Positions 1 to 64,000 of a stretch of 64,000 nucleotides of DNA are shown here, piece by piece. Under the pieces are notes generated by a model, which saw only the letters and a list, made by a program, of their open reading frames with translations, searched no databases and had not been told where the DNA came from. The position numbers were made by a program, and so were the translations under genes. Where the stretch lies: assembly GCA_938084575.1 (NCBI GenBank), contig CALKFG010000005.1:248001-312000 (forward strand), in the 5' to 3' direction. Position 1 is the first letter of the stretch. Every line of letters begins with the position of its first letter. This DNA comes from an uncultured Hyphomonadaceae bacterium (lineage in GTDB: Bacteria; Pseudomonadota; Alphaproteobacteria; Caulobacterales; Hyphomonadaceae).

Positions 1-111
1 GGCATTTTACATATCAGCCAGAACCCTTTCCGGACTTGTATTTCGACTTCCCGGTAAGATAAGAGACGCCATGCTCTGCGGCGGTCCTTGCCGTGATGAC
101 AAGAAGTTGAC

Positions 112-133
112 GTCCTGTAGACTGTCGCAGGAC
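112..133. promoter_or_regulatory. Inverted repeat upstream of the MarR gene (possible autoregulatory operator)
   Basis: GTCCTG (112-117) and CAGGAC (128-133) form a perfect 6-bp inverted repeat with a 10-base spacer, ending 25 bases before the MarR start. MarR proteins bind palindromes and often repress their own gene, so this is a plausible operator. The repeat is short and could be chance. Confidence 0.25.
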
Positions 134-158
134 AGAGAAAGCGATTCGGTCTGAGCCC

Positions 159-629
159 ATGGCCCACCATCAGGAGATCTTGGTCGCGTTGCGGCAAATC
201 ACGCGGGCGATTGACCTGCAGTCGAAGCGGCTGCTGAAAAGCGCCGGCCTGACGGTGCCGCAGCTGATGGTGCTGCAGGCTCTGAGCCCGGACGGGCGTG
301 CCAAGCCGTCGGATATCGCCCGGAGAGTGCACCTGTCACAGGCAACCATTACGTCGATCGTTGACCGGCTTCTGAAGGCCGGGCTGGTCAATCGTGAGCG
401 CAGCGAAGGCGATCGCAGGGTCGTTGATGTTGTCCTGACTCAGGCAGGAAGCGACCGACTCGACCTCGCCCCGACCCTGTTGCAGGAAGGGTTTGTCGAG
501 GCCTTTGAGCGCCTGGCCAATTGGGAAAAGTCACAGCTTGTCTATGCCGTGCAGCGGCTGGCATCTATGATGGATGCCGCTGAAATTGAGGCCGCTCCGA
601 TCCTCGAAATCGGGGATCTGGCCGACTGA
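159..629 (+). CDS. MarR-family winged-helix transcriptional regulator
   Basis: 156 residues, the usual MarR size. It has an N-terminal dimerisation helix, then a winged helix at about residues 45-100 with the recognition-helix stretch HLSQATITSIVDRLLKAGLV and a basic wing (RERSEGDRRVVDV). MarR proteins are cytoplasmic dimers that usually repress nearby genes until a small ligand binds. It lies 59 bases upstream of proC and on the same strand as proC-putP-putA, so a link to proline or P5C metabolism is possible but not shown. An inverted repeat lies just upstream. No strong ribosome-binding site is visible before the ATG. Family call is firm; target unknown. Confidence 0.85.
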   Translation: MAHHQEILVALRQITRAIDLQSKRLLKSAGLTVPQLMVLQALSPDGRAKPSDIARRVHLSQATITSIVDRLLKAGLVNRERSEGDRRVVDVVLTQAGSDRLDLAPTLLQEGFVEAFERLANWEKSQLVYAVQRLASMMDAAEIEAAPILEIGDLAD

Positions 630-688
630 GTGGTGGGCCAGCAAAGGAATTTTGAGGCTCTGACAGGGAGCAGAAAGGTAACCCAGTT

Positions 689-1471
689 TTGAGACAGGCC
701 TTGCTGATAGGGTGCGGGAAAATGGGCGGTGCCCTGCTTGGCCAGTGGGTCAGGTCAACACAGTACGCGTTCACCGTGGTTGACCCGGAGCTGGAGTCCG
801 TGCCGCCAAATGCGCGGCTGGTGCGGGATGCTGACGCCCTTGGGGAGGCGCAGTTCGATACCATTATCGTTGCGGTGAAGCCCCAGCTCATAGACGCGGT
901 TCTGCCCGCTTATGCCGGCCGCCTGTCTGAGTCCGGGCTGATCGTCTCCATTGCCGCAGGCTATTCGGCCGACCGGTTCCGGGACATCTTTGCGCACGCC
1001 CCGGTGATCCGATTGATGCCGAATCTGGCAGCGGCCGTTGGCAAAGGCGTCAATGGTCTCTTCGCAACCCCGGATGTTTCGGCTGAGGACCGGGCCGATA
1101 TTGTTGCGCTGATGAGCCTGACGGGCATCTCTATCTGGGTTGGCGGAGAGGATGAACTGGATCGGGTCACGGTCATAGCCAGCAGTGGGGTTGGCTTTTT
1201 CTTCGAAATCGCGCGGTCTTTCGTGGCCGCCTCGGAGCGGCTGGGTTTCAATCGGAACGAGGCCCGTGATCTGGTTCTCGGGGCGTTTGCGGGCGCGGCC
1301 GAATTGGCCCGCCAATCGGATCTCGATCTGGAAACTTTGCGGAACAATGTGACAAGCAAGCAGGGCGTGACGCTGGCTGGACTCGACCAGCTGAGACGTG
1401 ACGGGATGCTGGACGGCCTGTCCGACCGAACATTGCAGGCGGCCTATGCACGCGCCATCGAACTGCGCTAG
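689..1471 (+). CDS. proC: Pyrroline-5-carboxylate reductase
   Basis: Reduces 1-pyrroline-5-carboxylate to proline with NAD(P)H, the last step of proline synthesis. The 260-residue protein starts with a Rossmann fold (GCGKMGGALL, residues about 8-17), has the IIVAVKPQ segment at the end of the nucleotide-binding domain, and the C-terminal helical signature TSKQGVTLAGLDQL typical of ProC. The start is TTG at 689, preceded by an AGAAAGG-like site. Oddity: a biosynthetic gene sits directly ahead of the catabolic genes putP and putA, which share P5C as intermediate. The distant proB (51949-53085) supplies the first step; proA is not in the window. Confidence 0.93.
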   Translation: MRQALLIGCGKMGGALLGQWVRSTQYAFTVVDPELESVPPNARLVRDADALGEAQFDTIIVAVKPQLIDAVLPAYAGRLSESGLIVSIAAGYSADRFRDIFAHAPVIRLMPNLAAAVGKGVNGLFATPDVSAEDRADIVALMSLTGISIWVGGEDELDRVTVIASSGVGFFFEIARSFVAASERLGFNRNEARDLVLGAFAGAAELARQSDLDLETLRNNVTSKQGVTLAGLDQLRRDGMLDGLSDRTLQAAYARAIELR

Positions 1472-1524
1472 TTAGGGACGGCTATCCGGTCCTCTCTGTC
1501 CGTTTAGATGTACAAAGGGTGGGA

Positions 1525-3096
1525 ATGCGCGTGTCTATGTCGATCAGACCTGAAGAATTATTCTCTCTGGCGGTCTATTTTGTCCTGATGCTTGCCATTG
1601 GCCTTTATGCCTATCGGCGATCCACAAGCGATGTGTCGGAATATATGCTCGGTGGACGCCGTCTGCACCCCGCCGTTGGCGCACTGTCGGCTGGGGCTTC
1701 GGATATGAGCGGCTGGATGCTGCTGGGGCTTCCCGGGGCCATCTATGTTTCGGGTCTGGGTGCCGCCTGGATCGCTGTGGGCCTGACCATGGGCGCCTAT
1801 TTGAATTACCGGTTCGTGGCGCCAAGGTTGCGTTCATATACAGAGCTTGCCGAGGATGCGATCACCATTCCGGATTATTTTGAGAAGCGCTTTCACGACC
1901 GGTCGCATGCGCTCAGGCTTTTATCTTCTCTGGTGATTGTGATTTTCTTCACCCTTTACACCTCGTCCGGACTGGTGGCGGGCGGCAAGCTGTTTGAGTC
2001 GGCCTTTGGGCTTGATTACAGGCTTGGCCTGTTCGTGACCGCAGGGGTCGTGCTTGCCTACACCATGTTGGGTGGGTTTCTGGCCGTCAGCCTGACGGAC
2101 TTTGTCCAGGGCAGCATCATGTTCCTGGCCCTTATTCTGGTGCCGCTTGCGGCATTCTGGGTCTTGGGCGGGTTTTCCAGCGTGGCCGCCCTGGTTGAGG
2201 CGGCGCCCCCGGCGGTCCTGTCCGCTGATAAGATCGGCCCGGCCCGGTCCGGCTTCTATGACTGGTTTCAAAATATGACATGGCTGGGCTTTTTGTCCCT
2301 CATGGCCTGGGGGCTGGGCTATTTTGGTCAGCCGCATATCATCGTCCGTTTCATGGCGATCCGGTCTCTGAGAGATATGGCTGCGGTACGCTATATCGGT
2401 ATGGGTTGGATGATTGTCACCGTCACAGGGGCGATCCTGACCGGGGTTGTTGGCGTGGCCTATGTTGCCGGGCGTGAGTTGCTCAGTCCGCTGAAGGATC
2501 CCGAGACCATTTTCATCGTGCTGTCACAGTCGCTCTTTCACCCGCTGGTCGCGGGGCTGCTGCTTGCCGCCATACTGGCGGCCATTATGAGCACAATTTC
2601 GTCCCAGCTGCTGGTGTCGTCGAGTTCCCTGACAGAGGATTTCTATAAGATTTTCATTCGCCGATCGGCCAGCCAGAGTGAGCGGGTCATGATTGGTCGG
2701 GCGTCGGTTCTGGCGGTGGCTCTTGTTGCCATTGCTCTGGCCTATGACCGGTCGAGCAATATTCTGTCCCTGGTGTCAAATGCGTGGGCCGGTTTCGGGG
2801 CGGCGTTCGGCCCGGTTATCCTGTTGTCTTTGTACTGGCCCAGAACCACCCGGAACGGGGCTCTGGCTGGCATGCTGGTTGGCGCCCTCACCGTCCTTTT
2901 CTGGCTGTATGCTCCGGTTGTCATCGGCGGGCGCAGCCTGTCTGAAATTGTCTACGAGATGATTCCGGGATTTGTGCTGGGTGGCGCAGTGACGCTGCTG
3001 GTCAGTGCCCTTGACCGCCGGCCAGGCTCTGGCATCCTGACTCAGTTTTCGCACATGCGGCAGGCCGTCGATGACGAGGCCCGGGCGCTCTTCTAG
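1525..3096 (+). CDS. putP: Sodium/proline symporter
   Basis: Inner-membrane Na+-coupled proline importer of the solute:sodium symporter (SSS) family. About 12-13 hydrophobic segments span the 523 residues. PutP-type landmarks include ASDMSGWMLLGLPGA near the N terminus, FGQPHIIVRFMAI in the middle and ILAAIMSTISSQLLVSSSSL, which carries residues of the family's Na+ sites. ATG 1525 was chosen because AAAGGG at 1514-1519 lies 5 bases upstream; GTG 1519 and ATG 1537 are also in frame. It sits between proC and putA on the same strand, which makes proline the expected substrate rather than another SSS solute. Confidence 0.9.
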   Translation: MRVSMSIRPEELFSLAVYFVLMLAIGLYAYRRSTSDVSEYMLGGRRLHPAVGALSAGASDMSGWMLLGLPGAIYVSGLGAAWIAVGLTMGAYLNYRFVAPRLRSYTELAEDAITIPDYFEKRFHDRSHALRLLSSLVIVIFFTLYTSSGLVAGGKLFESAFGLDYRLGLFVTAGVVLAYTMLGGFLAVSLTDFVQGSIMFLALILVPLAAFWVLGGFSSVAALVEAAPPAVLSADKIGPARSGFYDWFQNMTWLGFLSLMAWGLGYFGQPHIIVRFMAIRSLRDMAAVRYIGMGWMIVTVTGAILTGVVGVAYVAGRELLSPLKDPETIFIVLSQSLFHPLVAGLLLAAILAAIMSTISSQLLVSSSSLTEDFYKIFIRRSASQSERVMIGRASVLAVALVAIALAYDRSSNILSLVSNAWAGFGAAFGPVILLSLYWPRTTRNGALAGMLVGALTVLFWLYAPVVIGGRSLSEIVYEMIPGFVLGGAVTLLVSALDRRPGSGILTQFSHMRQAVDDEARALF

Positions 3097-3218
3097 GGAC
3101 CAGCCCGTCTGGGCAGGCGGACATCAGCCCGTCTTGTGATTAATGTCGTGTTTTCTGACTGGACCCAGCCAGTGCTGGGACCGGCTGTGTGGGTCGCGAG
3201 AGAAAGGAGAGCGCGGTG

Positions 3219-6200
3219 ATGCCCTTTGGTGATACAGGCAGGTCTGCGAAGCGGTTCCGGGAGGATAGGGGTTTGCAGCGTCTGGACACGGTCTACCGCG
3301 CCGATGAGGGCGCCCTGATCGAGGCTCTGTCCCAGCAGACCGAAGTCTCGCTGGCCCTGCGCCAGCGGATTTATGGGCGGTCTCTTGGTCTGATCCGGAA
3401 GATGAGAGATGCGGGGAAACCCGGCCTTATGGAGCTGTTCCTCGCCGAATATGGGCTGTCCACCAATGAGGGCCTCGCCTTGATGTGTCTTGCCGAGGCC
3501 TTGCTGAGGGTTCCCGATCAGCGGACCGTCGACCGGCTGATTGAAGACAAGATTGCGCCGCAGGAGTGGAATGCGCATCTCGGTAAATCGCAGTCCACGC
3601 TGGTCAATGCATCCACCATCGGGCTGATGCTGACCGGGCGGGTTCTGGACGATCATTCCGGCGCCAGCGTGACAGGTCTGCTGAACCGTCTGGTCAAACG
3701 GTTGGGTGAGCCGGTGGTGCGCCTTGCCGTCAGGCATGCAATGAAGGAAATGGGTGACCAGTTCGTTCTGGGCCAGACCATTGAGGAGGCCTTGAAGAGA
3801 GGTCAGTCGGCCCGCAGGCAGGGGTATCTGTATTCCTATGATATGCTGGGGGAGGCGTCTCTGACGGCCTGCGATTCCCAGGCTTATTTTGACGCCTATG
3901 CCCATGCTATCCGGGTGATTGGCAAACGGGGACAGGCGCAGCCCATCCAGACCGCTTCAGGCATTTCGGTAAAACTTTCTGCGCTGCATCCCCGGTTCGA
4001 GTTTATCAAGGCTGGACGGGTGTTTGATGAGCTCACACCGCGACTGGTTGAGCTCGCCCGGGCGGCCCGTGCCTATGGCCTTGGATTTACGATTGACGCC
4101 GAGGAAGCCGATCGCCTTGACCTGACATTGCAAATCTTTGGTGCACTGCTGGAGGATGAGACCCTGGCCGGATGGGACGGGCTGGGGCTTGCCGTCCAGG
4201 CATATGGCAAGCGTGCCGCCGCCGCGATTGACTGGCTTTATGCCGCCGCCTCCCGGCAGGACCGCAAGATCATGATCCGACTGGTTAAAGGGGCCTATTG
4301 GGATACAGAAATCAAACAGGCGCAGGTCGACGGCGTCGACGATTTTCCGGTTTTTACCCGCCGCGAGGCGACCGATATTTCTTATATCTGCTGTGCTCAG
4401 AAGCTTCTCGGCATGACAGAACGGATCTATCCGCAATTTGCGACCCATAATGCCCAGGCGGCCGCGGCGATCCTTGAAATGGCCGGGCCGGATCAGTGTT
4501 TCGAGTTCCAGCGCCTGCACGGTATGGGCGAAACCCTGCACCATTTGCTGTTAAAGCAGGAGAAGGCACGGTGCCGGATTTACGCGCCGGTAGGACCGCA
4601 CAAGGACTTATTGGCATATCTCGTGCGGCGTCTGCTCGAGAATGGGGCAAATTCGTCTTTTGTGAACCAGGTGGTCGATCCGCGATGGTCGCCGGAGCAA
4701 ATCGCAGAGGACCCGTTTGAGCGGTTCTCGAGATCTGTGGGCCGGCGACAGGCAGCTTTGAAGAACCCAACTCAGATTTTTGCACCCGAGCGCCTCAACT
4801 CACGTGGCTGGACTCTCAACCGCCGGTCAGATGCCCATGAGCTTGACCGTGCCCGGGCGCCGTTTGCCACGGCCAGCTGGAGCGTTGAGCCGATCCTGTC
4901 GGCGAAGTGGACAGGCGACGGACGCCACCCCCTATGTAATCCGTGCCGGCCGGACGAGCTGGTCGGACAGGTGATTTCGGCCTCTGCGCAGGATGCCGAG
5001 ACCGCCATTGAGCTGGCCCAGGACTGGCGGGAAACGTCGCCTCAGGCGCGGTCCGCTGTGTTGCGTCGGGCGGCTGTTCTTTTTGAAGACAATTTCGGGG
5101 AAATTCTTGCCGTCTTATGCCGGGAAGCCGGCAAGACACAGGCCGATGCCATTGCCGAATTGCGCGAAGCCGTCGATTTTCTGAGATATTATGCCTGCCG
5201 GGCAGAAGACCAGCTATTGGGACCCGCGGCCGGCATTGTAACCTGCATCTCGCCATGGAATTTCCCGCTGGCGATTTTTACAGGTCAGATCGCGGCGGCG
5301 CTTGCGGCAGGAAATGGTGTGATCGCCAAGCCCGCTGAAGCAACCCCCATCATTGCCTCCCTCGCGGTGAGCTTTTTGCACCAGGCAGGTGTCCCCGTGT
5401 CGGTTTTGCAGTTTCTGCCGGGGTCAGGTGCCCAGATTGGTCAGCTTCTCGTCTCCAGCCCTCAGGTGTCGGGCGCCTGTTTCACCGGGTCCACAGCGAC
5501 TGCCCAGGCGATCAATCGCAGCCTGTCGGCCTTGGCCGCCCCGGACAGTTTTCTGATTGCAGAGACGGGAGGACTGAATGCGGCGATCGTGGATTCGACG
5601 GCCTTGCTTGAGCAGGCGGTCCGCGACACCATCCAGTCGGCCTTCCTGTCAGCCGGGCAGCGCTGCTCTGCCCTGCGGTGCCTGTATGTTCAGGAGGATA
5701 TCGCCGACCAGTTTGAAGATATGCTTTTAGGGGCAATGGATGAGCTAGAGGCCGGGGACCCATGGGATCTCGGCACCGATATCGGGCCGGTCATTTCGGC
5801 AGATGCGCGTGATCAGATCCAGGCCTATGTCGACAAAGCCCGGGCAGAAGGGCGTCTTCTGAAACAGCTTCCCGTTCCTGACACGGGCTATTTTGTCGGC
5901 CCAAGCGTCATCAAAGTGAACCGCATTGCCGGACTGACCCGGGAAGTGTTTGGCCCGGTTCTGCATCTTGCGCGTTTTACTGCGGATGAGTTCTATGCGG
6001 TACTGGATCAAATTAATGCGACCGGATATGGCCTCACCTTCGGCCTTCATAGTCGGATTGACGATCGGGTGCGGGAGATTTCTGACCGCCTCAGGGTCGG
6101 GAATATTTACGTCAATCGAAATCAGATCGGCGCGATTGTTGGTTCTCAGCCCTTTGGCGGTGAAGGTCTTTCCGGGACAGGGCCGAAGGCGGGCGGGCCG

Positions 6201-6761
6201 TCCTACGTTCAGAGGTTTACCCGCTCCGGGCGCACCGATCATGGGCCCTTAAGCGGAACGGCGCTGGATACGGGGACCGTGCAGGCAGCACTTGAGGCCC
6301 TCCAGCCGGCCTCGTCTGAATGTTTGTCCCGACAGATCCTGTCCGGCCCGACGGGAGAGCGTAATGAATATTCTGTTTGGCCGCGGGGGGTGGCGCTGTG
6401 TCTCGGGCCAACACTCGAGGATGCCCGATGTCAGGCGCGGAGTGTCGGGTCAACGGGCTGCGCTGCGCTGATCATTGCACCTGGCGCCAGGCCGGAAGAA
6501 GGACTTGACGGTCATTTGGCACCAGAAGCGCTGACGGATCTCCGTGGCTTCGCGGTGGCTGTCCTCTGGGCCGATGACCACACTGTCCGACGGGCAAGGA
6601 TGGCGCTGGCCCAGAAAGACGGACCGATTCTTCCGCTGGTGTCTGGCACGCGCATTGAGGCGTGTTGCCGTGTTGAGCGCCACACCTGTATCGACACGAC
6701 CGCAGCAGGCGGAAATGCGACGCTTCTTGGCGGCCTCAGTGAGGCGGACGAGAGACTATAG
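3219..6761 (+). CDS. putA: Bifunctional proline dehydrogenase / P5C dehydrogenase
   Basis: Oxidises proline to glutamate in two steps: an FAD-dependent proline dehydrogenase (N-terminal half; RLVKGAYWDTEIK, FQRLHGMGE) and an NAD-dependent aldehyde dehydrogenase (C-terminal half; catalytic Glu in AETGG, catalytic Cys in GQRCSALRC at about residue 816). It is 1180 residues from this start. The open frame runs upstream to GTG 3189, but AAAGGAG at 3203-3209 lies inside that extension and is well placed for ATG 3219. No N-terminal ribbon-helix-helix DNA-binding domain is visible, so this looks like a non-regulatory PutA. The last 150 residues or so match the extra C-terminal domain of long PutAs. 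Follows putP by 122 bases. Confidence 0.95.
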   Translation: MPFGDTGRSAKRFREDRGLQRLDTVYRADEGALIEALSQQTEVSLALRQRIYGRSLGLIRKMRDAGKPGLMELFLAEYGLSTNEGLALMCLAEALLRVPDQRTVDRLIEDKIAPQEWNAHLGKSQSTLVNASTIGLMLTGRVLDDHSGASVTGLLNRLVKRLGEPVVRLAVRHAMKEMGDQFVLGQTIEEALKRGQSARRQGYLYSYDMLGEASLTACDSQAYFDAYAHAIRVIGKRGQAQPIQTASGISVKLSALHPRFEFIKAGRVFDELTPRLVELARAARAYGLGFTIDAEEADRLDLTLQIFGALLEDETLAGWDGLGLAVQAYGKRAAAAIDWLYAAASRQDRKIMIRLVKGAYWDTEIKQAQVDGVDDFPVFTRREATDISYICCAQKLLGMTERIYPQFATHNAQAAAAILEMAGPDQCFEFQRLHGMGETLHHLLLKQEKARCRIYAPVGPHKDLLAYLVRRLLENGANSSFVNQVVDPRWSPEQIAEDPFERFSRSVGRRQAALKNPTQIFAPERLNSRGWTLNRRSDAHELDRARAPFATASWSVEPILSAKWTGDGRHPLCNPCRPDELVGQVISASAQDAETAIELAQDWRETSPQARSAVLRRAAVLFEDNFGEILAVLCREAGKTQADAIAELREAVDFLRYYACRAEDQLLGPAAGIVTCISPWNFPLAIFTGQIAAALAAGNGVIAKPAEATPIIASLAVSFLHQAGVPVSVLQFLPGSGAQIGQLLVSSPQVSGACFTGSTATAQAINRSLSALAAPDSFLIAETGGLNAAIVDSTALLEQAVRDTIQSAFLSAGQRCSALRCLYVQEDIADQFEDMLLGAMDELEAGDPWDLGTDIGPVISADARDQIQAYVDKARAEGRLLKQLPVPDTGYFVGPSVIKVNRIAGLTREVFGPVLHLARFTADEFYAVLDQINATGYGLTFGLHSRIDDRVREISDRLRVGNIYVNRNQIGAIVGSQPFGGEGLSGTGPKAGGPSYVQRFTRSGRTDHGPLSGTALDTGTVQAALEALQPASSECLSRQILSGPTGERNEYSVWPRGVALCLGPTLEDARCQARSVGSTGCAALIIAPGARPEEGLDGHLAPEALTDLRGFAVAVLWADDHTVRRARMALAQKDGPILPLVSGTRIEACCRVERHTCIDTTAAGGNATLLGGLSEADERL

Positions 6762-7246
6762 CGTCAGGCTTTGAGTTGTGCCTGACCCGACTGGGCCGCG
6801 CCGGATCACTTTGCCGGCATTCTGGCCTGTGCCGGCCAGCGGAGGCCGGGTCTGAGGCGGGGGTCCGGACCGGTATATCGGTGCGATCCCCGATTTGTTG
6901 CCGGCGGCTCGACATCGGGGTCGGCGCTTTGCGGCCGGGCTCCCCTCACACCTTTACTGTTGCGCGCGAGGTTCCCCATGCCCTCCGCTGAGTCGGAACC
7001 ATAAGGAGGCCGTTCGATGCGCTGAATGGGTGCGCCTGTACGATTGTCCCAGCGGGCATGCGGCCAGGATTGATATCTGTTTGCGCGCCTTGTGCCCGCG
7101 CGAGCATGCCTGAATCGGGATTAAGCGCCGCTCCCTGCCTATCTAGGTAGATGTCAGCCCACGATTATTTTGTATCTATGTCTGAAAATTCGCCAATAGA
7201 AATTTCAATCAAAATAATTTGATATAATTAAATTGCATCATAGGCA
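6762..7246. other. 485-base gap between putA and the AraC-type gene
   Basis: No supported gene. A weak hairpin follows putA (GTCAGGC 6763-6769 with GCCTGAC 6780-6786, 10-base loop, no T run). A strong Shine-Dalgarno sequence AAGGAGG (7003-7009) precedes ATG CGC TGA and then a 15-codon frame from 7026. The part from about 7140 to 7246 becomes very AT-rich and holds the likely promoter of the next gene, including TATAAT at 7223-7228. The motif TAGGTAGATG at 7144-7153 recurs near 10989. Confidence 0.6.
7223..7228 (+). promoter_or_regulatory. Probable -10 box of the AraC-type regulator
   Basis: A perfect TATAAT ends 18 bases before the ATG at 7247, in an AT-rich stretch unlike the surrounding GC-rich DNA. 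No good -35 box is found 17 bases upstream. If used, the transcript would have a very short leader. Confidence 0.35.
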
Positions 7247-8332
7247 ATGAAAAATAGATCAATGACAAGTAATATAGGCCTTAAAGACAATTATAGTCTG
7301 CCGAAATTCGGAGATTTTGTTTTTACAACATCTGGAATTGAGTCATCTGAACAGGAGGACTATTTTCAGGACATGGTCGGGCCCTATTATCGAATGGCCT
7401 TTGATGGATCCCGTAACGGCAGATTTCTGAGTGATGAGCGCGTCTGGCTGGTCGGTGATTTTACCGTTTTTGAGTCTGCGCAGGACGGGTATTTCAAAAT
7501 GCGGGGGCGTTTTTTACCGGACCGGGTTCCGGAGCGGCTGGTGGTATCCTTCTGTACTGCGTCTCATGGGCAGACCGTAGTGGGTGAGGATTCCCGGCAT
7601 TGGAAGCCAGGCGATGTCGTAATCAGCAACGGGATGCGGCCGCTGCGGTGGCATGCCCTGCAACGCACACAGGAGCTGTCCATCATGTTGCCCGGGCGGC
7701 CGGATTTTTGCGGATCGGGGACAGAGCCCGATCTTGTAGTTTTAGACCGCGCCCGCGCTTCTGCACGTGCCCTGCGTTTGCAGATGGGCCTCGTGCATGA
7801 TGCCTGCCGGCAGGGTGATAAGATACTCGCCCACCTTTTGCTGAACGGATTTGCAACTGTTCTGAGAAATTTGTTGCGGGGCCTGCCGGTGGATCCTGAG
7901 CGCGACGACGTACGGACGCTGCGGCTTAATACCATACTGCGCTATATTGATACCCAGATCTGTGACCCAGCGCTTACGCCACAGCACCTGTGCAGTGAGT
8001 TTGGCCTGTCCCGTGCAGCCCTTTATCGGATGTTTGAACCGATCGGGGGTGTCGCTGATCATATTCGCAACCGGAAACTTGACGTGGCTTATGCCCGGAT
8101 TCTCAATCTGCCCGGGCGCAACGAAAATATCGGAACTGTGGCGGGTGCGCTGGGCTTTTATGATCATGCGCATCTGTCCCACAGGTTTAAAGAGCGCTTT
8201 GGGATTACGCCAAAGGGTTTGGTGCAGCTCGAGGGTAATGCGAGAAGACCGAAGACGACGCGCACCAAAAAGGCCAGCGCGGCAGGTCGCCAACCCCTTC
8301 TGTTCGATCTGATAACCCAGTCCTATGCGTGA
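7247..8332 (+). CDS. AraC-family transcriptional regulator
   Basis: 361 residues. The N-terminal 200 or so residues resemble the AraC-binding-like sensory domain, with no recognisable ligand motif. The C-terminal AraC DNA-binding domain (about residues 230-330) has two helix-turn-helix units: LCSEFGLSRAALYRMFE, and the second ending GFYDHAHLSHRFKERFG-ITPKG. Its position beside proC-putP-putA suggests it might control proline use, but it could equally act on the convergent symporter operon; this is inference. The first 40 codons or so are notably AT-rich compared with neighbours. ATG 7262 is an alternative in-frame start. A lysine/arginine-rich segment follows the second helix-turn-helix. Confidence 0.85.
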   Translation: MKNRSMTSNIGLKDNYSLPKFGDFVFTTSGIESSEQEDYFQDMVGPYYRMAFDGSRNGRFLSDERVWLVGDFTVFESAQDGYFKMRGRFLPDRVPERLVVSFCTASHGQTVVGEDSRHWKPGDVVISNGMRPLRWHALQRTQELSIMLPGRPDFCGSGTEPDLVVLDRARASARALRLQMGLVHDACRQGDKILAHLLLNGFATVLRNLLRGLPVDPERDDVRTLRLNTILRYIDTQICDPALTPQHLCSEFGLSRAALYRMFEPIGGVADHIRNRKLDVAYARILNLPGRNENIGTVAGALGFYDHAHLSHRFKERFGITPKGLVQLEGNARRPKTTRTKKASAAGRQPLLFDLITQSYA

Positions 8333-8354
8333 ACGCGTGGCAACGGCGCCGGGG

Positions 8355-10136
8355 TTAATCGACCGGGGCCATGCCCCGGTCCGCCGGGCCACGGCGGCGC
8401 CGGTTGCCGGGAATGCGAATATCTTCAACCAGTTTCTGGATCTCAGCCGGGGGCGCTTTGGTCAGAAGGGCGACACCTGCGCCAGCGAGAAGAGCCAGCC
8501 ACATGAAAACAAAGCCGATCCCTTCCGGTGAGATAGACCATAGATACTGGGAAGGGTCTCCCCCGCCAAACTTGAAATAATAGATATAGGAAAAGGTTGA
8601 AATCAGCCCCGTCAGCATTGCGGTGATGGCGCCTTCCCGGTTCATCCGTTTCCAGAATATGCCAAGCAGGATCACCGGAAACAGCGAGGCGGCGGCGAGG
8701 CCGAACGCGAAGGCGACCACCTCCGCGACAAAGCCGAGCGTGTTTGAGAAAATCCCGAGCAATCCCGCCGCCATGACAGCGCCTGCGGCAGCGAGTCGGG
8801 CGATTCGAAGCTCTGCAGTGTCCGACATGTTTGGAAACAGCGTTCGTCGGCAGATATCGTGGCTGACAGCAGACGATATTACCATAAGCAGCCCGGCAGC
8901 GGTCGACAAAGCGGCCGCGAGCCCCCCCGCGACGACCAGTCCGATAACCCAGCCGGGCAGTTTAGCGATCTGAGGGTTTGCCAGGACAAAAATATCTCGG
9001 TTGGGCTCGACCTCATTGAGAAGGCCGTCAGGCGCATCGGGTCCGCGATACTGCATCAGGCCATCCCGGTTCTTGTCTTCATAGGTCAGCAGCCCAGTCG
9101 GCTCCCAGTCCTTGTACCATTCTGGAACAGGCTTGCCGCCGGCGGCGGTAATTTCGGCCGCACGTGCGGCATAATTTTCTGCGTCGCCAATATATGTGGC
9201 TCCGTCGACGGTATCGATGAAGTTGATCCGGGCGAACGCACCCACAGCCGGTGCCGTTGTGTACAGCAGGGCAATGAAGACCAGCGCCCAGCCGGCTGAA
9301 ATGCGCGCAGCTTTGGCGCTGGGCACTGTGAAGAACCGAATAATGACATGCGGAAGCCCGGCTGTGCCGAACATCAGGGCGCCGGTAATGGCGAAAATAT
9401 CCACCATGGCTTTGCTGGACTGGGTATATTCCAGAAAGCCGAGATCACCCAACGTCGTATTGAGCTTCTCAAGCATGGAAATATTCTGGTCTGGAATGTC
9501 AGAAATAAAGCCCAGCTGGGGGACGGGTGTCCCGGTGATGGTTATCGAAATAAAGATTGCGGGGACAGTATAGGCAAAAATCAGAACGCAATATTGCGCG
9601 ACCTGAGTGTAGGTGATGCCTTTCATGCCGCCGAGCACCGCATAGAAGAAGACGACAACCATACCGATGATGATGCCCCACTCGAAAGGCACCCCGAGAA
9701 AGCCGGAAAAGGCCACCCCGACCCCTTTCATCTGGCCCGCGATATAGGTGAAGGACACGAACAGGGCGCAGATCACTGCAATGACCCGGGCCGTCGTGGA
9801 ATTGTACCTGTCTCCGACAAAATCCGGCACAGTGAATTTTCCGAATTCGCGCAAAAAGGGGGCGAGGAGAACGGCGAGCAGAACAAAGCCCCCGGTCCAG
9901 CCCATCAGATAGACCGATCCGCCATAGCCCAGAAAGGCGATCAGCCCGGCCATGGACAGAAAAGACGCTGCCGACATCCAGTCTGCCGCCGTGGCCATGC
10001 CATTGATCGTGGGGTGGACGTCGTGACCGGCAACATAAAATTCACCGGTCGAGCCGGCCCGCGCCCAGATGGCGATCCCGATATAAATGGCGAAGGTCAG
10101 GCCGACAAAGCCGAATGTCCAGAACTGCTGATCCAT
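8355..10136 (-). CDS. VC_2705-type sodium/solute symporter (ActP-like)
   Basis: 593-residue inner-membrane SSS-family transporter. Landmarks are the N-terminal AGHDVHPTINGMATAADWMS, TAADWMSAASFLSMAGLI and FGTAGLPHVIIRFFTVP, as in acetate/monocarboxylate permease ActP and the VC_2705 subgroup. A hydrophilic insert around residues 335-390 (KDWEPTGLLTYEDKNRDG) is characteristic of that subgroup. It starts 4 bases after the DUF4212 gene ends; DUF4212 proteins almost always pair with this symporter class and are thought to be a small accessory subunit. The substrate is probably acetate or another short carboxylate, which is not provable here. It is the last gene of the FixL/FixJ-containing minus-strand cluster. 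The C terminus is arginine-rich. Confidence 0.88.
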   Translation of the reverse strand: MDQQFWTFGFVGLTFAIYIGIAIWARAGSTGEFYVAGHDVHPTINGMATAADWMSAASFLSMAGLIAFLGYGGSVYLMGWTGGFVLLAVLLAPFLREFGKFTVPDFVGDRYNSTTARVIAVICALFVSFTYIAGQMKGVGVAFSGFLGVPFEWGIIIGMVVVFFYAVLGGMKGITYTQVAQYCVLIFAYTVPAIFISITITGTPVPQLGFISDIPDQNISMLEKLNTTLGDLGFLEYTQSSKAMVDIFAITGALMFGTAGLPHVIIRFFTVPSAKAARISAGWALVFIALLYTTAPAVGAFARINFIDTVDGATYIGDAENYAARAAEITAAGGKPVPEWYKDWEPTGLLTYEDKNRDGLMQYRGPDAPDGLLNEVEPNRDIFVLANPQIAKLPGWVIGLVVAGGLAAALSTAAGLLMVISSAVSHDICRRTLFPNMSDTAELRIARLAAAGAVMAAGLLGIFSNTLGFVAEVVAFAFGLAAASLFPVILLGIFWKRMNREGAITAMLTGLISTFSYIYYFKFGGGDPSQYLWSISPEGIGFVFMWLALLAGAGVALLTKAPPAEIQKLVEDIRIPGNRRRRGPADRGMAPVD

Positions 10137-10140
10137 ATGT

Positions 10141-10407
10141 CTAAGCCTCGATGCCGAATTTGCGCTCCAGCCTGTTCATGGCGTGGCAATAATAGAAAAT
10201 CAGGCCGACAAAGACGTAGATCGCCCCATTTTGCGAAAACCAGAAGCCGAGGGGAGCGCCGCCGATTGCGTATTGGTCGAGCCATTCCCGGAAAAGGATT
10301 CCCGCGCCATAGGATACGGCAAACCAGATCGTGAGAAGGCCCAGCGTCAGGCGCAATGTTGCTCGCCAGTAGGCTTTTTCGTCAATTTTCGGATCTGTCC
10401 CGCTCAT
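10141..10407 (-). CDS. DUF4212 small membrane subunit of the symporter
   Basis: 88 residues with two predicted membrane segments (LTLGLLTIWFAVSYGAGILF and a second around FVGLIFYYCHAMNRLE). The pattern W-x(3)-RLT near the N terminus, GAPLGFWFSQNG in the middle and YxxxMNxLE at the end is that of DUF4212 proteins. They occur next to VC_2705-type symporters and probably assemble with them. A strong AGGAAGGTGGGG site precedes the ATG. Stop and next start are 4 bases apart, so translation is likely coupled. Confidence 0.88.
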   Translation of the reverse strand: MSGTDPKIDEKAYWRATLRLTLGLLTIWFAVSYGAGILFREWLDQYAIGGAPLGFWFSQNGAIYVFVGLIFYYCHAMNRLERKFGIEA

Positions 10408-10521
10408 GCCCCACCTTCCTCGCCTCTAAGCCCGGGCGGCCGACCAGCACGCGGCCTTCCCGGATAGGGGAAAGCATGCCGTATCTCCCGGGGCAAGAAA
10501 AGGGAAAAGGAGGACGGGTGT

Positions 10522-10965
10522 TCAGGGGTGTCCCAGAATCACGGCAATCCGGGCCGACAGCCGGTCGGCGGTCGCGGGTTTTTCCATCACATCCTCAAAG
10601 CCTGCGGCGAGCGCGCGCTTGCGCAGTGTGGGAGAGAAAAATCCGGTAATCATCAGGGCTGGCGTCATGTCGCCCTTGGCCCGGAGACGGTTCAGCAATT
10701 CAATGCCGTTCATGTGGGCCATTTTGAAATCGATCAGAAGACAGGCAACCCGCGGACGCCGGCGCAGGCTGAGCAGTTCGATCGCGCCCTCATAGACGTC
10801 AACGGCATAGCCGCGGCCCCGTAACAACAGGGTCATCGACCGGCGAACCTGGTCATCGTCCTCGATCAGGGCGAGGCGCTCGGGCTCTTCGGTCAGGCGC
10901 ACAATAGCCCGGGCGGGCTTGCGGGAGGACAGGTGTCGGAACATGGCGCGGTGAGTGTAGGCCAT
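10522..10965 (-). CDS. Stand-alone receiver-domain response regulator
   Basis: 147 residues with one CheY-like receiver domain at about 30-145 and no output domain. It has the acidic pocket (IEDDD, 35-38), the phospho-acceptor Asp79 in LLIDFKM, the switch Thr in MITGF and the conserved Lys in VMEKP. It lies 25 bases downstream of the FixJ-like gene and in the same direction, so it may take phosphate from the FixL-like kinase or dampen signalling to FixJ. A basic 25-residue N-terminal extension precedes the receiver; the internal Met8 could be the true start. A 114-base gap separates it from DUF4212. Confidence 0.82.
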   Translation of the reverse strand: MAYTHRAMFRHLSSRKPARAIVRLTEEPERLALIEDDDQVRRSMTLLLRGRGYAVDVYEGAIELLSLRRRPRVACLLIDFKMAHMNGIELLNRLRAKGDMTPALMITGFFSPTLRKRALAAGFEDVMEKPATADRLSARIAVILGHP

Positions 10966-10990
10966 ACTTCCGTGTAATCTTTAGGGGCAT

Positions 10991-11620
10991 CTACCTAATA
11001 TCTGGCCCCACCGGCCGTCCGATATCTGCCAGAAAAGCCAGACGCAGCGCCGTTGAAAGATTTTCAGCTTCGAGCTTTTCCATCAGATTGGCCCGGTGGA
11101 TTTCCACTGTGCGCGGCGAGATCGACAGGGTTTCGGCGATGGCCTTATTGGTCAGGCCCTCAACCAGATGGTTGAGCACGTCGCGCTCCCGTGCGGTCAG
11201 CTTCGCGATCCGGGCTGATGCCGCAGCCTTCAGGCGGGCATCCCCCGAGCGGGTCGACAGGCGTTCAAACGCTGTATCAATGGCTTTGAGCAGGGCCTTT
11301 TTTTCATAAGGCTTTTCCAGGAACTCAATCGCTCCCGCTTTCATGGCGCTGACCGCGACGGCCACATCGCCATGGCCGGTCAGGATGATCACCGGCATTC
11401 GGATGCCCCGTTTCTTGAGCTCGGCCTGAACGGCGAGGCCGTCAAGGCCGGGCATTCGCATATCCAAAAGAATACAGCCGGTCTCATCCGCCTCGACGTT
11501 CTCGAGGAAATGCACCCCGTCGCGAAAGGTTTTCACGGTGTAACCGGAATGCCTGAGCATAAAGCTCGCAGAGTGGCGGATGGCCTCGTCATCATCGACG
11601 AGATAGATCGTCTGGGTCAA
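10991..11620 (-). CDS. fixJ: FixJ-family response regulator
   Basis: 209 residues: receiver domain (acidic DDDE at 9-12, phospho-acceptor Asp53 in CILLDMRMPG, Thr in ILTGHGD, Lys in FLEKP) and a C-terminal LuxR/FixJ helix-turn-helix (LTARERDVLNHLVEGLTNK and SISPRTVEIHRANLMEKL). FixJ proteins are phosphorylated by FixL under low oxygen and activate transcription. The start overlaps the stop of the upstream kinase gene by 4 bases (ATGA), a standard sign of a coupled two-component pair. Given the downstream symporter, the regulon may include carbon uptake rather than nitrogen fixation. The symbol reflects the family, not a proven orthologue. Confidence 0.88.
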   Translation of the reverse strand: MTQTIYLVDDDEAIRHSASFMLRHSGYTVKTFRDGVHFLENVEADETGCILLDMRMPGLDGLAVQAELKKRGIRMPVIILTGHGDVAVAVSAMKAGAIEFLEKPYEKKALLKAIDTAFERLSTRSGDARLKAAASARIAKLTARERDVLNHLVEGLTNKAIAETLSISPRTVEIHRANLMEKLEAENLSTALRLAFLADIGRPVGPDIR

Positions 11621-12786
11621 GCGGGCGGTCCTCCTGGTGCTGCGTCGATGACAATCTGGAAAGCCGCGCCCTGGTCCGGCTCTGAGAGAAGGTCAATCCT
11701 ACCGCCGTGGGCTTCGATAATGGTCTGGCAAATCGACAGGCCGAGGCCCATCCCGCCAGGCTTGGAGCTGTGAAACGGGTTGAAGGGATCGTGCCCCTCG
11801 GTCAGGTCGAAGCCGGGGCCGTTGTCCCGAATGGTCAGTCGGACACGGTCCTTGCCCTGACATTCCGCCTGGATGCAGATCTGGGGGTTCTCGGTATCCT
11901 GCAGCGCCTCAATCGCATTTTTTACAAGGTTGAGCAGGACTTGCCGGAGCTGGATCTTGTCGGCGAGAACCTGCGGCAGATCGGTGTCAAGGCGTTCAAT
12001 GACCCGAGCGAGACGGCCTTCCAGTCCAATCTTGGCCAGAGACACCGCTTCGGCGATCACGGCCCGCAAATCGACCGGGCGCAGTTCCAGTTCGCCGCGG
12101 GAAACATAGTCCCGCAACCGGCGGACAATCTGCCCTGCGCGGACCGATTGTGTGGTTGCGGCATTCAGGGCGTCTGTGACAAGGCCAAGCGTTTCGGGAT
12201 CTGGAGTTTCCAGCAGGTCGCGGGCCGCCTCAAGATAATTGGCCACCGCGGTCAGGGGCTGGTTAAGCTCATGGGCCATGGCGGAGGCCATTGTGCCCAC
12301 AGCGCTGAGCCGCGAGAAATTCGCCAGCTCCGCCTGCATTTCTGAGATGCGGTGGGCATTGGCCTGCTGCTCGGTGAGGTCGCGGAGATAGCCAGTGAAC
12401 AGGCGGCGGCCATGAAGGCGGGCTTCACCAATTTTCAGCTCGACCGGAAAGCTTTCGCCATTGGCGCGCCGGGCCTGAACAATGCGGCCGATCCCGATGA
12501 TCTGCTTCTCCCCGGTCTTCATGTAATTGTCCATATAGCGGTCGTGATGGTCCCGGTCGGAAGCGGTCATCAGCATGGACACATTGCGCCCGGTGACGTT
12601 TTCGGCCCTGTAGCCGAAAAGCCTTTCTGCCGCGTGCGAGAAGGCGAGAATGACCCCGTTTTCATCGATCACGATCATCGCATCAGGGACCGAGCCCAGA
12701 ATGGAGCGCAGCAGGGACCTGAGATGGCCAGACGCCTCTGTTTCGAGGAATGGGCTCTTGTCCGTCGGGATCTGGGTGTCCTTCAT
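11617..12786 (-). CDS. fixL: FixL-like haem-PAS oxygen-sensing histidine kinase
   Basis: 389 residues from ATG 12786 (the open frame reaches 12861 with a proline/alanine-rich, unconvincing extension). Soluble, with one PAS domain (about 25-140), then HisKA (His172 in AMAHELNQPL), an N box (NLVKNAIEAL) and G boxes (DNGPGFD, GMGLGLSI). The PAS keeps the FixL haem signature: a His followed exactly 20 residues later by the Arg of IIGIGR. In Bradyrhizobium FixL these are the haem ligand His200 and the oxygen-sensing Arg220. The FTGYLRDLTE ending also matches FixL. It therefore probably binds haem and senses oxygen. It overlaps fixJ by 4 bases and is divergent from the amidohydrolase gene. Confidence 0.86.
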   Translation of the reverse strand: MKDTQIPTDKSPFLETEASGHLRSLLRSILGSVPDAMIVIDENGVILAFSHAAERLFGYRAENVTGRNVSMLMTASDRDHHDRYMDNYMKTGEKQIIGIGRIVQARRANGESFPVELKIGEARLHGRRLFTGYLRDLTEQQANAHRISEMQAELANFSRLSAVGTMASAMAHELNQPLTAVANYLEAARDLLETPDPETLGLVTDALNAATTQSVRAGQIVRRLRDYVSRGELELRPVDLRAVIAEAVSLAKIGLEGRLARVIERLDTDLPQVLADKIQLRQVLLNLVKNAIEALQDTENPQICIQAECQGKDRVRLTIRDNGPGFDLTEGHDPFNPFHSSKPGGMGLGLSICQTIIEAHGGRIDLLSEPDQGAAFQIVIDAAPGGPPA

Positions 12787-12918
12787 CAGTGCCCAGACTA
12801 GCGCGGCTTTGCCGCTTGGAAAAGTACCGGGCCCGGCTGCCCCTGCCTGCCCCTTTGACACCGGGGCCCCGTTTGTGAAACTCTCCCGCGGTGAAGACAG
12901 GGCAGGAGGCGGGACCCC

Positions 12919-14727
12919 ATGGGCGAATTTGATCTTGTGATTCGGGCCGGGCTGATTGTGGACGGGTCCGGGGAGGCTCCCTTTGAGGCGGATATTGGGC
13001 TACGCGATGGTCTGGTCGCCGAGATCGGCCCCGACCTTGGCGCGGGCGGCGAGGAGATTGATGCGACCGGGCTGATCGTGACCCCCGGTTTCGTTGATAT
13101 ACACACCCATTATGATGGCCAGGCGAGTTGGGACAGCCGGCTGACACCCTCGTCCGAGCATGGTGTGACGACCGTGGTCATGGGCAATTGCGGGGTCGGC
13201 TTTGCGCCCTGCCGGCCGGACGATCGTGACCGCCTGATCAGCCTGATGGAGGGGGTTGAGGATATCCCCAATCCTGTGCTCGCGGCCGGACTAAGCTGGA
13301 ACTGGGAAAGCTTTGAAGAGTATTTGCGAGTTCTCGAGAGCCGGCCACATGATATCGACTTTGCCTGCCAGATCCCGCACGGGCCGCTGCGGGTCCATGT
13401 CATGGGCGCCCGGGGGGCAGCACGCGACCCCGCCAGCGACGCCGATATCGCGGCTATGGCGGCACTGGCCCGTGAGGCGATCGAAGCCGGGGCGCTGGGA
13501 TTTTCGACGTCGCGGACCCTGAATCACCGCACCAGCACCGGCGATCCGACACCGTCTTATATGGCGGCCGAGCGAGAACTGGTCGGAATTGCCAAGGGGT
13601 TACAGGCCGCGGGCGGCGGGCTGCTGCAGGTGGTGTCTGATTTTACCGACGGGCCTCATGAGCGCCAGCTGCTGCGCAACATGATGGCGCAATCAGGGCG
13701 GCCGATGATTGTGACCCTGGCCCAGGCCCACCGGGCGCCGCACGCCTGGCGGCAGCTGCTCGACTGGATCGAGGCGGAAAATCAGGCCGGGCTTGATTTA
13801 AAAGGGCTGGTTTGCGGCCGGCCCGTCGGCATCCTTCTGGGCCTCGACGCCACGATGAACCCGTTTTCGCTGAACCCTGCTTATATGGCCCTGGCGGACC
13901 TTCCGCTGGCGGAGCGCGTCGCCGCGATGCGGCAGCCAGAGACCCGGGCGCGGATTCTCTCGGCGGCAGATGCGGCGCCGGACAACGCCTTCAATGCGGT
14001 CATCGCCAACTACGCCTACATGTTTGTTCTGGGCGATCCGCCAGATTATGAGCAGGGTCCCGAGCGCAGCCTTGCAGCGCAGGCCCAGCGGCAGGGAACG
14101 ACGCCGCAGGCGCTGGCCTATGACATCCTGCTTGAGCAGGAGGGGGCCGCGCTGCTCTACACGCCGTTCCTGAATTATGCCGAGTTCAGCCTTGATCCGA
14201 GTCTCGAAATGATGCGCCATCCTCATACGGTGCTGGGCCTGGGAGACGGCGGGGCCCATGTCGGCATGATTTGTGATGGCAGCTTTCCAACCTCCATGCT
14301 GACCCATTGGACCCGGGACCGCACCCGCGGCGACCAGCTGTCGCTGGCCGAGGCGGTGAGAGCGCAGACCTGGGACACCGCACGAGCCTATGGATTGCAC
14401 GACCGCGGCTTGCTGCGACCCGGCCTCAAGGCTGACCTCAATCTCATCGACCATGCGCGGTTGCGCCTGCATCCACCGGTCATGGCGCATGATCTGCCGG
14501 CCGGCGGCAAGCGCCTGATGCAAAAGGCCGATGGCTATGTTGCGACCCTGGTCTCTGGCGTGGTGATCCAGCGCGATGGACAGCCGACCGGGGCCATGCC
14601 CGGCCGTCTGGTCCGGGGGACATGCGGGATAGAAGCGGGACAGGTGGCGGGACAGCCTGCGGGACAGGCGGCGGGATCGGCCACCTCTGTCCAGCCCGGA
14701 GACCGGACTCGGGGCGGGCCAGCCTGA
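12919..14727 (+). CDS. N-acyl-D-amino-acid deacylase-family amidohydrolase
   Basis: 602-residue metal-dependent hydrolase with the D-aminoacylase pattern. The small beta-sandwich N terminus leads into FVDIHTHYDGQ (metal ligands His62 and His64), followed by GVTTVVMGNCGVGFAP with Cys91, a metal ligand in D-aminoacylases. GALGFSTSR and the late GLGDGGAHVG with a catalytic Asp region also fit. Family members release D-amino acids or act on related N-acyl amides or hydantoin-like compounds; the substrate cannot be named. No signal peptide is seen, so it is probably cytoplasmic. The last 40 residues or so are a low-complexity Gly/Gln/Ala tail encoded by a 12-bp tandem repeat. Confidence 0.82.
   Translation: MGEFDLVIRAGLIVDGSGEAPFEADIGLRDGLVAEIGPDLGAGGEEIDATGLIVTPGFVDIHTHYDGQASWDSRLTPSSEHGVTTVVMGNCGVGFAPCRPDDRDRLISLMEGVEDIPNPVLAAGLSWNWESFEEYLRVLESRPHDIDFACQIPHGPLRVHVMGARGAARDPASDADIAAMAALAREAIEAGALGFSTSRTLNHRTSTGDPTPSYMAAERELVGIAKGLQAAGGGLLQVVSDFTDGPHERQLLRNMMAQSGRPMIVTLAQAHRAPHAWRQLLDWIEAENQAGLDLKGLVCGRPVGILLGLDATMNPFSLNPAYMALADLPLAERVAAMRQPETRARILSAADAAPDNAFNAVIANYAYMFVLGDPPDYEQGPERSLAAQAQRQGTTPQALAYDILLEQEGAALLYTPFLNYAEFSLDPSLEMMRHPHTVLGLGDGGAHVGMICDGSFPTSMLTHWTRDRTRGDQLSLAEAVRAQTWDTARAYGLHDRGLLRPGLKADLNLIDHARLRLHPPVMAHDLPAGGKRLMQKADGYVATLVSGVVIQRDGQPTGAMPGRLVRGTCGIEAGQVAGQPAGQAAGSATSVQPGDRTRGGPA
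14635..14682 (+). repeat. Four imperfect 12-bp tandem repeats in the amidohydrolase 3' end
   Basis: Consecutive units GCGGGACAGGTG, GCGGGACAGCCT, GCGGGACAGGCG and GCGGGATCGGCC encode AGQV-AGQP-AGQA-AGSA. The unit is a multiple of three, so copy-number change keeps the frame. Confidence 0.8.
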
Positions 14728-14967
14728 CGCCCGTCGCGGGCCGCAGGCGGCCCCCGGGCGGGTCCCCCGCGGCAGGAGGGCGGCACCTGTGCCGTGACCC
14801 AGATTACACACTGAGAACCGAAAATGGTGAGAGGATGCTAAAGCGGTTGACAAAACCCGGTCGGGCTGACTGAACTGACGTCAGCGTACCTCCGGGGACA
14901 ATGGGGGCGCAGCCATGTTATTATCGTCGCGAGCCCTGACCGGCCGCCTCGGGGAGGAGAAAACTAC

Positions 14968-17937
14968 ATGACACTGAAACCATATCTGAATGGCGCGTTG
15001 ATGGCCGGGGCTTCTGCCATGGCGCTGATGCTTGCGACGCCAGTCGCTGTCGCGCAGGAGGCCGATGACGCCGCGTCGACCCGGACACTGGGCACCGTCA
15101 CGGTGACCACGCAGAAGAAAGAGGAATCCATTCAGGATGTTCCGATTGCGGTCTCTGCCTTCGACCAGGCGGCGATTGAAGCCCAGCAGCTGACGGGCGG
15201 TCCGGACCTTGTCCGTGCGATTCCAAACGTCAACTTCACCAAGGGTAATTTCGGCGGTTTCAACTTCCGGATCCGCGGTATTGGCGTGGATGCGGTGTCA
15301 ACCTCCGCTGATGCGGGTGTGGGTATCCACTATAACGACGCACCGATCGGCTCGAACAGCTTCTTCGAAGCGGAATTCTACGATGTTGAGCGTGTTGAGA
15401 CGCTGCGCGGACCGCAAGGTACGCTGTACGGCCGGAACGCGACAGGCGGCGTGGTCAATGTCATCAGCGCCAAGCCGGTTCTCGGCGAATACAAGGCGGA
15501 CGCTCAGCTTACGCTCGGCAATTACAATTCGGTCAAGGCCCGGGGCATGGTCAACCTTCCCCTCGGCGAAAAGGCGGCACTGCGCCTGGCCGGATCCTCC
15601 CTGTCCCGCGACGGCTATGTCGACAATCTGACCACCGGCAATGACATTGACAGCCGGGATCTGTACGCGTTCCGCGGCACGCTGGCCTTCGAGCCAACCG
15701 ACCGGCTGCGCACCAGCCTGATGGTTGAAATCTTCAACGAAGACGACTCCCGCCTGCGCTCGGGTAAGCAGCTGTGTTCAAAGGACCCGACCAAGACGTC
15801 CTTCGCCGGTCTTCCGATCACAGGTCTTGATCAGGCCATTACATCGCAGGGCTGTGTCGATGGCTCGCTTTATCTGCCAGGGGCCTTCCAGGGCTCCAAC
15901 ACCGCGTCCTCTCTGGGCGTCGGCCTTGGTATCCTGTCCGGCCTGATTGGCGGGATCGATGAGAGCGGCAATGCCATCAACATTGACCTGAACCAGAACG
16001 GTATTGTGCCTGACTTCCGGGCGGTCGAAAGCGTCTTTGACCCGACCTTCGAGACCGAGCAGACCCTGTTCATGTGGAATGCTGAATATGATCTGACCGA
16101 CAATCTTCTGCTGACATATAATGGCAGCTACAATGAGCGGACAAACACCTCTCAGATGGATTACAGTCAGGCGGAAGTCGATATCCCCTTGAATACCTCG
16201 CCAAGCCCGTTCCTGGCTGGACTGAACACGACCGGCCTCGGTCCCCTCTTCCCGCTGGTCTGGGAAAGCCTGTTTGCCGGTGGTGTCATCAACGATCCAC
16301 AGCTTGGCCCACAGAGCAATTTCTACGCGACCGACCTGTCGGGATCGGATTCACAGAACTCGACCCACGAACTGCGCTTGCAGTCTGATTTTGACGGGGC
16401 GTTCAACTTCAACCTTGGTCTGATCAAGGTGGATGGCGAAACCAATCAGGGCCCGGCTGTCAACGAGAGCTATTATGTCTTCTTCGACACAGCGTCCGCC
16501 TATGTTCAGCTGTTCAATGCCGCGGGGAATGCCGCCGAGCTCGGTCCGATCTTCAGCATTGAGGATCCGGCCAATGCAGGTGCCACGCCGCTCGACAATC
16601 TGGACGGGACCGGCCGGAACTATTTCCGTTCGATTACGCCTTACAAGCTCGACAGCTTCGCCGTCTTCGGTGAGGGCTATCTCGACGTCAGTGATGACGT
16701 TAAGATGACCGTTGGCCTGCGCTATACCAGTGATAAAAAGGAAGTTGGCAACATTCCGACCTTCCTTCTGGTTGCCGATGGTGACCGTCCTGACCCGCTG
16801 GCCTATGTCGCCAATGCCGGCGCATCGAATGATGATGGCGGTGACGGAACTCTGAACAGGACCTTTGAGGAAGTGACGGGCCGGATCGGACTGGACTGGT
16901 CGCCGGACCTTAACATGACAGAAGATTCCCTGTTCTACGCGTTCTATTCACGGGGTTATAAGGGCGGTGGTATCAACCCGCCGCAGCCGGCTGACAATTC
17001 GACCGGCGTACCGCAGGCCTTCGACCCTGAATTCATTGACGCCTATGAAATCGGGACGAAAAACACTCTGGCCGGTGGCCGGGTGCAGCTCAACGCAACG
17101 GGCTTCGTTTATGATTATAGCGGCTATCAGATCAGTGCGATTGTGAACCGGACATCCGCCAACTTCAACGTCGATGCCGAGATTTCCGGTATCGAGCTGG
17201 AGACGGTCTGGAACCCGGCCTCGACATTGCTGATCAATGCCAATCTCGGCATCCTCGATGCCAAGGTTGTCGACACGTTTGGCGTCGATATTCTCGACCG
17301 GACCAATGGCCGGGATGATCTGGTGGTCCTGAAGAATTTCGGGAACTTCTCGAACTGTGTCGTGTCGGCACAGGGCTACGCCACTGTTCTTGGCGGCATC
17401 GCGGCCGGGCAACTCGATCCAGGCTCCACTTTGGGGCTGTGTTCGGGTGCCTTTGCCGGGAGCGAGGGGCTACTTGGCCTTGACGGCGTCACGGTGAATT
17501 ACACCGACTCGCTCGGCAATGCGCAGACCGCAACCGCCCTGCAGCCATTTGACGGGGACGCCAAGGATCTGGACGGCAACCGCCTGCCCGGTACGCCGGA
17601 AACGACCTTCAATGTCGGTGCAGAATACACCTGGGATAATGTGAATGACTCACCCTGGGCTCTGCGCCTGCGCGGCGACTACTACTACCAGGGCGACTCG
17701 TTCACCCGGGTTTGGAATACGCAGCGCGACGCCCTGGAGAGCTGGGACAATATCAACCTGTCTCTGCAGCTGGCCCATGCGGACAATGGCGTGACGGTTG
17801 AAGTCTTCGGCAAGAACATTGCTGACAAGGAAGTCATCACCGGTGCGTACCTGACCGACGACTCCTCGGGCCTGTTCACCAATGTCTTCCTGACCGAGCC
17901 GCAGACCTACGGCGTCTCGATCCGTAAGAGCTGGTAA
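14968..17937 (+). CDS. TonB-dependent outer-membrane receptor 1
   Basis: 989 residues: a signal peptide (hydrophobic ALMAGASAMALMLATPVAVA then AQ), a plug domain starting around TVTVTTQKKEESIQDVPIAV, with LRGPQGTLYGRNATGGVVNV as the classic plug signature, then a 22-strand-type barrel ending in an aromatic residue (IRKSW). This N terminus resembles the large subgroup of alphaproteobacterial TBDRs annotated as iron-complex receptors, but the ligand cannot be read from sequence. GGGGAGGAG sits upstream of the ATG. It is monocistronic, as a strong terminator follows. Four cysteines in the extracellular half may form disulfides. Confidence 0.92.
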   Translation: MTLKPYLNGALMAGASAMALMLATPVAVAQEADDAASTRTLGTVTVTTQKKEESIQDVPIAVSAFDQAAIEAQQLTGGPDLVRAIPNVNFTKGNFGGFNFRIRGIGVDAVSTSADAGVGIHYNDAPIGSNSFFEAEFYDVERVETLRGPQGTLYGRNATGGVVNVISAKPVLGEYKADAQLTLGNYNSVKARGMVNLPLGEKAALRLAGSSLSRDGYVDNLTTGNDIDSRDLYAFRGTLAFEPTDRLRTSLMVEIFNEDDSRLRSGKQLCSKDPTKTSFAGLPITGLDQAITSQGCVDGSLYLPGAFQGSNTASSLGVGLGILSGLIGGIDESGNAINIDLNQNGIVPDFRAVESVFDPTFETEQTLFMWNAEYDLTDNLLLTYNGSYNERTNTSQMDYSQAEVDIPLNTSPSPFLAGLNTTGLGPLFPLVWESLFAGGVINDPQLGPQSNFYATDLSGSDSQNSTHELRLQSDFDGAFNFNLGLIKVDGETNQGPAVNESYYVFFDTASAYVQLFNAAGNAAELGPIFSIEDPANAGATPLDNLDGTGRNYFRSITPYKLDSFAVFGEGYLDVSDDVKMTVGLRYTSDKKEVGNIPTFLLVADGDRPDPLAYVANAGASNDDGGDGTLNRTFEEVTGRIGLDWSPDLNMTEDSLFYAFYSRGYKGGGINPPQPADNSTGVPQAFDPEFIDAYEIGTKNTLAGGRVQLNATGFVYDYSGYQISAIVNRTSANFNVDAEISGIELETVWNPASTLLINANLGILDAKVVDTFGVDILDRTNGRDDLVVLKNFGNFSNCVVSAQGYATVLGGIAAGQLDPGSTLGLCSGAFAGSEGLLGLDGVTVNYTDSLGNAQTATALQPFDGDAKDLDGNRLPGTPETTFNVGAEYTWDNVNDSPWALRLRGDYYYQGDSFTRVWNTQRDALESWDNINLSLQLAHADNGVTVEVFGKNIADKEVITGAYLTDDSSGLFTNVFLTEPQTYGVSIRKSW

Positions 17938-17960
17938 CGGTCTGAATCCTCCTTAATCAG

Positions 17961-17989
17961 AAGGGCGGTCCTGCGGGACCGCCCTTTTT
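17961..17989 (+). terminator. Rho-independent terminator after TBDR 1
   Basis: AAGGGCGGTC (17961-17970) pairs perfectly with GACCGCCCTT, a 10-bp GC-rich stem, followed by a run of T. It lies 24 bases beyond the stop codon. Confidence 0.92.
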
Positions 17990-18052
17990 GCTGAAAGTTT
18001 CTGGCGCGACGACGGGCGCCGGCTGCACGGACAGGCGGGTCGCGCGGCGCGC

Positions 18053-18991
18053 CTAGGCGCGGGTGCGGGCCATAAGGGCGAGGGCCGCATCGCGCCCGCC
18101 AAGCTGAAAGGCGTCGCAGCTGACCTCACCGGCCGGCGCAATACGGGCCAGAAGCTGCGCGGCCTCAGCCGGGTCAATGGCGGCGTTCAGCATCCCGGTC
18201 ATGCGGCCGGCATAGGCCGAGATCTCGCCGGCCATCCTGTCCAGCCAGCCGAGAATGTCCTGTTCGAGATAGGTCTGCCGGCGTTCGAAAAGCTGGCTGG
18301 CCCCGTTATGCAGGTGCGCGGCGATGCCGCCAGCCCGGACTTCCGGCATCAGATGTTGCTGCGCGTCGGTCAGGGCTTTGAGCGCGGCATCAAGGTGCCC
18401 CCGGGCGCGCTTGGAAGGGGCTTTTTCAAAGGCGAACACGGCCGAGAAGACCGATTTCGATACCGGGATGAAGCCGCTTTTGTCGATCACGTCGAGCCGG
18501 TCGAGATGACCGCGGCACTCCCTGGCAATGGCGCCGTCCTTCATATGCACGATGGCGGAAAACCGGCCCCCGGGCCGCAGGATCCGCGAGATTTCCGCCG
18601 CTGCGGCGGGACGGTCGGCATATTCAAAGCCAAACTGGCTGACGACATGGCCGACCGACCGATCCGCCATCGGCAGCTGGTCGGCGCTGGCCACCACACC
18701 CATCAGGCCCGGCAGGCTGGTCCGGGTCGCCTGCACGGCCTCGGCGGAAATATCCAGGCCGATCAGCTGTGTGCACCCGGCAGCGGCGGCGTGGCGGATC
18801 GCCGACCCGGCGCCACAGGCGAGATCGAGGACCGGCTCGCAGCCCGCCCCTGCGAAGATTGTCGACCAGTAGGTGGCGAGTTCGGCGCTGGTCTCAACCC
18901 CGACGCCGGCGAAAACCTCGCCGCTTTGTTCCGCGCCCCGGCCCTGCCAGTAATTGCCCCAGTCGGCCTTGCTCTTGTCAGGATTGTCCAT
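18053..18991 (-). CDS. Class I SAM-dependent methyltransferase
   Basis: 312 residues from ATG 18991, which has a G-rich site upstream and avoids overlapping the divergent gene; the longest frame reaches 19084. Motif I is VLDLACGAGSAIRHA, followed by LIGLDIS (acidic end of strand 2), ADQLPMADRSVGHVVSQFGFEY and the post-motif ILRPGGRFSAIVH, as in UbiE/Methyltransf_11-type enzymes. The extra C-terminal 120 residues are helical and presumably bind substrate. The substrate is unknown. It is transcribed away from the TPR/2OG-oxygenase gene 80 bases away, so the two may be co-regulated protein- or metabolite-modifying enzymes. Confidence 0.83.
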   Translation of the reverse strand: MDNPDKSKADWGNYWQGRGAEQSGEVFAGVGVETSAELATYWSTIFAGAGCEPVLDLACGAGSAIRHAAAAGCTQLIGLDISAEAVQATRTSLPGLMGVVASADQLPMADRSVGHVVSQFGFEYADRPAAAAEISRILRPGGRFSAIVHMKDGAIARECRGHLDRLDVIDKSGFIPVSKSVFSAVFAFEKAPSKRARGHLDAALKALTDAQQHLMPEVRAGGIAAHLHNGASQLFERRQTYLEQDILGWLDRMAGEISAYAGRMTGMLNAAIDPAEAAQLLARIAPAGEVSCDAFQLGGRDAALALMARTRA

Positions 18992-19071
18992 TGCCCCCGG
19001 CCCGGTTGGCGTCTTGTGTGACGTGAAATTGTCACTAGCATGGTGCGACCTCCCTGTCTCGGACGTCTCAA

Positions 19072-20739
19072 ATGACCCCTGCACAAGCCTTCAAGGCGGC
19101 AACCGATGCCTTTCGCGCAGGCGCTTTTGAGCAGGCGCTGGCCGGGCTGCGCGGGCTGCGACATCCGCAGGCTCTGAACCTGGCGGCCGTCAGTGCCCAG
19201 CGGCTTGGCCGGGACAGCGAGGCCGCCGCCCTGTTTGCAGAGGCCACAGACCTCGCGCCGGCGGACCCCAATACGGCGAATAATTTCGGTCATTTTGAGC
19301 TCGGCCGGGGGCGGCTGAGTGCCGCCGCAGCGCGGTTTGACGTGGCCCTGGCCGGTGCGCCCGACCTGGTAGCGGCCTTGATCGGTCGGGCCAAGGTCGC
19401 CGCGGCACGCGGGGACTGGGTGTCTGCCCGGCAGGGCTGGCAGGCCGTTCTGGTGCGGGCGCCGGGCAGCCGCGCCGGGCGGTATGGCCTGGCGACGGCG
19501 CAGCTTGAAAGCGGCGAGGCCGAGCAGGCTGCGGCACTGTTCAGCGCCCTGCTGGCCGAACAGGCGACGCCTGAAATTCACTTCATGCTGGGGCGGGCAT
19601 GGCAGGATCTGGATGCGCTTGATGCGGCCGAGGCCAGCTTCCGGACGGCTTATGCCCAGATGGGCAGCCCTGACAGTTTGCGGAACCTCGCCAATCTTTA
19701 CTGGATGCGGGGGGATCGGGCGCAGTTTGACCACCTCATCGCTGCCGCCCCCCTGGCCCTGCGGAGTTCGGCCCTGCGACTGGTGGTGGAGTCGGGCGAT
19801 ATCGACCGGGCGGACCGGGCCTGGGCGGCGGCCTTTGGTGCGGACGGGGCCGAGGCCGATGCCGCGGCCTGGACGCTCAAGGCGCTGATAGCGCGGGAGG
19901 CCGGCCAGGCCGGGGAGGTGGCGGCGGCGGCCGATCGCGCCCTTGCGCTCAGCCCGTCAGATGCCGCGGCACAGGATATGCGAATCGTGGCCGACCTGAT
20001 GCAGGGGCAGGGTGAGGCGGCGTTGAGGCGCCTGGCGCCGCTGCGCACCCTGGCCCCCGATGCCCAGCACGGGATTGCGCATGAGAGTGTTGCCCATCGG
20101 CTTCTGGGGACGCCATCGCCGCTGCTGGACGTTGATCGCTATGTCCGGGCCTATGATCTGGCGCCGCCCCCGGGCTATGCCAGCCTTGAGGCGTTTAATG
20201 CCGATTTTGCCGCCCTGCTGCGGCGGCTGCACCCGTTTTCGGCCCGCCCGCTCAACCAGTCTCTGCGGGGTCCGGGCACCCAGACGACGCGGAATTTACT
20301 GGACCATGATGACCCGGTGATCGGCGCCTATTGTGCGGCGCTCGACGCCCCGATCCGGCGCTATCTGGACGAGATCGGACAGGATCCCGCGCATCCGACC
20401 GGGGCCCGCAATCAGGGGACGTACCGGTTTGCCGGCATGTGGTCGGTCCGCCTGACAGGGCAGGGCTATCATGAGCCCCATGTCCATCCGGCGGGCTGGA
20501 TCAGTTCGGCCTATTATGTGCAGGTGCCGGACGGAACCGGGACCGCCCCGGATCGGGCGGGCTGGATCGGGTTCGGTGTGCCGCCCTATCACACGCCCGC
20601 AGCGCTGCCTCCGCTCAGGGAGATCGCCCCACAGCCCGGCCGGCTGGTGCTGTTCCCATCCTTCATGTGGCACGGCACACGGCCCATCGCCGCCGGCGCA
20701 GAGCGTCTGACCGCGCCCTTTGACCTGCTGCCCGCCTAG
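19072..20739 (+). CDS. TPR protein with C-terminal 2OG-Fe(II) oxygenase domain
   Basis: 555 residues. The first 330 or so are alanine-rich helix pairs spaced like tetratricopeptide repeats (for example AADAFR... and GYDLA-type endings). The C-terminal 200 residues match the 2OG-FeII_Oxy_5 type: GYHEPHVHPAGWISSAYYVQ supplies the first metal-ligand cluster near residue 470, and LVLFPSFMWHGTRPI supplies the distal His with the 2-oxoglutarate-binding Arg. Related TPR-oxygenases are thought to hydroxylate protein or peptide partners held by the TPRs; the partner is unknown. Divergent from the methyltransferase. No signal peptide. Confidence 0.82.
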   Translation: MTPAQAFKAATDAFRAGAFEQALAGLRGLRHPQALNLAAVSAQRLGRDSEAAALFAEATDLAPADPNTANNFGHFELGRGRLSAAAARFDVALAGAPDLVAALIGRAKVAAARGDWVSARQGWQAVLVRAPGSRAGRYGLATAQLESGEAEQAAALFSALLAEQATPEIHFMLGRAWQDLDALDAAEASFRTAYAQMGSPDSLRNLANLYWMRGDRAQFDHLIAAAPLALRSSALRLVVESGDIDRADRAWAAAFGADGAEADAAAWTLKALIAREAGQAGEVAAAADRALALSPSDAAAQDMRIVADLMQGQGEAALRRLAPLRTLAPDAQHGIAHESVAHRLLGTPSPLLDVDRYVRAYDLAPPPGYASLEAFNADFAALLRRLHPFSARPLNQSLRGPGTQTTRNLLDHDDPVIGAYCAALDAPIRRYLDEIGQDPAHPTGARNQGTYRFAGMWSVRLTGQGYHEPHVHPAGWISSAYYVQVPDGTGTAPDRAGWIGFGVPPYHTPAALPPLREIAPQPGRLVLFPSFMWHGTRPIAAGAERLTAPFDLLPA

Positions 20740-20781
20740 CTCAGGACCCGGTTCCCGCCGCGGCGGCTGGGTTCAAGACAT

Positions 20782-20812
20782 AAAAAAACAGGCCCTCCAA
20801 AAGGAGGGCCTG
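20782..20812 (-). terminator. Rho-independent terminator after TBDR 2
   Basis: Read on the minus strand: CAGGCCCTCC, loop TTTT, GGAGGGCCTG, then seven T. A perfect 10-bp stem 26 bases beyond the TBDR 2 stop. It also separates the convergent TPR/oxygenase gene. Confidence 0.93.
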
Positions 20813-20837
20813 CTCTGTTCTGTGTTGGACCCCTCGC

Positions 20838-23753
20838 CTAGAAGCGGGCGGTCGCCTTGACGAAGAACGTCCGACCAAAGACGTCATAGGTCGCAGGGTA
20901 GGTGTTGGCCTGCTCCTGGTTGTCGCCAAGGATGGGTGGCAGTTCGTCGAACAGGTTATCGATGCCGCCGGTCAGGGTCAGGGTATCATTGACCTGGTAC
21001 GAACCGGACGCGTCGAAGTAGCTGGTTCCGTCGATGGTTTCGACGGCATAATCCGTTCCTGGATCATCATCGTTAACTTCGCCGATATAGCGCCAGAGGA
21101 GCTGCGCGGTGATTGGACCACGGTTCCACTGGACAGCGGCACGATGCTTGTAGCTTGTTATTGGCTCACCACAGAGCAGGGTACCAAAGCTGCCGGCACA
21201 GTCATCAACATCCGCACCTGGGAAGGCCTGGAAGGTTGACTCTTCTGTGAAGGTGGCCAGGTAGTTCAGGGCAAACATGCCGAGATCACCTGCATCATAG
21301 TCGTAATCGGCCGACAGATCGAAGCCGTTCAGCGTGACCGCGGCAACGTTCTGAGCCTGAGCAGAGACGCTTTCGATCGTGCCATCCGCACGACGTGAGA
21401 TGGCATTACAGAAAGCCGATCCGACGCCACCGAACGCGGTGTCATTGTAGCAGGTGTCCAGAATGTTGGCCGCACCGCCCCCGAAGGAGGCAATGGCACC
21501 GTCAATCTCGATGTCGAAGTAATCGAGTGAGACTGTCAGACCGTCAATGAACTCTGGAGACGCCACAAAGCCGAGGGTCAGCGTTTCAGCTTCTTCCTCT
21601 GCCAGGTTCGGGTTACCACCGGACAGCTGACGGACCTGGCCGGCAGCGAGGTTGATGGCGGGCGAGCCGACCAGTGCAGATGGGACACCTGTTGCGACAC
21701 AGATGGCCGAAATGCCGGCTGGGTTCGGACCGGCAGCCGAACAGGGGTCAACGGCACCTGGGAAACCTTCCGCGATGGGCGCGAAGAGTTCCACAATGTT
21801 TGGTGCACGAACAGCCGTGTTCAGTGATGCCCGGAAGCGGACCTGCGTATTGGGGGCCCATTCACCCGCAATCTTGTAGGCTTCAACGCCACCGATCGAT
21901 GAATAATCGGAGTAGCGATAGGCAACTTCAGCTGCCAGAAGCTCAACCATTGGCTGACCCGACATGATTGGCAGGTAGGCTTCTACGAACATGTCCGTAA
22001 CATCGAAACCGGATTCCGGAATGGCAGGTGCGCCATTGAAGCCGGCAATGTTGCCACTGGCGAGGTCCTGGGAAGGATCAAACGAGAAGGATTCTTCCCG
22101 ATATTCCATACCACCAGCAACGCCGATCGGGCCGCCCGGAAGTTCCAGCCAGCCGGTTGTGTCACCGGTGATGGTGCCTGCCAGGATGCGCTGGTTGTAG
22201 CGCGAATCTGAATTGACCCGGGTGCGCAGGAATTCTGCAGCACCTTCGCTGATGTTGCCTTCACCCCAGATGTTCATTGGGGAACAGCCAACAGTCGATC
22301 CATTGCTGGATCCATCAGCACAAGATGGGTTGCCGTTGCTGTCAACCAGAACGTTACCAGGATTGTCGGGATCATCCGCCAAAACCAGAGCTTGCAGGAA
22401 GCGGGTACGGGAGACGTTACCGCGCTGGGCGCTGGAATTCAGAACCCGACCTTCCTGATAGGACACGTCATAGTCGAAGTTCTCATTGATCTCACCACGG
22501 ATGCCACCAAGCACCTGGAAGGCCACGAACTGGTCGTCGGAAATACGTGGGCCGACTTCAATCATCCGGCGCCGCAGGAAGGCCGAACCGGTGTCATCAA
22601 TGCCGTCTTCATCGGTGTCTACACCGCTTCCGAAGGCTTCAGACAGGATTGCCTGTGAGTTGGCTGTCAGGAATGGGTTTCCGTCGATCGAGAATTCGGA
22701 GCCGGACTGGAAGATTGGTGTCGCGGCAAGCTGCTGCGGCACATCGTTCAGGGCAAAGACAAACTCGCCATAGACTTCGGCGTGGTTGTTGATTTCATAA
22801 TGGGCCAGACCGGTGGCCTGGAAACGCTCCTGTGGAAGCTGGATGTAGTTCACAGGGGCATAGTTGTAGAAATCATTCGAAGCGGCGCTGAAATCAGAGT
22901 TGAAACAACGGACGTCGCCGTTTGGATCAAAGGTGACGCCAAAGCTGTCGCAGTTTGCGGTGGTGTCTGTGCCAACGCCACCCGCAAAGATCGACGTTGC
23001 CGGAATGCCCGACGAGCCACCATTGAACGTGCCACCTTCAAAGTCGTCAAACTGAGCGAAGGTCGAAAAGTCGCGGTCGCCCTGGAACAGGGCTTCACGG
23101 TCTGTGTAGGACATGCTCAGCACGGCATTACCGCGGCCATCAGCGAAATTGCCACCAATGGTCAGCGACGAGCTGAAGAATTTGGCGTCGCCCTGTTCGG
23201 TCATTTCATAACCGGCACTCGCTTCAACGCCTTCAAAGTCGTCTTTGAGGATGAAGTTCACAACACCTGAAACGGCGTCGGAACCGTACACAGCGGATGC
23301 ACCGCCGGTCACGACTTCAACGCTCTGAATCAGAGCGGTTGGAATGGAGTTGATGTCGACAACACCGCTGCCGGAAGTCGGGACGAAGCGCCGGCCATTG
23401 ACCAGAACCAGGGTCCGGCTGGTGCCGAGACCGCGCAGGTCGACGGTTGCTGTACCATTACCGGGGTTGTTCGATGTCCGGTCGAAGCCAGGCACGGTCT
23501 GAGGCAGCGTGTTGAGCAGGCTCTCAGTGTTGACGGTACCGGTAATGTCGAACTGCTCTGCGCTCACAGTGGCGACCGGGCTGCTCGATGTGTAGTCGCG
23601 TTTCGCAATACGCGAACCCGTGATGGTTACGGTTTCCTGAATGGCTTCTTCATCGACGGCTTCCTGAGCCACCGAATAACCGGCCATGGCGATCGTCGCG
23701 CCGGCAATCACAGAGGATGCAAGCAGACGAGATTTCCAATTTTGATTTTTCAC
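20838..23753 (-). CDS. TonB-dependent outer-membrane receptor 2
   Basis: 971 residues from GTG 23753, chosen because CGGAG lies 9 bases upstream and the resulting N terminus (VKNQNWKSRLLASSVIAGAT) is a proper signal peptide; the open frame extends 19 codons further without a site. TonB-box-like ETVTITGSRI, plug motifs DLRGLGTSRTLVLVNGRR and GGASAVYGSDAVSGVVNFIL, and a barrel ending in Phe (VKATARF). This plug type (GSRI...SPVAT) is the one often annotated as a general TBDR or siderophore/vitamin/peptide receptor in Caulobacter- and Sphingomonas-type bacteria. Ligand unknown. The neighbouring exported oxidase and PLP-fold genes lie downstream of its promoter region but are read separately. Confidence 0.92.
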   Translation of the reverse strand: MKNQNWKSRLLASSVIAGATIAMAGYSVAQEAVDEEAIQETVTITGSRIAKRDYTSSSPVATVSAEQFDITGTVNTESLLNTLPQTVPGFDRTSNNPGNGTATVDLRGLGTSRTLVLVNGRRFVPTSGSGVVDINSIPTALIQSVEVVTGGASAVYGSDAVSGVVNFILKDDFEGVEASAGYEMTEQGDAKFFSSSLTIGGNFADGRGNAVLSMSYTDREALFQGDRDFSTFAQFDDFEGGTFNGGSSGIPATSIFAGGVGTDTTANCDSFGVTFDPNGDVRCFNSDFSAASNDFYNYAPVNYIQLPQERFQATGLAHYEINNHAEVYGEFVFALNDVPQQLAATPIFQSGSEFSIDGNPFLTANSQAILSEAFGSGVDTDEDGIDDTGSAFLRRRMIEVGPRISDDQFVAFQVLGGIRGEINENFDYDVSYQEGRVLNSSAQRGNVSRTRFLQALVLADDPDNPGNVLVDSNGNPSCADGSSNGSTVGCSPMNIWGEGNISEGAAEFLRTRVNSDSRYNQRILAGTITGDTTGWLELPGGPIGVAGGMEYREESFSFDPSQDLASGNIAGFNGAPAIPESGFDVTDMFVEAYLPIMSGQPMVELLAAEVAYRYSDYSSIGGVEAYKIAGEWAPNTQVRFRASLNTAVRAPNIVELFAPIAEGFPGAVDPCSAAGPNPAGISAICVATGVPSALVGSPAINLAAGQVRQLSGGNPNLAEEEAETLTLGFVASPEFIDGLTVSLDYFDIEIDGAIASFGGGAANILDTCYNDTAFGGVGSAFCNAISRRADGTIESVSAQAQNVAAVTLNGFDLSADYDYDAGDLGMFALNYLATFTEESTFQAFPGADVDDCAGSFGTLLCGEPITSYKHRAAVQWNRGPITAQLLWRYIGEVNDDDPGTDYAVETIDGTSYFDASGSYQVNDTLTLTGGIDNLFDELPPILGDNQEQANTYPATYDVFGRTFFVKATARF

Positions 23754-24026
23754 TAAACGAATCTCCGAGGTTAACAGCTCGTCCCACACCCATACTCGCA
23801 AGACGCGCATAGGCGTACGTACTGAACTCTCTTCAATTCGGTCAACTCATAGGCTCATTCCAGCGCTGGAATTTCCGGATCTGTGTCAAAAAGGTCATAG
23901 TAGAATATATGAAAAACCACTCACAACACTGATATAATAAAGCCAATCAATGCGGCAGGCACATCTCTAACGGGACGGGGGCTGCAATGGGGTCGGCCTG
24001 TTTGCGGGATATCCAGCCCGCACGCG

Positions 24027-25313
24027 CTAGGCCGAGGCTGGAAAGACCGGCCACTGATCGACGATCCGGCCCTCGTCGAAGACCGCAATATCGCCGAATT
24101 GCAGAAACACGGCTTCGCTTTGGTGCGGCCGGAAGAACACCGTGTCATCCGGGCTGAGGTCAAGCGACCGGGCGCCGTTCAGCATTTCTTGGTTTGAGGA
24201 CCGGCCAAATGTCTTATTATACGACAAGCCGGGCGGGTCGACCGGGTCGGCCAGCCAGTGTCCGCCATAGATGAAGACGGTCCGTGCGCTGTTCGGGTCC
24301 CAGGCGCGCAGGGTCCCCTCTGCGAATTCGAGGCCCGGCAGCCGTGTCCGGTCAAGCGCCTTGATCACCGGCGTGGCGATGAAGCTGGCCGGCTGGAAGG
24401 GCGCCAGCAAGTCGGTGTCGAAATGGGTGGGCTTCACCAGGCAGGACCCGGCGGAGACTTCATTGGCGATCTCCGTGGTCTGGTAGTAGCGATAGGTTGG
24501 ACTGCCGGCAGCATTGCGCACGAGGCCGGCCAGCTTGTCAGCTCCGAGGAGAGCGGCGGTCATGTCGAGGGCTTCGCGGTAAAGGGCCCAGGCCCCGGCC
24601 TTGGCCCGGTCACGCCATCCCAGCGTGGTCGGGAGGGCGGGCAGGTGCGGTTCGTAACCCATCAGGCCGGACAGGCTCAGCTCCGGGGTCTGGTCAATCG
24701 TTTCCAGGACCAGCTTCAGATCCGGACCGGGAACCAGGCCGCCCCGGTGCAGGCCAACATCCAGTTCCAAATTCAGCCGCAGGGTGCGGCCGGTCTTGCG
24801 GGCCAGCGCCGTGTACTGGTCGAGCCGTGCCGGCGTGTCGATCAGCCACTGGACCTGGTCGGCTGCCGCGCTGTGGTCGGCGGGCAGGGTGGCGAAATAG
24901 GTTTCGGCCGCCCCGACAGGCATGGGCTTGCCCAGAAGCTGGTCGGCGTCGGGCATGGCCAGGCTCAGCGCGGTCAGCATCGGCTGGTTGAATGTCATCA
25001 GGCGGGAGGTGCCGGTGCGCGCGCGGATATGGCCGAGCAGGGCGAGGCTGGGCAGGGATTTGGCGACAATCCGATACGCCATACCATCGGGGAGATGCCC
25101 CATCAGCGTATCGATATTGGCATTCAGCCGGGACCGGTCGATGACCAGAGTCGGCCCGGAGATCCCGGCAGAGGCCAGCGCCGCCTGCATGTCGAGGAAA
25201 TAGGGATTGCGGGGCCCGCTCTGGTCCTTGGGTTTGGTCATCATCACGGCTCCTCCGGTCCCGATCAGCCCTGTGCCACCCATTAGCAGGGCCCGGCGTG
25301 ACAGTTTAGGCAT
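24027..25313 (-). CDS. Probably exported DSD1/alanine-racemase-fold PLP protein
   Basis: 428 residues from ATG 25313. The N terminus (SRRALLMGGTGLIGTGGAVMM) looks like a Tat-type or Sec signal. After it comes an alanine-racemase-like barrel with a candidate PLP lysine in YRIVAKSLPS and the C-terminal beta domain seen in D-threonine aldolase/D-serine dehydratase (DSD1) proteins (GEIAVFDEG-type ending, RIVDQWPVF). In catalytic DSD1 enzymes the metal site near the C terminus is His-x-Cys; here the equivalent appears to be HQS, so the Cys is missing and the reaction may differ. The start overlaps the upstream oxidase stop by 8 bases, so the two are co-translated. Confidence 0.72.
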   Translation of the reverse strand: MPKLSRRALLMGGTGLIGTGGAVMMTKPKDQSGPRNPYFLDMQAALASAGISGPTLVIDRSRLNANIDTLMGHLPDGMAYRIVAKSLPSLALLGHIRARTGTSRLMTFNQPMLTALSLAMPDADQLLGKPMPVGAAETYFATLPADHSAAADQVQWLIDTPARLDQYTALARKTGRTLRLNLELDVGLHRGGLVPGPDLKLVLETIDQTPELSLSGLMGYEPHLPALPTTLGWRDRAKAGAWALYREALDMTAALLGADKLAGLVRNAAGSPTYRYYQTTEIANEVSAGSCLVKPTHFDTDLLAPFQPASFIATPVIKALDRTRLPGLEFAEGTLRAWDPNSARTVFIYGGHWLADPVDPPGLSYNKTFGRSSNQEMLNGARSLDLSPDDTVFFRPHQSEAVFLQFGDIAVFDEGRIVDQWPVFPASA

Positions 25314-26730
25314 CAAAGCGTTCCCCGAACAGGCTGGCGAGATAGGGATTGAGAAACTTGCCGTCCGGGTCGATCTCACGGCGCAGCTCGCGAAAGCGGT
25401 TGAAGTCCGGATAAAGGGCAGCAGCCCCGGCCTGATCCATCGTGTTCAGCTTGCCCCAGTGGGGCCGTCCCCCGACGGCACGGTAAAGCGGTTCGAAATC
25501 CCTGAAAAAATAGTCAAAGCGTTCGTCCACGGCGGCATGGAGGGCGATCGAGGCGCGCGGCCCGCCCTGGAAGGGGCTGAGCCAGGCCGGATCTTCGGCG
25601 ACATGGCGGTATTCGAGGGGAAAGAAGGCCTCGCGGCGCTGGTCCAGCAGCCTGATGACCTTGCGCAGCGTCGCCACGCCCTCGGCGCGGGGCAGGTGAT
25701 ACTCCATCTCGTTGAAGCGGGTTGGGCGGGTCGTGGACAGCAGGGCCCAGGACTCATCGGTGACATCTTCAATGCGGCCGCGCGGAAAGGACTGGCTGGC
25801 AATCTGGCGACGCAACCATGGGAACCAGCCAAACATATCGCGCAGCTGCTTCAGCCCGTCGAGGAATGCATCATCCGCCGCCGCTTCACGCGGGGTGACC
25901 GGACCGTCCGTCACGTCATGGACCAGCCAGGCGACCAGTCCCGTCCCGGGAGAATAGAAGAATTCGAAATTGCGATGCGTTTCCCCCAGCGCCTCAATCC
26001 GGTCCAGGAAGGGGCCGACTGGTTCAATCGTCATCTGGCGGTGCAGGCGAAAAGCCGGCACGGTTCGCAGGGTGACCTCGGTCAGGATGCCGAGCGCGCC
26101 AAGAGACACTTTGCCAGCCTGGAACAGGTCGGGCTGGCGCGCAGCGTCGACCTCCACCACCTCACCCCGGGGGGTGATCATCCGAAAGGCGACAATGTAA
26201 TCATGCAGCGCGGTGAGCCGGTTCCCTGTGCCATGGGTGCCGGTGGCGAAGCTGCCGGCCAGGGTCTGGACATCAATATCGGGCAGGTTGGGCAGCGCCC
26301 GACCGACCTCATTCAAGGCCTGAGCCACCTCGAACAGCCGGGTGCCGGCTCCGAAGCGGGCTTGCCCGGTTGTGGCATCATAACCATACAGGCCTGACAG
26401 GGCGCTGACATCAATCATCAGGCCTTCGCCGGGCGCCAGCGGTGAGAAAGAGTGCCCGCTGCCCACCGGGCGAATGCGGTATGGCGTGGCGGCGACCTGT
26501 TCGGCCAGCTGCGCCTCGCTGCTGGGAAATTCAAGCGCGACAGGTGTGGCCCGCTGCAGGCCAGACCAGTTCATCCAACTGGCTTCTGCGCCGGGGTCCG
26601 GGGGAATCGGATCATAAGCCGGGCGCGCGAAATCGCGGCGGCCCCATGCGACATGCCCGGCGACGGGAAGGCTTGTGGCGGCCACCAGCCCGGCCCCGCC
26701 CCAAACGAAATGCCGACGATTGATCGCCAT
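25306..26730 (-). CDS. Exported FAD-linked aldonolactone oxidase (L-gulono/D-arabinono-lactone oxidase family)
   Basis: 474 residues. A twin-arginine signal (NRRHFVWGGAGLVAATSL) predicts Tat export of a folded flavoprotein. The FAD domain holds RPVGSGHSFSP, where the His is the usual covalent FAD attachment in this family, and GSFATGTHGTG. The C-terminal ALO domain has RPHWGKLN, the family's catalytic-site motif, and ends DPDGKFLNPYLASLFG. Such enzymes oxidise aldonolactones or related sugar acids using oxygen or an electron acceptor. Coupled to the DSD1-fold gene downstream; together they look like a periplasmic pair of unknown pathway. Substrate is not deducible. Confidence 0.83.
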   Translation of the reverse strand: MAINRRHFVWGGAGLVAATSLPVAGHVAWGRRDFARPAYDPIPPDPGAEASWMNWSGLQRATPVALEFPSSEAQLAEQVAATPYRIRPVGSGHSFSPLAPGEGLMIDVSALSGLYGYDATTGQARFGAGTRLFEVAQALNEVGRALPNLPDIDVQTLAGSFATGTHGTGNRLTALHDYIVAFRMITPRGEVVEVDAARQPDLFQAGKVSLGALGILTEVTLRTVPAFRLHRQMTIEPVGPFLDRIEALGETHRNFEFFYSPGTGLVAWLVHDVTDGPVTPREAAADDAFLDGLKQLRDMFGWFPWLRRQIASQSFPRGRIEDVTDESWALLSTTRPTRFNEMEYHLPRAEGVATLRKVIRLLDQRREAFFPLEYRHVAEDPAWLSPFQGGPRASIALHAAVDERFDYFFRDFEPLYRAVGGRPHWGKLNTMDQAGAAALYPDFNRFRELRREIDPDGKFLNPYLASLFGERFDA

Positions 26731-26927
26731 GAGACCTCCCCCTGACTGCCCGACGCCCCCTTTATTGCCCGTTCAGCACCGTCTGTCGATGCCGGACGGG
26801 GGCGTCGGTCCGGTGACCGGTTCAGCGCCCGGGTCCGGACGGGCCGGGCCGGCCTGTTTCTGGCACGCGGTGCCGCTGCCGGAGGCGGGCGGTGCGGCGG
26901 ATGGAGGGACCGGGTTGGCAGGTCGGG

Positions 26928-29414
26928 CTAGCAGGCCGGGCGGGGGGCTGCGTCGGCCTGAAAGCCAGCTGAATGTATGGTCAGCTCGGTTGCGTCCTCG
27001 GCGTCCAGCCGCAGGGCTTCCGTCACGGCGGACGGGTCGAGGCCCTGCGCGATGAAGCAGGCGACCGGAATGGAGACGTCCGTCCAGTCGGAGCCGGGGA
27101 TTGGTGTTTCGAACCGGGCTGCGTCAAGCTCTGCCGCGCACCCGTCGCCGCAGGCCATGCGGACCGGCCATGACGCGTCTTCCGACCGGTCACGTCGCCA
27201 GACAATCGACAGGGCGAGCGTGGCGGGGTCCCCGACAATGTTCAGGTCCAGCGGGCGGGTGCTGCGCAGGCTGAAATGGGCCGGACCGGAGCCCGACCAT
27301 GACAGCAGCTTCGAGTCTTCCTGCGCTTTATAGTCAACGCCGGCAATCGAAAGGCCATTGCCAAGGCTGGTGGCGCTCATGGTTGTGACCGGGATGTTGG
27401 CGTTGGACGAATCGCCGATGAACATGGCGAACGGTCCGGCAGGCGCCCCGCGCTGAATGATCTGACCGGCGAACTGCTGGCTGGTGTCGGCAACCATGGG
27501 GTCTTCCGACAGCGCCGCCATGGCCGGTGGCGTCTGCGCATAGGACAGGCCAAAGCCATAGGGGAACAGGACACCGGGATCGTCGGCCGCGTTGATCGGT
27601 TCTCCCCGGCCGTCGGCTGGCCAGGAGAAGGACAGGCGACCGGTGAAGTCGTGCCGGGCTTGTCCGTCCTGGCCGGCAACAAGCACGTCGGCCACACCGG
27701 CGCCTTCCGTCCCGGGCAGCCAGGCCACGACGAAGGCGTCGGACGCGTTGATGTGAAGGTTGCTCCACAGGGGACGGCCGGTCAGGAACACCGAGACAAC
27801 CGGGATGTTCTGTGCCTTGAGGGCCTTGATGCGCTGCAGGTTCTCACCGGTCTCGAATTCAAAAACCAGGTCTGAGCGGTCCCCGAAGAACTCCGCATAG
27901 GGCTGCTCTCCATAGACCACGATGGCAACATCCGGGACCGTGTCGGTTTGGCCGTCGGGCGACAGGATCGCGGTTCCGCCGGCCGCTTCAATGGCGGCTT
28001 TGAGGCCGCTGAACAGGGTTTCGCCATTGGCAAATTCGTCATTGGCATTGCCCGTGCCCTGCCAGTTCAGCGTCCAGCCCCCGGTTTGCTGCTGCATCGA
28101 GTCAGCCCCGCTGCCGGTGATCAGGACGGTCTGGCCGGGAGCAACGGGCAGCAGTCCGTCGGTATTCTTCAGCAGGACGAGGGATTCCCGCACCGCCTGT
28201 CGGGCGATGGCGCGATGGGCGTCCTGGCCAAGAAGGGTGACGTCGGTGGTGGCGCGGTCGGAAGGCCGCCCGGCATCGAGCAGACCTGAGCGGATCTTGG
28301 CCTTGAGAATTCTCAGAACGGCTTCGTCCACCCGCTGCATGTCGAGCTCGCCGGCATTGGCGTCTTCAAGCAGGGCCGCGTACAGGCCCCTCCAGCTGTC
28401 GGGCGCCATGTACATGTCGACCCCGGCATAAAGCGCCGCCGGGCAGTCCGTGGCGGTGCAGTTGGGGACTTCGGCGTGGCCGTTCCAGTCGCCGACCACG
28501 AAGCCCTCAAAGCCCATCTCGTCGCGCAGCACATCGCGCAGGAAGAAAGAGGACCCGTGCATTTTCTCGCCATTGACCGACGAGAAGGACGCCATCACGC
28601 TCTGGACGTCGGCGGCAATGGCGGGGCCGTAGCCTGCGCCGTGAATGGCCACGATCTCCTCGATCGTGCCCAGCGTGTCGCCCTTGTCGATGCCCAGCTG
28701 CGTGCCGCCGTCGGCAATAAAGTGCTTGGCCGTGGCCATGACATTTTCGCCGACCAGGAAGTCGTCATCGCCGGGCCGCCCCTGCAGGCCTTCGATAATC
28801 GCCGCGGCATAGGCGGCGACAAGGTCGGGATTTTCGGAATAGCTTTCATAGGCGCGTCCCCAGCGGTCGTCGCGGGCGACGGCAAGGGTCGGCGCGAAGG
28901 TCCAGTCGAGGCCTGTGGCCCGGATCTCGCGCGCGGTGACATCGCCGATCTGGCGCATCAGGTCGGCATTGTGCGCGGCACCCAGGCCGATATTGTGCGG
29001 GAAGATGGTCGCAGTCTGCAGGTTGTTGTGGCCATGCACCGCGTCGGTTCCCCACAGAAGGGGGACGCCGACGCCACCATCGGTTGTGTCTGTCGAGGCC
29101 TCCCAGAACGCGTCGGCCAGCTCAACCCAGGCCTGCGGGTCTGCGGTCTTGCCGCCGCCAGGCGCGGAGTTGCCGCCATTCAGGACCGAGCCGATATGGT
29201 AGGTCCGCGCTTCGTCTGGCGTGATCGCCGAAATGTCGGCCTGAAGGATCTGGCCGATTTTCTCCTCGACGCTCATCGCCGCCCGAATCGCTTCGGCCCG
29301 GAGCGTGACCGGGTCTGCTCCGTGGGCGGGCTCACTTGAGCAGGAGGCCAGCAGGGTGATCCCCGAAAAGATCCCCAAGGCCATCATATTAAATCGTTTT
29401 TTTCCGCCCAACAT
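26928..29414 (-). CDS. Glycoside hydrolase family 3 beta-glucosidase lipoprotein
   Basis: 828 residues from ATG 29414. GGKKRFNMMALGIF leads into lipobox ITLLASC (Cys25), so it is probably a membrane-anchored periplasmic lipoprotein; the open frame reaches 29474 without a good signal. GH3 features: the KHFIADGG loop, the catalytic nucleophile Asp309 in GFVVGDWNGH, a C-terminal alpha/beta sandwich (GLLPVAPGQTVLITGSGAD) and a final carbohydrate-binding-like domain. This is the ExoP/CelD-like subgroup, which cleaves beta-1,3/1,4-gluco-oligosaccharides from the non-reducing end. It is divergent from the LacI gene and has a putative LacI operator in its promoter; it pairs functionally with the GH16 lipoprotein nearby. 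Confidence 0.9.
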   Translation of the reverse strand: MLGGKKRFNMMALGIFSGITLLASCSSEPAHGADPVTLRAEAIRAAMSVEEKIGQILQADISAITPDEARTYHIGSVLNGGNSAPGGGKTADPQAWVELADAFWEASTDTTDGGVGVPLLWGTDAVHGHNNLQTATIFPHNIGLGAAHNADLMRQIGDVTAREIRATGLDWTFAPTLAVARDDRWGRAYESYSENPDLVAAYAAAIIEGLQGRPGDDDFLVGENVMATAKHFIADGGTQLGIDKGDTLGTIEEIVAIHGAGYGPAIAADVQSVMASFSSVNGEKMHGSSFFLRDVLRDEMGFEGFVVGDWNGHAEVPNCTATDCPAALYAGVDMYMAPDSWRGLYAALLEDANAGELDMQRVDEAVLRILKAKIRSGLLDAGRPSDRATTDVTLLGQDAHRAIARQAVRESLVLLKNTDGLLPVAPGQTVLITGSGADSMQQQTGGWTLNWQGTGNANDEFANGETLFSGLKAAIEAAGGTAILSPDGQTDTVPDVAIVVYGEQPYAEFFGDRSDLVFEFETGENLQRIKALKAQNIPVVSVFLTGRPLWSNLHINASDAFVVAWLPGTEGAGVADVLVAGQDGQARHDFTGRLSFSWPADGRGEPINAADDPGVLFPYGFGLSYAQTPPAMAALSEDPMVADTSQQFAGQIIQRGAPAGPFAMFIGDSSNANIPVTTMSATSLGNGLSIAGVDYKAQEDSKLLSWSGSGPAHFSLRSTRPLDLNIVGDPATLALSIVWRRDRSEDASWPVRMACGDGCAAELDAARFETPIPGSDWTDVSIPVACFIAQGLDPSAVTEALRLDAEDATELTIHSAGFQADAAPRPAC

Positions 29415-29478
29415 CGCCGTCTGGATCCCTCTTAAAATTAAAATAGTGTCGTTCTTGACGACGTTTTTCGGCACGTTA

Positions 29479-29496
29479 TTGTCCAGTAAAGGACAA
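29479..29496. promoter_or_regulatory. Putative LacI-family operator at the GH3 promoter
   Basis: TTGTCC-AGTAAA-GGACAA is a perfect 6-bp inverted repeat with a 6-base spacer. On the minus strand it fills the 17-base gap between a -35-like TTGACT (complement of 29497-29502) and a weak -10-like ATAACG, so bound protein would block the GH3 promoter. A related partial palindrome, TTTTGTCCGGAAAT, lies at 29508-29521. The same motif occurs upstream of TBDR 3. Confidence 0.6.
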
Positions 29497-29586
29497 AGTC
29501 AATCCAGTTTTGTCCGGAAATTTGTCTTCCCCGGGTCGGGTGGTGCGCCTGCCCGCCGTCCGGGGGCGTTGGGAACGGGACTTCTA

Positions 29587-30609
29587 ATGACGACCATCAC
29601 TCAAGTCGCAAAACGGGCCGGGGTTTCGACCAAAACCGTGTCCCGGGTGATGAGCAATTACCCCCATATCAGCAGCAAGACGCGGCTCAAGGTCGAAGAG
29701 GCCATTCAGGAGCTGACCTTTGCGCCCGTCTCGGTTGCGCGGCATCTGCGCCTGACAGAGCCACTCAGCATCGGCATGCTGTATGGAGACCCCAGTAGTG
29801 GTTATCAGGCGCGCCTCAACCATGCCGTGCTGAAGGCGTGTTCCGATGCCCGGCGGTATCTCGCAGTTGAGCTTTTTGACGAGGCCGGAACCGACTGGGT
29901 GCGGCAGGTCGAGATGTTTCTGGACCGCACACATGTCCGCAAAATGATCCTGGTGCCGCCACTTTGCGATTCGACGGAGGTCCATCAGTTGCTTGATGAC
30001 AGGGGCGTCAGCTACGTGCTGATCTCCCCGTCCCGGGCGGTTCTGGGCTCGGTCGCCATAACTATGGATGATCGCCTGGCATCAAAAGAGATTACGGAGC
30101 ATTTGCTCGCCCTCGGTCACCGCCGGATCGGTCATATAAGTGGGCATCCCGACCATGTGGTGACCCTGTTGCGCCGGCAGGGTTTTGAAGAGGCCATGGC
30201 CCGGGCCGGCCTCGCCAATCCGGCGCACATGTTTGTCGAATCCGGCCGCTTCCAGTTCCGTGAAAGTCTTGTCTCTGCGGAAAAACTTCTGTCTGCGCCA
30301 CGCCTTCCCACGGCGATTTTCGCAGCAAATGACGAAATGGCATCAGCGGTCGTCATGGCCGCCAACCGTCAGGGCCTGCGGGTCCCGGACGACCTGTCGG
30401 TCGCCGGATTTGATGATTCGCCGATTGCCAGCGCGATGTGGCCAGACCTGACCACAGTGAGCCAGCCTTTTGAGGCGATTGGCCGGAGCGCCATCGAAAC
30501 GCTGGCCGACACGTCCGGCGGCCCGGGGGGCGCGTCGCAAATGATTGTCTTGCCGCACCGGCTGATTATGCGGGCCTCGACAGGGCCGGCCAGAACGGAC
30601 CTGTCCTGA
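29587..30609 (+). CDS. LacI-family transcriptional repressor of the glucan locus
   Basis: 340 residues from ATG 29587 (the open frame begins at 29305 inside the divergent GH3 gene). The N-terminal LacI helix-turn-helix is TITQVAKRAGVSTKTVSRVM, followed by the hinge helix and a periplasmic-binding-protein-like sensor domain (IGMLYGDPSS, HRRIGHISGHP, PTAIFAANDEMA, LSVAGFDDSPIASAMWPDLT). Such proteins usually repress sugar-use genes until an oligosaccharide binds. It lies between GH3 and TBDR 3, and both have matching TTGTCC-type inverted repeats upstream, which makes it the likely controller of the whole locus. The effector sugar is inferred to be a beta-gluco-oligosaccharide. Confidence 0.9.
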   Translation: MTTITQVAKRAGVSTKTVSRVMSNYPHISSKTRLKVEEAIQELTFAPVSVARHLRLTEPLSIGMLYGDPSSGYQARLNHAVLKACSDARRYLAVELFDEAGTDWVRQVEMFLDRTHVRKMILVPPLCDSTEVHQLLDDRGVSYVLISPSRAVLGSVAITMDDRLASKEITEHLLALGHRRIGHISGHPDHVVTLLRRQGFEEAMARAGLANPAHMFVESGRFQFRESLVSAEKLLSAPRLPTAIFAANDEMASAVVMAANRQGLRVPDDLSVAGFDDSPIASAMWPDLTTVSQPFEAIGRSAIETLADTSGGPGGASQMIVLPHRLIMRASTGPARTDLS

Positions 30610-30682
30610 GGCGGCCAGCCGGGTTTCGTGTCCGGGGCAGGTGAGACATTTCTGTCACAGCTTCTCGCGATCTCAAATAAAA

Positions 30683-30722
30683 TTGTCCTACATCGGACTT
30701 TTAAATTGACAATATCGGACAA
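30683..30722. promoter_or_regulatory. Two putative LacI operators around the TBDR 3 promoter
   Basis: Site A is TTGTCC-TACATC-GGACTT (30683-30700), the same 18-bp layout as the GH3 site with one arm mismatch. Site B is TTGACA-ATATC-GGACAA (30706-30722), with a 5-base spacer, and its left arm is itself a consensus -35 box (TTGACA 30706-30711). A repressor here would occlude RNA polymerase. The -10 box is weak (around 30729). Confidence 0.55.
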
Positions 30723-30805
30723 TGGCGAATGGTGCGACCGTTGACCTTCCCCTGCGGGGCGGGTTCATCGGCCTGTTGGCCGAAAAGATAAACGGAGGAG
30801 ACACT

Positions 30806-33772
30806 ATGAGTTTGTACAAGCCGCATAAGTTTGCGCAATTGATGCTGGGCGCATCGGTTCTGGTGATGTCAGGTGTGGCTTCTGCTGCTCTTGCTCAGGA
30901 CGCAGACGAAGACGAAGAAGAAATTCAAATCCAGGATACCGTCATTGTCGAGGGGATCCGGGGCTCACTGATGAGCTCAATGGCGCTGAAGCGCGATTCT
31001 GCGGGTGTGGTTGATTCGATCACCGCTGAGGACATGGGCAAGTTCCCGGATTCCAACCTTGCTGAATCCCTGCAGCGGATTTCGGGCGTGTCGGTTGACC
31101 GGTCGCTCGGCGAAGGCTCATCGGTCACGGTCCGCGGCTTTGGTCAGGACTTTAACCTGGTCACTTTTAACGGCCGCATGATGCCGACCTCGACGCTGGG
31201 CGATGGCGCGAGCGCGCCGTCAACGCGGAATTTTGATTTCGGTAATCTGGCGTCGGAAGCGATTGCCTCGGTCGAAGTCTACAAGACCAGCAAGGCATCC
31301 GTGGCCACCGGCGGCATTGGCGCAACGATCAACATCAAGACCACCAAGCCGCTTGAGGCTGCCGGCCGCATCGCGACCGTTGGTGTCAAGATGGTCAGCG
31401 ATGACAGCCAGATCCGTGGCAGCGACATCACACCGGAAATCTCTGGCCTGTACAGCGACAAATTCCTGAATGACCGTCTGGGCGTCGCAGTTTCCGGGTC
31501 TTACCAGGAACGTAAGGGCGGTGTCACGCAGGCGAATGTCGGCTGGCGTGATGGTCTGCTCGGCAGCGAGGGCGGCTGGGGTCAGCTTCCCGCCGCGGAT
31601 GCCTGGAACTGGGGTCCGGAGCAGGGGGGTGGAAACCGCCCTGGCGACACAGACGTTTACGAAGTCCCGCAGAATGCCGACTACGAACTGACGGATTTCA
31701 CCCGGAAGCGGACCAATGGTCAGATCACACTGCAATATGATTTTACCGAGACCCTTCGTGGTACGGCGGACTACACCTATTCGCAGCAGCAGGTCGAAGT
31801 TCAGAAATCCACAGCCGGCATCTGGTTCAACCATGATGCGACGGTAAGCTTGTGGACAGACGGCCCCGTTGCGGGTCCTGAATTCTATAAGGAATTCGTG
31901 GGCAACTCTGACCTGTCTTATTCCGGGTCACTGGCGGCCAATGAATCCGAGAACAAGTCGTTTGGCTTGAACCTCGAATGGGATGCGACCGAGCGTCTGA
32001 GCCTGGCTTTTGACTGGCATGACTCTTCAGCGGAATCCAAGCCTGGCAACAAGTTCGGGTCGAGCATGTCTGTCGGTACCGCCGTGCTTTCGATTGCCGA
32101 TCAGACGATCGACTTCAGGGGCGACCTGCCGGTGATCAGTGTCACCCAGAACGGAGATCTGCCGGGCCTGTTCGAGGCGTCCTCGATCATCGGCACGGGC
32201 AGCTCCTTCCGGAATGCCTATGTCAAGGATGACCTGTCACAAGCCCGCATCTTCGGTTCTTATGATTTTGACCACAGCCTGATCGACAGTGTTGATTTCG
32301 GTGTTGGCGTGATCCGCAATGAGTACAAGTCGAAGTACGGCTTTATCCAGACCGACTCATGGGGCGGCCTCGGAACGCCGGACGATTATCCGGATGACCT
32401 GTTCTCGTTCATGACTCTGCCCGATAAGTTTGACGGCATCTCCGGTTCGGACAATCCGAACATGCTGCCAGGCCTCTACGAGTTCGACGTTGCACGCCTG
32501 GTTGACCTGATGGAGTCACAGTACGGGATCTGTTCGTCGCCATGGACGGGGTCTTCAATCCCCGGCACCTGCCTGGCAAATCAGAACACCGACGATGTCT
32601 ACCGGGAAAACACGCTCAGCCTGTTTGCTCAGTATAACAATCAGTTCGAGCTCTTCGGTCGCGATGCGAACCTGACGGCCGGTCTGCGGTATGAGGAAAC
32701 AGATGTGACCTCGAAATCGCTTCAGCCAAACCCCGTGGGGACGGCCTGGACCGGCTTCACCGAGATCGGTGTGAATTTCGACGGACAGGACTTCCTGACA
32801 GTTGACGGAAGTTACAATTATGTTCTGCCGTCGATCGACTTCGACTTCCAGCCTTTGGATTATGTGAAGGTCAGGGCGTCTTACAGCGAGACGATCGCCC
32901 GCCCGGCTTACAATAACCTGCGGGCCAGCCTCAACCTTCAGCCGCCCTTCCGGCCGGATGAAGCTCGGGCGTCACAGGGCAATCCAAGCCTTGAGCCTTA
33001 CGAGTCTGAGAACTTCGACCTGTCGGCGGAATGGTACTATGCCGATGACAGCTATGTGTCCCTGGGCTACTTCACCAAGGATGTCAGCAACTTCATCGGA
33101 ACCAGCGAGTTTGATCAGACGTTCCCGGGCCTGACCAACCCTGCGCGGGGGCCGCGTTACGACGCCGCCGTAGCGGCCCTGGGCGGTGAAGCTGATCTCG
33201 GAGAGATCCGCGATTACATCATCGAGAACTTCCCAACCACGGTGGAGGGTACCAACATTCTGGGTCAGCCAGACGATCCGGCCTTCCAGATCAGAACCTC
33301 GATACCGTTCAATAATGAAGACCTGCTCAAATATGAAGGTCTGGAGTTTGCCGTACAGCATATTTTCGGCGACACCGGCTTTGGCGGGATCATCAACTAC
33401 ACCGTCGCCTTCGATAATGGTGGCTATGACAACACCCAGTCGGGCTACAACCCGCAATTTGTTGTCACCGGCTGGAGCGACAGTGCGAACGTCATCGCGT
33501 TCTATGAGAAGGATGCCTTCCAGGCCCGTCTGGCCTATAACTGGCGTGAAATGTTCCTGGCTGGCGACGGACCCAACCCGTTCTATATACAGGACTATGG
33601 TCAGTTGGATGCCAGCGCGAGCTATGAATTTGACAATGGCGTCAGCGTCTTTGTCGAGGGCATCAACATCGCTGCCGAGAACCGTCGTGGTCATCGCCGG
33701 CACCCGAACAATGTCTTCTTCATGCTTAAAGGCGAAGCGCGCTACGCCGTTGGTGCGCGCTACAAATTCTAG
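30806..33772 (+). CDS. TonB-dependent receptor 3 (glucan-locus, TIGR01782-like)
   Basis: 988 residues from ATG 30806, which follows GGAGGAG at 30794-30800; the open frame starts at 30722. Signal peptide with a LMLGASVLVMSGVASAALAQ core. The mature N terminus and plug (TVIVEGIRGSLMSSMALKR, AEDMGKFPDSNLAESLQRI, GVSVDR) are the hallmark of the Xanthomonas/Caulobacter TonB-receptor family that often imports plant- or algae-derived oligosaccharides. The barrel ends in ARYKF. It is the first gene of the operon with GH16, halogenases, SapC, cupin and symporter, so it probably imports a beta-glucan fragment across the outer membrane. Expression is presumably LacI-controlled. Confidence 0.93.
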   Translation: MSLYKPHKFAQLMLGASVLVMSGVASAALAQDADEDEEEIQIQDTVIVEGIRGSLMSSMALKRDSAGVVDSITAEDMGKFPDSNLAESLQRISGVSVDRSLGEGSSVTVRGFGQDFNLVTFNGRMMPTSTLGDGASAPSTRNFDFGNLASEAIASVEVYKTSKASVATGGIGATINIKTTKPLEAAGRIATVGVKMVSDDSQIRGSDITPEISGLYSDKFLNDRLGVAVSGSYQERKGGVTQANVGWRDGLLGSEGGWGQLPAADAWNWGPEQGGGNRPGDTDVYEVPQNADYELTDFTRKRTNGQITLQYDFTETLRGTADYTYSQQQVEVQKSTAGIWFNHDATVSLWTDGPVAGPEFYKEFVGNSDLSYSGSLAANESENKSFGLNLEWDATERLSLAFDWHDSSAESKPGNKFGSSMSVGTAVLSIADQTIDFRGDLPVISVTQNGDLPGLFEASSIIGTGSSFRNAYVKDDLSQARIFGSYDFDHSLIDSVDFGVGVIRNEYKSKYGFIQTDSWGGLGTPDDYPDDLFSFMTLPDKFDGISGSDNPNMLPGLYEFDVARLVDLMESQYGICSSPWTGSSIPGTCLANQNTDDVYRENTLSLFAQYNNQFELFGRDANLTAGLRYEETDVTSKSLQPNPVGTAWTGFTEIGVNFDGQDFLTVDGSYNYVLPSIDFDFQPLDYVKVRASYSETIARPAYNNLRASLNLQPPFRPDEARASQGNPSLEPYESENFDLSAEWYYADDSYVSLGYFTKDVSNFIGTSEFDQTFPGLTNPARGPRYDAAVAALGGEADLGEIRDYIIENFPTTVEGTNILGQPDDPAFQIRTSIPFNNEDLLKYEGLEFAVQHIFGDTGFGGIINYTVAFDNGGYDNTQSGYNPQFVVTGWSDSANVIAFYEKDAFQARLAYNWREMFLAGDGPNPFYIQDYGQLDASASYEFDNGVSVFVEGINIAAENRRGHRRHPNNVFFMLKGEARYAVGARYKF

Positions 33773-33798
33773 CGCGATCAGGCATTTAGTTAAAATCG

Positions 33799-33835
33799 GC
33801 TACCCCCGCCTTGCGCGGGGGTAGCTCTTCTTTTT
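33799..33835 (+). terminator. Strong hairpin between TBDR 3 and the GH16 gene
   Basis: GCTACCCCCGC (33799-33809) pairs perfectly with GCGGGGGTAGC (33815-33825) around a 5-base loop, followed by TCTTCTTTTT. This is a good intrinsic terminator, yet the GH16 start is only 12 bases beyond and no separate promoter is evident. It may act as a partial terminator that lowers expression of the downstream genes relative to the receptor, or stabilise the receptor mRNA. Confidence 0.85.
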
Positions 33836-33846
33836 GTGGGGTCCAC

Positions 33847-34857
33847 ATGAACGTTTCCCGGTATCTGTCATCTGTCGTGCTTGTCCTGCTGATGGTGGCC
33901 TGCGCCAGCACCCCAGCCTCCGTTCTGCCGGTTCCCGACCGGCCGCCGGCCGGACCCGATCCCCTGCCGGCCGACCGCGGCTGGACGCTGGTCTGGGCCG
34001 ATGAGTTCGATGGCCGTGACCTGGATTTTTCCAAATGGGAGATTGAAGAGGCATGCTGGGGCGGCGGCAATGATGAGCGCCAGTGTTATACCAGGCGGCT
34101 TGAGAACGTCGAAGTGGTCAATGGGGTCCTGCGCCTGAAGGCGTTTCGGGAGACGGTGACAGGGCCGCAATACCCGCAGGGCTATCCGAAAGGACGGGGC
34201 GACCAGATCACGCGAAAATATACGTCGGGAAAGGTGCGCACGCTGAACAAAGCCGACTGGACCTATGGCCGGTTCTCCGCCCGTATGAAATTGCCAAAGG
34301 GGCAGGGGACGTGGCCGGCTTTCTGGATGCTGCCCGCCGAAAATGCCTATGGGCCCTGGGCCACCTCGGGCGAGATTGACATTATGGAAGCCGTCAATCT
34401 GGGGGAACGCTGCGCGGACTGCGCCGGGGATGAGGGCGAAAACCGCACATCGGGCGCCCTCCATTTCGGTGGGGAATGGCCGCAGAATGACTATCGCGTC
34501 GATTATCACCCTTTGCCGGGTGGTCCCGACGCGGTTGAAGAATATCACGTTTTTTCGGTCGAATGGGGCGAGGGGCTGATCCATTGGTTCATTGATGATG
34601 AGCTGTTTTACACCCTCACGGCGGAGGACTGGTACAGCGCCACGGTCGGCAAGGAGTCCGGCACCGCCGCGCCCTTTGATAAGTCATTTTACCTCATGTT
34701 AAATCTCGCCGTTGGCGGTAAATTATCTGAGACAAACAATAAAACGGGCTTTGATCCCGCCAGCTTCCCCTCGGAGGTTCTGGTGGACTGGGTCCGGGTG
34801 TATCAGTGTGGACCTGATCCGTTGACCGGTCGGGCCTGCATGCAGGAACCGGAGTGA
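33847..34857 (+). CDS. Glycoside hydrolase family 16 beta-glucanase lipoprotein (laminarinase-like)
   Basis: 336 residues from ATG 33847. The lipoprotein signal ends in LLMVACAS, so the enzyme is probably anchored in a membrane facing the periplasm or outside. The GH16 jelly-roll fold is shown by LVWADEFDGRDLDFSKWE, YTSGKVRT, WPAFWMLP and the catalytic segment SGEIDIMEAVN with Glu176 (nucleophile), Asp178 and Glu181 (acid/base). The methionine between Asp178 and Glu181 (DIME, the beta-bulge form) is typical of laminarinases, which cut beta-1,3 or mixed-linkage glucans. With the GH3 exo-enzyme upstream this suggests laminarin use. A GTGGGG site precedes the start; the next gene begins 20 bases after its stop. 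Confidence 0.9.
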   Translation: MNVSRYLSSVVLVLLMVACASTPASVLPVPDRPPAGPDPLPADRGWTLVWADEFDGRDLDFSKWEIEEACWGGGNDERQCYTRRLENVEVVNGVLRLKAFRETVTGPQYPQGYPKGRGDQITRKYTSGKVRTLNKADWTYGRFSARMKLPKGQGTWPAFWMLPAENAYGPWATSGEIDIMEAVNLGERCADCAGDEGENRTSGALHFGGEWPQNDYRVDYHPLPGGPDAVEEYHVFSVEWGEGLIHWFIDDELFYTLTAEDWYSATVGKESGTAAPFDKSFYLMLNLAVGGKLSETNNKTGFDPASFPSEVLVDWVRVYQCGPDPLTGRACMQEPE

Positions 34858-34877
34858 CGGGGGATTAAGAGGGTCTG

Positions 34878-36410
34878 ATGGATCACAGGGTTGAACATAT
34901 CGTTGTGGTTGGAGGCGGAACGGCGGGCTGGATTACGGCTTGCGTCCTGGCGGCGCGCCATCCGGACCGCAGCGATAAGGGCGTTCGCATTTCCCTGATC
35001 GAGTCACCGGACATTCCCACCATCGGTGTTGGGGAAGGAACCTGGCCGACCATCCGCCAGACATTGTCCCGGATCGGGATCAGGGAGGCCGACTTCCTCC
35101 AGACCTGCCGGGCGTCGTTCAAGCAGGGGTCAAGGTTCAACAAATGGGTCACGGGCGAGGCCGACGATTCCTACGTCCACCCCTTCGAGCTGCCGGTGTC
35201 ACAAAATGGCAGCGCGCTGCTGCAGGCCTGGAAGAGCCTGGCGCCCGACAAGCCATTTGCCGAGGCGGTGTGCGTGCAGTCTGCCCCTGAGCTTGAGGGG
35301 ATTGCGCCGCGTCAGCGGGCAATGCCGGATTATGCCGGGGCGATGAATTACGCCTATCACCTCGATGCCGGAAAGCTGGTTGACCTGCTGCGGGACCATG
35401 CGCTGTCGGCCCTGGGCGTGCAGCGAATAGAAGACAATGTGGTTGAGGTGATCGGTGCGCCGGACGGGGATATTGAGGCGGTGCGCTGTGACCGGACGGG
35501 CCCTGTCACCGGCGATCTTTTCATCGACTGTACCGGGCGGCGGTCGCTTCTTCTGGGCACACATTATGATGTTGCCTTTATCGACAGGAGCGACGTCCTG
35601 TTCAACAACCGGGCGATTGTCACACACGTGCCTGTCGGTCCGGAGTCGCGCATCGTTTCGGAGACTGTGTCGACGGCGCATGAGGCCGGCTGGATCTGGG
35701 ATATCGGGCTGACAAACCGGCGTGGCGTTGGCTGTGTCTATGCCTCTGACTATATCGACGATGACCGTGCGGGGCATCTGCTGCGGACCTATTTGGGGGA
35801 TGTTGAGCATACGCCTCTGCGCCAGATTTCATTCCAGTCGGGGCACCGGGAGCATTTCTGGCACCGGAATTGTGTCGCCGTCGGCCTGGCGGCCGGCTTC
35901 CTCGAGCCGCTTGAGGCCTCTGCCATCGTCCTGCTGGAATTGTCGGCTGAGATGATCGCCGAGACCCTGCCGGCTTCCCGGCAGGCGATGGACATTGAGG
36001 CCCGCAACTTTAACCGGATCTTCCTGTACCGGTGGGCGCGGATCATCGACTTCCTCAAGCTGCATTATGTTCTCAGCCAGCGGCCAGAGCCTTACTGGCA
36101 GGCCAATCGCGATCCCAAGACGATCCCGCAGCGCCTGCAGGATTATCTTGAGGTCTGGAAGACCCGGCCGCCCAGCGCGTATGATTTCGATCAGGCGCGT
36201 GAAGTGTTTCCGGTCGCGAGCTATTTGTTCGTGGCCTATGGTATGGGTATGATGCCGACCACGCATCCGACACTGGATCCGCGGGTTCAGGACACGCTGA
36301 AGACTGAGATGCAGAAAATGCTTCGGAAGCGCCGGAGCCTCGCGGCTGGTCTGCCGACCAATCGTGCCTTGCTCGGTGGCTGTGCTGTCGCCTCAACCGT
36401 TTCCTTGTGA
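34878..36410 (+). CDS. Flavin-dependent (tryptophan) halogenase homologue, divergent copy
   Basis: 510 residues. The FAD-binding GGGTAGW motif (12-18) and the lysine of the halogenase active site (Lys82 in ASFKQGSRF) are present, as is the Glu of FLEPLEAS (Glu346). However, the WxWxIP motif that typifies these enzymes reads WIWDIG (272-277), and the Ser following Glu346 in characterised tryptophan halogenases is Ala here. It may therefore have altered or lost halogenation. It needs a flavin reductase, not present in the window. It lies 20 bases after GH16 and 10 bases before sapC, inside a sugar-uptake operon; such homologues are common next to TBDR genes with no proven role. Confidence 0.85.
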   Translation: MDHRVEHIVVVGGGTAGWITACVLAARHPDRSDKGVRISLIESPDIPTIGVGEGTWPTIRQTLSRIGIREADFLQTCRASFKQGSRFNKWVTGEADDSYVHPFELPVSQNGSALLQAWKSLAPDKPFAEAVCVQSAPELEGIAPRQRAMPDYAGAMNYAYHLDAGKLVDLLRDHALSALGVQRIEDNVVEVIGAPDGDIEAVRCDRTGPVTGDLFIDCTGRRSLLLGTHYDVAFIDRSDVLFNNRAIVTHVPVGPESRIVSETVSTAHEAGWIWDIGLTNRRGVGCVYASDYIDDDRAGHLLRTYLGDVEHTPLRQISFQSGHREHFWHRNCVAVGLAAGFLEPLEASAIVLLELSAEMIAETLPASRQAMDIEARNFNRIFLYRWARIIDFLKLHYVLSQRPEPYWQANRDPKTIPQRLQDYLEVWKTRPPSAYDFDQAREVFPVASYLFVAYGMGMMPTTHPTLDPRVQDTLKTEMQKMLRKRRSLAAGLPTNRALLGGCAVASTVSL

Positions 36411-36420
36411 AAGGCTCGTC

Positions 36421-37140
36421 ATGTCCCAACTCGTCGCTGTAAACCCGCTTGATCATAAATCTGTTCGAATTCTCGACCAACGCTCCGAAGCCATGGGCGA
36501 TGGCGTGATGATCTGCGTATCGTTTCCGGAAGAATTCCGGAAGCTGCAGGCCCATTACCCGATTCTTTTCCAGCTCAGCCCGGACCGCGATCGGTTCAAC
36601 TGCGTTGCCCTTTTTGGCTTTGAACAGGGTGAAAACCTGTTCCTGCAAAATGATAAATGGGACGCGGGCTATATTCCGCTCGCCATGGATGTTCATCCTT
36701 TCCTGATCGGAATGCCGGAAACCGAGGGCGAGAACCGGAAAGTGGTGCTTGATCTGGAGCATCCCCGGGTCTCCGAGGGCGAAGGCCAGCGCATCTTCGA
36801 CGAGAATGGCATGGCAACGACATATCTGGAGAATATCTCCACCAAGCTTGATTATCTCGACAAGGCTTACCGGAATTCGGCAGATTATCTGGCAACCCTT
36901 CAAAGGTACGACCTGCTCGAGTCGCTTGCCATTGATGTGACACTGTCGGACGGGTCACAAAACCGGCTGGTAAACTTCCATACCATTCACGAAGAGAAGC
37001 TGGCCGAACTGGATGAAAGTGCGCTGATCGACCTGCACAAGCGGGGCTATCTGATGCCAACTTATATGGCGCTTGCATCGCTTTCCAACCTGTCTGCCCT
37101 GATCCAGAGAAAAGACGCGATTTCGATCCATGACCTCTGA
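36421..37140 (+). CDS. SapC-family protein
   Basis: 239 residues from ATG 36421. It starts like SapC proteins (SQLVAVNPLDHKSVRIL) and contains ARVCV-type strand VMICVSFPEEFRKLQAHYPI, the FNCVALFGFEQGENLF segment and WDAGYIPLAMDVHPFLIG. SapC was named for a protein linked to S-layer export in Campylobacter, but in alphaproteobacteria and xanthomonads it recurs beside TBDRs, cupin-like proteins and tryptophan-halogenase homologues, and its function there is unknown. No signal peptide. The C-terminal part overlaps the cupin gene by 11 bases, implying translational coupling. Confidence 0.88.
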   Translation: MSQLVAVNPLDHKSVRILDQRSEAMGDGVMICVSFPEEFRKLQAHYPILFQLSPDRDRFNCVALFGFEQGENLFLQNDKWDAGYIPLAMDVHPFLIGMPETEGENRKVVLDLEHPRVSEGEGQRIFDENGMATTYLENISTKLDYLDKAYRNSADYLATLQRYDLLESLAIDVTLSDGSQNRLVNFHTIHEEKLAELDESALIDLHKRGYLMPTYMALASLSNLSALIQRKDAISIHDL

Positions 37141-38158
37141 GGCCGATATCTTCTCAGGCATTCCCCCCCTTCCGGAGTATACGGCTTCGACGCTGGAGGC
37201 GCTGCGCCCCTTGATGGCGGACAACCGGCCCTTCATCATTCGCGGGCTGGTGAAAGACTGGCCGCTGGTTCAGAGCGGGTTGGAGTCGGGGAGAGCGGCT
37301 CGCGACTATCTTCAGAGCAAAGCCCGTCCGATCAAATTCGTTGCGAGCGTGGGGCCGCCAGAGAGCAAAGGACGGTTGTTCTATCAGGACGACATGTCGA
37401 TGAATTTCCGCATCGGCAAAGCGGATCTCTCCGAGATATTTGGTCAGATCGACCAGGTTGAGACTCTGGCGGATCAGCCGGTCATCTATATGAGCTCCGT
37501 CAATATGAAGCTGTTTTTTGACGGCCTCCGGGAAGAAAATCAGATTGGATTCGACACTGAGGATGTTCTGGAGTCGATCTGGATTGGCACGCGGACTCGC
37601 GTGGCTGCCCATAATGATTTCCCCTCCAATATTGCCTGTGTTGCAGTCGGGCGCAGGCGGTTCACGGTGTTCCCGCCGGACCAGTTCCGCAATCTCTATA
37701 TTGGGCCGATCGACAACACGCCGGCCGGTCGCGCTGTCAGCCTTGTCGACTTTCATGCGCCGGACTTTGCCACATTTCCGAAATTTGAAGCGGCGTTGGA
37801 GCATGCCAGGGTCGCAACACTGGACCCAGGTGATGCGATCTTCATTCCATCCATGTGGTGGCATCATGTGGAAGGCCTGTCGCCTTTCAATGTCTTGGTC
37901 AATTACTGGTGGCGGGAAACCCCGCGCTATCTGGGCAGCCCGCAAAACGCCTTGAACCATGCCATGCTGGCCATTCGTGATTTGCCAGAGCACGAACGGG
38001 CTCACTGGCGCGAGATGTTCGACTATTATGTCTTCGAGGGGGGTGAAGGCGCCACCGACCGAATTCCCGAGCATGGTCGTGGTGTTCTGGGTCCGTTGAC
38101 GGCTGAGGCCGCGGGCCGGCTTCGCGGCTTCCTTATTAAAACACTAAGCAACGAGTAG
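37130..38158 (+). CDS. Cupin-like / JmjC-type Fe(II)-2OG oxygenase-family protein
   Basis: 342 residues. It is a Cupin_8/JmjC-like protein. RPFIIRGLVKDWPL near the N terminus is the typical entry. RVAAHNDFPSNIACVAVGRRRFTVFPP carries a His-x-Asp metal pair and the substrate strand, and LDPGDAIFIPSMWWHHVEGL carries the distal His. These residues are consistent with Fe(II) and 2-oxoglutarate binding, so a hydroxylase activity on a protein or small molecule is plausible, not proven. It overlaps sapC by 11 bases and is followed 3 bases later by the second halogenase gene. Confidence 0.88.
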   Translation: MTSEADIFSGIPPLPEYTASTLEALRPLMADNRPFIIRGLVKDWPLVQSGLESGRAARDYLQSKARPIKFVASVGPPESKGRLFYQDDMSMNFRIGKADLSEIFGQIDQVETLADQPVIYMSSVNMKLFFDGLREENQIGFDTEDVLESIWIGTRTRVAAHNDFPSNIACVAVGRRRFTVFPPDQFRNLYIGPIDNTPAGRAVSLVDFHAPDFATFPKFEAALEHARVATLDPGDAIFIPSMWWHHVEGLSPFNVLVNYWWRETPRYLGSPQNALNHAMLAIRDLPEHERAHWREMFDYYVFEGGEGATDRIPEHGRGVLGPLTAEAAGRLRGFLIKTLSNE

Positions 38159-38161
38159 GTT

Positions 38162-39658
38162 ATGATGGCTCCGAGAAAAATCCGAAATTATGTCATTGCC
38201 GGCGGCGGAACAGCAGGCTGGATGGCGGCTGCAATGTTGGCGAAGGTCATGGGAAACGAGATCTCGGTGACCCTCGTGGAGTCCGAGGAGATCGGGACTG
38301 TGGGCGTGGGGGAAGCCACCATCCCACCATTGCTGCGCTATAATCAGCTTGTCGGAATCGATGAAGCTGAGTTCATGCGCCGCACCCGGGCGACGTTCAA
38401 GCTTGGCATCATGTTCGAGAATTGGAAGGATGTTGACCAGGATTACTTCCATTCTTTCGGGCATACGGGACGCGATCACTGGACCGGCGGCTTCCATCAT
38501 TTCTGGATGTGCGGTCAGAAACGCGGCATGGCCGGCTCCTTTGACGATTACTGTCTCGAAGTCGTGGCGGCGGCCCAGAATAAATTTGCTCAATTGCCGA
38601 ATAACGGTCTGAATTATGCCTATCATCTCGACTCCAGCCGGTTTGCCGGTTTCCTGCGCGAGATCGCGGAAGAAAATGGCGCCAAGCGCCATGAAGGGAA
38701 GATTGTCGACGTCAATCTCTGCCCGGAAAGCGGGAATATTGCTTCTCTGAGCCTTGATTCTGATCAGCTGATCGAAGGCGACTTCTTCATTGACTGTACC
38801 GGCTTCCGGTCCCTGCTCATGGGACAGGCCCTGCATGTCGGGTATGATGACTGGAGCCATTACCTGCCGTGTGACCGGGCCATTGCGGTTCAAACCAAAT
38901 CGGTTGGTCCGCCCCGCCCCTATACCCGCGCGATCGCGCATGATGCCGGGTGGCGGTGGCAGATCCCGCTGCAGCACAGAACAGGTAACGGTCTGGTCTA
39001 TTGCAGCCGGTATCTGGACGATGAACAGGCACTGGACCGGATCCTTGATCTCATCGATGGCGAGGCGATTACCGAGCCGCGTCACATCCGGTTCCAGACA
39101 GGCGCCCGGCGGAAGCAATGGGAAAAGAACTGCATGGCTCTGGGGCTTGCCGCGGGCTTTATGGAGCCGCTCGAGTCGACCTCGATCCACCTGATCCAGA
39201 AGTCGATCATCAGGTTCCTGACCTTGCTGCCACAAGATGATCTCAACGCCGTCGACATGAAGGAGTTCAATGATCAGACCTTCGACGACATGCTGGGCAT
39301 CCGGGATTTCCTGATCCTGCATTATTATGTGACTGAGCGGCGGGACAGTGAATTCTGGCGCTATTGTGGACAGATGGATATTCCTGACAGTCTCCGCCAG
39401 AAAGTGGACATGTTCCGCAAATCCGGACGTATCTTCCGGAAAAATGGTGAGCTCTTCGCTGAAAATTCCTGGGTCCAGGTGATGATGGGCCAGGGGTTGA
39501 TGCCACAATCCTATCATCCCATCGCCGACAAGATGAGTGATGACGAGCTGACCTATTTCCTTGGGCAGATTAAGCGCGATGTCGAGAAAACGGCGGCACG
39601 GCTGCCCGCCCATGAGGAATTCGTGAAGAGTTATTGCGGAGTTGGCGATCAGCTCTAA
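38162..39658 (+). CDS. Flavin-dependent tryptophan halogenase homologue, canonical motifs
   Basis: 498 residues. All expected motifs are present: GGGTAGW (14-20), VGVGEATIP, the active-site lysine (Lys80 in ATFKLGIMF), WRWQIP (264-269) and EPLESTS with Glu338 and Ser339. This fits a working FADH2-dependent halogenase of the PrnA/RebH/BrvH type. In marine alphaproteobacteria the TBDR-linked relatives are reported to prefer bromide and indole-like substrates in vitro, with the natural substrate unknown. The location inside a glucan-uptake operon does not suggest tryptophan chemistry. ATG 38165 is an equivalent start. Confidence 0.9.
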   Translation: MMAPRKIRNYVIAGGGTAGWMAAAMLAKVMGNEISVTLVESEEIGTVGVGEATIPPLLRYNQLVGIDEAEFMRRTRATFKLGIMFENWKDVDQDYFHSFGHTGRDHWTGGFHHFWMCGQKRGMAGSFDDYCLEVVAAAQNKFAQLPNNGLNYAYHLDSSRFAGFLREIAEENGAKRHEGKIVDVNLCPESGNIASLSLDSDQLIEGDFFIDCTGFRSLLMGQALHVGYDDWSHYLPCDRAIAVQTKSVGPPRPYTRAIAHDAGWRWQIPLQHRTGNGLVYCSRYLDDEQALDRILDLIDGEAITEPRHIRFQTGARRKQWEKNCMALGLAAGFMEPLESTSIHLIQKSIIRFLTLLPQDDLNAVDMKEFNDQTFDDMLGIRDFLILHYYVTERRDSEFWRYCGQMDIPDSLRQKVDMFRKSGRIFRKNGELFAENSWVQVMMGQGLMPQSYHPIADKMSDDELTYFLGQIKRDVEKTAARLPAHEEFVKSYCGVGDQL

Positions 39659-39664
39659 GCACCG

Positions 39665-41194
39665 ATGAGCGGACTCGATGTCTTTATTCTCTTTGCCATT
39701 ATGGCCGTGCTGCTTGGCATCGGCCTGTCTGGCCGGGCTACGGGGGGCTCAACCGAGGAATTTTTCCTGGCCGGGCAGAGGCTGAGATGGTGGCAGATCG
39801 GGTTTTCCCTGTTTGCGTCCAACTTCTCGGCATCCGCCATTATCGGCCTGACGGGTGCGGCCTATCTGACGGGAATCGCAATCTATAATTATGAATGGGT
39901 TGGCATTCTGGCGATCTTGTTCTTCGCCTTTGTGTTGGCCCGGTCGGTGCGCCATGGCGGCTTCTATTCGATTGCCCAGTTTCTCGAGGAACGGTTTGGG
40001 ACGCGGATAAAAGTCATTTATTCGGCCCTGGTTCTGTTCCTTCTGATCTTTATCGACATGGCAGGCGCCCTGTATGCGGGGGGCGTGCTTCTGAGAGAGG
40101 TCTTTCCGGGTCTGTCGATCAATTTCATCATTTTGATCATCATGATCATGGCCGGAACCTATTCTGTTTCCGGTGGCCTGGGGGCGATCACGCGGATTGA
40201 TTTCTTTCAGTCCCTGATTCTGATCGGCGGCGCTTTTCTGGTGGCGTATTACACTTTCAGCGCGGCAGGGGGCTGGACGGTGGTCCGACAGATCGCGCCG
40301 GAGGGCTTCCTGTCCCTTGTCCGGCCCGAGGATGATCGGGCTGTGCCATGGACGGGTCTCGTCACTGGTGTGCCGATATTGTGCTGTTATTTCTGGCTGG
40401 CCAATCAGAACATGGTGCAGTGGGTGTTGTCTGCGCGATCGGTCCGGGATGCGCGGATTGGCCTGATGATGGCCGGTTATCTGAAATTGCTGGTTCTGTT
40501 TATCATTGTCCTGCCCGGCGTGGCGGCGATCGGTCTGTTCCCCAATTTGACCGAGCCCGACAGGATCTATCCAACGCTTCTGTTTGAATTGTTACCGGCG
40601 GGTGTGCTCGGGCTTGTCCTCGCCGGCTTTGTGTCCGCGATCATGTCGAGCGCCGATTCCATTCTGCATGCCTCTTCAACCATCATCACAATGGATTTCG
40701 TCAAGAAAATGCGCCCGCATTTGGGCCATGCGGAGTTGGTCAGGATGGGCCGGCTCACCACGATAGGAGTGATCTTACTGGGGGCCTTGTGGGCCCCCGC
40801 CATCGGCCGGTTCGGAACCCTTTTCGAATATGTGCAGGGGTTGCTGTCCTATGCTGTGGCGCCCTTCGTGGTGGTTTACCTGGCCGGCTGGTTCTGGCCC
40901 AGGGCCAGCGCCAACGGAGCCCTGCTGGCCCTTCTGATTGGTTTTTCCAGCACGCTTATGGTGGCGGCCGGGACGGCGCTTGGCCGGTTCGATCTGCACT
41001 ACCTCCATGTACCGCTTCCGATTGCGCTGCTCAGCCTTGTCGGCCTGGTTTGCGGCAGCCTGCTCTGGCCCCGACAGGCTTTGGCCGGCGGCCCGGCTTT
41101 TGACGGGGTGGATCACACCACGCAGAACTCGGACATGCTGATCGGCGCCGTTCTGCTGGGTCTGGTCGGGGCTCAGGTTGTCTGGTTCTGGTAA
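39665..41194 (+). CDS. SGLT-like sodium/sugar symporter
   Basis: 509-residue inner-membrane SSS transporter with about 13-14 hydrophobic segments. ATGGSTEEFFLAGQRLRWWQIG, ANFSASAIIGLTGAAY and WLANQNMVQWVLSARSVRDARIG resemble bacterial Na+/galactose- and glucose-type symporters more than PutP. SAIMSSADSILHASSTI carries Na+-site residues. It closes the glucan operon, 6 bases after the second halogenase, and probably imports glucose or small gluco-oligosaccharides from the periplasm. Its last 22 bases overlap the 3' end of the convergent LysR gene. Confidence 0.88.
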   Translation: MSGLDVFILFAIMAVLLGIGLSGRATGGSTEEFFLAGQRLRWWQIGFSLFASNFSASAIIGLTGAAYLTGIAIYNYEWVGILAILFFAFVLARSVRHGGFYSIAQFLEERFGTRIKVIYSALVLFLLIFIDMAGALYAGGVLLREVFPGLSINFIILIIMIMAGTYSVSGGLGAITRIDFFQSLILIGGAFLVAYYTFSAAGGWTVVRQIAPEGFLSLVRPEDDRAVPWTGLVTGVPILCCYFWLANQNMVQWVLSARSVRDARIGLMMAGYLKLLVLFIIVLPGVAAIGLFPNLTEPDRIYPTLLFELLPAGVLGLVLAGFVSAIMSSADSILHASSTIITMDFVKKMRPHLGHAELVRMGRLTTIGVILLGALWAPAIGRFGTLFEYVQGLLSYAVAPFVVVYLAGWFWPRASANGALLALLIGFSSTLMVAAGTALGRFDLHYLHVPLPIALLSLVGLVCGSLLWPRQALAGGPAFDGVDHTTQNSDMLIGAVLLGLVGAQVVWFW

Positions 41195-42141
41195 GGGTTT
41201 TCGCCCGGGCTGTCAGCAGGCCCGGGGGTGGCCGCCAGTGGCCCCAGCAGTGCGGGGCCGGAGCGTCGAAACAGGTCGGACAGAAACGTGCTGGTGGCGC
41301 GAATGCGCGCGGTCGCATGGACGTCCTCATGAATGGCCAACCAGAAGGCCCGTTGAAGCCGGACATGTCGCGGCAGGACGCAGACCAGCTCCTGATCCTG
41401 GCCGGCCATGAAGTGAGGCAGGACCGCTATGCCTGCGCCGCAGCGGGCCATTTGCCACTGTGCCACAACAGAGGGGCTGCAGAACCGGGGAGTCAGTCCG
41501 GGGGCGATCTCATCATGATAGCGCAATTGGGAAGAATAGATCAGATCGTCGACATAGCCAATCAGGTCATGATGGGTCAGGTCGGGTATGCCTTGGATTT
41601 CCGGCCGGTTCGCCAGATAGGATCTGTGGGCGTAGAGATTGAGGCTGTAGTCCGACAATTTGCGTGTCTTGAGTCGCCCGGCCCGTGGGCGGGTCAGGAG
41701 GATCGACATGTCGGCTTCGCGTTTGGGGACGCTGACAAACCCGGACAGGGCGATAAGGTCAAGCCCCAGTTCCGGCCACCTTCTGGCGAAGTCGGCCATG
41801 GCGGGGGCGATCAGCAGGGTCCCGAGGCCTTCGGGCACCCCGAGCCGGATCCGGCCAGCAGCCCTGGGGCCCTGCGCATCTGCGAAGGTCGCGACATCCG
41901 CCGCCGCCTGTTCGACGGCCTCGGCGCGCATCGCAAGGGCCTGGCCCTCCGGGGTCAGGACGTGCCCCCGCGGGGTCCGTTCAAACAGCTCCATTGCGAG
42001 GTCGGCTTCGAGGCGTCGCAGGCGGCGGCTGATGGTGGTGGGATCCAGCCCCGAGCGCTGTGCCACGTCAGCCAGCCGTGGCTGACGGCTGACTGCAAGA
42101 AAGAGTTTCAGATCATCCCACTGCATATGTTCTACCTGCAA
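41173..42141 (-). CDS. LysR-family transcriptional regulator
   Basis: 322 residues: an N-terminal winged helix (VAQRSGLDPTTISRRLRRLEADLAMELF) and a type 2 periplasmic-binding fold effector domain (RIRLGVPEGLGTLLIAPAM). The second residue block MQWDDLKLF could be the true start (ATG 42126). It is divergent from mmsA-mmsB with about 95 bases between, the standard arrangement for a LysR regulator and its target, so it may activate valine/methylmalonate-semialdehyde catabolism. Its 3' end overlaps the symporter gene on the other strand by 22 bases, so antisense effects are possible. Confidence 0.85.
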   Translation of the reverse strand: MQVEHMQWDDLKLFLAVSRQPRLADVAQRSGLDPTTISRRLRRLEADLAMELFERTPRGHVLTPEGQALAMRAEAVEQAAADVATFADAQGPRAAGRIRLGVPEGLGTLLIAPAMADFARRWPELGLDLIALSGFVSVPKREADMSILLTRPRAGRLKTRKLSDYSLNLYAHRSYLANRPEIQGIPDLTHHDLIGYVDDLIYSSQLRYHDEIAPGLTPRFCSPSVVAQWQMARCGAGIAVLPHFMAGQDQELVCVLPRHVRLQRAFWLAIHEDVHATARIRATSTFLSDLFRRSGPALLGPLAATPGPADSPGENPYQNQTT

Positions 42142-42235
42142 AAACGCAGCCTTTAGCTGTATTCCTACCTATTAAACTGAAAATAAGAGGGTGCTAGTGT
42201 GTGACAGACATCCAGCTCAAGGGAGATATGGTCAT

Positions 42236-43735
42236 ATGCGCGAGATCCATCATTTGATTGGCGGCCGTCAGGTCGAAGGGCAGTCCGGCCGGTTCGGCGA
42301 TGTTTACAACCCGAATACCGGCGAAGTTCAGGCGCGTGTGGCCCTGGCCAGCGCCGCCGAAATGGATAGCGCGGTTGCAAATGCCAGGGCTGCGTTTCCG
42401 GCCTGGGCCGCAACCAATCCGCAACGTCGTGCCCGGGTGATGTTCGAGTTTAAGCGCCTGCTGGAAGCCCATATTGACGAGCTCGCTGCCTTGCTGTCCG
42501 CCGAACATGGCAAGGTGATTGCCGATAGTCGCGGCGATGTTCAGCGCGGGATTGATGTGGTCGAGTTTGCCTGCGGTATCCCCCACCTTCAGAAAGGGGA
42601 ATATACCGATGCCGCTGGGCCGGGGATCGATGTGTATTCGATGCGCCAGCCTTTGGGTGTGGTTGCGGGCATCACGCCTTTTAATTTTCCTGCGATGATC
42701 CCGTGCTGGATGGCGGCGGTGGCGATTGCCTGCGGCAACACCTTCATCCTCAAGCCCTCCGAGAAGGACCCGTCCGTGCCGATGCGTCTTGCGGAACTGC
42801 TTCTTGAGGCCGGTGCGCCGGAGGGCGTGCTGAATGTGGTGCATGGCGACAAGGTTGCAGTTGATGCCATCCTCAGGCACCCCGACATCAAGGCGGTCAG
42901 TTTTGTCGGATCGTCGGATATCGCTCAATATGTGTATGCGACCGGCACCGCGCACGGCAAGCGCGTGCAGGCGATGGGTGGTGCCAAGAACCATGGCATC
43001 ATCATGCCCGACTGCAACATGGCACAAGCCGTCAAGGATATTGTCGGAGCGGCCTACGGCTCTGCGGGGGAACGCTGCATGGCGCTGCCCGTCGCTGTGA
43101 CCGTCGGCCAGAAGACCGGTGATGAGTTTGTGGAGCGTATGCTGGAGGCAGCTCGCGGACTGAAAGTTGGCCTGTCGACGGATCCGGAGGCGCATTATGG
43201 CCCGGTTGTATCCGCCGCGCACAAGGCGAAAATTGAGCACTACATCCAGATGGGCGTCGATGAAGGGGCCGACTTACGGCTCGACGGGCGCGGACTGCAG
43301 CTGCAGGGGGCCGAGCAGGGCTATTTCATCGGCCCGAGCCTGTTCGACCATGTCAGGCCGGACATGACATCCTATCAGGATGAAATTTTCGGACCGGTCC
43401 TGCAGGTCGTGCGCGCCGAGACTCTGGAGGAGGCCGCGGCACTGCCGAGCAACCACCAATATGGGAATGGCTGTGCCATCTTTACCTCGAACGGACGGGC
43501 CGCGCGTGAGTTTGCGGCCCAGGTCAATGTGGGCATGGTTGGGGTGAATGTGCCGATCCCGGTGCCGGTCAGCTATCACACCTTTGGAGGCTGGAAGCGG
43601 TCCGCCTTTGGCGACACCAATCAGCACGGTCCTGAAGGCGTGCGCTTCTGGACCAAGATCAAGACCGTCACGCAGCGCTGGCCGGAAGGGGACGAGATTG
43701 GCGACCAGGCGTTTATCATTCCGACCATGGGCTGA
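42236..43735 (+). CDS. mmsA: CoA-acylating methylmalonate-semialdehyde dehydrogenase
   Basis: 499 residues from the ATG preceded by AAGGGAGA 9 bases upstream; the open frame begins 15 codons earlier without a site. It oxidises methylmalonate semialdehyde to propionyl-CoA (and malonate semialdehyde to acetyl-CoA) in valine breakdown. MmsA marks: GVVAGITPFNFPAMIPCWM, KPSEKDPSVP, VGSSDIAQYVYATG, the catalytic Cys281 in AGERCMALPVAV, and IFGPVLQVVRAETLEEA. The lack of the usual general-base Glu before the Cys region (GGAKNHG instead of ELGGK) is normal for CoA-acylating members. Followed by mmsB. Confidence 0.94.
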   Translation: MREIHHLIGGRQVEGQSGRFGDVYNPNTGEVQARVALASAAEMDSAVANARAAFPAWAATNPQRRARVMFEFKRLLEAHIDELAALLSAEHGKVIADSRGDVQRGIDVVEFACGIPHLQKGEYTDAAGPGIDVYSMRQPLGVVAGITPFNFPAMIPCWMAAVAIACGNTFILKPSEKDPSVPMRLAELLLEAGAPEGVLNVVHGDKVAVDAILRHPDIKAVSFVGSSDIAQYVYATGTAHGKRVQAMGGAKNHGIIMPDCNMAQAVKDIVGAAYGSAGERCMALPVAVTVGQKTGDEFVERMLEAARGLKVGLSTDPEAHYGPVVSAAHKAKIEHYIQMGVDEGADLRLDGRGLQLQGAEQGYFIGPSLFDHVRPDMTSYQDEIFGPVLQVVRAETLEEAAALPSNHQYGNGCAIFTSNGRAAREFAAQVNVGMVGVNVPIPVPVSYHTFGGWKRSAFGDTNQHGPEGVRFWTKIKTVTQRWPEGDEIGDQAFIIPTMG

Positions 43736-43762
43736 GAGCACCGCGCAGCAAGGAGACACAGC

Positions 43763-44653
43763 ATGACAAAAATTGCCTTTATCGGTCTTGGAAATATGGG
43801 GTCGGGCATGTGCGCCAATCTGGTGCGGGCCGGCCATGATGTGAGGGCTTTCGATCTTAATGCCGAGGCGGTCGCCGCCGCTGTCGCCTCCGGCGCGGTG
43901 GCCGCGCAGACCGTGGCCGAGGCCGTAGCGCGTGCCGAGGTGGTCATCACCATGCTGCCCGCCGGGCAGCATGTTCTGTCGGTGTATTTCGGTCCCGACG
44001 GTGTCGCCGCCCATGCCGCCGAAGGAACCCTGTTCCTCGACTGCTCCACCATTTCGGTTGACGATGCCCGCCAGGCGGCCCGACAGGCTGAGGCTGCCGG
44101 CTTCGCCATGGTCGATGCGCCGGTATCCGGCGGCGTGGCCGGGGCGGCTGCCGGGACGCTGACCTTCATGGTCGGAGGCCCCGAGGTTGATTTCTCCCGG
44201 GCACGGCCGCTGCTCGAGATTATGGGGACCAATGTGTTTCATGCCGGCGCCGCCGGAAATGGTCAGGTGGCCAAGATTGCCAATAATATGCTTCTGGGTA
44301 TTTCGATGATCGGAACCTGCGAGGCGTTCAACCTGGCAGAACGGCTGGGTCTGGATGCCCAGACCTTTTTTGACATTGCGTCGACGGCGTCGGGTCAGTG
44401 CTGGGCGATGACAAGCTATTGCCCGGCGCCCGGTCCGGTTCCAACGGCGCCGTCCAACCGTGATTTCGAGGCCGGTTTTGCCGTGGCCATGATGCTGAAG
44501 GATCTGAACCTCGCACGGGCTGCCGCTGCCGAGGCGGGGGCAGACATTCCGCTCGGGGGACGTGCCGGCGAGATCTATGCCGGGCTCGAAGCTGATGGCT
44601 ATGCCGGCCTCGATTTCTCTGGCGTCATGCGCCGCATAAGCGGGGACATCTGA
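43763..44653 (+). CDS. mmsB: 3-hydroxyisobutyrate dehydrogenase
   Basis: 296 residues. NAD-dependent oxidation of 3-hydroxyisobutyrate to methylmalonate semialdehyde, the step before MmsA in valine catabolism. Rossmann start FIGLGNMGSGMCANLVRAGH, signature FLDCSTISVDDARQ and DAPVSGGVAGAAAGTLTFMVGG, and the catalytic Lys in GNGQVAKIANNMLLG. AAGGAGACAC precedes the ATG. It follows mmsA by 27 bases, clearly the same operon. Confidence 0.95.
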   Translation: MTKIAFIGLGNMGSGMCANLVRAGHDVRAFDLNAEAVAAAVASGAVAAQTVAEAVARAEVVITMLPAGQHVLSVYFGPDGVAAHAAEGTLFLDCSTISVDDARQAARQAEAAGFAMVDAPVSGGVAGAAAGTLTFMVGGPEVDFSRARPLLEIMGTNVFHAGAAGNGQVAKIANNMLLGISMIGTCEAFNLAERLGLDAQTFFDIASTASGQCWAMTSYCPAPGPVPTAPSNRDFEAGFAVAMMLKDLNLARAAAAEAGADIPLGGRAGEIYAGLEADGYAGLDFSGVMRRISGDI

Positions 44654-44762
44654 CCCCGCCTGTTCCGGTCCGGCCAGCCGGCCCGGCGCAGACAGGATCG
44701 GGGGGCTACCTAAAACGGATATGATGCGCTATAAGAAAGACGGCTGGGTCGAAAAGGAACCA

Positions 44763-45056
44763 ATGATGGTTTTCGAACGGCTGCTACCAAATGATACCCG
44801 CCTCCAGTCTCTGGTGCGTCAATATTGTGCCCTTCTCGGGGATGATCCCGACGCTGTGGATGATTGGGGAGAACCCAACCACCAGATCAATATGGTCTAC
44901 TTGCAGGCCGCCTTCATGACGCTTGAAATGTTCGGCATCGACGTGAATGAGCAAATCAAGCGGCTCCCGGATGCTCCGGGGCAGCCTGCAGAGCCAACCC
45001 CGGAGGCAAAAACCTGTCAGGTGATCTGCTTTCAGGATTACCGCGTCAACCGCTGA
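44763..45056 (+). CDS. Small hypothetical protein
   Basis: 97 residues from ATG 44763, which has AAAAGGA 5 bases upstream; ATG 44766 gives better spacing and the open frame begins at 44721. I do not recognise the family. It is acidic, with a predicted helical centre (QINMVYLQAAFMTLEMFGIDVNE), a proline-rich hinge and a C-terminal strand with two cysteines (CQVICFQDY). No membrane segment or signal. It stands alone after mmsB with a 109-base gap. The codon usage looks like that of its neighbours, so it is probably real. Confidence 0.55.
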   Translation: MMVFERLLPNDTRLQSLVRQYCALLGDDPDAVDDWGEPNHQINMVYLQAAFMTLEMFGIDVNEQIKRLPDAPGQPAEPTPEAKTCQVICFQDYRVNR

Positions 45057-45621
45057 CCCGCCGGTGGTGCGGGTCCGTGTCTGCTGAGTTGCAAATGGCT
45101 GTGAGCGCGGGCCATATTGTGGTCTTCCCATAGCCTCGTTCAGGCGTGCTGTCAGTCTCATGCGGACGCGTCTCCCGCAGCGCCCGTTCATGCCGGGCGG
45201 GCATCAGCCTTCTGTTGGTGTTCTTTAAGACCGGGCTCCAATGCTGCAGGCTTTTCGGCGGTGACCCAGTGGCCAGAATGATCAATCCGGACGACAGGGA
45301 AGGCCGAGAGTCCAGCCCCGGGACGGGCCGCCCGTGAAGGCCTGAACAGATCATCCGCTCCCCAAAAAAACAGTCCGTTTTTGTGGCGTCTCTCGCGTGT
45401 CGACCCAGGGACTGTCGATCCAGTTTAGACCCTTTGCGGATCTGTAGAGGCCGATAATGCCTGTTTTGATCGGGCCCCATTTCCATAGGCCCACCGAAGT
45501 GGCAACCATAACCCGACCTGGCATCGGTGGCGATGAAAGAGCTCTGCAGGGGGACAGATGGTGGGGTGCTGAAAACCGGAAGCGCAGAACCGATATACAA
45601 GACAACGCGGCCGAGAAAAAG
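45057..45621. other. 565-base gap before tRNA-Ser(GCT)
   Basis: No gene can be supported. A 7-bp hairpin (GACCCGC 45055-45061 with GCGGGTC 45069-45075) overlaps the stop of the small gene but lacks a T run. Open frames on both strands here have atypical composition and no ribosome-binding site. No integrase or repeat of the tRNA 3' end was seen, so there is no sign of an integrated element. Confidence 0.6.
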
Positions 45622-45712
45622 TGGCGGAGAGGAAGGGATTCGAACCCTCGATACGCTTATCACGTATACTCCCTTAGCAGGGGAGCGCCTTCAGCCACTC
45701 GGCCACCTCTCC
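45622..45712 (-). tRNA. tRNA-Ser (anticodon GCT)
   Basis: Minus strand. Acceptor stem GGAGAGG/CCTCTCC, D-arm TGGCCGAGTGG, anticodon stem-loop CCCCTGCTAAGGG giving GCT, a long variable arm (TATACGTGATAAGCGTA) typical of class II tRNAs, T-arm GGGTTCGAATCCC, discriminator G and an encoded CCA (45622-45624). Reads AGC/AGU codons. Confidence 0.96.
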
Positions 45713-45846
45713 GCGCTGGTCGTGTCTAGTCAGTCCGTTGCGAGCCGGCAAGTGGGGGATGTCGTGAATCCTGCACTTGGTTCGGTTCCGGGGAGAGGCA
45801 GGTGGCCTCCTGTTCAGCCGCTATAACTGTGTGCTACATCCAAGTG

Positions 45847-46326
45847 ATGACTGCTTCCCTGCCGCCGCACCTGCGCCTTGATGATTTCCTGCCCTTTCGC
45901 CTGGCGGTGCTTTCCAATGCTATTTCGGGACGCATCCGGCGGATCTATGCCGAGGAATTTAATCTGTCGGTCTGGGAGTGGCGGGTTCTCGCCATACTCG
46001 GCGACGGTGCTGGCCTGACCAGCACGGAGGTCAGTGCGCGCGCCATTATGGACAAGCCCCTGGTCAGCCGAACCGTTGCCAGCCTGCTGCAAAGAGGCCT
46101 GATCTCGCGCAAAGCGGATCCCAAAGATAAGCGGCGGGCGATGTTGAGCCTGACGCCGTCGGGCGGTGAGATCTATGCGGCCATCGTGCCGCGCGCGGTT
46201 GCGATTGAGAAGGAATTTCTCAGCGCTTTTTCAGAGACTCAGCTCGCAGACCTGGACACGGTCCTTGGGCAGCTCGCCCGGATTGCCTCACCGGGCCGTC
46301 CCCTTTGGGACCGGGGACAATCGTGA
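45847..46326 (+). CDS. MarR-family transcriptional regulator 2
   Basis: 159 residues from ATG 45847; GTG 45802 would add 15 residues and has GGAGAGG a little too close. The winged helix spans about residues 40-110 (FNLSVWEWRVLAILGDG, STEVSARAIMDKPLVSRTVASLLQRGLI, RKADPKDKRRAMLSLT). MarR dimers usually repress neighbouring or stress-response genes. The 3' neighbour is a DUF3137 protein 56 bases away. The ligand and targets are not deducible. Confidence 0.82.
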   Translation: MTASLPPHLRLDDFLPFRLAVLSNAISGRIRRIYAEEFNLSVWEWRVLAILGDGAGLTSTEVSARAIMDKPLVSRTVASLLQRGLISRKADPKDKRRAMLSLTPSGGEIYAAIVPRAVAIEKEFLSAFSETQLADLDTVLGQLARIASPGRPLWDRGQS

Positions 46327-46382
46327 GCGGCGGGAGACGGGTGCGGGCGGTTCGAGAGGAGCTCGTATGAGGGTGAACAGGC

Positions 46383-47474
46383 ATGGTAAAATCTGACCCG
46401 ATGCATGATCTTCTGGCTCTGGGATCTGGCCGGGCAGAATATGTCGGCGCGTTACAGACCTGGACCCGGCACCTTGCCCCAATCCTCGCAGAGATGGAGC
46501 AGACGCGTCGCGACACAATTCGGCGGGCGCAGAAACGGACCTTGAGGACGGGCTTGTTTCTGGCAGGCCTCGCACTGCTTGCCTTTATGGCGTTCGGAAG
46601 CATCGGCCTGCCCTTCATCCTGTTTTTCGGCGTCGTGGCATTGCTGGGCGGGACGGCCCTGGCCTGGCTTCCTCTGGCCGGCCTCAAGTCCCAGACCAAG
46701 CAAGTGGTGGTCGGTGCAGCTGCCCAGGCTTTCGGCTTCGACTACAAAACCCTGCATCCCGACTTTTCGGGTGTTTCCGACTGGCGCAGTGCACGTGGGT
46801 GGCTCAGACGAAACAGCGGGAAAAGCAGGCTCACATGGACTGCTGCAGGCGCTGGGGCGCAGCCCTGCCCAACCCCGGCCTTCGAGACACTGAAACAATC
46901 GACCTTGCTGCCGGGTTATGATTCCTGCAGGTTCGAAGACTTGGTCGAAGGCACCCGCGCAGGCGCCCGCTTCAGCCTGGTTGAATGTTGCCTCACAGAG
47001 GAACGGGGATCGGAAAAAAACCGCCGGACGGTTACAACCTTTCAGGGTTTGCTGTTCCATATCGCCTTTCCCGACCGGTTCCTCGGCCGGACACTGATTG
47101 CGCGCCGGGGCGGGTGGAAAAGGCTGTTCCGACGGGATGGTCTGAAGAAAGTCAGCCTCGTGGCACCAGAGCTGGAGGATCATTTCGACATTTACTCAAC
47201 GGATCAGGTCGAGGCGCGGGCGCTGCTCAGCCCGGATCGGATGGAGCGGCTGGTCGCGTTGGAGCGGCATTTCAAGGGAGGCAAGTTGAGAGGTGTTTTC
47301 GAGGATGATCATCTGACTCTTGCTTTAGAGGCCAAGAATCAGTTCGAAGCAGGGTCGATCTGGACATCCCTGAATGAGTCGGGCCGCTTTGCGTCCGCGC
47401 TGGTCGAAATGGCGCTGGTATGCGACCTGCTTGACGGCTTCCTGACCCGGGAATGGGTCCGAGGAAAGCTCTGA
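46383..47474 (+). CDS. DUF3137 membrane protein
   Basis: 363 residues. Two adjacent hydrophobic helices (about 58-100; LRTGLFLAGLALLAFMAFGS and LPFILFFGVVALLGGTALAW) are followed by a soluble domain. That domain has FQGLLFHIAFPDRFLGRTLI, LEDHFDIYSTDQVEARALLSP and MERLVALERHF, the pattern of the DUF3137 family of uncharacterised proteins, and ends with a region resembling IWTSLNESGRFASALVEM. It is probably an inner-membrane protein with the bulk in the cytoplasm. The following cyclophilin gene is 97 bases away. No function is known for the family. Confidence 0.72.
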   Translation: MVKSDPMHDLLALGSGRAEYVGALQTWTRHLAPILAEMEQTRRDTIRRAQKRTLRTGLFLAGLALLAFMAFGSIGLPFILFFGVVALLGGTALAWLPLAGLKSQTKQVVVGAAAQAFGFDYKTLHPDFSGVSDWRSARGWLRRNSGKSRLTWTAAGAGAQPCPTPAFETLKQSTLLPGYDSCRFEDLVEGTRAGARFSLVECCLTEERGSEKNRRTVTTFQGLLFHIAFPDRFLGRTLIARRGGWKRLFRRDGLKKVSLVAPELEDHFDIYSTDQVEARALLSPDRMERLVALERHFKGGKLRGVFEDDHLTLALEAKNQFEAGSIWTSLNESGRFASALVEMALVCDLLDGFLTREWVRGKL

Positions 47475-47571
47475 AATTGGGTGGTCCAACCGCAGTTCCT
47501 GGACAAAACCAGCCTTCCCATCTGGCCGGTTTCGTTTAGCGTGCCAGAAGCGAACAAAGGAGATATCATCT

Positions 47572-48036
47572 ATGGCCGATGCCGAGAACACACTGATCCT
47601 GGAGACCAGTAAGGGAACCGTAACCATTCAGTTGCGCCCCGACCTTGCCCCCAATCACGTCGACCGGATCAAGACGCTGGCCCGCGAAGGTTTTTACGAT
47701 GGCATCGTGTTCCATCGGGTCATTGAAGGGTTCATGGCCCAGTGCGGCTGTCCTCAGGGGACGGGAATGGGTGGCTCGGATAAGCCTAATTTGAAGGCAG
47801 AATTTAACGCCGAGCCGCATGTCCGCGGGACCTGCTCTATGGCCCGGACCAACCAGCCAAACACAGCCAACAGCCAGTTCTTCATTTGCTTCAATGATGC
47901 CAGCTTCCTGGATGGTCAGTACACGGTTTGGGGTCAGGTCACTGAGGGTATGGATGCGATTGACGCGCTTAAGCGCGGTGAGCCCGTTCAGGACCCTGAC
48001 CGCATCGTATCGATGAGGGTCGCCGCCGACAGCTGA
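47572..48036 (+). CDS. ppiB: Peptidyl-prolyl cis-trans isomerase, cyclophilin type
   Basis: 154 residues with no signal peptide, so cytoplasmic PpiB-like. Cyclophilin catalytic residues are visible: FHRVIEGFMAQCG (Arg and Phe of the active site), GTCSMARTNQPNTANSQFFICF and DGQYTVWGQV. It speeds proline isomerisation during protein folding. AAAGGAGATAT gives a strong ribosome-binding site. It is followed 33 bases later by the ChvG-like kinase gene. Confidence 0.94.
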   Translation: MADAENTLILETSKGTVTIQLRPDLAPNHVDRIKTLAREGFYDGIVFHRVIEGFMAQCGCPQGTGMGGSDKPNLKAEFNAEPHVRGTCSMARTNQPNTANSQFFICFNDASFLDGQYTVWGQVTEGMDAIDALKRGEPVQDPDRIVSMRVAADS

Positions 48037-48069
48037 TTAAGGGCCAGGGCGTGGCGAAATGGCGGAGAG

Positions 48070-49674
48070 ATGTCTGAACCAGTCCGCATGCTGAAACTCG
48101 GTCTGGCGAGCCCGATATTTTTGGGCTCCCGGATTGCGCGCCTGATCTTCGCGTCCAATCTGGCGGGGCTGGCCATACTGATTATTGGCGCCATGGTGCT
48201 GAATGAGATGCGAGCCAGCTTCGTCGTCTCAAAGAAGCAGGACCTGGTTGGGCAGGCCGAGTTGCTTTCCAACCTTGTCGCAGAGTCGGCCACTTACGGT
48301 CAGCCGGAGCCGAGGCTTGACGACGCGCTTGCACTGGAAACGCTGTCCTCGCTTTCTCTGCCTATTACCCTGCGCGGGAAAATTTTTACGACGGAAAGCT
48401 ATCTTGTTGGCGACAGCTATTTCCTGTCCGACCGCGTTATTGTTGGTAACCTGCCACCGCTGAAGACGCCTGGGCGCCTCATGGTGTGGAGCCGGGGCCT
48501 GTCGGAATGGTCGATCGGCCTTCTGGACTCGATCAATGCCTCTCGCGGCCAGTCCGCGGTGCGGACACAGAGTTTTGCCGAAGAATTCGAGCAGGCCCGA
48601 CTGGGCGCTGTGGCCGCAAGCCAGAGGTTTAATGATCGCGGACAGAGGATTATCTCAGTCTCTGTGCCGATCCAGCGTGTGTCTGCGGTTGTCGGTATCC
48701 TGACCCTCGAATCCAACGATATCGATGCCATCATCCGGGCTGAGCGGGCAGCACTGATTCCCTTCATCGCGGTCGCTATCCTTGTGGCCCTGATCACGTC
48801 TGCACTGCTGACACTCGGGATTGCAGATCCCCTGAAACGTCTTGCCGCGGCAGCGGATGACATTCGCACAGGAAAGCGCCAGAATCTGGACCTTCCCAAA
48901 GTGTCGACCCGGCATGATGAAATTGGTCAGTTGGCCCAGTCCCTCGAGTCCATGACGGCAGCCCTTTTGGACCGTATACAGGCAAATGAGGCCTTCGCTG
49001 CCGATGTCGCCCATGAACTCAAGAATCCTCTCACTTCAATCCGTTCCGCGGTCGAAACATTGGCGGTCGTGCAGGATGACCCTGAGACAAGCGCCAAGCT
49101 TCGCGATGTTATGGCCAAGGACGTCCAGAGACTGGACCGGCTGATCACTGATATTTCGAATGCCTCTCGGCTTGAAGCCGAGATTACGCGTATCCCTCTG
49201 GAGCCTCTGGATATTGGACGCTTTGTGCGTGATGTGGTCGCCACCTATGACCGCGTTGAAGCCAAACGAGGAATCCGGGTGGTTTTTGAGGATCGGACAT
49301 TTGGTGCGGGCTTGCTGGTCCGCGGGCGCGAAGGACCACTCGGCCAGGTGGTGCGCAACCTCGTCGACAATGCCTGTTCTTTCTCCCCGGCCGAGGGCTG
49401 TGTTCGGGTTGTGCTTGAGCAGAGCCACCTGGGGGTCAATCCGGTCGTACGTCTTCTGGTAGAGGATGACGGCCCAGGGATTCCCCCGAATAAACGGTCC
49501 AAAATTTTTGAACGGTTTTATACTGACCGTCCGGCCGGCACGGCCTTCGGTAACAATTCCGGCCTTGGTCTGTCGATCGTCGCCCAGATTATCCAAACCC
49601 ATCACGGCACCGTTCGGGCCGAAAACCGGGATCAGGGTGGCGCCCGCTTTATCATTGAACTTCCAGCCTTTTAA
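48070..49674 (+). CDS. chvG: ChvG/ExoS-like sensor histidine kinase
   Basis: 534 residues. A first membrane segment (about 25-45) and a second (about 224-246) flank a periplasmic stimulus-sensing domain, followed by HAMP, HisKA (His315 in DVAHELKNPL) and HATPase (NLVDNACSF, DDGPGIP, GNNSGLGLSI). It matches ChvG/ExoS kinases, which work with ChvI in envelope and acid-stress control. In many alphaproteobacteria chvG sits with chvI, hprK, manX and ptsH; here manX and ptsH follow but chvI and hprK are missing at this locus. GCGGAGAG precedes the ATG. Confidence 0.85.
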   Translation: MSEPVRMLKLGLASPIFLGSRIARLIFASNLAGLAILIIGAMVLNEMRASFVVSKKQDLVGQAELLSNLVAESATYGQPEPRLDDALALETLSSLSLPITLRGKIFTTESYLVGDSYFLSDRVIVGNLPPLKTPGRLMVWSRGLSEWSIGLLDSINASRGQSAVRTQSFAEEFEQARLGAVAASQRFNDRGQRIISVSVPIQRVSAVVGILTLESNDIDAIIRAERAALIPFIAVAILVALITSALLTLGIADPLKRLAAAADDIRTGKRQNLDLPKVSTRHDEIGQLAQSLESMTAALLDRIQANEAFAADVAHELKNPLTSIRSAVETLAVVQDDPETSAKLRDVMAKDVQRLDRLITDISNASRLEAEITRIPLEPLDIGRFVRDVVATYDRVEAKRGIRVVFEDRTFGAGLLVRGREGPLGQVVRNLVDNACSFSPAEGCVRVVLEQSHLGVNPVVRLLVEDDGPGIPPNKRSKIFERFYTDRPAGTAFGNNSGLGLSIVAQIIQTHHGTVRAENRDQGGARFIIELPAF

Positions 49675-49757
49675 AGCGATTAACCACGTTTAAACCCCCT
49701 TGACCTTAGCGTTATCTTTGTCAGCCTCCTGACAGGGTCTTATCGAAGGGATGTTGA

Positions 49758-50162
49758 ATGATCGGTATTGTGGTCGTCACGCATGGCAGGCTGTCAGAAG
49801 AGCTGGTGCGTGCAACGGAACATGTCGTCGGCGCTCAGACGGCGTTTCGGGCGATCTCGATTGAGGTCGAAGATGACGTTGAAGCCCGTCGTGACGAGAT
49901 CCGCCTGGTGGTGAAACAGTCCGATCAGGGGTCAGGTGTGATTATCCTGACAGACATGTTTGGCGGCACCCCGTCCAACCTGGCCTTGTCGAATCTCACA
50001 CCCGGAAAGGTTGATGTGGTCGGCGGCGTAAATCTGCCTATGTTAATACATCTGGCGCAGGTTCGGGAGGATCTGTCGCTGAAAGAAGCGGTGCAGGCCG
50101 CCTGCGATGCAGGTCAGCGTTATATCCGTGTCGGATCGGAAATTATGGGTAAGAACAAATGA
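49758..50162 (+). CDS. manX: PTS EIIA component, mannose family
   Basis: 134 residues. The phosphorylated His9 lies in VVTHGRLSEEL, and the fold is shown by IILTDMFGGTPSNLAL and VVGGVNLPMLI. In alphaproteobacteria, EIIA-Man together with HPr, EI and EIIA-Ntr forms a regulatory PTS with no sugar permease. Stop overlaps the ptsH start by 4 bases (ATGA). Follows the ChvG-like gene by 83 bases. Confidence 0.93.
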   Translation: MIGIVVVTHGRLSEELVRATEHVVGAQTAFRAISIEVEDDVEARRDEIRLVVKQSDQGSGVIILTDMFGGTPSNLALSNLTPGKVDVVGGVNLPMLIHLAQVREDLSLKEAVQAACDAGQRYIRVGSEIMGKNK

Positions 50163-50449
50163 ACAGCGTCGAACGAAAATCCACCCTGATCGTGAATGAA
50201 AAGGGTTTGCATGCCCGCGCCTCTGCGAAAGTCGCGCGGTTGGCCCTTACACTGCCGGTGCAGGTGACGATTGCCCATGACGGGGAAAGCGCTGATGCGC
50301 GCTCTATTATGGACCTTCTCTGCCTTGGGGCCGCGCAGGGCCGGAAAGTTGAATTGTCGGCTGAGGGCGATGGGGCCCGCCAGGCACTGGAGGCGGTCAG
50401 TGCTTTGTTCGCGGAAGGATTCGGGGAACTCGACGGCGACTCTGCTTAG
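50159..50449 (+). CDS. ptsH: HPr phosphocarrier protein
   Basis: 96 residues. The EI-phosphorylated His18 is in KGLHARASAK and the regulatory Ser49, equivalent to HPr Ser46, is in ARSIMDLLCLGAAQG. The serine is normally phosphorylated by HPr kinase, whose gene (hprK) is absent from this locus, so either hprK is elsewhere or this control is lost. The 3' end overlaps the convergent SLC13 gene by 4 bases. Confidence 0.94.
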   Translation: MNSVERKSTLIVNEKGLHARASAKVARLALTLPVQVTIAHDGESADARSIMDLLCLGAAQGRKVELSAEGDGARQALEAVSALFAEGFGELDGDSA

Positions 50450-51912
50450 AGAACGAGCGGTGCGAGCCAGACCCCGATCAGGCTGATCACCACAATACCA
50501 ATCAGATTGACCGTCAGGCCGCGGCGCATCATCTCGCCGATCGAGACCTGGTTGCTGGCATAGATGATGGCGTTCGGCGCGGTCGCCACGGGCAACATGA
50601 AGGCGCAACTTGCGGCGACGGCGGCTGGTGCCAGGAGACTGGCCGGCGCAGCCCCTGTCGCCACAGCCAGCGCGCCGAGAATCGGCGCCAGAGTTGTCAT
50701 CGTCGCGACATTGCTGGTCAGCTCTGTCAGGAAGATGACCAGAGTTACAATCACCACCACGAAAAAGAGTGCCGGCAGGACGCTCATGACCCCCATCTGG
50801 GTTCCAATCCAGGCGGATAGACCCGTCGTTTTCACGGCATTCCCCAAAGCGATGCCACCACCAAACAGCAGCAGGACCCCCCAGGGCAGCCGGACGGCTT
50901 CGTCCCAGGTCAGCAGCATCCGGTTCAGCCCCTTGCCGGCCGGGATCAGGAAGGCCGCGACGGCGCCGGCAATGGCAATCATCATATCGACCTGGGCGCC
51001 GCTATAACCCGCCAGTGTCGTCCATCCCAGCGAGGCGGCCGCCTCCACCGTCCAGAGCCGGCTCACCCAAAGCAGGGCCACAAGGGCAAATAAAAGAGCG
51101 ATGCGTTTTTCCGGGACCGACATCGCCCCCAGGCCGTCCCGGTCGATGCGGATCTGATCCATCGCGGCGCCAGCATCCGGCAACCGGCCCAGGCCGCGTG
51201 TGACACTCCACCAGGCTGCCGGCACCATGAGACAGGCGGCCGGAACACCAAACGCCATCCAGCGCGCAAACCCGATGCTGGCGCCCGTCTCTCTTTGCAG
51301 CCAGTCAATCGCGATCAGATTGGTCGGTGTGCCGATCGGGGTGGCAACGCCGCCAATTGAGGCGGCATAACAGATTCCCAGCAGCAGGGCGGTCACAAAC
51401 CGGCCGCTGTCATCGCGCAGGGCCGTGGCGGCGGACAGGGCGATCGGGACCATCATCAGCGTCGTCGCCGTGTTCGAAATCCACATCGACAGCAGGGCCG
51501 TTGCCAGCATAAAGCCGGCAATCAGGGCCTGAGGGGCGGCGCCGACCCGGGTCACAATATTCAAGGCGATCCGTCGATGCAGGTTCCATCGCTCAATGCC
51601 AAGGGCAATCATAAACCCGCCGAGCAGGAGCAGAACGATGGGATGGGTGTACCCCGCGCTGATACTCGCCGGCGTTCCAGCGCCCAACAGGGGCAGAACC
51701 ACCAGTGGCAGCAGGGAGGTGGCCGGAATCGGGATCGGCTCCGTCGCCCACCAGACCGCCATCCAGATCAGCAGGGCGCCGGTGGCCCAGGCCGCCGGCT
51801 CCAGTCCCGGCGGCGGGCCAGCCAGAAGCATGGTCGCGGCCAAACCCGGCCCGGCCCAAAGCCCTGTCTTTTTGATTGTCCATCCCGGTGTGCCCATAGG
51901 GCATGGACGCAA
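50446..51912 (-). CDS. SLC13/DASS-family anion (dicarboxylate) symporter
   Basis: 488 residues with about 12 hydrophobic segments. It has the SLC13 signatures SMWISNTATTLMMVPIALS and VATPIGTPTNLIAIDW, with SNT and GTPTN forming the substrate and Na+ sites. It imports dicarboxylates (succinate, malate, fumarate), citrate or sulfate; the exact anion is unknown. Met6 (ATG 51897) is an alternative start. It follows proB by 36 bases in the same direction and may be the last gene of the obgE-proB unit, or have its own promoter. Confidence 0.88.
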   Translation of the reverse strand: MRPCPMGTPGWTIKKTGLWAGPGLAATMLLAGPPPGLEPAAWATGALLIWMAVWWATEPIPIPATSLLPLVVLPLLGAGTPASISAGYTHPIVLLLLGGFMIALGIERWNLHRRIALNIVTRVGAAPQALIAGFMLATALLSMWISNTATTLMMVPIALSAATALRDDSGRFVTALLLGICYAASIGGVATPIGTPTNLIAIDWLQRETGASIGFARWMAFGVPAACLMVPAAWWSVTRGLGRLPDAGAAMDQIRIDRDGLGAMSVPEKRIALLFALVALLWVSRLWTVEAAASLGWTTLAGYSGAQVDMMIAIAGAVAAFLIPAGKGLNRMLLTWDEAVRLPWGVLLLFGGGIALGNAVKTTGLSAWIGTQMGVMSVLPALFFVVVIVTLVIFLTELTSNVATMTTLAPILGALAVATGAAPASLLAPAAVAASCAFMLPVATAPNAIIYASNQVSIGEMMRRGLTVNLIGIVVISLIGVWLAPLVL

Positions 51913-51948
51913 AGCCGCCCGTCATGTCAAGCTATGGACTGGATCGCG

Positions 51949-53084
51949 TCAGCTTTCCGGACCGCTGCCTTCTGTCAGAACCAGGTCATTGCGGTGAATG
52001 ATGGCCGGGCGCCCGCGATAGCCCAGCCGGGCTTCCGCAGCTTCGGTCTGAAGGCCGGCAATTGTGGCGATATCGACCGCGCCATAGGCGGTCACGCCCT
52101 TGCCAATCAGGGCCTTATCTGGTCCGCAGATCGCGACCGCGGCACCCCGGTCGAAGCGCCCCTCGACCGCAACAATCCCGACCGGCAACAGGCTCGCGCC
52201 CCGCTGCAGTGCGGCGGCGGCGCCGGCATCCACAAACACCGTCCCTTCCGGCCGCAAATGGCCGCTCAGCCAGGCAAGCCGCGCCGTCTCCGGCGATACC
52301 GGCGGCACGATCCAGGTGGCTTTTTCGCCGGCCTCGAGGGCCGACAGCGGTTGCGTCCGCAGGCCGAGCGTGATCACGGTCTTGCACCCTGCGGCCCAGG
52401 CGATCCGGGCGGCTTCAAGCTTGGTGACCATGCCGCCCGATCCGATGCCGGCCGTGGCATTGCGGTCGCCTGCCATGGCGTCATAAGAGGCGTCAAAGTC
52501 CGTAATCATGGGAATGTGTGCCGCCTCTGGAGATTGCCGGGGATCCGCCGTGTAGAGGCCGTCGACATCTGACAGAAGGACCAGCGTTTCGGCGCCGATC
52601 ATCTGGGCGACCCGGGCGGCCAGCCGGTCATTGTCGCCATACCGGATTTCGTCGGTTGCGACGGTGTCATTCTCATTGATGACCGGCACGATCCCGGCGC
52701 GCAGCAGAGTATCGAGCGTGGCGCGGGCGGTCAGCCAGCGATGCCGCGTTTCGGTATCTTCCAGCGTCAGGAGCGCCTGCGCCACGACCACATCATGCGC
52801 GGCGAAGGCCATGCCGATCGCCTGCATTAGCCGGGGCTGGCCGAGGGCGGCCGCCGCCTGTTTCTCTTCCAGTTTGCGCCCGGACAGCCCGGTCAGGAGC
52901 GGCCGCCCCAGCGCCACCGCGCCGGACGCGACAAGCACAATGTCGCGGCCCTTCTGGCGCAAGCGGGCGATCTCTTCACCGAGGACAGATAACCAACTGT
53001 CCCGGGACTGGCCATTCAGCGTGGCCAGGCTGGAGCCGATTTTGATCACGATCCGGCGGGAATCAACAAGCCAGGACGTGGTCA

Positions 53085-53085
<1 letters not shown>
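51949..53085 (-). CDS. proB: Glutamate 5-kinase
   Basis: 378 residues from ATG 53085; the stop of obgE shares one base with this start (TAATG), so the two are coupled. The open frame extends to 53241 inside obgE. It phosphorylates glutamate, the first committed step of proline synthesis. Amino-acid-kinase motifs: RIVIKIGSSLAT, VLVASGAVALG, VINENDTVATDE and GDNDRLAARVA, plus IGSGGMVTKLEAARIAW. A C-terminal PUA domain (VDAGAAAALQRGASLL, KGVTAYG...) is present as in full-length ProB. proA is not adjacent. Confidence 0.94.
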
Positions 53086-54149
<1,064 letters not shown>

Positions 54150-54243
54150 TTAGCCTGCCCGGCCTGCCTTGGCCAGTCATGCTTTTGCAAATGCCCTTTC
54201 GGCGCAAGAGACCCCGTCACGAGCCCCGGCCGCGCGGGCCCGC

Positions 54244-55137
54244 TCAGACCCCAAACGCGTCCAGCGCAGCACGGGCGACCTGGTCGCCATGTTCCTGAAC
54301 GAAATGCCCGGCGTCGGCGATTTCCAGCGGTGCCGGGCAGCCCCGTATGGTCTGACGCAACTGCGCCATCAGCGCTGGTCCGAGCACCGGGTCCTGCATG
54401 CCGACAGCCATGAAGCTCTGCCCGGTCCAGGCCTGCGCCCACCAGGCCGCGGCCCGTCGGGCCGTTGTCACGCCACCCATGTCCGGCGCGGTCATGACCA
54501 GATCAGGAAAGCGCCGCACGCCAGCCTTGAAGCGTTGATCCGGATACGGCGCTGCATAGGCCGCGGCTTCGGCCGGGCTTAAATCCGGAACCGCGCGCTG
54601 CATCAGGCCGGCAATGTCGAGATCAGGCTGACGGCGATTGAACGCCCGCCAGGCGTCGAACCCTTCACCGAGGGACTCGCCAACGGGGATCGCGGTGTTC
54701 ATCACGACAAGGCGATCAAACCGGTCCGGCATGTCCGGCGGCAAGGTCAGGCCGAGTATCCCGCCCCAGTCCTGGCAAACCAGGGTGATCCCATTCAGGT
54801 CGAGCCTTTCAATCAGAGCGCGGAGCAGGGTGCGGTGAAAATGAAAACTGTACACATCGTCATTGACGGGCTTGTCGGACTTGCCAAAGCCAAGCAGGTC
54901 GGGCGCAATGACCCGATGTCCCGCCCCTGCCAGAATGGGAATCATCTTGCGATACAGATAAGACCAGGTCGGCTGGCCGTGCAGGCACAGGAACACCTGC
55001 GCCGCGGCAGAGGGCCCTTCGTCGAGATAATGCACCCGCAGACCCTCATAGGCCGGCAGGTCGTCGATATAATGGGCGGCGAAGGCATAGCCTGGCAGGT
55101 TTTCAAAGCGCGCGTCCGGTGTCCGCAGATAATCCAT
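54244..55137 (-). CDS. Haloalkane dehalogenase (HLD-I, DhlA-like)
   Basis: 297 residues from ATG 55137, which follows GGGAGGGTGAC. Alpha/beta-hydrolase that replaces a halogen on an alkane by hydroxyl. HGQPTWSYLYR supplies the oxyanion hole; nucleophile Asp123 and halide-binding Trp124 are in VCQDWGGILGL, a second candidate halide Trp163 is in EGFDAWRAF, catalytic Asp249 in MQDPVLG and His278 in DAGHFVQEHG. This spacing matches DhlA (Asp124, Trp125, Trp175, Asp260, His289). Marine hosts may meet brominated or chlorinated compounds. It sits between the rpmA and obgE genes, 103 bases ahead of obgE, an unusual place. Confidence 0.88.
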   Translation of the reverse strand: MDYLRTPDARFENLPGYAFAAHYIDDLPAYEGLRVHYLDEGPSAAAQVFLCLHGQPTWSYLYRKMIPILAGAGHRVIAPDLLGFGKSDKPVNDDVYSFHFHRTLLRALIERLDLNGITLVCQDWGGILGLTLPPDMPDRFDRLVVMNTAIPVGESLGEGFDAWRAFNRRQPDLDIAGLMQRAVPDLSPAEAAAYAAPYPDQRFKAGVRRFPDLVMTAPDMGGVTTARRAAAWWAQAWTGQSFMAVGMQDPVLGPALMAQLRQTIRGCPAPLEIADAGHFVQEHGDQVARAALDAFGV

Positions 55138-55202
55138 GTCACCCTCCCAAAAGCTGAGCCTAGAAGAGATGCCGTCGCGATGCCAGACCCGGCACACCTG
55201 CC

Positions 55203-55634
55203 TCAGTTTTTGCCGGCTTGGGTTGCAGGCGTGTCAGATGCCTCTGGCGGCCACGGCCTGTCGCTGAGCCAGACACCCCGGCGCCGGTCGGTCTGAATGG
55301 ATGCTGCGTGTTCCAGCCGCGCCCGCAGGGTCGCCACCGGATTTTTGCCGCCAATGGTGACCCCGCGGGCCTGAACGGCGGCGACCAGATCTCCGAGGCG
55401 AATGGGCTGACCCGTCTCCTTCAGGATGTCGACCGTAGCCATCTCGGTCTGCGCAACAACTTTACCGGACCGCTTCGAGGCGCGCTTGGGTGACCGCATC
55501 TGGATGGCCCGTTTCGGCAGCGCCGCATGTGCCTCGATCAGAGCCCTCAGCTGGGCCATATATTCAAGTTTCGGCCCGAGCTGGGCTTCGAGCGCGGCAA
55601 GTTCCTCGCGAGCGGCCCTTATGGTGGTCGTCAT
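55203..55634 (-). CDS. Small HARE-HTH-like winged-helix protein
   Basis: 143 residues: a coiled-coil N terminus (REELAALEAQLGPKLEYMAQ), a basic linker (RSPKRASKRSGK), then a winged-helix-like domain (ATVDILKETGQPIRLGDLVAAV, IGGKNPVATLRARLEHA, RRRGVWLSD) that resembles the HARE-HTH fold found in restriction enzymes, RNA polymerase delta and ASXL. It probably binds DNA or a DNA-bound partner; no more can be said. It has a promoter of its own and GGGAAAGGAAG before the ATG; the dehalogenase follows 65 bases later. Confidence 0.62.
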   Translation of the reverse strand: MTTTIRAAREELAALEAQLGPKLEYMAQLRALIEAHAALPKRAIQMRSPKRASKRSGKVVAQTEMATVDILKETGQPIRLGDLVAAVQARGVTIGGKNPVATLRARLEHAASIQTDRRRGVWLSDRPWPPEASDTPATQAGKN

Positions 55635-55708
55635 GGTTGCTTCCTTTCCCTGAAGCTACCCCCACCCAAATATAAAACAAATAAACCCGAAAAGTTCGGA
55701 TCGTTTAT

Positions 55709-55737
55709 AAAATATCGAAACAGTCATCTATAGTCAA
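55709..55737 (-). promoter_or_regulatory. Predicted sigma-70 promoter of the HARE-HTH-like gene
   Basis: On the minus strand TTGACT (complement of 55732-55737) and TATTTT (complement of 55709-55714) are separated by exactly 17 bases within an AT-rich stretch, about 75 bases upstream of the ATG. Confidence 0.5.
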
Positions 55738-55793
55738 ATCATATGAGGTCGACGGAATGCATCTGCGCAGCGCGCGTTGCCAGACGACAGCAC

Positions 55794-55821
55794 GAAAAAG
55801 GGGAGGCTGTGAGCCTCCCCT
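55794..55821 (-). terminator. Rho-independent terminator after rpmA
   Basis: Read on the minus strand, AGGGGAGGCT and AGCCTCCCCT form a perfect 10-bp stem with a 3-base loop followed by TTTTT. It is 39 bases past the rpmA stop, so the ribosomal unit ends here and the downstream genes need their own promoter. Confidence 0.93.
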
Positions 55822-55860
55822 GAAATCTATTATGTATTGTCCGCGTGCCGGTCAGAAGCT

Positions 55861-56130
55861 TTATTCTGCGGCGTCCAGAACCGGTGCAACAGAAACATAC
55901 TGGCGGTTGCCCCGCTTGCGCGTGAAGGCGACTTTGCCTTCGACCAGGGCAAACAAGGTATGGTCCTTGCCCATGCCGACACCCCGGCCCGGATAGGTCC
56001 GTGTTCCGCGCTGGCGGATGATGATGTTGCCGGGAATAACATGCTCGCCACCGAATTTCTTGGTGCCAAGATATTTTGGGTTTGAATCGCGACCGTTCTT
56101 TGACGAGCCGCCTGATTTTTTATGAGCCAT
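55861..56130 (-). CDS. rpmA: 50S ribosomal protein L27
   Basis: 89 residues; [21 protein letters not shown] start, [22 protein letters not shown] core and [17 protein letters not shown] near the end are all L27 hallmarks. The N terminus reaches into the peptidyl-transferase centre. It is 37 bases downstream of the extended rplU and ends at a strong terminator. Confidence 0.98.
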
Positions 56131-56167
56131 TCTGCAGGTCTCCTAATTCCGTATCCGTATAGAGGTC

Positions 56168-56911
56168 TCAGGCGCCCTTGGCGAGTGCCTTGGCCTGACT
56201 GACCCAGTCGTCGCGCTCAACCCGGCCCGACATGTTCAAGTCTTCCTCAAGGGCGGCGATCTGGGCCTTTTTCAGGCCTGCGATCTGCCAGAAGTGATAA
56301 ATGCCAGCGCCGTTGAGTTTCTTTTCAAAGGCCGGGCCAACGCCGGTGATCTTCTTCAGATCGTCTGCCTGGCCCTGTGCCGCCGTCAGACGGCCACGAT
56401 CGTCGGCCTCGGCCTTGGCGTCAGCCTTCTTCGGCGCGGCCTTTTTCGGTGCGGCGGCCTTCGGCTCTGCCTTGGCCTCTGCTTTTTTGGCCGCGGCTTT
56501 CTTCGGTGCGGACGCGGCTTCGGGTGCCGCGGTGTCTGCCGCAGGCGTGTCCGCGGCCGGGGCCTTGGCAGCCGCCTTTTTCGCGGCAGGCTTCTGACCC
56601 TTGGCGAGAATGGATTCGATGGTCACAACCGTTTGAAGCTGACGGTGACCTTTCTTGCGGCGATATGTACTGCGCTGCCGCTTTTTGAAGATCATCACCT
56701 TAGCGCCCTTGCGCTGTTCGGCGACTTTCCCGATCACGGTGGCGCCCTCGACGACCGGCGCACCGACCTCGACCTTGCCATCCTTGCCGATCAGCAGGAC
56801 GTCCTCAAAAGTGACATCCTTGCCGGCGTCAGCGTCGAGCTTTTCGACGATGATTTCGTCACCTTCGGCAACCTTATACTGCTTGCCACCTGTCTTTATG
56901 ACCGCGAACAT
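56168..56911 (-). CDS. rplU: 50S ribosomal protein L21 with long C-terminal extension
   Basis: 247 residues, more than twice the usual 103 or so. Residues 1-105 are ordinary L21 (MFAVIKTGGKQYKVAEGDEI, KKRQRSTYRRKKGHRQ). Residues about 106-180 are a Lys/Ala/Pro/Glu-rich linker with repeats of KKAAAKKAEAKAE type. Residues about 182-247 form a helix-hairpin-helix-like domain (LKKITGVGPAFEKKLNGAGI, YHFWQIAGLKKAQIAALEED, RVERDDWVSQAKALA), similar to one found at the end of NuoE and other proteins. The first part surely works in the 50S subunit; the tail may touch rRNA or another factor. AAGGACGAGG precedes the ATG. Confidence 0.95.
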   Translation of the reverse strand: MFAVIKTGGKQYKVAEGDEIIVEKLDADAGKDVTFEDVLLIGKDGKVEVGAPVVEGATVIGKVAEQRKGAKVMIFKKRQRSTYRRKKGHRQLQTVVTIESILAKGQKPAAKKAAAKAPAADTPAADTAAPEAASAPKKAAAKKAEAKAEPKAAAPKKAAPKKADAKAEADDRGRLTAAQGQADDLKKITGVGPAFEKKLNGAGIYHFWQIAGLKKAQIAALEEDLNMSGRVERDDWVSQAKALAKGA

Positions 56912-57075
56912 GGCCTCGTCCTTTTCAGACTTTCAAAATATATTCTGATCCGCTGCCAGTGGGCGCGGACATGAAGCGGCGGGTAAACACGAAAGCGAGG
57001 GCCGAGTCAAACCCCTGTCGTCATGAAGTACAGGTCTTGAACAGTTTTGCAGTTAAGGGTACGCCCCCCGACAGC

Positions 57076-57165
57076 GGAGAGGTGCCGGAGTGGCTGAACG
57101 GGACGGTCTCGAAAACCGTTGAGCGCGCAAGCGTTCCGAGGGTTCGAATCCCTCTCTCTCCGCCA
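57076..57165 (+). tRNA. tRNA-Ser (anticodon CGA)
   Basis: Acceptor GGAGAGG pairs with TCTCTCC (last pair G-U), D-arm GTGCCGGAGTGGCTGAACGG, anticodon stem-loop CGGT-CTCGAAA-ACCG giving CGA, long variable arm, T-arm GAGGGTTCGAATCCCTC, discriminator G and encoded CCA. Reads UCG codons. Confidence 0.96.
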
Positions 57166-57348
57166 TGATGCCCGGCTGACTGTCAGGATGCGGCTCAAGG
57201 CGGGTGCCGCCTTTCTGTCCCAGGGCGCCTCTGGCAAAAGCACGATTGCCCTGTCGCACTCAGGCCGGTTGCCGGTGGGCTGTCCTGCTCTGGGTCACAT
57301 CGCGCAACGGACCGCCGGGAGCGGTCCGTACCGGGCGGCCCGGCAGGC

Positions 57349-58128
57349 TCATGGCGGCGTGCAGCGGCAGAAGGCCCGGCCGTCTTCATTGAGCCCCTGA
57401 CAGCCGATAATGCGCGGCCCGGAGAAACAGTGCCGGGCATCCCGGGCGATTGAATGGGGTGAGGCGCTTTTCACCTCGAAGCTGCCGGGGTCGGCGGTCT
57501 CGACCACCTGGTCGCGCCAGTAAACCCTGATCTGATCCCTGACATAGAAGGCCGGCAGCACCTCCAGCGTCGCCACATCCGAAATGTCCACCCGGGTCGC
57601 ATCGGCGTAATAGCACTGGGTGTCGCGGGCCTGCCATGGCGACATGATTTCGAAGCTGTCGATATCGCAGATGTCAAGGCGCACGGGTCCGAGATAAATA
57701 TTCTCCCGGTCGCGCGCCCACCCGTCCTGCAGGCGTTCGAAGGTCTCAGGACGGGCCCCCTCAAGGCGTGTCGTCTGGTAAAACACCTGAGTTGCATCTG
57801 CGGCATAGCCGGACCGGCGCAGGGTGAATGAGTAGGGGTCCGCATGGGCGATAGGACGGCTGCCCTTGAAAACCTGCGCGCGATCTCGTCCATAGGCGTG
57901 ATTTATGCTGGAAAAGCTTGCCGGGTCTGCGCCGTCGACCTGTGAGACGTGATAGCGCTGTGACATCGGGTTCCAGGTCAGGTAGCGCACCTCGTCCTCT
58001 GTGACCTGATAATAGGCATAGGTGCCAGAGATGGCCTTGACTGCACTGGTGCAGGCCGTCAGCGCCACCGGTCCCGCCAGCAGGGTCAGCATGACAATCC
58101 GCGTGAGGCCGGGACAGAGTTTAAACAC
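57349..58128 (-). CDS. DKNYY-like repeat lipoprotein
   Basis: 259 residues from GTG 58128 (AAAGGG upstream; longest frame starts at 58191). Signal ends in a lipobox (VALTACTS). The rest shows repeats of the form YGRDRAQVFKG...DPYSF, YAADATQVFYQ...RPETF and WARDRENIYLG...DIDSF, the DKNYY-type pattern of about 35 residues repeated five times or so. Such proteins are anchored in the outer or inner membrane; no function is established. Two cysteine-rich stretches near the C terminus (CQGLNEDGRAFCRC) are unusual for a repeat protein. It is divergent from the nuclease. Confidence 0.72.
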   Translation of the reverse strand: MFKLCPGLTRIVMLTLLAGPVALTACTSAVKAISGTYAYYQVTEDEVRYLTWNPMSQRYHVSQVDGADPASFSSINHAYGRDRAQVFKGSRPIAHADPYSFTLRRSGYAADATQVFYQTTRLEGARPETFERLQDGWARDRENIYLGPVRLDICDIDSFEIMSPWQARDTQCYYADATRVDISDVATLEVLPAFYVRDQIRVYWRDQVVETADPGSFEVKSASPHSIARDARHCFSGPRIIGCQGLNEDGRAFCRCTPP

Positions 58129-58431
58129 AGGCGGTTGACCCTTTCTGGATCGCTGGACGATGACAATGATGATGGCCCCGGCGGGGCGCATCCTGGACGC
58201 TCAGCCTGTCATACGGATCCAGCCCGGCGGGTCAAATGGCGGCCGCACCGGTGCCGGTCGGCCCGGGCGGACTGTCTGGCCCCTCAGCCTCGTCCGAAAC
58301 GGCATATCCCGGGCGCCTGCGTGTCGGTCGCCGCGCCGCCGCCTGTTTGACGGCCGGAAACGAACGCGCCTAGATAAACCGGGTGGTCGCGGCGGGGCCG
58401 TCCGGGCGCAACGGCATGGCTGGGGGGACAG

Positions 58432-59220
58432 ATGCGGGCAGGGATTTTGGCGTCGGTGGTTTTGCTGGGCTCTCCCGGCGCGGCCCTGCACGCGCAGGAC
58501 GTCCATATCGTGCACTGTTATCAGGGGGCCTGCCCGACGGGCGTGCCGGCAACCAATGACCTCGTCGTGCGGGAAATCTTCGCCCTGTCGGCCAACGACC
58601 AGACCAAGCTGGCCGACTGGGTCGCCTATCGCGTTACATCACAGACGATCGGAACATCTCAGGGCCTCAATCGCGACTGGAAAACTGACCCTTTTCTCGA
58701 CGATGACGAGACGCTTGAGGCGGGACGCGGTCAGCAGGATGACTATCGCGGGGCCTTTCCAGCGCATGGCTATGACCGGGGGCACCAGGCGCCGCTTGCG
58801 GCCTTTGCCGGAACCCCCTTCTGGCGGGCGACCAATATCTATTCCAACATCACGCCGCAACGCAGTGCCCTGAACCAGGGGGCGTGGCGGTTGCTGGAAG
58901 AAGCGGTGCGCGATGTGGCCTACCATCAGGACCAGCTCTGGATTGTCACCGGTCCCGTATTTGAGCGCGACATGCCGGCGCTTGGCAATGCCGGCGAGCC
59001 GCACCGCGTTCCGTCGGGCTATTGGAAGCTGATCACCAACCGGGCGGGTGCCGCGTCGGTCTTTTTCTTCGATCAGGACACGCCGCGCGATGCGGTCTTC
59101 TGTGACCATCGGACGACGCTCGCGGCTGTGGAGGCGCGCACCGGCCTGACGCTGGCACCTGCGGCCGGATTGCAGGCGGGCGGGCTGGACCCGGCCCTGG
59201 GGTGTCCGCCGTCTGGCTGA
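58432..59220 (+). CDS. Secreted DNA/RNA non-specific endonuclease (NucA/Serratia type)
   Basis: 262 residues with a signal peptide (GILASVVLLGSPGAALHAQD). The catalytic motif is YDRGHQAPLAAF, in which His is the general base, and the downstream ATNIYSNITPQRSALNQGAW supplies the metal-binding Asn. Family members degrade DNA and RNA with Mg2+ and are used for nutrient acquisition or defence. A cysteine pair near the N terminus (HCYQGACP) may stabilise it. Its stop is 5 bases from the convergent PepSY gene's stop. Confidence 0.9.
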   Translation: MRAGILASVVLLGSPGAALHAQDVHIVHCYQGACPTGVPATNDLVVREIFALSANDQTKLADWVAYRVTSQTIGTSQGLNRDWKTDPFLDDDETLEAGRGQQDDYRGAFPAHGYDRGHQAPLAAFAGTPFWRATNIYSNITPQRSALNQGAWRLLEEAVRDVAYHQDQLWIVTGPVFERDMPALGNAGEPHRVPSGYWKLITNRAGAASVFFFDQDTPRDAVFCDHRTTLAAVEARTGLTLAPAAGLQAGGLDPALGCPPSG

Positions 59221-59225
59221 GTGCG

Positions 59226-59951
59226 TCAGGCTCGTCCGGATGAGCGCCGACGCCAGATCAGCAGACTTCGGCGGACTTTGATCACCAGAAGGATAAGGCC
59301 GGACAGGGCAACGAAAATGGCGGCGCCGGCGGCCGTGATGAGCAGCGGGTGATTAAAATCAGAGCCGTCATCATAATCCATGATGTGCAGTTTCCAGAAG
59401 AAGTCATAGAACCGCCATGTGTTGGAGCGGCGGGCCACAACCACGGCCCGATCGGGATCGACATAGAGCGTGGTGCGTCCGGCATCTGCGAAAACGACCT
59501 GCCAGACCGGACCGGGGCGGCCATATTCACCGGGCGGTGTCTCTAGCCAGGACACAGCGGCAATGTCTGCCGCCTCGGCATAATCCCACAGGGCGATTGC
59601 GCGGGCGAGGGTCTCATCGATCGGGGAGAGTGGCCGTCCGGTGTCCGCGTCAACGGTCATGACAGCTGTTCCCGACCCGGTCAGGCGCCAGACCGGCCTG
59701 TCAAGCATGTGCCCCAGCGTCGCCATCTGGACCGTGCCCTGTGCGGCCGCGGCAACGGCCTCTTGCAGCGGTATGACATCACCTGGCACGATTGGCTTCA
59801 GGATGCGGTCGGCAATTTTGTGCTCCCCGCGAACCTGCTCGATGGGAATAGCGCTCATCACCAGACCGCCGACAATCCAAAGGGCAATCTGCAGGCCGAC
59901 CACCAGAGCGATCCATTTATGGATCTGAACGCTCCACCTTAATAGCCCCAT
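59226..59951 (-). CDS. PepSY-domain membrane protein
   Basis: 241 residues. An N-terminal membrane helix (WIALVVGLQIALWIVGGLVM), a periplasmic domain with PepSY-like strands (AVMTVDADTGRPLSPIDE; TTLYVDPDRAVVVARR) and a C-terminal helix (HPLLITAAGAAIFVALSGLILLVI). It resembles PepSY-associated transmembrane proteins, which are often found with metal uptake or copper genes. Last gene of the copper operon, 25 bases downstream of the multicopper oxidase. Confidence 0.78.
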   Translation of the reverse strand: MGLLRWSVQIHKWIALVVGLQIALWIVGGLVMSAIPIEQVRGEHKIADRILKPIVPGDVIPLQEAVAAAAQGTVQMATLGHMLDRPVWRLTGSGTAVMTVDADTGRPLSPIDETLARAIALWDYAEAADIAAVSWLETPPGEYGRPGPVWQVVFADAGRTTLYVDPDRAVVVARRSNTWRFYDFFWKLHIMDYDDGSDFNHPLLITAAGAAIFVALSGLILLVIKVRRSLLIWRRRSSGRA

Positions 59952-59976
59952 CCTGTCCCCCTATGTCCGGTTGCGA

Positions 59977-61557
59977 TCAATGGTCATGGTGGCCGCCATG
60001 ACCTGTGCCGGAGGCCGGCTTGGCCGGACTCGCATGCCCGGCCCCATGACTCCCATGCCCGCCATGTTCCGCTGCGCCCCCCCCATGACCGCCATGACCG
60101 CCATGACCGCCGTGACCGCCGTGACCTGCTGCATCCTGTTCCGCAGCTGGCATGGGGTGGCCTGACCCGCCATGGTCGGCTCCCGGGTGTGCCGGTCCCG
60201 GCCTGTCCGGCGGCGTCGCCGCTCCGGTCTCGATCCCGTCGCGGAGGAGCTCGTCTGACCGCGCCTTGCGTGCCCTGCCGACCGGGTCGTCATACCAGCC
60301 CGGATCGCCATAGCCTGACAGGGTGTTGCGCACCTTCAAAAGGGTGAACATGCCCCCCATGGTCATGTAATCATGCGGCCCCCGGGCGCCGACCATCGGG
60401 ATGGAATTGTCCGGCACCGCCATATGGCCCTGCTCAATATGTTCTCCCATTTCGCCCATGCCGGACTGACCCATGGTCATATAGGCCGGCAGGAGGGAGG
60501 CCATTTGCGGGCCAAAGCGGGACGAGTCGACCCCGACCATATTCGGGATGCCATGGCCCATCTGGTTCATAACATGATGGGTCATGTGGCAGTGCAGGGC
60601 CCAGTCGCCGGGATTGTCGGCGATGAATTCAATCGTGCGGGTCGCGCCGACGGGGACCAGCGTGGTGGTCTCCGGCCGGCGTGCGGATTTCGGGATCAGA
60701 CCGCCATCGGTCATGACTTCCTCAAAGGCATAACCGTGCAGGTGGATCGGATGGTGGTGCATGGCCGACAGGTTTCCAATCCGGATCCGCACGCGCTGAC
60801 CTGTCCGGGCAACCAGCGGCGCCGTGCCCGGAAACGCCCGGGCATTCATGGTCAGAATATTAAAGTCGGTCGGTTCATTTGGATCCGGCCGGCGCGTTCC
60901 CGGGCGCATCATCCAGGTCGACAGCAAGAGGGCGAAATCCCTGTCCGGAACCGGCTCTTCCGGCCGACGGGGATGCACCACAATCATACCCATCAGGCCC
61001 ATCGCCATCTGGGTCATTTCGTCATGGTGGGAATGGTAGGTAAAAGTGCCGTATTGCTGGAATGTCCACTCGTGAACGAACGTCTCTCCCGGCTGAATGG
61101 TTGGCTGGCTCAGCCCGCCGACGCCGTCCATGCCGGAATTCAGGATCACGCCATGCCAGTGAACCGTGGTTGGTGCCGGCAGCCGGTTGGTGACGTAGAT
61201 GCGGACGCGGTCGCCTTCGACGGCCTCTATGGTCGGGCCGTGCACCTGACCATTATAGCCCCAGCACCGCCCGCTCAGACCGGGCGCGAAGTCATGGTCG
61301 ACCTCTTCGGCAACAAGATGGAACACCTTGACGCCGTCCTTCACGGTAAAGGGAAGAGTCGACCCGTTCGGGGTCTCGACCGGACGATAATCCTGACCCG
61401 GCTGGCCCGGCGTGTACGTGCGGCCAGTGCCGTGAGGAACCGATGTTGAATGGCTGTGGGTGGCCGGGGGCGTCGCGGCCTGCGCGCGACCCCCGCCCAG
61501 AGCCGCCGCGCCTGCGGTCAGTCCGGCCAGCTTCAGGGCGTCCCGTCGTGACGTCAT
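59977..61557 (-). CDS. Tat-exported multicopper oxidase (CopA-like)
   Basis: 526 residues. Twin-arginine signal (TSRRDALKLAGLTAGAAALG). Copper-ligand motifs in order: TVHWHGVIL, FTYHSHHDEM, MHHHPIHLHGYAF and WALHCHMTHHVMNQMGH, holding types 1, 2 and 3 copper. It probably oxidises Cu(I) or phenolics in the periplasm for copper tolerance. The C-terminal 50 residues are a His/Gly tail (AGHGGHGGHGGHGG) with many His, likely a metal buffer. Starts within the last 4 bases of the TolC-like gene (ATGA). Confidence 0.9.
   Translation of the reverse strand: MTSRRDALKLAGLTAGAAALGGGRAQAATPPATHSHSTSVPHGTGRTYTPGQPGQDYRPVETPNGSTLPFTVKDGVKVFHLVAEEVDHDFAPGLSGRCWGYNGQVHGPTIEAVEGDRVRIYVTNRLPAPTTVHWHGVILNSGMDGVGGLSQPTIQPGETFVHEWTFQQYGTFTYHSHHDEMTQMAMGLMGMIVVHPRRPEEPVPDRDFALLLSTWMMRPGTRRPDPNEPTDFNILTMNARAFPGTAPLVARTGQRVRIRIGNLSAMHHHPIHLHGYAFEEVMTDGGLIPKSARRPETTTLVPVGATRTIEFIADNPGDWALHCHMTHHVMNQMGHGIPNMVGVDSSRFGPQMASLLPAYMTMGQSGMGEMGEHIEQGHMAVPDNSIPMVGARGPHDYMTMGGMFTLLKVRNTLSGYGDPGWYDDPVGRARKARSDELLRDGIETGAATPPDRPGPAHPGADHGGSGHPMPAAEQDAAGHGGHGGHGGHGGHGGGAAEHGGHGSHGAGHASPAKPASGTGHGGHHDH
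60084..60128 (-). repeat. 9-bp tandem repeats encoding the His/Gly tail
   Basis: On the plus strand, three identical CATGACCGC units and two CGTGACC-starting variants follow each other at 60084-60128. On the coding strand they give repeated Gly-Gly-His. Copy-number change would keep the frame. Confidence 0.85.
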
Positions 61558-62954
61558 GGGTGGTCTCCTTCTCCGCCAGACCGCTGCCGGGGGGCAGCGA
61601 TCGCAAGATCTGTGTCGCCGGCCGAGCCGCCGACGGCCATTTGCTCATAGCGCGCCTGCAGCACCCAAAAGGCCTCCAGGGCCTGGATATAGTCCCGCCC
61701 GGCCAGCAGCTCGTCCTGTCTGGCGCTGAGCAGGCCGAACAGGCCTGTTTGCATCGCATTATAGTCAAGCTGGGTTCCCTGCAGGACCTTGCTGGCCAGG
61801 GGTAACAGCTCCCCGCCCTGAACACGCGCCATGGCCCGGGCGGCCTCCAGGTCGCTGATAAGTCGTCGGGCCTCGGCACGATAGGTGATGCCGTCGGCCA
61901 GGCGTTGCTCGATGAGGGCGCTGAGCCGGTCTGTTGCCGCCTGACGGGCGCCGCGACCCTGATTGAAAAGGGGCAGCTCCAGACCGAGTCCCAGTCCGGT
62001 CTCCCAGTGGCCATCGTCGCGTTCGCGCTCAATCTCGAGCTCCACATCGCCAATAAGGGAAGAGACCGCTGCCATTCCGAGGCGGCTTGCGACCGCGTCA
62101 ATGCGGGCATCGCTGGCCATCAGGGCGAGGCTGTCGGCCGGGGTCGCCGGAAGGGGATGGGCGTGTTCGGGGGCCGGCCGCAGCCGACCCGCGAGGACCC
62201 ATTCCTGCGCCCGGGGGGCGTCGAGGCCAAGCAGGCCATTCATCCGCTCCCGTGCCGCGGTTCTGGCCGCATCAGCACGCAAATTCTCGAGCCGCATCGC
62301 AGCCGCCAGAAGCTGTTGCCGGTTCAGGTCGACTTCGGCCAAATTGCCAGCATCGTAGAGTGCCTCTGCGGCGCTGGCGGCTGCGGCGGTCGTGCGGGCC
62401 GCCTGCCGCGTCAGCTCGCTGACCTGATGGGCCGCGACCGCGCGATAATAGGCAACCCGAACGTCGCCCACAAAATCGATCAGGCGCGCGGCCGTTTCAG
62501 CCTGTACGGCATCAAGCTCCTGCCCGGCGGCGCGAACACGACGCGGCAGGAACAGAATGTCGAGAAGCTCGATCCCCAGCCCGAACGACAAATTGGTCAC
62601 CGGCTCATCGTCGGCCTCCAGCACCAGCGCAGAAACGAAGGGATTGGGCAGAGCGGTGGTCTCCCGATAATCGCCCAGCGCTGCGCGCAGGTCAAAATAC
62701 TGCGCCCGAAGGTGTCGATTGTTCAGAAGAGCCAGCGTGACCACGCTGTCCTCTGTCAGGGGCTGGGCCAGCAGGGCCGATGTCCGGGACGCGGCCGCGT
62801 CGCCGGATAGGCTGACGCCTGGCCAGACCGGTGTCGGCTGGCCGGTTGCCGCTATCTGGCTCACCAGGGGGTCAAACCCATGATCAGAAGGCACAAGGGT
62901 ACAGGCTGTGCCGAGCAGCGCCAGGGGCAAGAAAAACCATCTTTGAAGGTGCAC
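61554..62954 (-). CDS. TolC-family outer-membrane lipoprotein (CusC-like)
   Basis: 466 residues from GTG 62954, chosen because GGGAGGAT lies 7 bases upstream and the N terminus HLQRWFFLPLALLGTACTL is a good lipoprotein signal with lipobox LLGTAC. The body is TolC-like with long coiled-coil helices (EALYDAGNLAEVDLNRQQLL; TDRLSALIEQRLADGITYRAEAR). It resembles outer-membrane factors of metal efflux pumps, but no RND pump or periplasmic adaptor is in the window. First gene of the copper operon and coupled to the multicopper oxidase. Confidence 0.82.
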   Translation of the reverse strand: MHLQRWFFLPLALLGTACTLVPSDHGFDPLVSQIAATGQPTPVWPGVSLSGDAAASRTSALLAQPLTEDSVVTLALLNNRHLRAQYFDLRAALGDYRETTALPNPFVSALVLEADDEPVTNLSFGLGIELLDILFLPRRVRAAGQELDAVQAETAARLIDFVGDVRVAYYRAVAAHQVSELTRQAARTTAAAASAAEALYDAGNLAEVDLNRQQLLAAAMRLENLRADAARTAARERMNGLLGLDAPRAQEWVLAGRLRPAPEHAHPLPATPADSLALMASDARIDAVASRLGMAAVSSLIGDVELEIERERDDGHWETGLGLGLELPLFNQGRGARQAATDRLSALIEQRLADGITYRAEARRLISDLEAARAMARVQGGELLPLASKVLQGTQLDYNAMQTGLFGLLSARQDELLAGRDYIQALEAFWVLQARYEQMAVGGSAGDTDLAIAAPRQRSGGEGDHP

Positions 62955-62957
62955 TTG

Positions 62958-62987
62958 TTCTATCCTCCCGGATTCTATCCTCCCGGA
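62958..62987 (-). repeat. Duplicated 15-bp unit containing the Shine-Dalgarno sequence
   Basis: TTCTATCCTCCCGGA occurs twice in tandem (62958-62972 and 62973-62987). On the coding strand this places GGGAGGAT twice before the GTG start of the TolC-like gene; the second copy is properly spaced. Confidence 0.9.
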
Positions 62988-63504
62988 CCGGTGGGCCCCC
63001 AGGTTCAGCAGCTTGCGGCGACCCTCGCCGGCCCGGCGAGTCGCGCCGGACCAACAGGGCCACTGACTGCTTCCGTCAGAGCAGACTGTCCCGGCGCTGT
63101 CCAGCCGGTTGTGACCGTTTGCCCCGGTTGGGGCGCGCCCTTGCAGGGCATGTCGGGTGACATCCTTCTCATCTTCCTGCGCCCCTCTTGTCCCGTCGGC
63201 ATAAACCGCCGGGTCGCAGAGCCGACTTCGCCGGTCAGCATTGATTATACCCCATCTGGGTTTGCAAGGGTTTGCCGGGTCAGATCCGGGCAATTCATGT
63301 CCTGGAATGCAGGACGGGGTGTCTGGCCACTGTCGCGCCGCGCCAGGGCGGCGCCTCCGCGAGATCGTGGTGGGCGGCCTAGCCGGGTGCCGGCGACGAC
63401 ATCAGGCCGATTTCGCCCGATGCTCTGAGGCCAGAGGATGACGTGGCGGGGCGAGCGGAAAAACCTGTGCCGTCTGGGCAGCGGGCCGAGGCCTCACCAG
63501 AGAT

Positions 63505-63532
63505 CGATCAATATTTGCATGAAAATTGATCG
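63505..63532. promoter_or_regulatory. Perfect inverted repeat upstream of the right-end gene
   Basis: CGATCAAT (63505-63512) and ATTGATCG (63525-63532) form perfect 8-bp arms around a 12-base, partly symmetrical centre. It ends one base before a TATAAT (63534-63539), so it would lie in the -35 region of a promoter for the gene starting at 63630. Candidate operator. Confidence 0.45.
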
Positions 63533-63629
63533 TTATAATAATTTATAAATAAACAATACTCTACTATCAAAAATCACAATCTTTATGTCTCTCAGTCCAA
63601 ATTAGAAAACCTTTTTAGGGGTACCCCAA

Positions 63630-64000
63630 ATGCTCAAACAATCTCTTCACGCCGGCGTTGCTGCAGCAATACTTGGCTTTGTGGGCCAGGCGAATGCGCA
63701 GGTTGCTGCACCGTTCGAATACGCTTTCGAAGGCAAGCTTGATGCTTATGATGCCGAGAATAACTGTGTGTCCGTCATGGGCTATTGCCTTCCGATTACG
63801 GAAACAACCATCGTCGATTCGGTCACCGGGGAGGTCGCGCAGAGCACGCTCCCGGCCTATCTGGCAGATTGGTTTAACAATCCCATGCAGGGCCTCGCCG
63901 AAGGCTTCATCGGGCATGGAGCGGGCGTTGAGGGTGTTTGGGTCGAAAGCGAACAAAGACTTGTCGCCGGTCATGTCACAGTCGGTCCGCACCAGATCGT
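63630..64000 (+). CDS. Secreted protein of unknown function (runs off the right edge)
   Basis: Open from ATG 63630 to the window end, 123 codons and no stop, so it is partial. It begins with a signal peptide (LHAGVAAAILGFVGQANA then QV) and continues with a mature region that starts VAAPFEYAFEGKLDAYDAEN and carries two cysteines (NNCVSVMGYCLP). It looks like a periplasmic or secreted protein; I do not recognise a family. AGGGG precedes the start within the 10-bp palindrome GGGGTACCCC (63618-63627). An AT-rich upstream region supplies a likely promoter. The gene is on the opposite strand to the copper operon. Confidence 0.6.
   Translation, partial: MLKQSLHAGVAAAILGFVGQANAQVAAPFEYAFEGKLDAYDAENNCVSVMGYCLPITETTIVDSVTGEVAQSTLPAYLADWFNNPMQGLAEGFIGHGAGVEGVWVESEQRLVAGHVTVGPHQI

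Follow-up and report, generated by a model that had tools for sequence, protein, structure and literature searches.

Why does a single operon in an uncultured Hyphomonadaceae bacterium carry two genes for flavin-dependent halogenases (FDHs), one with the canonical WxWxIP motif (HalB) and one with a divergent form of it (HalA)? The question matters beyond this locus: the motif is used in genome mining for halogenases (PMC12645471, PMC5945002), and the roles of its single residues were termed unclear in a 2023 review (PMC10696468). An earlier note on this DNA had suggested that the pair forms a complex of active and regulatory subunits, or that HalA acts as a monooxygenase or has another substrate. 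We weigh these readings here using the window (the whole stretch of 64,000 nucleotides analysed) and related loci from other genomes.

Organisation of the locus

Both halogenase reading frames described in the earlier note were recovered at the same positions (Table 1). They lie in one same-strand gene run but are not adjacent, being separated by genes for a SapC family protein and a Cupin_8 protein; from HalA to HalB, successive genes overlap once, by 11 bases, and are otherwise 10 and 3 bases apart, and the symporter gene starts 6 bases past HalB. HalA and HalB are the sole matches to PF04820 in the genome (E 0.001), scoring 395.2 and 621.9 bits against a curated cut-off of 21, and share 32% identity. 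The residues named in the earlier note are confirmed for HalB (K80, W264-R-W-Q-I-P269, E338, S339) and for HalA (K82, W272-I-W-D-I-G277, E346, A347). Its description of WIWDIG as standing in for WxWxIP needs narrowing: the strings differ, but both Trp and the Ile are retained, and of the four named letters Pro alone is replaced.

Table 1. Features of the locus, with coordinates in the window
Feature	Coordinates	Strand	Domain matches
GH3 beta-glucosidase-like gene, divergent neighbour	26928..29474	-	PF00933 2.9e-78, PF01915 7.2e-26
LacI-type regulator (longest ORF)	29305..30609	+	PF00356 4.9e-16, PF13377 1.8e-41
TonB-dependent receptor	30722..33772	+	TIGR01782 592 bits; PF00593, PF07715
GH16 family beta-glucanase-like enzyme	33811..34857	+	PF00722 8.8e-17
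HalA: WxWDIG/EPLEA subfamily flavin-dependent halogenase-fold enzyme	34878..36410	+	PF04820 5.2e-118
SapC family protein	36421..37140	+	PF07277 1.7e-60
Cupin_8 / FIH-like JmjC 2-oxoglutarate oxygenase	37130..38158	+	PF13621 1.1e-67
HalB: canonical WxWxIP halogenase, BrvH / Xcc4156 kind	38162..39658	+	PF04820 9.3e-187
Sodium:solute symporter, closes same-strand run	39665..41194	+	PF00474 4.6e-61

Some gene starts are open to adjustment. The true start of the LacI-type regulator is probably downstream of the longest-ORF start, because the LacI domain begins only at residue 97. The TonB-dependent receptor (TBDR) likely starts at the ATG at 30806, ahead of a signal-peptide-like stretch, and the GH16 gene may begin further in, at the ATG at 33847. 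Gaps between receptor and symporter are below 40 bases as called, and below 80 even with GH16 starting at the inner ATG; with intergenic gaps this short there is no room within the operon for a RiPP-like precursor. Nor did the ORFs and domain profiles of the receptor-to-symporter run reveal any other biosynthetic gene.

The SapC model is confident. A sequence search among solved structures gave no relative (best E 0.18), and its fold gave a best Foldseek E of 0.11 against the PDB, 0 of 995 VIA-align comparisons with Z >=2 and no match at E 0.001 among viral models; these absent matches do not establish a new fold. The Cupin_8 protein matches FIH chains (down to 3.9e-19) over residues 152-274, and its HxD...H iron triad (H161, D163, H245) is invariant in 20 of 20 aligned copies. 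FIH and JMJD5 are JmjC protein hydroxylases; the FIH match and the HxD...H triad are common ground with them, but the Cupin_8 protein is bacterial.

Motif conservation and phylogeny of HalA

We sampled 48 HalA proteins by searches with the window HalA cut at E 1e-85, so that more distant relatives lie outside the sample. L073 (EPLEATG), a HalA-motif protein outside the clade, was excluded from the 48; one member, the second gene of L094, is truncated by the end of its stretch, and the HalA-like place G682:C51 was not among the fetched loci. The FAD motif (G12/G14/G17), K82, W272, W274 and E346 are invariant in all 48. At the sixth motif position we found Gly in 40, Ala in 6, Asp in 1, Ser in 1 and Pro in none, and hence nothing of the random regain of WxWxIP that the earlier note had named as a sign of drift. 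Ala follows the catalytic Glu (A347) in 46/48, and further residues near the motifs are characteristic of the clade: G54 and Q83 in every member, and W56 in 41 with Val in the other 7. The GxGxxG motif and the catalytic Lys and Glu are invariant across the 48 HalA and 24 HalB proteins alike. Against the WxWxIP pattern, HalA proteins keep W, W and I while missing Pro (48/48) and so fall outside it; HalB proteins conform, with Pro in 23/24.

Two other motifs were considered. Fx.Px.Sx.G, a halogenase motif (Gkotsi et al., as cited in PMC7336383), is matched by 1/48 HalA and 2/24 HalB proteins, against 15/15 related WDI-EST enzymes. HalA lacks its Ser and Gly; in the active enzyme BrvH, too, Ser replaces the Gly. 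The Trp4 substrate-lid motif of free-tryptophan halogenases, searched with patterns matching four motif strings from PMC8269204, occurs in 0/48 HalA and 0/24 HalB proteins.

With the motif columns removed, the 48 HalA proteins group together (SH-aLRT 98), as do the 24 HalB proteins (100), in a quickly searched tree that carries SH-aLRT values but no bootstrap and has 2pyx, 9ltb and 9lu2 left out. Judged by its sequence, HalA is a member of an old, conserved and separate FDH subfamily and not a decayed copy. The conservation of its WIWDIG form across relatives, a check put forward in the earlier note, was examined: within the clade as sampled the form is fixed and, on that pattern, is not due to chance.

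Nearest structures and known systems

The HalA model (pLDDT 90.8) superposes on 9ltb with Z 51.8 and rmsd 1.2 over 470 residues. Its nearest solved chains are 9ltb (9ltb_A, 562.6 bits), 2pyx (453 bits) and 9lu2 (395 bits), from Altererythrobacter sp. S1-5, Shewanella frigidimarina (as a tryptophan halogenase) and Pseudoalteromonas sp. L11-2, respectively (PDB). All three lie at Z 49.8 to 51.8 from the model and resemble HalA in its WxWDI(A/G) and EPLEA forms, having WLWDIA, WIWDIG and WIWDIA with EPLEAS, EPLEAS and EPLEAT. PMC7336383 cites 2pyx as unpublished work of the JCSG; our literature search turned up no publication on 9ltb or 9lu2, no function for any of the three and no activity report for any HalA-type enzyme.

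Among solved structures, HalB is closest to BrvH (6frl), Xcc4156 (6y1w; 662 bits) and 9luq. BrvH and Xcc4156 are FDHs outside the free-tryptophan groups and are ~32-33% identical to the HalA model. The BrvH gene has a second FDH gene beside it, upstream, and BrvH itself has an open site and brominates indole slowly (PMC5945002). The tryptophan halogenases PrnA, RebH, Thal and PyrH share with HalA the fold (Z 42 to 47), the FAD motif and the catalytic Lys and Glu, whose roles are as cited in PMC5945002, but have the Trp4 substrate-lid motif (PMC8269204) that HalA and HalB lack. QhpG, a distant homologue by profile, uses this fold to modify a Trp inside a protein (PMC7876137).

Linkage across genomes

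In many proteobacteria the HalA clade is linked to outer-membrane, TonB-dependent receptors for sugar uptake. A TBDR lies within 4 kb of 47/48 HalA genes (44 upstream on the same strand), and within the same distance we found SapC at 44, HalB at 21 and Cupin_8 at 20; the 15 WDI-EST enzymes have none of the four (0 each). At the genome level, SapC is present in all 29 HalA-clade genomes and a HalB-like match occurs somewhere in 27, while G713 and G727 have HalA and SapC with no HalB-like match at 1e-110. Conversely, the genus-mates G001, G006, G009 and G022 have HalB-type genes and no HalA by score; in the locus check for such genes, 14/37 loci passed the frame filter. The order TBDR-HalA-SapC-Cupin_8-HalB recurs in 48/80 named loci (the best 80 of at least 578), in a pattern search that included the WDI motif and is thus not an independent test of that motif. 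DUF6445, which has no solved relative by sequence at E 1, directly follows HalB in 6/9 loci.

The sugars change from locus to locus. GH3/GH16/GH1 families occur at 14/22 loci with HalB, whereas among the 25 HalA loci without HalB we found GH20 at 7, GH36 at 5, GH3/16/1 at 1 and none of the named glycosidase families at 12 (one representative per family was scanned). Since the locus sugars differ, the cassette tracks the receptor and not the sugar. Receptor linkage can also stem from common regulation by sugar instead of from a common target. Over one set of 20 loci, HalA distances track the receptor least among the pairs tested (r 0.46), against r 0.90 for HalB with the receptor; HalB correlates far less well with HalA (r 0.51 to 0.53).

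A modification site was sought by aligning 46 HalA-linked receptors. Trp at window receptor residue 547 was present in 21/21 HalB-linked against 2/25 other receptors in a first alignment, and several HalB-linked rows were without it in a second. The HalB-linked receptors (except L078) also cluster in a single region of the receptor tree; of the unlinked background receptors, 1/6 (L138) had a usable reading frame. Because the Trp column was lost in the second alignment and the HalB-linked receptors group together, we claim no receptor site.

We found no description of the cassette in the literature searched, which was mostly non-subscription papers judged by title and the start of the abstract, and an earlier description is quite possible. 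A word search of the available text of PMC2996990 and PMC1790865 gave no mention of halogenase or SapC.

Discussion

We lean towards a model in which HalA and HalB both work as flavoenzymes, from different old FDH subfamilies, in one TonB-receptor-linked tailoring cassette; that HalA works is suggested by its residue conservation. Counting against the model are the Ser and Gly of Fx.Px.Sx.G that HalA lacks, the low correlation of HalA with receptor distances and the 12/25 loci without HalB that show none of the named glycosidase families. Each enzyme would bind reduced flavin, react with O2 and make hypohalite, to be passed to substrate by Lys82/Glu346 in HalA or Lys80/Glu338 in HalB. HalA would have a pocket distinct from that of HalB, and hence a distinct substrate or site, in line with the earlier suggestion of another substrate, which its separate clade, own fixed residues near the motifs and intact catalytic residues support. 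SapC would be its near-constant partner, and the FIH-like oxygenase and HalB an added second half at many beta-glucan-type loci. The two enzymes probably tailor a large shared target. Because the receptor linkage persists while the sugar changes, a component of the receptor system, such as the receptor itself prior to export or a shared aromatic ligand or helper, would be a more likely target than sugar.

In another reading HalA is a flavin monooxygenase. The lost Pro, together with the changed Ser after Glu, would leave the flavin site open for direct hydroxylation of the substrate by peroxyflavin; a proposed role of WxWxIP is to prevent hydroxylation (PMC10696468), and QhpG, which dihydroxylates peptidyl Trp (PMC7876137), is a precedent. 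HalA does match the QhpG profile (NF049967) weakly (8.9e-9), but its 34.7 bits fall far under the cut-off of 240 and HalB scores about the same (32.2 bits). Moreover, both motif Trp are retained in all 48 HalA proteins, as are the Lys and Glu used in hypohalite chemistry; we consider the monooxygenase reading unlikely. Similarly doubtful is a cassette that acts not on a protein but in making or altering a small molecule, a halogenated aromatic signal or antibiotic linked to sugar uptake. Free indole is halogenated by BrvH and by the metagenomic relatives MHal2 to MHal4 (PMC5945002, PMC8269204), but slowly in the case of BrvH, and its authors question indole as the natural substrate (PMC5945002). 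The receptor-to-symporter run holds no further gene for such a product. The FIH-like oxygenase next to HalB suggests a protein substrate.

An obligate complex, with HalA as a catalytically weak or silent regulatory partner of HalB, is still less probable. The shared gene run, the proximity of HalB to 21/48 HalA genes, its near-universal presence in HalA genomes and the correlated distances would all fit. However, HalA is not catalytically degraded, and the two are not always together: 2/29 genomes have no HalB-like match at 1e-110, and HalB-type genes occur without HalA, by score, in genus-mates. HalA distances also follow those of HalB (r 0.51) no better than those of SapC (r 0.59), and HalB keeps far closer step with the receptor; the proposal of active plus regulatory subunits is hard to sustain on these grounds. 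Simple drift of a duplicated copy losing function has a negligible chance of being right, since HalA, although 76% identical to its G007 orthologue against 91% for HalB, belongs to one clade spanning many genera with motif and catalytic residues fixed, a conservation that rules out a pseudogene.

Within the favoured model of two working flavoenzymes, a more specific picture can be drawn, although it is a guess and unlikely to prove correct. HalA acting with SapC, and HalB acting with the FIH-like hydroxylase and, at some loci, a DUF6445 oxygenase, may add halogen or hydroxyl groups to aromatic or other side chains in the receptor or a partner protein before export, as a post-translational tailoring of outer-membrane glycan receptors. 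We know of no halogenated outer-membrane receptor. If the guess were true, such tailoring would tune sugar capture or surface chemistry.

The literature searched gave no job for the two halogenases, FIH-like oxygenase and SapC of sugar-uptake loci. The HalA clade, with 48 members sampled, Pro alone lost and a WxWxIP enzyme often alongside, is a natural experiment on the motif residues. These four proteins together mark a recurrent type of sugar-uptake locus, and knowing what they act on would account for many 'tryptophan halogenase' annotations.

The operon and its two halogenases

The divergent halogenase-fold gene (HalA) and the canonical WxWxIP copy (HalB) lie in a same-strand run from a TonB-dependent receptor to a sodium:solute symporter with gaps of less than 40 bases (genes as called); a LacI-type gene stands upstream of the run and a GH3 gene is divergent. 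The earlier note had described one canonical and one divergent halogenase in the same operon, and the open reading frames and residues as read bear this out: HalA has K82, W272-I-W-D-I-G277, E346 and A347, HalB has K80, W264-R-W-Q-I-P269, E338 and S339, and the two share 32% identity. They are the only PF04820 matches in their own genome at E 0.001. This genome has a second SapC gene, whose contig bears no PF04820 match.

Genes of the run in the window, and related genes elsewhere (L, stretch fetched around a HalA match in another genome; G000, own genome)
Gene	Position	Remark
TonB-dependent receptor	30722-33772	same-strand run
GH16	33811-34857	same-strand run
HalA	34878-36410	same-strand run
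SapC (PF07277)	36421-37140	same-strand run
Cupin_8	37130-38158	same-strand run
HalB	38162-39658	same-strand run
Sodium:solute symporter	39665-41194	same-strand run
Second SapC	G000:C3:209608-210276	
Tandem HalA-type pair	L107:8409-11542	adjoins SapC
Third-type halogenase	L111:7336-8886	
Third-type halogenase	L113:10464-12014	
Third-type halogenase	L120:7352-8884	
DUF6445 (PF20043, one copy scanned)	L090:7380-8111	also L091, L092, L099, L102, L103, L105, L115, L117

HalA belongs to a conserved clade

The HalA protein was searched against overlapping sets of 41, 385 and 398 genomes, and 60 stretches surrounding hits at or below E 1e-85 were fetched (one such place, G682:C51, was excluded); together with the window these held 91 halogenase ORFs. 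In a tree built with the motif columns removed, a branch with SH-aLRT 100 separates 24 WxWxIP enzymes from the rest. The 48 enzymes that combine WxWDI with EPLEA or EPLESS make up one group (SH-aLRT 98), which lies within a set of further WxWDI enzymes retaining EPLEST. All 48 of these HalA enzymes keep the FAD glycines, Lys, Glu and the two Trp unchanged, and in 46 the residue after the catalytic Glu is Ala. The sixth motif position is G in 40, A in six, D in one and S in one; it is variable outside the clade, being P in four of 15 related WxWDI-EPLEST enzymes. Simple drift, for which the earlier note had looked to a random return to WxWxIP among HalA orthologues, is rejected: the 48 sampled members of this clade keep its motif and catalytic residues, and proline is regained in none. 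Among named loci (the best 80 of at least 578), all 81 HalA-type genes have WxWDI followed by G, A or D, the search pattern having included the motif itself.

The solved chains nearest to HalA (9ltb, 2pyx and 9lu2) all carry WxWDI and EPLEA in alignments. The HalA model (pLDDT 90.8) matches 9ltb with Z 51.8 and rmsd 1.2 over 470 residues, whereas ordinary free-substrate halogenases score Z 42 to 47 and MibH (40.9) and VirX1 (37.7) lower still. Nearest to HalB are Xcc4156, 9luq and BrvH. The free-tryptophan Trp4 motif occurs in 0/48 HalA and 0/24 HalB, and the Fx.Px.SxG motif is nearly absent (1/48 and 2/24).

HalA is linked to a receptor cassette

The anatomy, conservation and linkage of the cassette are directly observed. 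Within 4 kb of the 48 HalA genes we found the receptor at 47 (44 upstream on the same strand), SapC at 44, HalB at 21 and Cupin_8 at 20; within 4 kb of the 15 WxWDI-EPLEST enzymes all four counts are zero. SapC, a near-constant partner, is present in 29/29 genomes with a HalA-clade gene, and 27 of these have a HalB-like match at 1e-110, the exceptions being G713 and G727. In G727 a tandem pair of HalA-type genes adjoins SapC. Genus-mates (G001, G003, G006, G009, G022 and others) each have several halogenase genes, often adjacent, and by score no HalA; those read in G001, G006, G009 and G022 are of the HalB type. The order receptor-HalA-SapC-Cupin_8-HalB recurs in 48 of the best 80 named loci (of at least 578), including Hellea, Croceibacterium, Sphingomonas, Colwellia, Massilia, Duganella and Lysobacter records.

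Across the 20 loci at which all four genes are present, mirror-tree correlations were 0.90 for HalB-receptor, 0.81 for HalB-SapC, 0.59 for HalA-SapC, 0.51 for HalA-HalB and 0.46 for HalA-receptor, none matched in 999 permutations. They reflect co-inheritance and not contact; they offer no special sign of a HalA-HalB bond and also speak against a tight HalA-receptor bond.

Glycosidase families were assigned by clustering, with one representative per family scanned. Of the 22 loci with HalB, 14 contain a member of GH3, GH16 or GH1; the 25 HalA loci without HalB have GH20 (seven), GH36 (five), GH3/16/1 (one, L088) or none of these (12). GH20 loci also have SIS, amidohydrolase and BadF-kinase families. 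The sugar varies between loci, and the receptor, HalA and mostly SapC are constant. In GlcNAc-type loci, a halogenase of a third type (WAWQID or WAWEID, EPLESTGL) adjoins HalA and SapC.

The Cupin_8 protein is similar to FIH and JMJD5, and H161, D163 and H245 are kept in 20/20 aligned copies. For the SapC AlphaFold model (pLDDT 95.8) the PDB gave nothing notable, the best Foldseek E being 0.11 and no VIA-align hit reaching Z 2. A DUF6445 protein is encoded at nine of 61 loci, immediately 3' of HalB in six; PHFD, HYL, LHS and RLT, common to all nine copies, resemble the signature of a 2-oxoglutarate Fe(II) oxygenase.

Proposed working and target

By family resemblance, HalA and HalB would each take reduced FAD from a reductase and form a peroxyflavin, from which hypohalite would pass to the Lys/Glu pair. 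Fixed differences of HalA from HalB (G54, Q83, A347, and W in 41 or V in seven at position 56) argue for a different substrate or site. It is also possible that HalA hydroxylates its substrate directly: WxWxIP has been proposed to block direct hydroxylation, the roles of single motif residues being unclear (PMC10696468, available part), and QhpG, of related fold, oxidises peptidyl Trp (PMC7876137, available part).

A large target is suggested by the open site of BrvH, the adjoining FIH-like oxygenase and the lack of space for a precursor gene. BrvH, a HalB relative, slowly brominates free indole and likewise has a second halogenase gene upstream, according to the available part of PMC5945002. 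That the receptor linkage persists across different sugars points to the receptor system as target; a candidate modification site was sought in alignments of HalA-linked receptors and none was found.

We found no description of the cassette in the literature searched, which comprised mainly titles and abstract starts, with subscription literature mostly outside its scope. HalA is a halogenase subfamily, for whose nearest solved structures we found no function, and it sits in a widespread cassette with a putative tailoring role.
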